Below, one piece after another: positions 1 to 29,632 of a stretch of 29,632 nt of DNA; position 1 is the stretch's first letter; every line of letters begins with the position of its first letter. The translations under genes were made by a program, and so were the position numbers. The stretch is from a virus, in the IMG/VR virus record IMGVR_UViG_3300035698_020935, positions 1-29,632 of that record. One strand, given 5' to 3'. The notes under the pieces are model-generated. The model searched no databases. It worked only from the letters and a program-made list of their open reading frames with translations, and was not told where the DNA came from.

Positions 1-1275
1 AGCAGTGCAGTAATAGGTGTGTTAATCGATCAAAATTATAATGATCGAGCAATAAGTATTGATTCAGAAGCAGTTAATATTTCATCTATTAGAATAGAAT
101 CATTATTTACTGGTATAGGATCAGGTAATGAAGCAGACATTGAAGTTCTTTCAAGAGGTGGAGCGCCATCATTTAAAGCTTATAGACCTGATAGTTTAAA
201 CTCTACCGAACCATTAATTTTTGCACAAAATCTTGATTCTGATGGAACGGGAGATACTTTAAGTGTAAGAAATGATGGGACTGGAGAAGGAATATTTGTT
301 GATCAGAATGGTGATGGTATAGGATTGTATATTGATAGTGAAGCAACAAGTGCAAATGGATTATTTATTGATATGTTAGACGCTCATACAGGTAATGGAA
401 TAAGTGTACAATCAACAAGTAGTGAATACGCTCAATTCATAAGAGATAGAGCAAGTAGTTATGGAACAAATTATTTTTATCGAAACCTTGCTAGTGCTGA
501 TACTGCAGGACCATTAATGTTTATCAATCAGGATAATGGTGGTGATGATCAGAATGCTTTTACTATACAACAAGATGGTAGTGGAAGTGGATTATCCATT
601 GATCATAATGGCAATGGACGGGGAATAAATGTAGATGCAACATCAACTAATAATGCAGGAATAAGAATTTATAGTGATGCAATACATACTGGTTCTGGAA
701 CTAACTCACAATTAAGCGTTACACAAGACAATGCAGGTGCTAGTGGAACAGCATTTAATATACAACAAGATGGTACAGGGCATGGATTAAATATTGACGT
801 GAATGGTGATGCTACCGGATTAACTATTGATTCTGAAGCAATCAGTAGTACTAAATATGGTATAAGAGTTGATATGGATAGTAAAGGAGCTGTTGCTTTT
901 AGGACTAGGCAATCAGTAAATGATAAAGCTTCTATTGGACAACCAGCAAATTTTACAACGGGTTCTCATAGGTTTTTTAGAAGCGTTGCTGCATCAGCAG
1001 GACCGGTAATGTATATTGTTCAAGATGAATCAACAGATACTCAGAATGCATTAATCATCCAACAGGATAGTACCACTGGAGATGGAATAAATATTGATAT
1101 GGGTGCTGGAGCAACAGGTTATGCTTTTAACACTGATGGTTCAATTAAGACCGATACTAACATTACTGCAGAAAAACTAATTTTAGAAACAGACACTACA
1201 AATCATGATATAAGTGATAATGCTACTTGCGTTATTATCAGGGCTGGAACAACTAAGTTTTCAGTGTGTGAGTAA
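1..1275 (+). CDS. repeat-rich fibre-like structural protein (5'-truncated by window edge)
   Basis: The reading frame is already open at base 1 and the first possible start inside the window is GTG at 19, so the true N-terminus probably lies outside. About 424 codons are visible. The protein has at least four imperfect repeats built around Q-Q-D-x-(S/G)-G-x-G-(L/I)-x-I-D and D-S-E-A-x-S, beginning near residues 70, 169, 234 and 334 counted from the GTG. Glycine, aspartate and short beta-prone stretches dominate, as expected of a beta-helical or fibre-forming shaft. The final 40 residues (TNHDISDNATCVIIRAGTTK) look like a separate small cap. There is no enzyme motif. It lies directly upstream of the LamG protein and the neck genes, so a virion surface fibre or head/tail decoration is likely. 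The fold assignment is inference; the repeats are directly visible. Confidence 0.6.
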   Translation, partial: SSAVIGVLIDQNYNDRAISIDSEAVNISSIRIESLFTGIGSGNEADIEVLSRGGAPSFKAYRPDSLNSTEPLIFAQNLDSDGTGDTLSVRNDGTGEGIFVDQNGDGIGLYIDSEATSANGLFIDMLDAHTGNGISVQSTSSEYAQFIRDRASSYGTNYFYRNLASADTAGPLMFINQDNGGDDQNAFTIQQDGSGSGLSIDHNGNGRGINVDATSTNNAGIRIYSDAIHTGSGTNSQLSVTQDNAGASGTAFNIQQDGTGHGLNIDVNGDATGLTIDSEAISSTKYGIRVDMDSKGAVAFRTRQSVNDKASIGQPANFTTGSHRFFRSVAASAGPVMYIVQDESTDTQNALIIQQDSTTGDGINIDMGAGATGYAFNTDGSIKTDTNITAEKLILETDTTNHDISDNATCVIIRAGTTKFSVCE

Positions 1276-1285
1276 AAGATGAAAA

Positions 1286-4200
1286 ATGGGCGGACAATAC
1301 AAGAGAATTTATATTGGTTCTGGGATAGGAATTGTTGTAACTATATTAGGATTGTTTGCTGTTCTTTCCATGCTTGGTCTTATTATTATTTCTGATGGTG
1401 ATCAGTACTGTACTGAATGCATTTCTTATTTTAACGTTAGTAACCCCACTCCGAAAAGCATTTACATCTATAATTATGATGATATTAAACTAGATTTTAG
1501 TCCTGAAATAAAAGATTTTAAATTGTATGTTAAGTATTATGGTAAATGGCGTTACACTAATTTCTCTATGGAAACGAGACTGGGTAATATTCCTAAAGAT
1601 AGAAAGTATGTTTTTGTATTCCCGAGATATTCTAAGAAAGAGTTCAAGCTTGTTGGAACAAAAAAAGATCCTGCAGATGTTATTAAGTGGGGTTTTGGTG
1701 TTGGTAATGATTATCTTGATCCTGTATGGTATGCTGAGGGCGTTGGTGAGTCTGATGTATTGTTTTATAGTGTTGGTGATGCTAGTATTGTTAAGAAGGA
1801 AATTATCAGGCCAAGAATAACTGGTGATGAAATAAGCAAGATAGAGTCCTATTCGGTCACTTATGTTATTAAGGATAATAAGTACCTTGTAAGGTATGTT
1901 CTCACAGATGATGGCAAGAAAGAACCTTTAGATTTGAAATCCGATGGTTTGTCTATTGGTAATGCTGATGTGGTTGATGATAAGTATATTGAATTATACT
2001 TGACTAAAGAAGAACTACTAAAAACAACTCTCGGTTCTAAAACTATCGTTCACGAGTTAGTTAATGAATCAAGATTATTATTTAATTTCTCAAGTGATGG
2101 TTTTGGCTTTCATGATGTTTCTCTTTCTTGTGATGGAGTAAACCAAGAAGACATAAGCCTTTATTATAATGATGAAAACTATAAGTACGGTGCTGTCGGT
2201 GACTTCACAGGATTAAAAAATTGTTCTTACCTTATTAACTCCACTAAACAATTAGTGCCTGATGCTGGTGGTTATTATGCTGAAGGAACATCAACGATTG
2301 TCGGCACGAAAACAGTTACTAATATTAGACCGTTTAATTTCGGTGATATTTGTGATAAAGACTTCGGAAATAATTTGACTGCTGATTGTATTAACACACA
2401 ATACACTCAAGGAAACTATAGTATAACAATTATTGATTTCTTAACGAATAATAGTATCGATCCAATAATCACTATAACTAATATTTCTTCATATGGATTA
2501 TACAATAATGGTACTTCTTCAGATAGCACTCCTTTAATTCATCTGGGAATTAACACTACTGGATTAGTATTGTATTTAAGTTTTGACCATAACGACAGCT
2601 TAGTAAACAATACTTATGACTTGTCGGATAATAAGGGAGGTGCTCAATGGCAATATACTGATTTTGTTACTTGGAATAAAACAGGGGCTATTGGTGGTTG
2701 TCTTGATCTTGACTCGGGAGATGATTCAACATTAGGAGGTTATGTTATTTTTTCTCCAGTAACTAATATTAACACCACCGTCATAACCATGAGTATGTGG
2801 ATTAAAACTAAACCAAAAACTGCAACTTTTTCTTCACCAGTAAGAATTAGTAATTCAGGAAGTGGTGATGAAGTAATAATATTAAGTTTAGAAGGGTTTA
2901 ATACTCGATTCTTTAATGACTTTGGTGTTAGCATATCAGCGGGTGTTGACCCTAGGGATAATAAATGGCATCATCTCGTAATGCTTATTGATAATACTAC
3001 TGCCAACGCATCATTTTATATTGATGGAGTATTAAAAGGAACGGACACTGTTTTCGATATGGGTGTTGGTGGTGCAATACTTGGTGCAAGAAGTATAGGT
3101 AGTCGAGGAGCAAACCAAGATCATAATGGTAGTATTGATGAGATTATGATTTGGAACAGAAGCCTAACAGGAACGGAGATTGAGAACCTTTGGCTTAATC
3201 AATCAAGTAAATTCAGAGCCGAAGGAATATCATCAATTAAGAACATTAACATATCACAGAATGGCACACTAAACAGGGTTAATGTTACCTTAACAACAAA
3301 TCAATCAACTGGAACGGATGTTAATGTTAGGGTTAATGAATGGAACGGAAGCTTGTATGATGATAACACTGACGGAAATGTTGATGATAGTATAATATTA
3401 CATATGCATTTTGATAACAAATCAACATATGGAGAGAATAATACTCATGTTTATGATTACTCAGGAAATGGAAGAGATAGTACTGTGGTTACTGCCACAC
3501 TTAATACTTCTGGAGGGTATTATTTTGGTGGTTTTGATTTTGATGGTGATGGAGATTATATTACCACAGGAAATATTCCGGTAGCCATTCCTAACGGGTT
3601 CACTGTTAGTGCATGGATAAAAGTACCTTCTGGTGATACGAGCAATGCTAAGATGGTATGGGGTATGGCTTATTCCACTTATTTAAGGGTTTATCAGGAA
3701 TATCCTTCATTGAGGGTTTCCGATTGTAATGGTGATGTAGCATTAACAGTATCCAGTAGTGGTACTAATTTACGGGATGACACATGGCATCATCAAGTTG
3801 GAGTAGTTATTCCGAGTGAATTTAAAGCAGAATTATATATTGATGGTGCTTTAGTAAACTCAGGGGTTAGTGGAGATATTGAGGAATGTATTGCTGGATC
3901 TACAAGCTCTAGAATTGGAACGAGAGGTTCAGCAACGGATAATTACTTTAACGGATCAATTGATGAAGTTATCATTTGGAACAGATCATTATCAGCTACT
4001 GAAATTAATGAATTGTATATTAAAGGTAAACTAAAATATGATACTCCGTCAGGATGGAAGAGCCCAACCAATGGTGCAGGTAATCCATTAGAGTTCACTA
4101 TAGAAACCACTACGGAAAGAGTGCTGGTTGATATTAATCTTTCAACAACGGATACTTTCACGACACCGATAGTTTACAATGATATATTAATAGAGAGTTG

Positions 4201-5161
4201 GGAATCAAGTACTACACTGCCGACTGTCGGTACAGATAATAGCATAAATGATACGACACCCAATGTAAACGATTCGATCAAATGCACTATAGGAACATAT
4301 TCTGATGTGGATAATAACTCCCTAAACATTACGGAATATAGATGGTATAATGATGATGTTTTGACAAAATCAGGAGTTGAAGGATACTTTTTTCAAGAGT
4401 TCTCAAATAAGAGCTCAGTAACTGATGGTGATTATAACTTATTATACACTGGAAACAGTACTTTTCCGATAGTTGCTGAATGGGATGGTAATGAAACAAA
4501 AATAATTGATGGAGATTATGAAACTTTTGCTGACGGTTGGAAAGCAGGAGATGCTAACCTACCAGATTTAAAAGAATGGTTTAAAATACCAGAAGGTGTA
4601 GAACAAGTTTATTATAAAGTTAAATATAGTAATATAGCTTATGGAATCCATGGAATACCATCGTCTTGTTTTGAAGGTAAAACAGATTTAGTCTTATGGA
4701 CTAGAAGTGGAGCAAATTTGAATTACTATTGTTATGATACAGCATATAATAAGTTTAAAACCACTGGAGGAACTAGACTGTGGGATTATGGTTTAGACTG
4801 GTATGTTGATAACTCATCAGTCATAAATTTAACTGGTCCAAGCTTTAGTGGTGGTGACGTAATATCTTGTGAGTATAGAGTTTATAATGGTTATCAGTGG
4901 TCATTATGGGTTAATGGAAGCACTACAGCCACAATTCAGGGTGGTGATTCTTGCAGTCCTGATGGTAGTTCAGTTCATACTTATTCGTGTAGTGATTTTT
5001 GCAATGTTACTTCAGCCTTTAACATGGGAGGTTATGATCTTATCATTAATGGTTCGGGAACATGGAGTACAACAGTTAACATAACTAATGTAGGTGATGT
5101 CACTATAGACGGTGGTTGTGATGCTAAATGCCTTAGTGGCGGTTGCATATATCAAGATTAA
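1286..5161 (+). CDS. large membrane-anchored adhesin-like protein with two LamG/concanavalin-like domains
   Basis: This 1291-residue protein has a short basic N-terminus followed by one hydrophobic segment (about residues 11-36). That predicts N-inside/C-outside anchoring or an uncleaved signal. Two LamG-type jelly-roll domains span about residues 425-637 and 700-915. Each has the hallmark set LxF(D), a W-H-H motif (KWHHLVML, TWHHQVGV), YIDG, and a closing S-I-D-E-(I/V)-x-I-W-N-R-S-L. A further unassigned extracellular-looking region follows. The C-terminal ~70 residues are cysteine-rich (pattern C-SDFC ... GGC-AKC-GGC). N-x-S/T sequons are very frequent, which would suit N-glycosylation outside an archaeal cell. 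LamG domains typically bind carbohydrates or proteins, so host surface recognition is the likely role. The ATG at 1286 lies 11 bases after the previous stop, without a strong Shine-Dalgarno. Domain calls are confident; virion location is inference. Confidence 0.75.
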   Translation: MGGQYKRIYIGSGIGIVVTILGLFAVLSMLGLIIISDGDQYCTECISYFNVSNPTPKSIYIYNYDDIKLDFSPEIKDFKLYVKYYGKWRYTNFSMETRLGNIPKDRKYVFVFPRYSKKEFKLVGTKKDPADVIKWGFGVGNDYLDPVWYAEGVGESDVLFYSVGDASIVKKEIIRPRITGDEISKIESYSVTYVIKDNKYLVRYVLTDDGKKEPLDLKSDGLSIGNADVVDDKYIELYLTKEELLKTTLGSKTIVHELVNESRLLFNFSSDGFGFHDVSLSCDGVNQEDISLYYNDENYKYGAVGDFTGLKNCSYLINSTKQLVPDAGGYYAEGTSTIVGTKTVTNIRPFNFGDICDKDFGNNLTADCINTQYTQGNYSITIIDFLTNNSIDPIITITNISSYGLYNNGTSSDSTPLIHLGINTTGLVLYLSFDHNDSLVNNTYDLSDNKGGAQWQYTDFVTWNKTGAIGGCLDLDSGDDSTLGGYVIFSPVTNINTTVITMSMWIKTKPKTATFSSPVRISNSGSGDEVIILSLEGFNTRFFNDFGVSISAGVDPRDNKWHHLVMLIDNTTANASFYIDGVLKGTDTVFDMGVGGAILGARSIGSRGANQDHNGSIDEIMIWNRSLTGTEIENLWLNQSSKFRAEGISSIKNINISQNGTLNRVNVTLTTNQSTGTDVNVRVNEWNGSLYDDNTDGNVDDSIILHMHFDNKSTYGENNTHVYDYSGNGRDSTVVTATLNTSGGYYFGGFDFDGDGDYITTGNIPVAIPNGFTVSAWIKVPSGDTSNAKMVWGMAYSTYLRVYQEYPSLRVSDCNGDVALTVSSSGTNLRDDTWHHQVGVVIPSEFKAELYIDGALVNSGVSGDIEECIAGSTSSRIGTRGSATDNYFNGSIDEVIIWNRSLSATEINELYIKGKLKYDTPSGWKSPTNGAGNPLEFTIETTTERVLVDINLSTTDTFTTPIVYNDILIESWESSTTLPTVGTDNSINDTTPNVNDSIKCTIGTYSDVDNNSLNITEYRWYNDDVLTKSGVEGYFFQEFSNKSSVTDGDYNLLYTGNSTFPIVAEWDGNETKIIDGDYETFADGWKAGDANLPDLKEWFKIPEGVEQVYYKVKYSNIAYGIHGIPSSCFEGKTDLVLWTRSGANLNYYCYDTAYNKFKTTGGTRLWDYGLDWYVDNSSVINLTGPSFSGGDVISCEYRVYNGYQWSLWVNGSTTATIQGGDSCSPDGSSVHTYSCSDFCNVTSAFNMGGYDLIINGSGTWSTTVNITNVGDVTIDGGCDAKCLSGGCIYQD

Positions 5162-5181
5162 ATAATATTGTTTAAATAATC
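5161..5181 (+). promoter_or_regulatory. archaeal-type promoter, copy 1 of a repeated element
   Basis: GTTTAAATA at 5170-5178 is a good TATA box. It would start transcription near 5200, giving a short leader that carries the GAGGTG ribosome-binding site of the gene at 5221. The 21 bases 5161-5181 are identical to 8015-8035, and the first 16 recur at 26100-26115. Confidence 0.6.
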
Positions 5182-5220
5182 TCTTAATAATAAATTATTA
5201 AATACGAGGTGTATGAGAAA

Positions 5221-5526
5221 ATGTTACGAAAGAATATCACAAAGAAAGTCATTAATGTCAAATTCGAAAATGAATGGTTCACTTTTGAACCTGAAGAAAC
5301 AAAGAAAGTACCTAGAAATGACGTGGTCATTAATGGATTATTAATTATTAAGCCCAAACAAGGAGATTCAGAAGATAATTTCCTGAACAATCTAACAAAA
5401 GAATTAACCCCAGACGTTAAAGAAAGAGTAAAATCTTATGCTGAAGATTTAGCTGATGATGGCAAAAGAAATTATAGTCCAAGAAAAAGACGACCAAAAA
5501 AAAAAACGTTTTTAGAGAGTATTTAA
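5221..5526 (+). CDS. small charged protein with basic C-terminal tail, function unknown
   Basis: This 101-residue protein is not recognised. The ATG at 5221 is chosen because GAGGTG at 5206-5211 is a perfect Shine-Dalgarno at normal spacing. A GTG at 5209 in the same frame overlaps that site and is less likely. The N-terminal half is beta-rich (VINVKFENEWFTFEPEETK), the middle is acidic and helical (DNFLNNLTKELTPDVKERV), and the end is very basic (PRKRRPKKK). The tail could bind nucleic acid or an acidic partner. It is the first gene after a promoter and immediately precedes the connector. A small virion or head-completion protein is possible, but this is inference from position only. Confidence 0.65.
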   Translation: MLRKNITKKVINVKFENEWFTFEPEETKKVPRNDVVINGLLIIKPKQGDSEDNFLNNLTKELTPDVKERVKSYAEDLADDGKRNYSPRKRRPKKKTFLESI

Positions 5527-5551
5527 TTAAAATTTATGTGATGATAATAAG

Positions 5552-7138
5552 ATGGCTAACCAAAATAAGTGGGAACACGAAGACATAACAGGATCAAGTC
5601 TTTCAGGAACTAGCGGTACAGGCAGTAGGACTTACGGTCTTGCTTACTCTAACGCTCAAGTAGCAGGAATGAGTATTCTAATTGAGGGCTTTCCTTTACA
5701 ATACAGTGTCGATTATACTTTAGCATCTAACGTATTAACTTTCACTAATAATGTTTGGGATTCTCAAAATATCACTCTGGATTATAACACTATTATTGCA
5801 AGTACTTCAGGTTCTGATTATACAACGACTCTTGATCTGGTGAGAATTTGTGGTATTGGTGTTGACATCGTTGACGAAAACGTAGGGACTGGAGATGACA
5901 GCGCAAAAAGCTTTGATTTAGACAACGGTAACGTGATAGCCGATTCCTACTCACTTTATTATGGCGCAAGTAGTAGTAATGACATGACAGACCTTACTGA
6001 AACAACACATTATGTATTAAATAAAGATGCTGGTCGTCTTGAACTTACAAGTGCTGGAGTCACTGCATTAAGCACTAACGTCTTATACGCTAAATACACT
6101 CACTCCCCAAAAATCAGTGACACCGTTCTTGACTCATGGATAGACAGTGCTTCGAGAGAAGTAGAGCAAATGACGGGAAACATTTATGACACTCCAGCTG
6201 ATTACACAGAATATTTTACTGGAAGAAAAAGCAACGCTTATCCGACAACAGACCGTCCTTATGTTAATGCAGATTATGACGAGCCAGACTTCGTGACACT
6301 TTCCAAGAAAGAAATAGTTAGTATTAACGGAGCTTACTTTCTTAAAAGAGGATCAGGTCTTTCTCAAGTTGAACGATACGATAGCGTTGCAGGAACTTAC
6401 ACTGACGTAACAACTGAAGCAAACAGTCCCGAAGGAACAGCCTTCCAACCATTTGCTACAGTTACTGCAGCAAACGATTATCTTTATATAGGTAGTGCTT
6501 ACCAATTTCATGGTCTTAATATTCGATTGTTCACTACAGGAAGCACTGCAGGAACTAACACGATGGAATATTACAACGGCACTTCATGGACTAGTGTTAG
6601 CGTTACGGAGAGCACTGATGACGTGCTTAATTTCGAGGCTAACGGTAAACTAACATGGGATACGTTAGGTAGTTGGACAACCGTAGCCGTAGATAGCGGT
6701 AGTAAATTATATTATGTTAGAATCAAAGCCAATGCAGTGTATAGTACTGAAGCAGAAATAAACACTATAGCAATGGATCAAGATTTTGTTATTGAAACAA
6801 GCATTCCAATTTACGATCTTGACGTTAACGAATGGGGCAGGGTAACATTCTTAAGCAACCGTATACCTAACGGCACGAGAAACGTGAAAATAGATTACAC
6901 TCAAGGATACTCAAGCGTACCAGCACTAATTAAAGAACTAACCAGCGTGACAGCAGGAATAATGACCTACGCAAACATCACTGGAGGCTCTTACGATGAT
7001 GCAACAATGTTCACACTAGGAAGAAAAACAATATCCGTTGGAGAGGTATACGTAAATGTAGCTGAAGTTGTTAGGCAGTTTAGAGTGCGTAAACAGGAGA
7101 TATTAGACAGTGTAGGGCGTAAAATGAATGTTGTATAG
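5552..7138 (+). CDS. head-tail connector (adaptor) protein with inserted beta-domains
   Basis: This 528-residue protein has parts resembling gp6/gp15-type head-tail adaptors, which sit on the portal and link it to the tail. These are the helical stretch around residues 186-212 (ISDTVLDSWIDSASREVEQM) and the C-terminal helical bundle at about 449-528, opening with YTQGYSSVPALIKELTSV. Adaptors of this class are usually only 100-200 residues. The extra length comes from two small beta-modules (about 21-80 and 110-184) and a beta-sandwich at about 300-410 containing the EYYNGTSWTSVSV motif. The beta-modules resemble pieces of the terminator and hub proteins further downstream. Position at the head of a neck gene run supports the call. 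I am fairly sure of the connector role and less sure what the inserted domains bind. Confidence 0.65.
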   Translation: MANQNKWEHEDITGSSLSGTSGTGSRTYGLAYSNAQVAGMSILIEGFPLQYSVDYTLASNVLTFTNNVWDSQNITLDYNTIIASTSGSDYTTTLDLVRICGIGVDIVDENVGTGDDSAKSFDLDNGNVIADSYSLYYGASSSNDMTDLTETTHYVLNKDAGRLELTSAGVTALSTNVLYAKYTHSPKISDTVLDSWIDSASREVEQMTGNIYDTPADYTEYFTGRKSNAYPTTDRPYVNADYDEPDFVTLSKKEIVSINGAYFLKRGSGLSQVERYDSVAGTYTDVTTEANSPEGTAFQPFATVTAANDYLYIGSAYQFHGLNIRLFTTGSTAGTNTMEYYNGTSWTSVSVTESTDDVLNFEANGKLTWDTLGSWTTVAVDSGSKLYYVRIKANAVYSTEAEINTIAMDQDFVIETSIPIYDLDVNEWGRVTFLSNRIPNGTRNVKIDYTQGYSSVPALIKELTSVTAGIMTYANITGGSYDDATMFTLGRKTISVGEVYVNVAEVVRQFRVRKQEILDSVGRKMNVV

Positions 7139-7142
7139 AGAA

Positions 7143-7151
7143 GTTTAAATA
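7143..7151 (+). promoter_or_regulatory. TATA-box-like element GTTTAAATA
   Basis: This nonamer is the same one found at 5170 and 8024. It lies in the 46-base gap before the head-closure gene, with a predicted transcript start near 7172-7176. That is close enough to the ATG at 7185 for a very short leader. The gene has no clear Shine-Dalgarno, which fits. Confidence 0.45.
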
Positions 7152-7184
7152 AGGGTATACGTTAACATTTGTTATGGAACCAAA

Positions 7185-7586
7185 ATGGCTACTAAAAGAG
7201 AACCAGCTCAATTCTTTGAACTACAAAGAACAAAAAGTAAAGAATACTTCTCTAAGTTCGGAAGGGATGATTTTGTTATAACTAATTATTCAACTCCAAC
7301 AACCAATAGTATGGGGCGCGTATCTGCTCAAACGACAGCAACTGTTTCTAATGTTCTTGGTGATCTTCAGTTCGATCAAGTTCTTATGAAGCAATATATT
7401 GATCTTGGTATTGCTAATGTTGGTGATGGAGTGTTTTTTACTGTTTATGGTACTGTAATTAATGCTAATGATGAAGTAACTTCTGATAGCGTGGTTTACA
7501 AACTAACCAGTCAGGTTGAAGGAGAAAAGACTAATGGTAATGTTATTTATCAGGGTTGGATTGCAGTGAGAAAACCGGAGGCCTAG
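7185..7586 (+). CDS. probable head-closure (stopper-like) protein
   Basis: This 133-residue, beta-rich protein begins MATKREPAQFFELQRTKSKE. Its middle (TNSMGRVSAQTTATVSNVLG) and its ending (VIYQGWIAVRKPEA) are consistent with the small beta-barrel head-closure proteins (SPP1 gp16 or HK97 gp7 type) that seal the DNA exit channel and dock the tail. The placement is the classic one: after the adaptor and before an HK97 gp10-like gene. Sequence similarity alone would not settle it, so the call is mainly from gene order and size. It lies one base upstream of the next gene and is co-transcribed with it. Confidence 0.5.
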   Translation: MATKREPAQFFELQRTKSKEYFSKFGRDDFVITNYSTPTTNSMGRVSAQTTATVSNVLGDLQFDQVLMKQYIDLGIANVGDGVFFTVYGTVINANDEVTSDSVVYKLTSQVEGEKTNGNVIYQGWIAVRKPEA

Positions 7587-7587
7587 A

Positions 7588-8016
7588 TTGGTCACGATGA
7601 CTTTTGAGGTTGAAGGAGACTTCTCACAATCACAAATTAGTAAGGCTTTGTTTATTCTTGGGGAATTGATTATTAGAAAGGTTAAAGATAATATACATGC
7701 AATGAATCTTATAAGCCCTGGTGGTGGTAGTTATTTACAAGGATGGTTTTCTAAAGTAAGCGGTAATACTCTTTCTATTCAGAACACTAAAAAATATGCT
7801 ATCTACCTCGAGTACGGAACGTATTCTTATTGGACAGAACATGGTCTTGATAGTTTTACTGATCCTTTGGAACCAAAGAAAAAAGACATATCTTATAATA
7901 CGAGAAAAAAATTAGGTTTAAAGAAAGGAATGCAGGCCTTTGCTCCCGTTCGTAGAGTAATGTTTAACGAGCAGATCATGTCAGGGCTTCTTTCTCAGGC
8001 TTTTTCTAGTGTCTAA
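7588..8016 (+). CDS. HK97 gp10-like tail completion / neck protein
   Basis: This 142-residue protein carries the two family landmarks. One is the central YAIYLEYGTYSYW, corresponding to the 'YA-x-x-x-EYG-T' motif. The other is a C-terminal MQAFAPVRRVMFNE, corresponding to the 'F-x-P-x-R-x-x-x' segment. HK97 gp10-like proteins act at the head-tail joint during tail attachment. TTG at 7588 is taken as the start because GGAGG at 7577-7581 sits six bases upstream; the ATG at 7597 would be too far from it. It overlaps the next promoter repeat by two bases at its stop codon. Confidence 0.75.
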   Translation: MVTMTFEVEGDFSQSQISKALFILGELIIRKVKDNIHAMNLISPGGGSYLQGWFSKVSGNTLSIQNTKKYAIYLEYGTYSYWTEHGLDSFTDPLEPKKKDISYNTRKKLGLKKGMQAFAPVRRVMFNEQIMSGLLSQAFSSV

Positions 8017-8035
8017 TAATATTGTTTAAATAATC
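8015..8035 (+). promoter_or_regulatory. archaeal-type promoter, copy 2 of a repeated element
   Basis: These 21 bases are identical to 5161-5181. GTTTAAATA occupies 8024-8032 and predicts a start near 8055. The resulting leader of about 38 bases contains a GAGGA ribosome-binding site before the ATG at 8093. The element begins within the stop codon of the previous gene. Confidence 0.6.
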
Positions 8036-8092
8036 CTTTAATAAAATACTTATTACTCAAGAGAGTAAGCCAGTCCAAGAGGAACTACTAAA

Positions 8093-8782
8093 ATGGAATT
8101 ATCAGAACCTAGTGAAATACTTGTTAATTTCTTACGATACAGGGTGAGTGAGGTAGTTCGTACTGGAGTGGCTGATCGTCAAACAACTGATTCTGAAAGC
8201 TTTAATGGAAATGGAACTACTAAAATCTTTACTCTGGCTATACAACCGTTGGCTGTTAATAGCGTTTCCGTTGGTGGTACTGAACAATCAATGTATCTTG
8301 ATTATTCTATTGACCTTGATAATAAGAAAGTCACTTTCGTTACGGCTCCAACAAGTGGTACTGATAATGTGGTCGTGGCTTTTGAGAAAGGAACTAATTG
8401 GATTTATACCGATAAGCCACGAGATGATCTTGTTAAAGCAAGTTATCCACGAATAAGCGTTGTAACTATTACTGAAGGAGGATTTCCTCAAAGCATGGAC
8501 GGTGATAATAGTTTTGACACGATATCTTTTCAGATAGATGTTCTTTCGTATAAAGATCAACTTTGCACTATTAGTTCGGAAACTAAAGAAGGACAAGATG
8601 TTGTTGATTACATTGCTCGTCAAGTCACTACGGCAACAAAAAGCAATTGGAGAAATGATTTAAAAATAAAGCTAATGAGACCAGTAATTCTTAATAACTT
8701 CCCTGCTCCTTTCGAGCCGGATAAGAATATTTTCAGGAGAATTATTGAGGTTCAGTTTGAGGCTTTTAATATAGGGGAATGA
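8093..8782 (+). CDS. probable tail terminator protein
   Basis: This 229-residue protein has a normal terminator-like frame. The N-terminal helix (SEILVNFLRYRVSEVVRTGV) and a beta-alpha C-terminal part (ISVVTITEGG ... FQIDVLSYKDQ ... FEAFNIGE) match the layout of SPP1 gp17/lambda gpU-type proteins, which cap the tail tube and join the neck. Between them, residues 36-98 form an inserted beta-module with the pattern F-x-G-N-G-T-T-K-I-F-T-L ... YSIDLDNKKVTFVTAP. The same module type is found in the connector and the hub. Position directly before the tail tube gene supports the role. The assignment rests on order plus secondary-structure pattern. Confidence 0.6.
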   Translation: MELSEPSEILVNFLRYRVSEVVRTGVADRQTTDSESFNGNGTTKIFTLAIQPLAVNSVSVGGTEQSMYLDYSIDLDNKKVTFVTAPTSGTDNVVVAFEKGTNWIYTDKPRDDLVKASYPRISVVTITEGGFPQSMDGDNSFDTISFQIDVLSYKDQLCTISSETKEGQDVVDYIARQVTTATKSNWRNDLKIKLMRPVILNNFPAPFEPDKNIFRRIIEVQFEAFNIGE

Positions 8783-8788
8783 TAAAAA

Positions 8789-9781
8789 ATGTCACAATCA
8801 AGTCAATTTACGAAAATACAGTACGCACCACACGCAACAGATTACACTACTGAAGGAACACCTTATAATGAGCTTGGTAGGGTTCAGTCTTGCACCTTGT
8901 CTAGTGAGAACAGCATGATTTATGATAGGGGACTTGGTGAAGGACTTAATGTGTCTAACGCTTATTATGGTCAGTTTAATTGTGAGGGAAGCGTGGTTTT
9001 TGATGTTGAAGATTTTGATTTCCTAAAACATTGGATTGGTCCAGTCTCTGGTGCTGGGACTAGTGGTGATAAATATACTATTACTGAAGCTACAGCTATT
9101 GGTTATACGTCTTCTGATCTTCAACCGTTTTCTTTAGAGCGTCTTAATGATACTGAATCAACAGACACTGTTGATGTAATGATTGGTGCTATGGGAACAA
9201 CGTTTTCTCTCACTGGGGGTATCGGTACTAAACTAGAATGCAGTGCTAACTTTATTGGAAACAAAACACTTAATAGATCAACTCACGCTGTGTATACTGC
9301 ACGTACGGGTAATGCTTTCGTGATGATTGGTGGTACTTGGAAATGGGGTGCAACTCCTAGCACTATCTCTGGTGTTCGTTCTTTCACGATTAATTATGAT
9401 AATGGATTAATTAGTGGTGATGAAGTACGAAGCATAGATAGTCGTCTTATGAACCAACCACAATTAGGATTGAGAGTTTATACTTTTAGTGTGGATATAA
9501 TAATGGCTAGTGGTCTTTCCACAACAATTCTTGCTGACTTTTATGGTCAGGCCGCAACTAGCGGTCCAGTTGATAGTACTGCCACAAGCCCCACGTCTAG
9601 TCTGGAGTTTGAGATTACTTTGGCTAACGGCTCTGATAATGCTACTATAGGCTTGGATGAGGCTGTTATTGATCGTATTAGTAGACCTACAGAGTTGGGT
9701 GGTGGTTTGGTGATTCTTTCTTTTGAAGGTACTGCTTTTGAAGGGGCAAGTAACACTCCTATTAAATGGTGGGATTCATGA
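8789..9781 (+). CDS. major tail tube protein
   Basis: This 330-residue, beta-rich protein would polymerise into the tail tube. The N-terminal part (ELGRVQSCTLSSENSMIYDR ... GQFNCEGSVVFDVED) and the C-terminal part (LEFEITLANGSDNATIGLDE ... LVILSFEGTAFE) are the paired strands expected of a phage tail-tube barrel with the usual long hairpin. It follows the terminator and precedes a small chaperone-like gene and a tape measure candidate, the standard siphovirus order. The start ATG at 8789 has a GGGGAATGAT ribosome-binding region. Its stop overlaps the next start (ATGA). Confidence 0.7.
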   Translation: MSQSSQFTKIQYAPHATDYTTEGTPYNELGRVQSCTLSSENSMIYDRGLGEGLNVSNAYYGQFNCEGSVVFDVEDFDFLKHWIGPVSGAGTSGDKYTITEATAIGYTSSDLQPFSLERLNDTESTDTVDVMIGAMGTTFSLTGGIGTKLECSANFIGNKTLNRSTHAVYTARTGNAFVMIGGTWKWGATPSTISGVRSFTINYDNGLISGDEVRSIDSRLMNQPQLGLRVYTFSVDIIMASGLSTTILADFYGQAATSGPVDSTATSPTSSLEFEITLANGSDNATIGLDEAVIDRISRPTELGGGLVILSFEGTAFEGASNTPIKWWDS

Positions 9782-10191
9782 GATTGTTTTCTTGGTTTAA
9801 GAAAGCTGAAACGAGTGATGATTTTGTTGATCTTAGTATTGGCAGGGTTTATTTTAGGGTTATTACTAACGGCATGGTTAATAATATTACTAGACAAAGT
9901 ACGGTGATTGGTAATTCAGTTAATAATAATATTTTCTTTCAATTATTCGAGTACGAGACAGTAATGTTAAAGAAGAAACAGATTGATGATTTAAGTATTA
10001 ATGATGGGAACAAACTTCGTGAGGCTCTTAAAAAGATTCTTTTACGTTATGGACTTTTAGAATTAGATAAAGAGGAAGTTGATGAACAAACTGATTTGTT
10101 TAAGGCTTCTGATAAGGAATGGTTTAATAAAACTGAAGGTAATATGATAAATAAATTACGAGGACAGAGTGGTAGCAACAGCAAAGGTTAA
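9778..10191 (+). CDS. probable tail assembly chaperone
   Basis: This 137-residue, mostly helical and charged protein sits between the tail tube and tape measure genes, where tail assembly chaperones are normally encoded. The ATG at 9778 overlaps the tail tube stop (ATGA), so translation is probably coupled; an upstream in-frame GTG at 9766 is unlikely. The C-terminal half (LREALKKILLRYGLLELDKE) is amphipathic. Many chaperone genes make a longer product by programmed frameshifting. I see no obvious slippery heptamer near the end, and the next gene instead overlaps it by 23 bases. The function is inferred from position. Confidence 0.5.
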   Translation: MRLFSWFKKAETSDDFVDLSIGRVYFRVITNGMVNNITRQSTVIGNSVNNNIFFQLFEYETVMLKKKQIDDLSINDGNKLREALKKILLRYGLLELDKEEVDEQTDLFKASDKEWFNKTEGNMINKLRGQSGSNSKG

Positions 10192-11101
10192 AGTAAGTGG
10201 TGGTCGTGGTGATGGTGAAGTAACAGGTAGTAGTAAGAGTGAAGGATTGCTTAAAGATATGCTTAAAGAATTTCGTAAGCTAACAACTACAGCCACTAAA
10301 AGTGCTAAACTAAGTCAGTCAGGAATTGGTGGTGGTGACTTATTAGGTGGTGGTGGATTACTTAAATTATTAGGTCTTGGTGGTGCGGCTGCAGGTGCTG
10401 GTCTTGGTGGTGGATTATACAGTTTTGTTAAAGAAGGATTATGGGATGCTTTAACTCAACCTGTTGAAACAGCAAAAGGAGCGTTGTTTGGTTACGAAAA
10501 GGCCATTGTTGATGGTGAGGAAAAGTTTCTTGAGATTAGTAATCTTACTGGGGAAGCTGTTAGGACATTAACTAAGGATGAGGCTTTACAATTACAAATT
10601 TTTGATTCTAAAGGTAATATCAAGAAACATTTAATATCAGTAAATAAGAAATGGCTTGAACAAAGAAGCAAATTAACTGATGTTGCTGGAACTTTGGATT
10701 TAACGTTTAAAGAATATATTGGTTTATTTAATGAGGTTAATAAATCAAAATTATATCAAGCAGAGGTTACTCGTTTATTACAAAAGCAAGCGTTAAAATT
10801 AGCTAATGAATTTGGTATAAAAAATAATGACATTGAATTTGTCGAGAAACAATCTCTTACTCCCGAGGCTAAGAAAGCATTAAACACTCCTTTTAATCCT
10901 AATTATAATAACACAAGAAGAGATATGAGTTCTAGTACTTTTAGTGATTCTATAAAAACCCATTTATCTTATGGTGAGATATTACTCAATAATGCTATAT
11001 TGAATGAAACGGTTTATAATAGGATGTTTGATATTAGTGAACTACCCCTATCACAAACACCTATGGATTTGAAAGCAGAGATTGAAGGAAGGAATAATTA
11101 A
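10169..11101 (+). CDS. candidate short tape measure protein
   Basis: This 310-residue protein starts at GTG 10169, with GAGGA about five bases upstream and a 23-base overlap with the previous gene. It has a lysine-rich N-terminus, then a helical stretch. A markedly hydrophobic glycine-rich segment follows at about residues 52-90 (GGDLLGGGGLLKLLGLGG ... AGAGLGGGLYSFV), resembling the membrane-active segments of tape measure proteins. The remainder is helical and charged. It is the only candidate between the tail tube and baseplate genes. At the usual ruler ratio of about 0.15 nm per residue, it would specify a tail near 45 nm. No peptidase motif is visible. A minor tail protein in a virus whose true tape measure is elsewhere is the alternative. 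Confidence 0.5.
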   Translation: MVATAKVKVSGGRGDGEVTGSSKSEGLLKDMLKEFRKLTTTATKSAKLSQSGIGGGDLLGGGGLLKLLGLGGAAAGAGLGGGLYSFVKEGLWDALTQPVETAKGALFGYEKAIVDGEEKFLEISNLTGEAVRTLTKDEALQLQIFDSKGNIKKHLISVNKKWLEQRSKLTDVAGTLDLTFKEYIGLFNEVNKSKLYQAEVTRLLQKQALKLANEFGIKNNDIEFVEKQSLTPEAKKALNTPFNPNYNNTRRDMSSSTFSDSIKTHLSYGEILLNNAILNETVYNRMFDISELPLSQTPMDLKAEIEGRNN

Positions 11102-11103
11102 AA

Positions 11104-11502
11104 ATGGCAACAAAACCAGAACTAAGTATATTCACAGGAACTAAAGGATTAGGAACAGTGTTTAAGGAACAGAACCAGATTAATTGTAAGTTTTTTGAAG
11201 GAAACATTCCTCTTGAAGGAACCACTGGTCGTTTTTCATGGCAAGTTCTTGGTAGTACAAGAATAATTATGCTTCAAGGAGCTCATGACGGCACTGGTTT
11301 TGATGGTGCTACCGCCGAACTTCGTCTTAAGGATTTCGTTTATGAAATGGAACAATGGATTAATGCTGGTGTTCAATCATCCATAGATTATACTGATAGT
11401 TTGACTTTCACTTATTCTGTTGATGCTGTTGATTGGACGTGGACTAGAAGCTTCAGTGATCCTAACAGGATTCTTTACACGCTTATTATGAAGGAGGACT
11501 AA
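11104..11502 (+). CDS. baseplate/tail-tip component, distal-tail-like position
   Basis: This 132-residue protein is not securely assigned to a family. It is beta-rich with an aromatic, polar middle (GRFSWQVLGSTRIIMLQGAH) and a C-terminal DWTWTRSFSDPNRILYTLIM. It lies between the tape measure candidate and the hub, where distal tail or baseplate-initiator proteins are encoded. The ATG at 11104 follows AGGAAGGAATAA, and the next gene starts one base after its stop. A structural role at the tail tip is likely from position; nothing in the sequence suggests an enzyme. Confidence 0.5.
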   Translation: MATKPELSIFTGTKGLGTVFKEQNQINCKFFEGNIPLEGTTGRFSWQVLGSTRIIMLQGAHDGTGFDGATAELRLKDFVYEMEQWINAGVQSSIDYTDSLTFTYSVDAVDWTWTRSFSDPNRILYTLIMKED

Positions 11503-11503
11503 A

Positions 11504-13384
11504 ATGGCCGCAGTATTACTTTTTAGTTTCTTAGTTAATGGCACTCAAGTATTATCTTATGTTCTTCCCGGTACTAAGATTGAACAAAAGAATGTTAATA
11601 CTAGTGGTAATTCTGCGGTTATAAGATTGGATGTTAGCGTTCTTGATGTTATCACACCAACTGATGGAATGACAGTAGTGGTTAGTCGTGGAGTGAGTTC
11701 ATCTACAGAATCGTATCAGTTCAGGGGGTTCGTTGATAACGTGTCTTATTCTGGTAACATTATTATTCTTGAATGCAAAGACAATCTTGAGTATTTAAAG
11801 AATGATATTTTCACTACGTCTTATGATAAGAATGTTGATTCTGAAGCTGGGGAATTAAGCGCCATATTTTCTGATATAGTAACGAACAGTACTGCGGGAC
11901 TTACTGCTAACGTTGAAGATAGCGGTACTGGAGCAACCGATCTCGTTATTGATAAATTTATTAGTAGGGATAATACTCGTCTTAATCGTCTTGAGACTAT
12001 TGCTAAAATTCTCGGTTGGGTTTTCTATTATGATTACGATAATGAATATGTCAGGTTAGAACCTAAAGGATACACTACTTACGCTACATCTCTCGTTGTA
12101 GGAACTAATATCTTTAATGTTCCCCGATGGGCTAGTGATATGAAAACAATGTTTAACAAGATCAAAGTCAAAGGAGCTTTCGAACTAGACACTAGACAAG
12201 AAACAGAAACTGGAGACTCTAGTACTACAGAGTGGGATTTTTCTTACGAGCCGGAAAGTACTGATTGTACTGTTGATGGTGTTCTTCAAGTGAGGGGAAT
12301 AACTGGTTCTAGTGAGACTTTTGATTACTCTGTTGATAAAGAATTAAAGACTTATACTTTCGAAGCAGGCAGTATTCCGGGAGTATTAGCCATAGTAATG
12401 ACTTACACTACGAGAGTTCCAGCTCCAGTAGTGGTTTCTGACCCTTCAAGTATTGCTACTTACGGCCAGACTAGAATGAAAGTTTACGAGTTTGATGATA
12501 TAGTTACTGTTGATGATGCTGAACTACGAGCCAGACAACTTCTTGAGTTAAGCAAAGACCCTGAGATTCAGACCACATTACATACTGATGAGTACCTTAT
12601 TAAGCCTGGTGATAAGATTAGCGTTACTGATTCTAACAGTCCACGATTCTCTAATGATTATATTGTATTGTCTAAGATTATTAATTATCCTGAACCCCTT
12701 GATGTAATAAAAATTGGTACTGATCGTTTTAACGTGTCAGAAATCTTTGACACGATTAATTCACGACTCGAGGCTCTTGAAATGAAAGATGTTACTTCGA
12801 GTGAGATTTTACGGACCGTAATTTCTCCAAGTAGAACTCACACTCTTAAAAGACGTTATGCTAAAATGTCACGAACAGACGTGAGTAGTGTTTCTGACGT
12901 GCTTATTTGGGGTGATATTCGTCTCGGAATGTTCGATACTGATATGCAATGGGGTGATGATAGTTATTTCCCTGCAGAAACCACTAGTTGGCTTATGTTT
13001 AAGGATCATATTTATGAAGAGTTCTTTGATGATGATGCTTTTGATGGTTCAGGAACTGCCACTTGGGATACTACAACCATGAAGTTATCTTTCACTAGCG
13101 GTCAGGCCAGAACAACAGATCTTTTCGATATAGGTACTGCATTGACTTATTATACTGTCATTTTGGCTAGTAGTACGGGCACTCTTACTGTTGAGATAAG
13201 CGGTGATGGTGGAGTGTCTTACGAGACAGTAACTCTTAATACTAGAACAACTTTTACTACAAGCAGTACTGCGGGTGTTAAATTACGAATAACCGAAGCT
13301 GGCGCTAGTACTGCAGAGATTGCAACAACATTTGATGATTTTGGTTCTTTTGACGAGCCAGGAATTAAAGTTATACTTGAATGA
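11504..13384 (+). CDS. baseplate hub / tail-associated protein
   Basis: This 626-residue protein has the layout of gp27-like baseplate hubs. The N-terminal beta-barrel (about 1-105) includes YQFRGFVDNVSYSGNIIILE. A helical region (about 112-185) includes RLNRLETIAKILGWVFYYDY. A second barrel (about 205-405) ends in YLIKPGDKISVTDSNSPRFS and KIINYPEPLDVIKIG. An 'Y-E/D-x-x-x-V-x-x-x-G' domain follows. A beta-module of the kind found in the connector and terminator interrupts the second barrel at about 237-302. The C-terminal ~125 residues (from EEFFDDDAFDGSGTATWDTT) resemble a galactose-binding-like beta-sandwich and may contact the host surface. The start has a GGAGG ribosome-binding site. No lysozyme or peptidase domain is visible. 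Confidence 0.7.
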   Translation: MAAVLLFSFLVNGTQVLSYVLPGTKIEQKNVNTSGNSAVIRLDVSVLDVITPTDGMTVVVSRGVSSSTESYQFRGFVDNVSYSGNIIILECKDNLEYLKNDIFTTSYDKNVDSEAGELSAIFSDIVTNSTAGLTANVEDSGTGATDLVIDKFISRDNTRLNRLETIAKILGWVFYYDYDNEYVRLEPKGYTTYATSLVVGTNIFNVPRWASDMKTMFNKIKVKGAFELDTRQETETGDSSTTEWDFSYEPESTDCTVDGVLQVRGITGSSETFDYSVDKELKTYTFEAGSIPGVLAIVMTYTTRVPAPVVVSDPSSIATYGQTRMKVYEFDDIVTVDDAELRARQLLELSKDPEIQTTLHTDEYLIKPGDKISVTDSNSPRFSNDYIVLSKIINYPEPLDVIKIGTDRFNVSEIFDTINSRLEALEMKDVTSSEILRTVISPSRTHTLKRRYAKMSRTDVSSVSDVLIWGDIRLGMFDTDMQWGDDSYFPAETTSWLMFKDHIYEEFFDDDAFDGSGTATWDTTTMKLSFTSGQARTTDLFDIGTALTYYTVILASSTGTLTVEISGDGGVSYETVTLNTRTTFTTSSTAGVKLRITEAGASTAEIATTFDDFGSFDEPGIKVILE

Positions 13385-13385
13385 G

Positions 13386-14321
13386 GTGATTAAGATAGCA
13401 AACGGAAGTATTTTAACGACAAACATGAGAAAAGTAATGCTTTATAGAAGTTACACTGCTAGCACGTTGAGTTCGACTCTTTACCTTAATCCCACTCAGT
13501 TTAAGATCGGAATAAACAATGGCACGCCAAGTATTGCTAATACTGACCTTGACAATCCTGTGCCGTTGGCTGATGGCACCGCTAACGATGACGGCAGTAA
13601 CACCCTTACTGGCTCTGATGGTGGTGATAACTCAACAGCTAACATTACTACATTTAAGGAGGGTGCTGGAGCTTCTGATGCCACAGCACAAAATCTTATA
13701 GCTAACAATACTAACGCTACTAAAACATGGACTATTGCTGATCTTTCATCTGCAGGAACCAACATTACCGCTAGTCTTTATGGGAGTCTTTGGATTTACA
13801 TAAAAAACGCCACTGCTTTAGCTAAACTAAAATCTTCAAGTACTTGTTTCGAAGTAAAACTTGGAAGTAGCACAAGTGATTATTATGGCTTGACTAAAGA
13901 AGCAAGTGATTTTCCTGTCGGTTGGAATTGGATTAAAGACACAGACAACCTGATTAGTGCTTGGACTGAAACAGGAACTGTTACTGGAGCTATTGATACT
14001 TTCGAGATAGATATTATCACAAACAACTCCACTGATACTTTCGTTGCCGGGGACGTGGTTTATGATCTTCTTAGATCTTTCTCTGCAGCTAACTTAATAT
14101 CAGATTTTGATAGTGGTTATCCTTCAATTAATTATGATACTCTTCAGGCTACCACAAGATGCACTATTGGCACTACAGACGCTAATGGTTTTGATCTTAA
14201 CGGTCTTGGTTTCTTTAACGAGGATACTACTGCGTTAATGACTGCAGAGGATACTTTTGCTGACGAAAGCAAAAGCACTACAGATGAATTAATCTTTCAA
14301 GCTGTTGACAGAATAATATGA
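13386..14321 (+). CDS. tail-tip / receptor-binding-like protein, start uncertain
   Basis: The protein has about 311 residues, is beta-rich and is low in charged residues. Motifs such as FKIGINNGTPSIANTDLDNP and TFADESKSTTDELIFQAVDR resemble minor tail/fibre proteins encoded after hubs. The start is unclear. GTG 13386 lies inside the best Shine-Dalgarno (GAGGTGAT, 13383-13390). The position best spaced from that site is an ATA codon at 13395, giving IANGSILTTN as the N-terminus. No in-frame ATG occurs until 13424. The gene begins immediately after the hub stop. A host-contact role is inferred from position and composition. Confidence 0.55.
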   Translation: MIKIANGSILTTNMRKVMLYRSYTASTLSSTLYLNPTQFKIGINNGTPSIANTDLDNPVPLADGTANDDGSNTLTGSDGGDNSTANITTFKEGAGASDATAQNLIANNTNATKTWTIADLSSAGTNITASLYGSLWIYIKNATALAKLKSSSTCFEVKLGSSTSDYYGLTKEASDFPVGWNWIKDTDNLISAWTETGTVTGAIDTFEIDIITNNSTDTFVAGDVVYDLLRSFSAANLISDFDSGYPSINYDTLQATTRCTIGTTDANGFDLNGLGFFNEDTTALMTAEDTFADESKSTTDELIFQAVDRII

Positions 14322-14332
14322 GGTAAATAAAA

Positions 14333-14842
14333 ATGACTGCTAATAAACCGATTGCAAATTTTATTAATGGAGTGGTTGGTAATGCTGATGCTGATGAGAT
14401 TAATCAAGCAATTTATCAACCTTTGGTGGTGGATAATACTTACGATACTGAGACCTCATCAACTTATGTAACACAAAAAACGATAGATATTGGAGCAAAT
14501 CAAATAACAAATTCAGTTATTATAAGATTTAATTTAAGAACTTTACTAGGCACTGCGGCTTCAGGCGGGGGTAATTCTGGTGATGCAAATGCTCAAATAA
14601 CAATTGATACTGTTCAAAAATTTGAAGTAACTGGTAGATCAATTAATTGGTTAAACATTACTGATGCTGGTTCTGTTCCTAAAATTAATTCGTATCATGG
14701 AGCTTCAGGAAATTTTGCTTATGAATATACTCCTACGTCTGATGAGAAAACTAATGGTTTTACTATTGATTTAGATATTAAAATATCTGGTGGTAATAGT
14801 GGTAATGCAGTTAATGATTATTGGGAGGTGTGGGGCGCATGA
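14333..14842 (+). CDS. small tail-tip structural protein, function unknown
   Basis: This 169-residue protein starts at ATG 14333 with GAGGT upstream. A single helix-prone N-terminus (ANFINGVVGNADADEINQAI) is followed by beta-strands. A Gly/Ser linker (SGGGNSGDANAQ) sits in the middle, and the end is aromatic (NDYWEVWGA). It follows the receptor-binding-like protein and overlaps the next small gene by ATGA. This suggests a further minor tail or fibre subunit. No family was recognised. Confidence 0.5.
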   Translation: MTANKPIANFINGVVGNADADEINQAIYQPLVVDNTYDTETSSTYVTQKTIDIGANQITNSVIIRFNLRTLLGTAASGGGNSGDANAQITIDTVQKFEVTGRSINWLNITDAGSVPKINSYHGASGNFAYEYTPTSDEKTNGFTIDLDIKISGGNSGNAVNDYWEVWGA

Positions 14843-14982
14843 AGAAGATAAAGAAGTTAGATAAGGAAAAGGTTTCTAAGATTACTGTTGATGATCTTGC
14901 TGATAAGATTAATCTAATTATTGATTGGATTGATTCTCAGAAGCATGGTTCTCGTACTTCAAATAATTTGGATGATGAATAA
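14839..14982 (+). CDS. small helical protein, function unknown
   Basis: This 47-residue, very charged, helical protein contains KITVDDLADKINLIIDWID. Its ATG overlaps the previous stop (ATGA) and has a near-perfect GGGAGGTG ribosome-binding site, so expression is credible despite the size. It lies just before the holin-like gene. A coiled coil or small accessory of the lysis or tail module is possible. Not recognised. Confidence 0.6.
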   Translation: MKKIKKLDKEKVSKITVDDLADKINLIIDWIDSQKHGSRTSNNLDDE

Positions 14983-15053
14983 AAGTTGTTGGTGTTGAGC
15001 CTGAAGAATTGGCTAAACTAATTCTTTATGCTAAGGAACAAGGTTGGATATAG
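14979..15053 (+). pseudogene. short coding-like stretch without a standard start codon
   Basis: The frame from 14979 to the TAG at 15051 reads IKVVGVEPEELAKLILYAKE and then QGWI, which looks like a real amphipathic C-terminus. It has no ATG, GTG or TTG in frame after the preceding stop. It may be a broken gene remnant, a non-AUG start (ATA at 14979), or the continuation of the upstream 47-residue protein by a frameshift near its stop. The next gene's Shine-Dalgarno overlaps its end. Confidence 0.3.
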
Positions 15054-15062
15054 GTGATGATG

Positions 15063-15266
15063 ATGGGTAGTGTTAAGGGTAAGCTTGATTTGAATGATTG
15101 GAAGAAAATACTTAAGGGATTGGGTATTGCGTTGGGTGGTGCGTTACTTACTTATATTGCTCAGCTTGGTGCTAATATTGATTTTGGTGTTTTCACTCCT
15201 GTAGTTGTTGCTGGTGCTGGTGTTATAGTAAATTTTGGTCGTAAGTGGATTTTGGACAATAAATAA
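15063..15266 (+). CDS. holin-like small membrane protein
   Basis: This 67-residue protein has two hydrophobic segments (about 18-38 and 42-60). The first is GLGIALGGALLTYIAQLGAN and the second VFTPVVVAGAGVIVNF, with charged ends (GKLDLNDWKKILK and GRKWILDNK). This matches class II-like phage holins, which permeabilise the membrane at the end of infection. ATG 15063 is preferred because GGTGAT at 15053-15058 lies just upstream; in-frame ATGs at 15057 and 15060 overlap the site. It is the last gene of the late operon, a usual holin position. No endolysin was recognised in the window, so its partner is unknown. Confidence 0.6.
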   Translation: MGSVKGKLDLNDWKKILKGLGIALGGALLTYIAQLGANIDFGVFTPVVVAGAGVIVNFGRKWILDNK

Positions 15267-15276
15267 TTCTTATTCT

Positions 15277-15339
15277 GTGGGGGATTGGGGTTTTTCGGTT
15301 TCACCCTCGATTTTTTACCCATCCCTCACCCCTTTTTTT
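15277..15339 (+). terminator. strong hairpin terminator closing the late operon
   Basis: The arm 15277-15289 (GTGGGGGATTGGG) pairs with 15318-15329 (CCCATCCCTCAC). That gives 12 base pairs including one G-U pair and one bulged T, around a T-rich loop of 28 bases. CCC and seven T follow (to 15339), and two more T runs lie in the loop. Poly-T is the archaeal termination signal. The GC-rich stem stands out sharply from the AT-rich surroundings. Confidence 0.75.
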
Positions 15340-15365
15340 ATATTGCGTTTTCTGGCTTTATTGAC

Positions 15366-15419
15366 TATAAATAGGGTGTTTTAACCTAAAATAGGCTGTA
15401 TAATAGAAAGCTTTATAAA
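15366..15419 (+). promoter_or_regulatory. two TATA-box-like elements before the HNH gene
   Basis: TATAAATA at 15366-15373 and TTTATAAA at 15412-15419 are both good archaeal TATA boxes. The second is centred about 29 bases before the ATG at 15445. That would start the transcript on the ATG itself (leaderless), and no Shine-Dalgarno is present. Confidence 0.55.
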
Positions 15420-15444
15420 GATTATAACTAATACTATTATTAAG

Positions 15445-15744
15445 ATGAACTCAACACTAAAAATATATGATGTATTTGAACTTGTAGATATGTTAAATGA
15501 AGATCAACATTATGGTAGAATCATAACAAAAAATCCTTGCATAAAAACTTTAAAAACAGGATTAAAAAAATACTATTGCATATGTGAAATGTGTAAAGAT
15601 AAAAAGGCGTTAATAATTCATCATAAAGACAAAAATAGAACCCATAATTCATTAATAAATTTTCAACTATTATGTAAGGTGTGTCATTATAAAATACATC
15701 ATTCTCAAGTTAATTATGAAAGAATAATATTACACTCACGTTAA
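15445..15744 (+). CDS. free-standing HNH endonuclease (homing type)
   Basis: This 99-residue protein has a compact HNH site: C47-x2-C50, then the H-H pair at 59-60 (LIIHHKDKNRTHNSLIN, with N68), then C77-x2-C80-H81 and H85-H86. The four cysteines should hold a structural zinc, and the histidines and asparagine bind the catalytic metal. Such small stand-alone HNH genes in viral genomes are usually mobile endonucleases inserted between operons. Here it sits between the late terminator and the next gene block, consistent with that. The ATG appears leaderless behind TTTATAAA. A role in packaging, as for HNH proteins next to terminases, is less likely at this position. Confidence 0.8.
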   Translation: MNSTLKIYDVFELVDMLNEDQHYGRIITKNPCIKTLKTGLKKYYCICEMCKDKKALIIHHKDKNRTHNSLINFQLLCKVCHYKIHHSQVNYERIILHSR

Positions 15745-15752
15745 TTATTAAC

Positions 15753-15776
15753 AAGCAACACACGATTTGGAGGTAA
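15753..15776 (+). promoter_or_regulatory. transcript leader with strong ribosome-binding site, copy 1
   Basis: AAGCAACA (15753-15760) followed by ATTTGGAGGTAA (15765-15776) recurs at 17900-17921 in front of another gene. AT-rich DNA about 25 bases upstream (around 15722-15732) could be the TATA box, placing the start at AAGCAACA. GGAGGT is the ribosome-binding site for the gene at 15782. Confidence 0.45.
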
Positions 15777-15781
15777 CAAAA

Positions 15782-15931
15782 ATGGATAAAGAAGATAAAG
15801 AATATGTTAATACTGATCATTGTCCGTCTTGTGGTGAAAAAGGAAGTCTTATTGAATCAGCTTTTTTGGAAGATGGTGAATGGATTAAATGTATTAAATG
15901 CAATAAGCTTGGTTGCAACTGGTGGGGGTGA
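15782..15931 (+). CDS. small zinc-ribbon protein
   Basis: This 49-residue protein has two CxxC knuckles: CPSCGEKG near residue 14 and CIKCNKLG near residue 36. They are separated by an acidic strand, with WIK before the second knuckle. This is the classic treble-clef/zinc-ribbon spacing for a tiny nucleic-acid- or protein-binding module. The start is secured by GGAGGT eight bases upstream. It leads a run of small genes into the DUF932 gene. The target of the ribbon cannot be read from sequence. Confidence 0.7.
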   Translation: MDKEDKEYVNTDHCPSCGEKGSLIESAFLEDGEWIKCIKCNKLGCNWWG

Positions 15932-15936
15932 AAAAG

Positions 15937-16023
15937 ATGTTTGAGATACTTAAAAAATTACGGACAAAAGAAGATTTTGACAATGTTAAGGGCAAAGAAG
16001 CTTTAGGATTTGAATTGAGGTGA
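15937..16023 (+). CDS. very small basic protein, function unknown
   Basis: This 28-residue reading frame (MFEILKKLRTKEDFDNVKGK and on to FELR) starts at ATG 15937 with GGGGGTGA five bases upstream. It ends inside the GAGGTGA ribosome-binding site of the next gene. The signal quality and tight packing make translation plausible. Length is too small to recognise anything. Confidence 0.4.
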   Translation: MFEILKKLRTKEDFDNVKGKEALGFELR

Positions 16024-16028
16024 AAAAA

Positions 16029-16208
16029 GTGAAGAAGAAGATATTAATTGTTAATCCTCGAAGGATACAATATCATGTCGTTGATAACGTGACAAAGGAA
16101 GTTTTTATTGAAGAAGTTGAGATGGAACATCTTTGCATTATGATGCAAGAATATCTTTTACGAAACGGAATAGTAGCTGATCTTAGTGTTAAGGTTACTA
16201 CGAAATAA
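16029..16208 (+). CDS. small protein, function unknown
   Basis: This 59-residue protein begins MKKKILIVNPRRIQYHVVDN. GTG 16029 is preferred over the in-frame GTG at 16020 because GAGGTGA (16017-16023) lies just upstream of the former and overlaps the latter. An alpha-beta fold is suggested by alternating strands and one helix (EHLCIMMQEYLLRNG). Not recognised. It sits in the run leading to DUF932. Confidence 0.55.
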   Translation: MKKKILIVNPRRIQYHVVDNVTKEVFIEEVEMEHLCIMMQEYLLRNGIVADLSVKVTTK

Positions 16209-16227
16209 AAATTGTGTGGTGAAAAGA

Positions 16228-17043
16228 ATGAATATGGGAGAATTAAAAAACGAAGCAATGAGTTTTGATAAGGCAGAAAGCAGAGATGTATTATATGGTG
16301 ATGATATTGTTAATCTTAATGTTGCCAAAGATCATCAAGCAGTATATAATATCGATAAGGAAAAATTATCTTGTATAGCCAGTAAACGATATCATATAGT
16401 TCAACATCAAGAAATGACTGACGCAGTGGTTGATGCATTATCTAACATGAACATTAAAGTTGATGCTCAAGTTAAAGCAGATGGTGACAGGATAATTGTT
16501 GATATTGACTTTCCTGATGCTAGAATAAAACTTGAGGAAGTTGGTGAGGAGTTCACTAGCGGTTTAAGACTGATTAATTCGTATAATAAAACCACTGGAG
16601 TGATGGTATTACCACGAGTTAAAAGACTTGTTTGCGCTAATGGTATGGTATTGCAGAAAGTCATGGGTGGGTTAAGCGTTTCTCATTCTAGTAAGTTAAC
16701 TGAAGATATTAAGTCAACCATAACTAAGGCTTTGAAGAACATGATAAATGAATCTGAAAGTCTTAAGAAGTATGTTAACGAGTGTATTATTGATAGTGTT
16801 GATTGGAGTGTTATAGATAAGATACTTCCTGAGTTATTAAAAACTAAGAAGCATCGATTGGCTATTTGGGAACTGCTTCCTATGAATAGTGATACTACCC
16901 GTTGGGATTTGTACAATGCTATAACGAGTTATGTGTCTCATGATACATCGTTGAGTTCTAATACTGATATTTGGTTGCAGAATAAAGCTCAAGAAGTTCT
17001 TACAACTCCTTTTTGTGAGATGTTAGTTAAGAATGAGGAATAA
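16228..17043 (+). CDS. DUF932 family protein
   Basis: This 271-residue protein matches the plan of DUF932 phage/plasmid-like proteins. An N-terminal domain carries KRYHIVQHQEMTDAVVDAL. The central beta-region has F-(T)-S-G-L-R-L-I-N-S-Y followed by VKRLVCANGMVL, the diagnostic '(R)L-x-C-x-N-G-M' core, and SVSHSSK. The C-terminal helical part has TRWDLYNAITSYVSHD. The family is widespread in tailed viruses and plasmids. It is often encoded near recombination and ssDNA-binding genes, but its biochemical role is unknown. ATG 16228 has GGTGA at 16218-16222; upstream in-frame codons are not needed. No sign of truncation. Confidence 0.8.
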   Translation: MNMGELKNEAMSFDKAESRDVLYGDDIVNLNVAKDHQAVYNIDKEKLSCIASKRYHIVQHQEMTDAVVDALSNMNIKVDAQVKADGDRIIVDIDFPDARIKLEEVGEEFTSGLRLINSYNKTTGVMVLPRVKRLVCANGMVLQKVMGGLSVSHSSKLTEDIKSTITKALKNMINESESLKKYVNECIIDSVDWSVIDKILPELLKTKKHRLAIWELLPMNSDTTRWDLYNAITSYVSHDTSLSSNTDIWLQNKAQEVLTTPFCEMLVKNEE

Positions 17044-17083
17044 ATTTTCCTTTTTCTTTTATAAAATAATATGGGTGAAAAAA

Positions 17084-17692
17084 ATGAATGATTTAATGGT
17101 TAAAAAAGAAACAATCGACTGGCAGAAAGTAATAAAAATGGTTTTTTTACGGAAAGACTGGGGTAGGATTTACACACTGTATTCTTGTCAGACAACAAGT
17201 ATTACTGCTGTAATGAGAGATTTTGATTTTGAACAATCAACTGCTTGGTTTACTATAAAAGTAAAATACAATATTAAAAAGACATTTTTTGAATCGGAAG
17301 ATCGTTATGTTAATTATCATCTTAATAATTTTAGTATTGATGATTTTCAGATGGTGTTACGAAAAAGGATTATTACTTTATTAAATTATATTTTAGACAG
17401 TGAGATAAGGAATGAAGCCAGAACAAAATATATTAATTTGTTTACTTTAATTGAAGATATTACTGACAAAGATGTTGATGAAGCAGGTTTTGGTAGTGAA
17501 TTAGTAGAACTTAATAATATGTCTGGAATGTTTCAGGATGATTGCAGAACAAAATTATTGGAAGAAGTACAAGATGTTATGAATGCAAATTTTACTGATA
17601 AGGTGTCTGATTATGTGTTGTCTTATAAGATTGTTATTAGTGGTTTGAATGAGATTAAGGAAGAATTGGAGGCTGAAAATGGAACGGATTAA
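17084..17692 (+). CDS. hypothetical protein, function unknown
   Basis: This 202-residue protein starts at ATG 17084 (GGTGA upstream). A beta-rich N-terminal half (TIDWQKVIKMVFLRKDWGRI ... WFTIKVKYNIKKTFF) is followed by helices, including SYKIVISGLNEIKEELEAEN. No motif or membrane segment was recognised. Its end overlaps the next small gene by 14 bases. Position between DUF932 and the ssDNA-binding candidate suggests a role in DNA metabolism, but this is inference by neighbourhood only. Confidence 0.6.
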   Translation: MNDLMVKKETIDWQKVIKMVFLRKDWGRIYTLYSCQTTSITAVMRDFDFEQSTAWFTIKVKYNIKKTFFESEDRYVNYHLNNFSIDDFQMVLRKRIITLLNYILDSEIRNEARTKYINLFTLIEDITDKDVDEAGFGSELVELNNMSGMFQDDCRTKLLEEVQDVMNANFTDKVSDYVLSYKIVISGLNEIKEELEAENGTD

Positions 17693-17864
17693 ATTATCTT
17701 GGATGAATAAAATAAGAAATGGTTATGATGAAGACATGAACCCTTTAGAAATATTGGAAGACTTATTTGAGTATGGTGAAGCTGAAGAAATAAGAATCAC
17801 TAAAGACTTTAAAGAGAAAAGCATTAAAGAATTAGCTGAACTAAAATTAGTTGATTTAGAATAA
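17679..17864 (+). CDS. small acidic helical protein, function unknown
   Basis: This 61-residue protein starts at ATG 17679 behind GGAGG (17668-17672), overlapping the previous gene's end. It is rich in Glu/Asp/Lys (NPLEILEDLFEYGEAEEIRI). The gene ends just before a promoter, so it closes the block that began at 15782. Not recognised. Confidence 0.6.
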   Translation: MERIKLSWMNKIRNGYDEDMNPLEILEDLFEYGEAEEIRITKDFKEKSIKELAELKLVDLE

Positions 17865-17869
17865 AAACA

Positions 17870-17921
17870 TTTAAATATCAGTTAATCTAAAAAGATTATA
17901 AGCAACATTATTTGGAGGTAA
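17870..17921 (+). promoter_or_regulatory. promoter plus shared leader (copy 2)
   Basis: TTTAAATA at 17870-17877 predicts a start near 17900, exactly at AAGCAACA (17900-17907). ATTTGGAGGTAA at 17910-17921 supplies the ribosome-binding site for the gene at 17927. The AAGCAACA/ATTTGGAGGTAA pair matches 15753-15776. Confidence 0.6.
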
Positions 17922-17926
17922 TTAAT

Positions 17927-18325
17927 ATGACGTGTGAATGTGAAAATAAAAAAGATAGATTAGTTCATTTACAAAGCCAATTACTAAATATTCCTAGTAA
18001 GATGGAAAAGAATCTGGCTGAACATTTTGAGTTAGACACTCAGAAACAACGATTAAATAAAGAGATTCGTGCTCTCGAAGGCAGTACAAAATTTAGTGTT
18101 AGTAATGAGAAAGATGCTGATGGTAAGCCATTGTATAAGAATCAGGAACAACGAGATCATGCAGTGTTTAATGAATTAGGTGTTAGTAAGGTTTATTCTG
18201 AATTGCAAGATAGTCTTGAAATAATTAATAAGGGTTTGTTTAGTTTTGAAACCAAACTTGAAGTATTGAAATATGAGTTCAGAGCAAGTGTTAAGCTTGT
18301 CGAACTAGAAAACATAATGGGGTGA
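17927..18325 (+). CDS. coiled-coil-rich hypothetical protein
   Basis: This 132-residue protein starts MTCECENKKDRLVHLQSQLL. ATG 17927 follows GGAGGT at eight-base spacing. Long amphipathic helices (MEKNLAEHFELDTQKQRLNK and LQDSLEIINKGLFSFETKLE) suggest a helical hairpin or coiled coil. The short CEC pair at the N-terminus is not a complete zinc site. It is the first gene of a promoter-led operon followed by an OB-fold candidate, and similar helical proteins often precede recombination genes in phages. The function is not known. Confidence 0.6.
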   Translation: MTCECENKKDRLVHLQSQLLNIPSKMEKNLAEHFELDTQKQRLNKEIRALEGSTKFSVSNEKDADGKPLYKNQEQRDHAVFNELGVSKVYSELQDSLEIINKGLFSFETKLEVLKYEFRASVKLVELENIMG

Positions 18326-18331
18326 ACTATA

Positions 18332-18691
18332 ATGGTAGAAATAGAAGGTATAATTAAGGTTATTAGTAAGTTTGGTGGAGTAATGTTAGATGGTGCTGAT
18401 CAGTGGTATAATGCTGTTGATGAGGCAAAGAAAGAAGACATTAAGACCACTCTTAAGAAGGGTGATAAGGTTTTGATAACTCATGAAGGGTTTAAGATTA
18501 GCGCAATTAAAGTTTTAGATGCTCAACCTTCGGCTACGGTTCCTAACCCTCCAGACTGGGATGCAAAAGATCGTCGTATTGTTAGACAGAATGTATTGAA
18601 TCGTGCTGTTGATATGTACACTGCGGAAAAGATCAGTAAAGAAGAGATTTTGGTTATTGCACAGAATTTTGAAGAATGGGTTTACAGGTGA
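18332..18691 (+). CDS. candidate OB-fold / ssDNA-binding protein
   Basis: In this 119-residue protein the N-terminal ~70 residues look like a compact five-strand beta-barrel (IEGIIKVISKFGGVMLDGAD ... GDKVLITHEGFKISAIKVLD). The C-terminal helical pair is RRIVRQNVLNRAVDMYTAEK and KISKEEILVIAQNFEEWVY. In phages, C-termini of this type (repeat attempts ending in an acidic/aromatic 'FEEWV') occur in small proteins tied to ssDNA binding and recombination. No catalytic residues are seen. GGTGAA precedes ATG 18332. The OB-fold and DNA-binding role are inference from pattern and neighbours (DUF932, SWIM protein, nuclease). Confidence 0.45.
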   Translation: MVEIEGIIKVISKFGGVMLDGADQWYNAVDEAKKEDIKTTLKKGDKVLITHEGFKISAIKVLDAQPSATVPNPPDWDAKDRRIVRQNVLNRAVDMYTAEKISKEEILVIAQNFEEWVYR

Positions 18692-18696
18692 TAATA

Positions 18697-18915
18697 ATGG
18701 AAAAGAAAATTGAATTGAAAGTAACTGAGATTAAGGAAGTACACAGCAGGGGTTCAAACCAAGACAAGGATTATGAGACTATGAAAGCAAAAAATGATCA
18801 TGGAGTATTAGTTACTATTACAGCCCCTGAATCGTATTTTGATGGTCTTAATCCTAAAGATGATGTTGAGATTTCACTTAAGATAACCCAACAAACTTTG
18901 GAGACTGAAGAGTGA
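18697..18915 (+). CDS. small beta-rich protein, function unknown
   Basis: This 72-residue protein starts at ATG 18697 with AGGTGAT upstream. Predicted strands run through IELKVTEIKEVHSR, GVLVTITAPESYF and DVEISLKITQQTLE, giving a likely small barrel or sandwich. Its stop overlaps the next start, so it is translated with the SWIM protein. Not recognised; a partner of the preceding OB-fold candidate is possible. Confidence 0.55.
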   Translation: MEKKIELKVTEIKEVHSRGSNQDKDYETMKAKNDHGVLVTITAPESYFDGLNPKDDVEISLKITQQTLETEE

Positions 18916-19217
18916 GTAATTATTGGGAAGCAAGAACAATAATAAAAAGGGATGGTGTTAGACTAGTTAAGGTCTTACCATCTAGTTTTCTTGTTTTTCA
19001 AACTCAAAGCATTAACTCAATTGATTTTCGTGAAGTAATATTCGATGTAAGAAAAGATTATTGGCTTTGTCTTTGTGAGTACGCTAGTATTTGGAAAGGA
19101 AACAAGAAAAACTATTGTTATCATGTTCGTGCTTGTCAAATGTTACTTGAAGAGTTTAAAAAGAATAATGCTCAAATAATGGAGAGATGGCTTGGGAATA
19201 CGATGATTTCTACTTGA
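18912..19217 (+). CDS. SWIM zinc-finger protein
   Basis: This 101-residue protein has the SWIM signature C-x-C-x(n)-C-x-H at C53-x-C55-x13-C69-x-H71 (LCLCEY ... NYCYHVRACQMLLEEF), with the expected preceding strand (EVIFDVRKDYW) and following helix. SWIM domains bind DNA or proteins and occur in transposases, SNF2 helicases and recombination cofactors. Here the domain is nearly the whole protein, and no helicase or transposase partner is adjacent. GTG 18912 overlaps the previous stop region (four bases). It probably acts with the neighbouring ssDNA-binding candidate and nuclease, which is inference. Confidence 0.7.
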   Translation: MSNYWEARTIIKRDGVRLVKVLPSSFLVFQTQSINSIDFREVIFDVRKDYWLCLCEYASIWKGNKKNYCYHVRACQMLLEEFKKNNAQIMERWLGNTMIST

Positions 19218-19257
19218 TTGATGTAGTTACTTCCAGTGTTGCTTGATTCCCTTGTCA

Positions 19258-19280
19258 CTCCAATATTTTTTATTTTGGAG
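19258..19280 (+). promoter_or_regulatory. small hairpin overlapping a ribosome-binding site
   Basis: CTCCAA (19258-19263) can pair with TTGGAG (19275-19280) around a T-rich loop of 11 bases. The 3' arm is part of the TTGGAGGTG ribosome-binding site for the gene at 19288. The T-run in the loop could alternatively end transcription. The stem is only six pairs, so significance is uncertain. Confidence 0.3.
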
Positions 19281-19287
19281 GTGCTTT

Positions 19288-19386
19288 ATGCATTTATACG
19301 AACAATTTTATACTGAATTAAACAATTTTCATAATGAAGAAAAGATAAAAAATCATATTGATGAATTACTAAAAAATAAAGGGTGA
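19288..19386 (+). CDS. very small acidic protein, function unknown
   Basis: This 32-residue frame (MHLYEQFYTELNNFHNEEKI and on to LKNKG) starts at ATG 19288 with GGAGGTG eight bases upstream. It ends within the ribosome-binding site of the nuclease gene. The strong initiation signal supports translation; it may be a small helical regulator or leader peptide for the nuclease. Confidence 0.45.
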   Translation: MHLYEQFYTELNNFHNEEKIKNHIDELLKNKG

Positions 19387-19391
19387 TAATA

Positions 19392-19907
19392 TTGCGTAGT
19401 TTTATTAGAATGACAATCTGTCCAGAGGATCTTAGTTGGGCTAAGGAAAAAAGCAAGAGTTTTGATGAGAAGAAATCTCATGAGAAGTTTGTTTGCCCAG
19501 ATAATTATATTGGTGTATTGGGTGAGTTGTATTTTAGTAAGTTATTAGAAAAGGAAGGCATAGATCATCAGTGGGTTGAGTTTGATAAAGATGATTACAC
19601 CCAGCCAGATTTCTATGTTCAAGGTAAGAGCATTGATGTTAAGACGAGTTTTGATTGTAAAATGTGGGTTCAGGATGGTAAATGGGATTATTACGTTTTT
19701 TGCAGGGTTAATCTTGAACTTAATGAGTTATTTTTTATTAGGTTTTGTAAGGGGAAGTTTATTACTGATGGTATTGAGAAAGGTGTTTTAAAGCAGATTG
19801 ATAAGGGACGGGTTAATAATCCTTATGTTGTGTCTATTGATCAGATGGAAAATATTGATTTATTGTTTAAGAATCTTGGGGTGAGTGAAGATGAAAAAAA
19901 AGATTAA
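19392..19907 (+). CDS. PD-(D/E)XK family nuclease
   Basis: This 171-residue protein has the motif trio in order: E45 in GVLGELYFSKLL, P72-D73 in QPDFYV and D82-V-K84 in SIDVKTS, followed by a hydrophobic strand (WDYYVFCRVNL). This is the usual arrangement of small PD-(D/E)XK endonucleases or exonucleases acting on DNA with magnesium. TTG 19392 is chosen because GGTGAT at 19382-19387 gives correct spacing; no ATG is nearby in frame until MTICPED. Its C-terminus overlaps the next gene by 17 bases. Neighbours point to recombination, host DNA degradation or defence. The fold is fairly sure; the substrate is unknown. Confidence 0.65.
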   Translation: MRSFIRMTICPEDLSWAKEKSKSFDEKKSHEKFVCPDNYIGVLGELYFSKLLEKEGIDHQWVEFDKDDYTQPDFYVQGKSIDVKTSFDCKMWVQDGKWDYYVFCRVNLELNELFFIRFCKGKFITDGIEKGVLKQIDKGRVNNPYVVSIDQMENIDLLFKNLGVSEDEKKD

Positions 19908-20271
19908 TTATGTGTTTCAGGATGAGGATATGATTAAAGATCTTTGGAAACAATTCATTAAGAATGAGACTAAGAATTTGCTTAAATCTACTGGTTCATT
20001 AAGGATTTTAAGTGAGGATTCTTCTTTTAAGGCTTTGGTTCGTGTTAATGGTAGTAATGATGGTAGGTTTTATCCTTTTACTTTACATAAGAACTTTTAT
20101 GATAAAGAGTATATGATGTTCAGGGCTGGTTTTAAGGCTCTTTTAAAGAACAAAAAGATGATTGGTAAGGAATACTGTCCTCATTGTTTAAGTATTAAAA
20201 TAAAGGATAGGATTTGTCTTAATTGCAAATACGACTTTGATGTTGTTCAAATAGATGGTGATTATTTATGA
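19891..20271 (+). CDS. protein with C-terminal zinc ribbon
   Basis: This 126-residue protein has a helical N-terminal part (DLWKQFIKNETKNLLKSTGS) and a middle alpha-beta region. The C-terminal zinc ribbon is EYCPHCLSIKIKDRICLNCK (two CxxC pairs, about residues 92-110), with an acidic tail. ATG 19891 follows GGGGTGA and overlaps the nuclease gene, so the two are co-translated. A nucleic-acid-binding partner of the nuclease is a fair guess but unproven. Confidence 0.6.
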   Translation: MKKKINYVFQDEDMIKDLWKQFIKNETKNLLKSTGSLRILSEDSSFKALVRVNGSNDGRFYPFTLHKNFYDKEYMMFRAGFKALLKNKKMIGKEYCPHCLSIKIKDRICLNCKYDFDVVQIDGDYL

Positions 20272-20552
20272 GAACCGAAACTAAGAAAGAATTTTATCTA
20301 AAGCAAATGAAGAATGATGGTTTATTAAGTCGTGGATTGGAAGGAACAGCTCGGTTTACTAACTCGTTTAATAATTATGTTTTCAAGGCTGTTATTATCA
20401 AGGTTAATAATAAAAGCTTAAGTGTTAGGAGTATTGAACCAGATAAGCCTTATAAGGATGGTGATGAGGATAGGTGTTTTAACGTTCCTCGTTTCATGGC
20501 TGGTAATTGGGGTTCTAATAATGGTTTTTATTTGGATGGTGACGTAAAATGA
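20268..20552 (+). CDS. small protein, function unknown
   Basis: This 94-residue protein starts by an ATGA overlap at 20268. The N-terminus is charged and helical (TKKEFYLKQMKNDGLLSRGL), then strands (YVFKAVIIKVNNKSLSVRSI), ending in FMAGNWGSNNGFYLDGDVK. No motif was recognised. It is coupled on both sides, so it belongs to the small-gene operon running to 22628. Confidence 0.55.
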   Translation: MRTETKKEFYLKQMKNDGLLSRGLEGTARFTNSFNNYVFKAVIIKVNNKSLSVRSIEPDKPYKDGDEDRCFNVPRFMAGNWGSNNGFYLDGDVK

Positions 20553-20674
20553 TGCCTTGGAATGATGTGTTTAAAATGATCGTTCTTAGTTTGTTTTCTG
20601 TTGGTCTTTTGGTTTTAATAGCTTTCGTGGTGTTGAAAATAATTTATTATATTAATCTGTGGGGGTTGATATGA
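20549..20674 (+). CDS. single-pass small membrane protein
   Basis: This 41-residue protein consists mostly of one hydrophobic helix (MIVLSLFSVGLLVLIAFVVL at about 10-30) with a short aromatic tail ending INLWGLI. The ATG overlaps the previous stop (ATGA), and a second ATG directly follows at 20552. It could be a small membrane toxin-like, holin-accessory or host-takeover protein. Its last codons form the ribosome-binding site for the next gene. Confidence 0.6.
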   Translation: MMPWNDVFKMIVLSLFSVGLLVLIAFVVLKIIYYINLWGLI

Positions 20675-20920
20675 ATGGTTGTTGAAATTGTTTGTCGTGA
20701 TTGCGGTTATGAAACTCAGATTAACTCTGATTCCATACTTTACAACCATCTTACTCGTTGTAGAGAGTGTGGGTTAGATGGTTCTAGTTTACGAGCTGTC
20801 TTTCGAAAAGTAGGGGATCCTGAAGACTCATTTGATACGGTTATTGCTTTACAAAAAGAACAAGACACTTTAAAAAAAAATAGTAAATCTTGGTTTAAGA
20901 AATTATGGGAGTTGATATGA
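20675..20920 (+). CDS. small zinc-ribbon protein with basic amphipathic tail
   Basis: This 81-residue protein has an N-terminal zinc ribbon: CRDCGYE at residues 7-10 and CRECGLDG at about 29-32. A linker and a C-terminal helix (LQKEQDTLKKNSKSWFKKLW) follow. The ATG immediately follows the stop of the previous gene in the junction GTTGATATGAATG. The same junction recurs at its own end, and the two upstream proteins both end in L-W-(G/E)-L-I. Function unknown; binding to nucleic acid or RNA polymerase is possible for such ribbons. Confidence 0.6.
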   Translation: MVVEIVCRDCGYETQINSDSILYNHLTRCRECGLDGSSLRAVFRKVGDPEDSFDTVIALQKEQDTLKKNSKSWFKKLWELI

Positions 20921-21124
20921 ATGAAAAAAGGATTTATTACTGTTAAGGAAGCAGATCGTTTGTGTGCTAGAATAGAACGCATATTTAATAGTGTTTTTTT
21001 AGGTGGGGCATTATTGGATGATAAAGATTTTACGATGCATAATGAGTTGATAGATTTGTTTAAAGAAGTGGGTTTTCGTTTTGATTATACTCAACCAACA
21101 AAATTTAGTGAATTGAAACTTTAG
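20921..21124 (+). CDS. small helical protein, function unknown
   Basis: This 67-residue, helical protein contains VKEADRLCARIERIFNSVFL and HNELIDLFKEVGFRFDY. ATG 20921 directly follows the stop of the zinc-ribbon gene within GTTGATATGAATG. No motif was recognised. The gap to the next gene is 19 bases. Confidence 0.55.
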   Translation: MKKGFITVKEADRLCARIERIFNSVFLGGALLDDKDFTMHNELIDLFKEVGFRFDYTQPTKFSELKL

Positions 21125-21143
21125 ATTACGGAGATGATATAAT

Positions 21144-21455
21144 ATGATTAAGGCAATAAGCATCCCAATAATAACTGTGTTAACGCTTTTAGGTGTTGTG
21201 TTCGTTAGTATAATGGTACACGAAACAGTTCACATGATTCAATTACGAGACGATCCAACGCTAAACAAAGATGTTTGTTTTGATGTGGATCAGAACCTTA
21301 ATGGTTGGGCTTATGTGAAAGTAGAAAACAAATATGAGGATAATGTAGACGGAATGGAGTTACAAGCAAATATTATTATGTTAACTGTATCTTTATTATT
21401 ATTAGGGTTGGTTGGTAAAATGAATTATCAATTGTTTAAGGTGATGAAGAAATGA
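21144..21455 (+). CDS. small membrane protein with HExxH metalloprotease motif
   Basis: This 103-residue protein has an N-terminal transmembrane helix (about 5-25) running directly into H26-E-T-V-H30 (MVHETVHMIQL). A second acidic residue, E72 in MELQAN, follows, then another transmembrane helix (about 76-92). HExxH plus a distal Glu is the zinc ligand set of gluzincin-type peptidases, and helix-embedded versions occur in membrane metalloproteases. The loop carries a cysteine (CFDVDQN). At 103 residues it is far shorter than S2P or M48 enzymes, so it is either a minimal peptidase or a peptidase-derived protein. GGAGATGATAT precedes the ATG. It is followed by coupled genes for a tiny membrane protein and, further on, a lipoprotein. 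Confidence 0.55.
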   Translation: MIKAISIPIITVLTLLGVVFVSIMVHETVHMIQLRDDPTLNKDVCFDVDQNLNGWAYVKVENKYEDNVDGMELQANIIMLTVSLLLLGLVGKMNYQLFKVMKK

Positions 21456-21553
21456 TTATGGATGTTTACTTATGGATTGCATTGGTTTTTTTGGTATTGA
21501 GTACATTGTTTTTTTTATTTTTATTATTTGGTTATATATTTTGGGAATGGTGA
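21452..21553 (+). CDS. tiny single-helix membrane protein
   Basis: This 33-residue protein is almost entirely one hydrophobic helix (LWIALVFLVLSTLFFLFLLF) ending in WEW. It starts at ATG 21452 by overlap with the metalloprotease-like gene's stop (ATGA) and uses AAGGTGATG as its ribosome-binding site. Coupling suggests that it is made with, and may bind, the preceding membrane protein. Confidence 0.55.
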   Translation: MIMDVYLWIALVFLVLSTLFFLFLLFGYIFWEW

Positions 21554-21561
21554 TTGATAAA

Positions 21562-21801
21562 ATGAAACAGATAGACAAAAATGTGACTATATTAATTAAT
21601 TTACAAAACAGTATTCAAAGACAATATGCTGAATTGTTTTTGGAATACAAAGACAAAAATCGGTATAATCATACTGGTATTTTTATTAAAACGTCTTGTA
21701 AGTGTGGTAGAGAATACATTACTCCTTATGCTATTCGTAGTAATGGTGTTTGTAGTAATTGTCATCGTTATATGTTCGTAAATAAAGAGGGATTGAAATG
21801 A
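21562..21801 (+). CDS. small protein with C-terminal zinc knuckle
   Basis: This 79-residue protein starts at ATG 21562, spaced correctly from GGTGATT (21549-21555); GTG 21550 in frame is an alternative. A helical N-terminus (VTILINLQNSIQRQYAELFL) is followed by KTSCKCGREYITPYAIRSNG and CSNCHRYMF, giving a CxC...CxxC zinc site. The stop overlaps the next start (ATGA). A nucleic-acid-binding role is possible; it is not assignable to a family. Confidence 0.55.
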   Translation: MKQIDKNVTILINLQNSIQRQYAELFLEYKDKNRYNHTGIFIKTSCKCGREYITPYAIRSNGVCSNCHRYMFVNKEGLK

Positions 21802-22010
21802 CTAAGGCTATGTGTTTTATGTGTTCGAAAGAATTAGATGATGTTGAAAAATCAATGGAAGAGTTAGTTGATCTTAGATTTCCCGTATTTTGTAGTCTTG
21901 TTTGTTCTTCGGGATTTCCTGATAATGGAACTGAGCTTTTTAACAATGTATTTATTGAAATAGAACAACATTTAGAAAGAGAAAATGCTCGTATTGAGGG
22001 ATTGAAATGA
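21798..22010 (+). CDS. small cysteine-rich (zinc-binding) protein
   Basis: This 70-residue protein starts by ATGA overlap. C6-x2-C9 (MCFMCSKEL) and C32-x3-C36 (VFCSLVCSSGF), about 23 residues apart, give a MYM/TRASH-like treble-clef pattern. An acidic helical C-terminus (FIEIEQHLERENARIEGLK) follows. TRASH-like ribbons bind metals, often in metal-handling or regulatory proteins, but this resemblance is only by cysteine spacing. Confidence 0.55.
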   Translation: MTKAMCFMCSKELDDVEKSMEELVDLRFPVFCSLVCSSGFPDNGTELFNNVFIEIEQHLERENARIEGLK

Positions 22011-22258
22011 ATATGAAATATTTTGTATTAGGTATTATTATGGTGGTTTTATTGGCTTCTTGCGTTTCAAATAATAAAGATTGCTCGTTTGATTGTGATG
22101 ATTGCGGTATAAAAGAGGAAACAGATCTTAATGTCACATTTCCCTTTTGTTATGCTTCTTATGATGATGGATCGTGTGCTATGGTTGTCGTGAATCAATC
22201 TTGCATATATTATGCTGCAATAAACGCAACTCAATGTTTTGAAGAGGTATCAGAATGA
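22007..22258 (+). CDS. putative secreted lipoprotein, cysteine-rich
   Basis: This 83-residue protein has a signal peptide with a lipobox: MNMKYFVLGIIMVVLLASC, with L-L-A-S-C placing the lipidated Cys at residue 19. The mature part is short and holds eight or so further cysteines (CSFDCDDCG, FCYASY, SCAMVVV, SCIYYA, CFEEV) and N-x-S/T sites. It is probably disulphide-bonded outside the cell. Surface proteins made by an infecting virus can block superinfection or alter the envelope. It starts by ATGA overlap with the zinc protein and is coupled to the next gene. Confidence 0.6.
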   Translation: MNMKYFVLGIIMVVLLASCVSNNKDCSFDCDDCGIKEETDLNVTFPFCYASYDDGSCAMVVVNQSCIYYAAINATQCFEEVSE

Positions 22259-22419
22259 ATTTGCAGACTGCAAGGAATCTTTTTGAGCAACGATTCCCTG
22301 ACTATGCCAGTATGCTTGATGACGGTAGGGATTCTGGACAGTTAGCTACTATGCTTTGGAAAGGCTTTAAGGAAGCAATAATCATTCTAGACGAACTAAA
22401 AGAGGATGATGATAAATGA
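22255..22419 (+). CDS. small acidic helical protein, function unknown
   Basis: This 54-residue protein contains LQTARNLFEQRFPDYASMLD and FKEAIIILDELKEDDDK, a probable two-helix protein. Both ends overlap neighbours by ATGA, so it is coupled to the lipoprotein and to the next zinc protein. No motif was recognised. Confidence 0.55.
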   Translation: MNLQTARNLFEQRFPDYASMLDDGRDSGQLATMLWKGFKEAIIILDELKEDDDK

Positions 22420-22628
22420 AGGTTTTACAATGGTTAATACTGTTTTTATCAGGTAGATGCATTAATTGTGTTGATCAAAAAAAGGGATGTTGTTGTTATT
22501 GTAATAAGAAATTAGAAATAAGAATTTTTCATATTATAACTGATCCTTGTAGTAAAGAAATTCATGGTGATTATGATCTTCATTTATTGTGTGATGATTG
22601 TTACGATGAAAGATTGTATGATATTTGA
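22416..22628 (+). CDS. small multi-cysteine zinc protein
   Basis: This 70-residue protein has a short hydrophobic start (LQWLILFLSG) followed by CINCVDQKKGCCCYCNKK and, near the end, CDDCYDERLYDI. At least three CxxC pairs and the HGDYDLHLLCDD region suggest a cross-brace or double ribbon. The hydrophobic N-terminus could also be a membrane or signal segment, so the compartment is uncertain. It is the last gene of the coupled run. Confidence 0.55.
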   Translation: MKVLQWLILFLSGRCINCVDQKKGCCCYCNKKLEIRIFHIITDPCSKEIHGDYDLHLLCDDCYDERLYDI

Positions 22629-22660
22629 GGAATGAAAGATGAGGGTTGAGGATGTAATAC

Positions 22661-22692
22661 CACTTTATCTTCCCACCTTCTTTTTCCCTCAT
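22661..22692 (+). terminator. pyrimidine-rich tract ending the small-gene operon
   Basis: Bases 22661-22692 are almost pure T and C with a TTTTT run, directly before the next TATA box. This is a plausible archaeal transcription stop. A frame of 18 codons (22639-22695) crosses it and has a weak ribosome-binding site; I do not count it as a gene. Confidence 0.3.
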
Positions 22693-22700
22693 TAACAATA

Positions 22701-22708
22701 TTTAAATA
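22701..22708 (+). promoter_or_regulatory. TATA-box-like element TTTAAATA
   Basis: It is centred about 28 bases before the ATG at 22732, which would make that transcript leaderless. The region lies between the pyrimidine tract and a new gene block. Confidence 0.55.
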
Positions 22709-22731
22709 AATCAACTTATAAGAATTAGTTA

Positions 22732-22809
22732 ATGAATCAAGACAACAAATTAATAACTGCAGATTCAGACAATATTTATTACTTAATAAACTACATTAAC
22801 ATACAATAA
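22732..22809 (+). CDS. tiny protein on a predicted leaderless transcript
   Basis: This 25-residue frame (MNQDNKLITADSDNIYYLIN and on) begins exactly where transcription from TTTAAATA at 22701 should start. Neither Shine-Dalgarno nor homology is seen. It could be a leader peptide for the nuclease gene 14 bases downstream. Support comes from position only. Confidence 0.35.
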   Translation: MNQDNKLITADSDNIYYLINYINIQ

Positions 22810-22823
22810 AATATGAAAAAACA

Positions 22824-23207
22824 GTGGTGGTTATAATAACAAACGAACAAACAGATAAGATAAAACATGATATTGGAGTGAGAAACCTTTTTAATAATCC
22901 TGGTTTGATTGGTCTTGAGGAAGTGATTTATAAGGCTATGGAACCTGAACTAATTTATAATGGAGTGTTGTTTTGTAGTCCGGATATTGTTCTGATTGCT
23001 GATTATACTCTTGTTAGGGAGTTCGTGTTCGTGGAGTATAAATCTAATTATAGTGAAATAACCGAGCGTAAGGCTTTAGCTCAGTTGTCTAAGGCTTCAC
23101 GATGGGCTAATCATTATCTTGATCAGGAGCCAATGTGTATTTATGCTACAGGAAAACCTTTTCGTAATGTTAAGTGGCGTTTTAATCCTGAGGGAATGCC
23201 AGAATGA
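22824..23207 (+). CDS. PD-(D/E)XK family nuclease, small
   Basis: This protein of about 127 residues carries E32/E33 in LIGLEEVIYKAM, P53-D54 in FCSPDIVLIAD, and E71-Y-K73 in VFVEYKSNYSE. A helix with Q87 in ERKALAQLSKASRWA follows. This is the full PD-(D/E)XK core with a motif-IV-like Gln, as in RecB-like and archaeal restriction-type nucleases. The start is uncertain: GTG 22824 and GTG 22827 are adjacent, and neither has a good Shine-Dalgarno. It is coupled to the next gene (ATGA) and lies 360 bases before a DNA methyltransferase. A restriction-like pairing is conceivable but not shown. Confidence 0.65.
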   Translation: MVVIITNEQTDKIKHDIGVRNLFNNPGLIGLEEVIYKAMEPELIYNGVLFCSPDIVLIADYTLVREFVFVEYKSNYSEITERKALAQLSKASRWANHYLDQEPMCIYATGKPFRNVKWRFNPEGMPE

Positions 23208-23419
23208 AATTTGAAGAAGAGTTTCCTAGTTTGATTGGTAAGATTTCTGAAGGAGAACAGTATGCTTTCACTGAAGATGCCATCACGGAATATTGTCTTG
23301 ATAAGGAACGAGTAAAGAAAGCCATTGATAAAATATCAATATATACTGTATTGAGAGAAGAAACCCCAGCATATATCAAAGCAATAAATGATTTAAGAAA
23401 AGATTTGGGGTTTAAATAA
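23204..23419 (+). CDS. small protein, possibly winged-helix-like
   Basis: This 71-residue protein starts at ATG 23204 overlapping the nuclease stop. Helices include GEQYAFTEDAITEYCLDKER and VKKAIDKISIYTVLR, with a short conserved-looking end (ETPAYIKAINDLRKDLGFK). Size and helix pattern would suit a small DNA-binding or nuclease partner protein. There is no direct motif, so the function is unassigned. Confidence 0.5.
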   Translation: MKFEEEFPSLIGKISEGEQYAFTEDAITEYCLDKERVKKAIDKISIYTVLREETPAYIKAINDLRKDLGFK

Positions 23420-23523
23420 CTGAGGATAAAGGTATTGTTATACAGCAAGTGTTCACGATTTTTGAGAAAGACGGAACAATATATCAAAAAGACATTATCA
23501 CTAAAGAAATAATAGAATTATGA
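23416..23523 (+). CDS. possible small gene without standard start
   Basis: The frame 23416-23523 reads ITEDKGIVIQQVFTIFEKDG then TIYQKDIITKEIIEL, which looks like genuine coding sequence in a gap of 145 bases. The only usual start is GTG 23449 in the middle, leaving 24 residues. ATA at 23416, overlapping the previous stop, would give 35. A remnant gene is the alternative. Confidence 0.3.
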   Translation: MTEDKGIVIQQVFTIFEKDGTIYQKDIITKEIIEL

Positions 23524-23564
23524 TTAATTGCTGAAGATGAAGCACCATAAGGAGATGATAAACG

Positions 23565-24725
23565 ATGAACATACCAGAAATAACAAAACTACCAATTGAA
23601 CAAATAAAAACTGACGATGGAAACCCCAACGTAATGATCAAAAGTAAGTTCGAGGCGTTAAAAAAAAACATAGCCAAATACGGATTTCTAGTGCCTATAA
23701 TAACTAATAAGGATTTTCTTATTGCTGACGGAGAACACCGTTATAAAGCTGCAGTAGATCTTGGTTTTAAGGAGGTGTCTGCTGTCGTTCTTGATGTTAC
23801 TGAGGTTGATCGTCATATTATTCGACAGGTTATGAATAAGCTTAAAGGAGAACATGACCCGTTAATGGATGAGGAAGATTTTAAATGGATTTATGAAAAT
23901 GAGGGTTTTGCTGTTCTTAAAGAGCTTATGGATATTTCTGATCGTCAAGAGGTTAAGTTCTTGGCTAATATAATGCCTGATAATGAAGAAAGCTTTGATG
24001 AGGGTAAAAGTGTTAAGGAACCAAAATATAAGTTGGAAAATGGTGATATATGGGTTTTAGGGGAACACAGGCTAATGTGTGGTGATAGCACTAAAAAAGA
24101 AAACATAAAAACTTTGATTGATAACAATAAAATAAGATTAACACTCACTGACCCTCCTTATAATCTAGGGTATGAATATAATTCTTACAAAGATAATAAA
24201 ACACATATCGAATATAAAAATTGGTGTTCTGAATGGTTTGAATTAGTAAAAACAAATTCTGAAATCCAAGTAATTACTGTTGGTAATCAGAATTTGGGTA
24301 TGTGGTATCAAATTCATAATCCTAAATGGGTGATGTGTTGGTATAAACCAAATGGTCAGAGTGGTTGTAAATTAAGAGGTCTAAACAGGTGGGAACCCAT
24401 TATTGTTTATTTTGATAATAAGATTGATAGAATAATTCCTGAAGATACATATAATGTTCAAACAGGATATTTATCTGATAAAGATGATGGTATGAGAGAA
24501 TTACATAGTTGTCCAAAGCCCACACTTTTGTTTACTTCAATAATTCACGATTATACTAATAAAAATGATTGTATATTAGATGTTTTTGGAGGTTCTGGCA
24601 CGTCTTTAATTGTTTGTGAAAGTACTGGAAGAAAGTGTTTTATGATGGAGATTGATCCTGTTTATTGTAGTGTTATATTGGAGCGTTGGGAGTCTCTTAC
24701 GGGTCAGAAAGCTGTTAAACTATAA
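23565..24725 (+). CDS. ParB-like nuclease domain fused to DNA adenine/cytosine (N6/N4) methyltransferase
   Basis: In this 386-residue protein, residues 1-135 form a ParB/Srx-type domain: KLPIEQIKTDDGNPNVMIKS, then IADGEHRYKAA at 53-63, the usual GExR-like box. The methyltransferase follows, with D-P-P-Y at 196-199, S-C-P-K-P-T at 315-320 and the SAM-binding FGGSGT at 341-346. DPPY before FxGxG is the beta-class order and marks N6-adenine or N4-cytosine methylation. The ParB domain probably guides DNA binding. Such fusions are common in phages and mobile elements, usually as orphan enzymes that protect or regulate DNA. AAGGAGATGAT precedes the ATG. No cognate restriction subunit is certain, but PD-(D/E)XK proteins lie nearby. 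Confidence 0.85.
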   Translation: MNIPEITKLPIEQIKTDDGNPNVMIKSKFEALKKNIAKYGFLVPIITNKDFLIADGEHRYKAAVDLGFKEVSAVVLDVTEVDRHIIRQVMNKLKGEHDPLMDEEDFKWIYENEGFAVLKELMDISDRQEVKFLANIMPDNEESFDEGKSVKEPKYKLENGDIWVLGEHRLMCGDSTKKENIKTLIDNNKIRLTLTDPPYNLGYEYNSYKDNKTHIEYKNWCSEWFELVKTNSEIQVITVGNQNLGMWYQIHNPKWVMCWYKPNGQSGCKLRGLNRWEPIIVYFDNKIDRIIPEDTYNVQTGYLSDKDDGMRELHSCPKPTLLFTSIIHDYTNKNDCILDVFGGSGTSLIVCESTGRKCFMMEIDPVYCSVILERWESLTGQKAVKL

Positions 24726-24730
24726 AAACA

Positions 24731-24738
24731 TTTATAAA
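24731..24738 (+). promoter_or_regulatory. TATA-box-like element TTTATAAA
   Basis: It lies just after the methyltransferase stop, with a predicted start near 24760. The downstream 200 bases contain a hairpin, a second TATA-like element and a poly-T tract, with no gene until 24984. A short untranslated RNA is therefore possible. Confidence 0.4.
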
Positions 24739-24796
24739 CAAATGAAGCCCACACAATATTATATTATTATTTAATTTCAGAAAAAGAATAAAAAAA

Positions 24797-24824
24797 GACA
24801 TTGTCTCCCAAGACAATAGATGTC
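24797..24824 (+). repeat. inverted repeat / hairpin in intergenic region
   Basis: ATTGTCT (24800-24806) pairs with AGACAAT (24811-24817) around CCCA. An alternative register extends it: GACATTGTCT (24797-24806) pairs with AGACA plus ATGTC (24811-24815, 24820-24824) with a bulge. It lies between two TATA-like elements, so it could be an operator for the nearby ribbon-helix-helix candidate or a terminator stem before the ATATCTTTTTC that follows. Confidence 0.5.
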
Positions 24825-24835
24825 ATATCTTTTTC

Positions 24836-24843
24836 TTTATAAA
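24836..24843 (+). promoter_or_regulatory. TATA-box-like element TTTATAAA
   Basis: This is the second copy of the octamer in this gap, just after the hairpin. A start near 24867 would give a leader that runs through the poly-T tract at 24881-24909, so either that tract is not a full stop here or the element is not used for the gene at 24984. Confidence 0.35.
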
Positions 24844-24880
24844 CCTTTGTAATTTAACTAATTAATAGAATAATGAAAAA

Positions 24881-24909
24881 CTTTGTTTTTTCTTTTTTTT
24901 TCTTTTTTT
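24881..24909 (+). terminator. poly-T tract
   Basis: Bases 24881-24909 are nearly all T (runs of six, eight and seven). This is a strong archaeal termination signal on the + strand, following the hairpin region and preceding the regulator gene. Confidence 0.5.
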
Positions 24910-24983
24910 GGTTCGAAGGAAGCACCTAAACAAGAAAAAATAGGAAAATAAAAAAATAATATAATATAATGAAGGTGAAACTT

Positions 24984-25247
24984 ATGGGAACAAAAAACAA
25001 TAATTTAATGAAACCAATGCAAGATAGTGTTAGTAGGAGTATTACTTTTCAACGTTTCGTTATTGAAGCTATTGAGAAGAAAGCTAAGGAAAGAAATATT
25101 AAGGTTAGTCCTTTAATTAATGAATTGGTTAAAAGAACAATAACTACTGATACTTCTTTCTTTCATGAGATGGCTAAGTTTCATATTGCTGAGTTTCATA
25201 AGTTTCAGTATATGATTAAGGAGTTAGAAGCAAAGAAAGAAATATGA
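24984..25247 (+). CDS. possible ribbon-helix-helix transcription regulator
   Basis: In this 87-residue protein, residues 14-48 (SVSRSITFQRFVIEAIEKKA, then KERNIKVSPLINELVKRTI) show a short strand followed by two helices. The 'S-x-L-I-N-E-L-V-K' ending is typical of MetJ/Arc/CopG DNA-binding domains. A helical tail (FFHEMAKFHIAEFHKFQYMI) may mediate oligomerisation. ATG 24984 is preferred over ATG 24969 because GGTGA (24974-24978) fits it. It lies downstream of a hairpin/palindrome that could be its operator. Assignment is by pattern only. Confidence 0.5.
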   Translation: MGTKNNNLMKPMQDSVSRSITFQRFVIEAIEKKAKERNIKVSPLINELVKRTITTDTSFFHEMAKFHIAEFHKFQYMIKELEAKKEI

Positions 25248-25261
25248 ATGGGTGAAAGAGA

Positions 25262-25807
25262 ATGGTAAATGAATTAGTTACCGTAACAGATGTGGAACAG
25301 GAATTTAAGTTTCCCTATAAGTTTGGTTATGATGATAGAGAATTTAGTTATTGTGGTTATGAAAGACTTATTAGGTTATTAATTAAGGAGAACAAACATC
25401 CTGATAAGAAGCTTAAAGCACAAAGAAAAATAATAAATGAGTTGCTTCTTAGTTTATTTTGTGTTAAAGATATTTATGGTGGTAGATTACATAGAGGATA
25501 TCATCATTTTTGCAGTATAATTAGTGAAATATTATATGAAAAAAAGATTCCAGAGAGGTTTTATGAGATTAAAAGAATTTATTTGGATTATTATTATGGA
25601 AATAGTGAGAATGCGTATATTGATGTTATTCACATCAAACAAACGTTTACTTCTTTTATTAAACAAAGATATCCTTATAAGTATAAGAATTTTGTTGAAG
25701 TATTAGAATCAATAAGTAAACCTAGTGATCCTATTGGTTTTGATAAGTATGTTGATAAGATGTTTGATAAATTAAGACCAATGTTATTAGGAGTTGATAA
25801 AAAATGA
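25262..25807 (+). CDS. hypothetical protein, function unknown
   Basis: This 181-residue protein starts at ATG 25262 with GGTGA seven bases upstream. The sequence is helical and basic with many aromatics (KIPERFYEIKRIYLDYYYGN, FTSFIKQRYPYKYKNFVEVL). No catalytic motif or membrane segment was seen. It is coupled to the next small gene by ATGA and probably co-transcribed with the regulator candidate. Confidence 0.6.
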   Translation: MVNELVTVTDVEQEFKFPYKFGYDDREFSYCGYERLIRLLIKENKHPDKKLKAQRKIINELLLSLFCVKDIYGGRLHRGYHHFCSIISEILYEKKIPERFYEIKRIYLDYYYGNSENAYIDVIHIKQTFTSFIKQRYPYKYKNFVEVLESISKPSDPIGFDKYVDKMFDKLRPMLLGVDKK

Positions 25808-25950
25808 AATTAATAAATGATAAGAAACATATGGAAAACTTAGATAATCTAATAAAAGCTCAAGATAGAATAATAAAAACACTAGAAAAAACTATTGAAT
25901 TATTATACGAAAGAATAGAAATTATAAAAGGTAAAAAAAATGGGAGATGA
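25804..25950 (+). CDS. small coiled-coil protein
   Basis: This 48-residue protein contains an almost continuous heptad pattern (MENLDNLIKAQDRIIKTLEK, TIELLYERIEIIKGKKNGR), consistent with a coiled coil that dimerises. It starts by ATGA overlap and its end overlaps the next gene by 11 bases. Function unknown. Confidence 0.55.
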   Translation: MKLINDKKHMENLDNLIKAQDRIIKTLEKTIELLYERIEIIKGKKNGR

Positions 25951-26104
25951 ACTTAAAGAAGGTTATGAGTATGAATACGTTGTTGTTAGGCAGTTTACTG
26001 GTAGTTGGTTTTGGTTAGTAGTACTTACATTATTGTTTATTCCTTTTGGCATAATATATTTTTTTGTTAAATACCAACCACAACGAACAAAAGTACTAGA
26101 ATAA
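25940..26104 (+). CDS. small membrane protein
   Basis: This 54-residue protein has an acidic N-terminus (MGDELKEGYEYEYVVVRQF), one hydrophobic helix (WFWLVVLTLLFIPFGIIYFF) and a basic tail (KYQPQRTKVLE). That predicts a single-pass membrane protein. It overlaps the coiled-coil gene, which could be its cytoplasmic partner. Its stop codon lies within the next promoter repeat. Confidence 0.55.
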   Translation: MGDELKEGYEYEYVVVRQFTGSWFWLVVLTLLFIPFGIIYFFVKYQPQRTKVLE

Positions 26105-26132
26105 TATTGTTTAAAAAGAGAAAATATAAATA
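26100..26132 (+). promoter_or_regulatory. promoter, copy 3 of the repeated element plus TATA box
   Basis: AATAATATTGTTTAAA at 26100-26115 matches the first 16 bases of the elements at 5161 and 8015. A separate TATAAATA at 26125-26132 is centred 28 bases before the ATG at 26156, predicting a leaderless transcript for the truncated nuclease-like gene and the HNH gene. Confidence 0.6.
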
Positions 26133-26155
26133 CTACTTAGTCAGAATAAATAATC

Positions 26156-26299
26156 ATGGGTGAAGATTATAGTTTAGTAAATAGTAATCTCAGAAGATAC
26201 TTTAGTGCTTCTTCTACAAGAAACATAAACAAAATAGTACTAAACACAGGAAACAAAAAGATTTATATAGTTAATAAATCAGAAATAGCATATGTATAA
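26156..26299 (+). pseudogene. truncated N-terminal copy of the nuclease-like gene at 26828
   Basis: This 47-residue frame aligns without gaps to residues 10-47 of the protein at 26828. NLRRYF pairs with NLRKYF, LNTGN with LNTHN, and the run ends at SEIAY/TEIAY with about 20 identities in 38 positions. Its first codons also lie at the equivalent place. After EIAY it reads one Val and stops where the HNH gene begins. The gene has thus been cut at this point, or its 5' part was duplicated. It keeps a good leaderless promoter, so the fragment is probably expressed together with HNH. Whether it has a function of its own is unknown. Confidence 0.75.
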
Positions 26300-26831
26300 A
26301 AAATGTGAAGTTTGCAATAAAGAATTTTGGTCACCAAACAATAAACAAAGAAGCTGCAGTAGAAATTGTGGTAAAGTAATAAGTACGAGAAAATCAATCA
26401 AAATAACAAAAAAATGTATTATTTGTAATAAAGAATTTTTATCATTTCCAAGCCAACCAATTTTACATTGTAGTAAAAAATGTTCAATAATAACTGTTAA
26501 GAAAAAACTGAAGAAACATGGATTACCAAAAAATTGGCATAGTAAAATAGGATTTAAAAGTAAAGAAAATAATATAAAATGGAATGGTGGAAGATCAAAG
26601 TCATGTAAATACATCAAAATATTAGTTGAAAACCATCCATATTCTCATAGTGATGGTTATGTATTTGAACACCGACTCGTTATGGAAAAGCATCTTGGAA
26701 GATATTTAGATCCTAAAGAAATAATTCATCATATAGATATGAATGAGCATAATAATAATATTAATAACCTAATATTATTCGAAAATAATCTAAAACACAT
26801 GAGACACCATTATGATTTAAGAAAAAAATGA
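26292..26831 (+). CDS. HNH homing endonuclease with two N-terminal zinc fingers
   Basis: In this 179-residue protein two zinc knuckles (C5-x2-C8...C22-x3-C26 and C42-x2-C45...C60-x3-C64) precede the NNIKWNGGR box (about 93-101). The HNH_3-type core follows: GYVFEHRLVMEKHLGRYLD, then IIHHIDMNEHNNNINNLILF with H146-H147 and N155-N157, ending HMRHH. This is the typical structure of free-standing homing endonucleases, where the zinc fingers direct target recognition. The ATG at 26292 lies in the truncated upstream gene, and its stop overlaps the next gene (ATGA). The insertion into a broken gene copy supports a mobile origin. Codons are A-rich like its immediate neighbours. Confidence 0.85.
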   Translation: MYKKCEVCNKEFWSPNNKQRSCSRNCGKVISTRKSIKITKKCIICNKEFLSFPSQPILHCSKKCSIITVKKKLKKHGLPKNWHSKIGFKSKENNIKWNGGRSKSCKYIKILVENHPYSHSDGYVFEHRLVMEKHLGRYLDPKEIIHHIDMNEHNNNINNLILFENNLKHMRHHYDLRKK

Positions 26832-27157
26832 ATAAAAAACTTCAAGAAATAATTAATAATAATTTAAGAAAATATTTTGATTATTCAGTCAAACGAGAAT
26901 TAAATATAATAAAATTAAATACTCATAATACGAAAATGCATGAACTAAAAAAAACCGAGATAGCATATAACCTTCAAAAGGCTGGACATTCATTTATTTG
27001 TGAAGGTAAATTACTAAGTGATAATGGAAGGCCAGACATTACCGTACTAGATCTAAAAGAACCAATTGCTTACGAGATAATACACAGTGAAACAAACGAA
27101 AGTCTCGAAACTAAAAGAAAAAAATATCCTTTCAAATTCTTGGTGGTGAAAGCATGA
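26828..27157 (+). CDS. PD-(D/E)XK-like protein, complete copy
   Basis: This 109-residue protein carries MHELKKTEIAYNLQKAGHSF (E44), R-P-D at 68-70 in DNGRPDITVLD, and AYEIIHSETNES (E83), followed by a Lys-rich stretch (TKRKKYPFKFLVVKA). The order resembles PD-(D/E)XK nucleases. However, the usual ExK lysine is missing after E83, so catalysis would need a displaced Lys (K96/K98) or is lost. Its first 47 residues match the broken copy upstream of the HNH gene. It starts by overlap with the HNH stop (ATGA) and is coupled to the next gene. Confidence 0.55.
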   Translation: MNKKLQEIINNNLRKYFDYSVKRELNIIKLNTHNTKMHELKKTEIAYNLQKAGHSFICEGKLLSDNGRPDITVLDLKEPIAYEIIHSETNESLETKRKKYPFKFLVVKA

Positions 27158-27369
27158 AAAAGAATATTTTGGAGTTTAACATAACGCATTTAAGAACGGA
27201 TGACATAAGAAAATTTATTTCACAATTATATGATAGGAGAATAGGAAGAGATATATGTCTAATAATGAACAAACAATACTTTTATGATCTTTGTAGAACA
27301 ATACCAATAGAATTTGATGGTATACCAATAAGATTCCTAACTGAAGAAGAAAAAAATATAATACAATAA
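27154..27369 (+). CDS. small alpha-beta protein, function unknown
   Basis: This 71-residue protein starts by ATGA overlap with the nuclease-like gene. The sequence (NITHLRTDDIRKFISQLYDR and GIPIRFLTEEEKNIIQ) suggests a small alpha-beta fold. It is probably co-translated with the nuclease-like protein. Not recognised. Confidence 0.55.
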   Translation: MKKNILEFNITHLRTDDIRKFISQLYDRRIGRDICLIMNKQYFYDLCRTIPIEFDGIPIRFLTEEEKNIIQ

Positions 27370-27379
27370 AGGTTAAAGC

Positions 27380-27550
27380 ATGAAGAAAAAACTAACAGAC
27401 AAGGACATCGAACTTATTAACTCAAGCACTTATAAGATAGAATCAGTATTAAGAAAAGTTGATGACATGGAACACATAGTATTATTAAATACGGTAAGAT
27501 GGCATATAATAACTCATTTAAAAAAATCAATTAAGAAAAATGAAGGGTGA
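27380..27550 (+). CDS. small helical protein, function unknown
   Basis: This 56-residue helical protein contains KLTDKDIELINSSTYKIESV and VRWHIITHLKKSIKKNEG. ATG 27380 is near AAAGGTTAAAG, a modest ribosome-binding site. Its end overlaps the GGGTGAT signal of the next gene. Not recognised. Confidence 0.5.
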   Translation: MKKKLTDKDIELINSSTYKIESVLRKVDDMEHIVLLNTVRWHIITHLKKSIKKNEG

Positions 27551-27556
27551 TATATA

Positions 27557-27886
27557 ATGAAACTTGAAGAGTTAAAGGTCGAAGATGAAGTATGTTATGT
27601 AGAAAATGGTTTTCATAATCATAAATACATTTTTAAGATAACTAAAGTGACCAAGACCATGATAACATGCAATAATACAAGATTTAATCGAGAAACAGGT
27701 CGTGAAGTGGGAAGTCAAGGTTGGAACGTAATAGAAATAAAAATATTAACTGATGAATTAAGAAAAGAAATACATAAGAGTGGACTATTACGATTCGTAA
27801 GAAATTATACTCCAGAAAACCTTTCTTTTAACGCATTAAAAAAGATTCATGATATAATAATGGAAGATGACAAGAGAACAAGATGA
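27557..27886 (+). CDS. small beta-barrel-like protein, function unknown
   Basis: This 109-residue protein starts at ATG 27557 after GGGTGATAT. The N-terminal strands (EVCYVENGFHNHKYIFKITK, VTKTMITCNNTRFNRETGRE) form a layout common in small phage proteins: a strand-rich 'V-x-x-x-T-x-x-x-I-x-C-x-x-x-R-F-x-R-x-x-G' core. Helices follow (LTDELRKEIHKSGLLRFVRN). Proteins of this type are frequent in early regions of tailed viruses, but their function is unknown. The assignment is by pattern only. Confidence 0.5.
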   Translation: MKLEELKVEDEVCYVENGFHNHKYIFKITKVTKTMITCNNTRFNRETGREVGSQGWNVIEIKILTDELRKEIHKSGLLRFVRNYTPENLSFNALKKIHDIIMEDDKRTR

Positions 27887-27923
27887 TAATAACTTATAAT
27901 CCTAATTTAAGGAGATGATATGA

Positions 27924-28055
27924 ATGGTTAATACTTTAATTGAATCGTTAAATATGCAATTAAATGAAGCAATACTTGCAAGAAGAAAAGCAACTCTTAT
28001 GATGGTAGATTTAGAGAAACAAATCGATGAAATGGAGAAAAAGAAACCAAAATGA
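27924..28055 (+). CDS. small coiled-coil protein
   Basis: This 43-residue protein is dominated by a helix (LIESLNMQLNEAILARRKAT, MVDLEKQIDEMEKKK). ATG 27924 lies 10 bases after AAGGAGATGAT. An ATG at 27920 leads to an immediate stop and is not used. Its stop overlaps the next start. Confidence 0.55.
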   Translation: MVNTLIESLNMQLNEAILARRKATLMMVDLEKQIDEMEKKKPK

Positions 28056-28282
28056 CCAAATACGAATTTGGCGTAATGTCAAAAAAATGGAGTCTGGAAG
28101 CAGAAGACATGATAACAGCATACATTACAATGAGCTTATTCATAAAAAAAAACATTCCGATAGCAGTATACAAACCAACAAGAAACAGTTTCATGCCAAA
28201 AAACATACTAGAAGATAATAAAAACACATTCAATCCAGAAAAAATCAAAGAATGTACTGAAACAATCAAAGAGATGATATAA
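28052..28282 (+). CDS. small protein preceding the packaging genes, function unknown
   Basis: This 76-residue protein starts by ATGA overlap. It is helical and basic (KYEFGVMSKKWSLEAEDMIT, NTFNPEKIKECTETIKEMI). It lies four bases before the small terminase gene and shares its A-rich codon use at the start. Not recognised. Confidence 0.5.
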   Translation: MTKYEFGVMSKKWSLEAEDMITAYITMSLFIKKNIPIAVYKPTRNSFMPKNILEDNKNTFNPEKIKECTETIKEMI

Positions 28283-28285
28283 AAA

Positions 28286-28807
28286 ATGATCGAAGAAAAA
28301 ACAATAAAAAAACACCCATGCGCCCCACCACCAAGAGACGTAACAAGAAAAAGAAGAGAAAACATACTAACAATAATAGAAAACGTAGGATTCTGGAACT
28401 TAAGCGTTAAAGCACTATCAGAAAAATACGAGGTGTCTAAAAGAACAATCTACGATGATATTAAACACATCAAGAAAAATGTTACTTTCGACACTAAAGA
28501 AGTTAAAATAAATATTGCTATAACTTACAAGAGAGCTATTAATGAAATAATGAGAATAATAAACAGCACCACGATACTGCCCGGCACTAAAATCAATGCC
28601 ATTAACGCATTGAATAATACTAACAGGGGATTTATTGATGTTCTTCATTCGTTTGGTATATTGAAGAAAATGCCTGATGACATGACGGTTACTAACATTA
28701 ATCATAATCTTAATGCTGATCTTACTGATGAAGAAACTAAAGACTTGTTAAGTTTACTGGTGGAGAATAATGAGGAAGTTAAGGAATTACAAGAGACAAT
28801 AAAATAA
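28286..28807 (+). CDS. small terminase subunit
   Basis: This 173-residue protein has a helix-turn-helix at about residues 41-63 (VKALSEKYEVSKRTIYDDIK), preceded by a basic N-terminal arm (KRREN). The helical middle is VKINIAITYKRAINEIMRII, and the C-terminus is acidic. This matches phage small terminases, which bind the packaging site and hand DNA to the large subunit. It lies one gene before the large terminase. GAGATGAT precedes the ATG. Its first ~48 codons use A/C endings and later codons use T endings, an abrupt change in composition within one gene. Confidence 0.7.
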   Translation: MIEEKTIKKHPCAPPPRDVTRKRRENILTIIENVGFWNLSVKALSEKYEVSKRTIYDDIKHIKKNVTFDTKEVKINIAITYKRAINEIMRIINSTTILPGTKINAINALNNTNRGFIDVLHSFGILKKMPDDMTVTNINHNLNADLTDEETKDLLSLLVENNEEVKELQETIK

Positions 28808-28808
28808 A

Positions 28809-29228
28809 ATGTTCGATAAGATAATGAATGTTAGAACTAAGATCATGAACAACATATTAGTTAAAGGATTATTTAGATACATTAATTACACTGAGGATGG
28901 TAGGGGACTTATTGGTAGGTTTTTCTTTGGTGTTATTGCAGAGTTCATGATGATTACGATGTGGTTGCAGGTGGTAATGGATATAAGATTATCTATTATT
29001 AACTTGTTTCTAATTTTCGTTGTTAGTTTCCAAACATTTTTCTTGATTGGTTATTCTTATCGTAAGTTTGGTTTTAAGAGGGCTGATAAGGAATCTGCTA
29101 TCAAGCTTGATCCTATTGGCAGGGTTAGTTATGATGCTTCGAGGATTATTATTAGTGAGTTTGGTAGTAAGTATAATCGTAAGCCTTTAATGTCTAAAGT
29201 TAAGAAAGAGGAATCAGATAATGGTTAA
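28809..29228 (+). CDS. two-helix membrane protein between the terminase genes
   Basis: This 139-residue protein has two hydrophobic helices, about residues 36-60 (IGRFFFGVIAEFMMITMWLQ) and 64-86 (IINLFLIFVVSFQTFFLIGY). A soluble, basic C-terminal tail of about 50 residues follows (KFGFKRADKESAIKLD ... EFGSKYNRKPLMSKVKKEE). The order small terminase / membrane protein / large terminase is unusual. The gene starts one base after the small terminase and overlaps the large terminase start by 8 bases. Possible roles are lysis control, superinfection exclusion or DNA entry; none can be chosen from sequence. Confidence 0.6.
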   Translation: MFDKIMNVRTKIMNNILVKGLFRYINYTEDGRGLIGRFFFGVIAEFMMITMWLQVVMDIRLSIINLFLIFVVSFQTFFLIGYSYRKFGFKRADKESAIKLDPIGRVSYDASRIIISEFGSKYNRKPLMSKVKKEESDNG

Positions 29229-29632
29229 GGTTGGACTAATAGACTGCGTAAAATTACTAGATGGAAAAGGGTCTAAAGCAATAAAACAAAGATATCTATA
29301 TAATTTATTCTCTAAACCAGAAAACTTCGAGAGTTACTGTCGTTTCTTCTTCCCTCATGCTTTCACTAGAGAACTGGCTGGTTTCCAAAAAGAAATAGTG
29401 GTTGACTTCCTTAGTGAATCTCATAATGCTGATGCAGCACCTCGAGGTCATGGAAAAAGCACTCTTATTGGTTTGGGTTATGTCTCTTGGCTTATTGCTT
29501 ACCAGAAAGAAAAATACATTATTTACACTAGTCAAAGCCATAGTAAAAGCGTTCAGTTTCTTGAACCATTACTAATGGAACTAAAACATAATCAGTTGTT
29601 TAATTTCGTTTATGATAATATTGATTTGAACC
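29221..29632 (+). CDS. large terminase subunit (3'-truncated by window edge)
   Basis: The 137 visible residues contain the Walker A motif A73-P-R-G-H-G-K-S-T81 in DAAPRGHGKSTLIGLGYVSW. KYIIYTSQSHSKSVQF follows, as expected for the terminase motor ATPase. The N-terminal ARELAGFQKEIVVDFL-like stretch (TRELAGFQKEIVVDFLSESH) is the adenine-binding region of packaging ATPases. ATG 29221 overlaps the membrane protein end by 8 bases. The Walker B and nuclease domain lie beyond the window. Confidence 0.8.
   Translation, partial: MVKVGLIDCVKLLDGKGSKAIKQRYLYNLFSKPENFESYCRFFFPHAFTRELAGFQKEIVVDFLSESHNADAAPRGHGKSTLIGLGYVSWLIAYQKEKYIIYTSQSHSKSVQFLEPLLMELKHNQLFNFVYDNIDLN

Follow-up and report, generated by a model that had tools for sequence, protein, structure and literature searches.

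What sequence of events leaves a homing-type endonuclease gene between a broken copy and a complete copy of the same viral gene? The locus that raises this question lies in a metagenomic virus record of 29,632 nucleotides (IMGVR_UViG_3300035698_020935), analysed whole and here called the window, which carries no end repeats. On its plus strand, a 47-residue frame (F, 26156-26299) runs into an HNH_3 endonuclease gene encoding 179 residues (26292-26831), which in turn overlaps an intact gene encoding 109 residues (X, 26828-27157). An initial annotation of this DNA read the arrangement as a captured homing event, with the endonuclease lodged between a truncated and an intact, diverged allele of one nuclease-like gene. 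We find that the locus looks like the scar of homing, a known type of event, and that it is unusual in that the 5′ remnant holds the likely promoter of the HNH gene.

The homology of F to X, which identifies F as the 5′ remnant of an X-family gene, is secure. BLASTP aligns F without gaps to residues 7-47 of X, with 20 identities in 41 positions (E=3e-12), and the Smith-Waterman score of the pair is 103, compared with a maximum of 57 among 20,000 shuffles of F and with 44 for the second-best frame of the window. The alignment had been placed at residues 10-47 with about 20 identities; all 20 do fall there, but the match begins at residue 7. The aligned codons are 61% identical as DNA, with the greatest identity at codon position 2, and give a dN of 0.41 and a dS of 1.95 (dN/dS 0.21). 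Since F and X are only 49% identical, the duplication or capture is old or the donor distant.

The break point can be placed to the base. Homology between F and X stops with codon 46 of F (TAT, 26291-26293), and the HNH start codon (ATG, 26292-26294) overlaps that same codon, while the V codon and TAA that close F (26294-26299) lie inside the HNH frame and are HNH coding sequence. The final bases that F and X have in common, ATAGCATAT, occupy 26285-26293 in F and the matching codons of X at 26960-26968, and these are the sole two copies on the plus strand of the window. The claims that F ends within one residue of the shared EIAY, with shared bases, and that the HNH gene starts exactly at this break and overlaps F are therefore upheld, as is the overall order of truncated copy, HNH gene (intact, at the exact break) and full, diverged X. 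We do not read a cut site into the nine-base match, since these are aligned codons and homology alone predicts that much. At the other end, the HNH stop and the X start do overlap as described, sharing ATGA (26828-26831), but this tells nothing of an insertion: in related viruses, too, the start of X usually overlaps the preceding gene. A search of both strands from 25800 to 28300 finds nothing resembling X residues 48-109 outside X itself; the allele from which F derives has no 3′ remnant, and the two halves of a split gene are not both kept.

The inserted gene is an HNH endonuclease gene, as annotated. Its product matches PF13392 (HNH_3) at E=5.2e-8, with 32.8 bits against a curated cut-off of 24.8, and phrog_20891 at E=1.2e-17; comparison with relatives shows the catalytic residues HH...N...H to be intact (HHIDMNEHNNNINNLILF...HMRHH), and the cysteine-rich, Zn-ribbon-like N-terminus resembles theirs. 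HNH_3 genes are scattered in this virus group, which we collected by tail-tube protein and terminase: with the window counted among them, 5 of the 11 related records carry one, at differing places, and in L096 the gene sits precisely between two intact tail genes. Among 80 relatives of the HNH gene in other viruses, none was found with a truncated and a complete version of a single gene on its two sides, a test that is only partly reliable at a few loci where the HNH frame is short; the hits in L010 and L011 were rejected on the ground that their layout differs.

X proves to belong to a real gene family, of which four members were reached solely through terminase relatives. Searches with peptide patterns (viral and genome contigs) and tblastn (phages and plasmids) return no X relative, and the whole records of 50 HNH viruses hold none. 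The homologue in L151 is found by tblastn (E=2e-7), and those in L147, L109 and L149 by profile searches, confirmed over 46 records; all four are distant from X (30-33% identity). Each of these viruses has a single, uninterrupted X gene that continues past the EIAY position, with no HNH gene nearby, which answers the question of whether whole alleles of the interrupted gene exist in related viruses. In L149, the X start is overlapped by the stop of a gene for a small Zn-ribbon protein (1828-2013), which has a weak pairwise match to part of the N-terminus of the window's HNH protein; at E=0.002, this is too slight for us to treat the small gene as a relic of an HNH gene.

The description of the interrupted gene as nuclease-like holds for its predicted fold and less so for its active site. 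From a single sequence the prediction is uninformative (pLDDT 38), but a five-row alignment of homologues yields a model with pLDDT 78.8 and pTM 0.72, whose core order, alpha-beta-beta-beta-alpha-beta, is that of PD-(D/E)XK enzymes, and we accordingly describe X as having a predicted PD-(D/E)XK-like nuclease fold. The best structural matches of the model are restriction-endonuclease-like proteins, and R4TA21 of Haloarcula californiae tailed virus 2 (TM 0.68) also ranks among the best; matches in the PDB are weak, with E-values of 0.19 and above. Unlike PD-(D/E)XK proteins such as R4TA21, X has no sequence-family match and lacks the motif lysine, which is absent from all five members (YEII, LEVL, FEIE, YEFE and FEFE), so that nuclease activity of X is only putative. 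Two glutamates of X, E59 and E83, are conserved. Two other small proteins of the window, at 22824-23207 and 19383-19907, appear PD-(D/E)XK nuclease-like by eye, and the latter has a relative near X in L151 (1336-1845).

F is recognisably a member of this family, and the family profile recovers it at E=3.6e-4 over 46 records. In the X model, F ends within the first core helix of the nuclease fold and includes no core strand, and hence cannot be a nuclease. It has also lost H38, E39 and L40 of the family, although every one of the five members has H38 and L40; the codons at this site now read ATT TAT ATA GTT AAT. At positions that distinguish F from X and for which the relatives permit a decision, they side with X in 11 columns and with F in 3 (p=0.057).

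The codons that replaced H-E-L contain TTTATATA (26262-26269, plus strand), a putative TATA box for the HNH gene that starts exactly 30 nt before its ATG; the window holds just one other octamer of this kind. Perfect boxes at -30 to -33 precede 4 of 7 HNH genes in this virus group against a background of about 1% of ATGs, a comparison designed after the first case had been seen and whose p-value is thus generous. These boxes suggest that HNH genes of this group come with leaderless TATA promoters or capture them, and that the F remnant now serves as the promoter of the HNH gene, which here has apparently been made from the broken gene. A second, shorter HNH-like frame in the window (15445-15744) scores below the cut-off for PF13392 (13.3 bits), also matches the HNH gene L089:7928-8524, and is preceded by a perfect TATA box, 33 nt upstream of the start codon. 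F itself appears to keep a leaderless promoter of its own, as had been proposed: TATAAATA (26125-26132, plus strand), a putative archaeal TATA box, starts 31 nt before the F ATG.

The open frame, its own putative leaderless-type promoter and a dN/dS below 1 would also suit the view that F is kept as a short protein, corresponding to the N-terminal domain of X, with a regulatory role towards X or the HNH. We regard this as improbable, given the loss of H38, E39 and L40, two of them invariant, a branch longer than that of X, and an end that falls inside a nuclease-core helix. The earlier suggestion that F acts as a dominant or regulatory protein fares poorly on the same loss of H-E-L, on the 11 columns to 3, and on a 3′ end that is likely HNH promoter sequence.

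How, then, did the three genes come together? We lean slightly towards an origin in which an X allele was disrupted when the HNH gene arrived, perhaps through one-sided repair of a double-strand break, while a complete, diverged X either remained or came along. A free-standing HNH_3 homing-type endonuclease gene would have split an X-family gene behind its codon 46, leaving the promoter and the first 46 codons, with the 3′ part lost and a complete, diverged X after the HNH gene. The HNH enzyme, or a relative of it, may have cut the resident X allele; the right end would then have been repaired by homology with a donor in which the HNH gene lay directly before the donor's own X, and the left end joined to the HNH start through microhomology. 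The 5′ fragment would have been retained as the carrier of sequence used for HNH expression, presumably as promoter, and the outcome would be this fragment followed by the HNH gene and by a complete X, the 3′ end of which may be chimeric. A zero-gap junction, at which the tail of F after codon 46 is HNH coding sequence, supports this origin, as do the missing 3′ half, the single, HNH-free X genes of four relatives, the differing places of HNH_3 genes and the box at -30 of the HNH ATG. Against it stand the microhomology at the HNH start, which amounts to only about 2 nt, the low identity of F and X, and the failure to find this layout among the 80 HNH relatives. Because HNH arrival and truncation fall at the same base, they are most simply explained as a single event. 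No close relative of this virus without the HNH gene was found, and the order of events is hence not seen. The captured homing event as first proposed is partly supported: the broken copy, the HNH gene at the break and the intact, diverged copy stand, and the uninterrupted alleles and scattered HNH_3 genes of related viruses agree with it. Cutting of X by the HNH enzyme, the donor origin of X, the use of the box as promoter and the joining of truncation and arrival into one event are inferred.

Tandem duplication of X could instead have come first, with the HNH gene later entering or replacing the 3′ half of the first copy, unrelated to any cleavage of X. F and X are indeed mutually closest (47% identity, versus 19-38% to the others), the low dN/dS suggests that most divergence accrued under constraint on both copies, and free-standing homing endonucleases can drive segmental amplification (PMC13096335). 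This course of events is possible but doubtful in our view, as all four relatives are single-copy and two events meeting at one base are needed. An assembly error fusing two viral strains, conceivable in a metagenomic record, is very unlikely: open frames, neat end overlaps and correct box-to-start spacing for both F and the HNH gene are unexpected in a chimera. A further reading makes the locus a natural cleave-and-rescue element, in which the HNH gene moves together with an intact but diverged version of the very gene that it disrupts. If so, a virus that is hit would lose its own X and depend on that of the element, and the intact X, as rescue copy, would make the locus a natural counterpart of engineered cleave-and-rescue drives; we rate this a long shot.

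Breakage on HNH arrival, the origin that we prefer, has precedents. Homing in T4 can proceed by one-sided illegitimate repair at microhomology, with homology at the other end, and HNH homing endonuclease genes split a viral gene in Aeh1 (mobE in nrdA) and in T4 (mobA in gene 60); both gene halves persist there as separate coding regions, and the NrdA of Aeh1 forms an active enzyme (PMC2988022). The present locus is similar in that an HNH gene splits a viral coding gene and would be expressed through host-gene signals or overlap, and differs in having lost the 3′ half and in having another, complete copy downstream. In fungal mitochondria, mobile ORFs in atp6, atp9, cox2 and nad3 are accompanied by a second, diverged version of part of the gene that they interrupt, probably derived from a donor (PMC3630166). 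This combination with an endonuclease gene recurs here, but whereas in the fungi a foreign C-terminus is joined in frame to the host gene, it is the 5′ part that is duplicated in the window and the new copy is complete. In T6, SegB is associated with segmental amplification (PMC13096335), which likewise ties a free-standing homing endonuclease to duplication of a nearby gene; SegB is a GIY-YIG enzyme and its repeats are recent and unstable, unlike the old, diverged copies described here. A limited search of the literature turned up no other 5′ remnant accompanied by a complete second copy. The arrangement mirrors the C-terminal duplications seen in fungi, and it extends the known cases in which free-standing HNH endonucleases disrupt genes to an archaeal-type virus.

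This virus probably has an archaeal host, to judge by TATA boxes at leaderless spacing in the window and by the apparent content of two frames in a related virus (G007). In G007, a frame at 1758-2654 of L103 resembles, as read from its sequence, an archaeal-type S-adenosylmethionine synthetase, and a frame that reads as a family B DNA polymerase adjoins it. Elsewhere in the window, the gene at 23565-24725 encodes a fusion of a ParB-like domain with an N4/N6 DNA methylase, and relatives of this protein lie near the terminase gene in L128, L129, L145, L147, L151 and L155.
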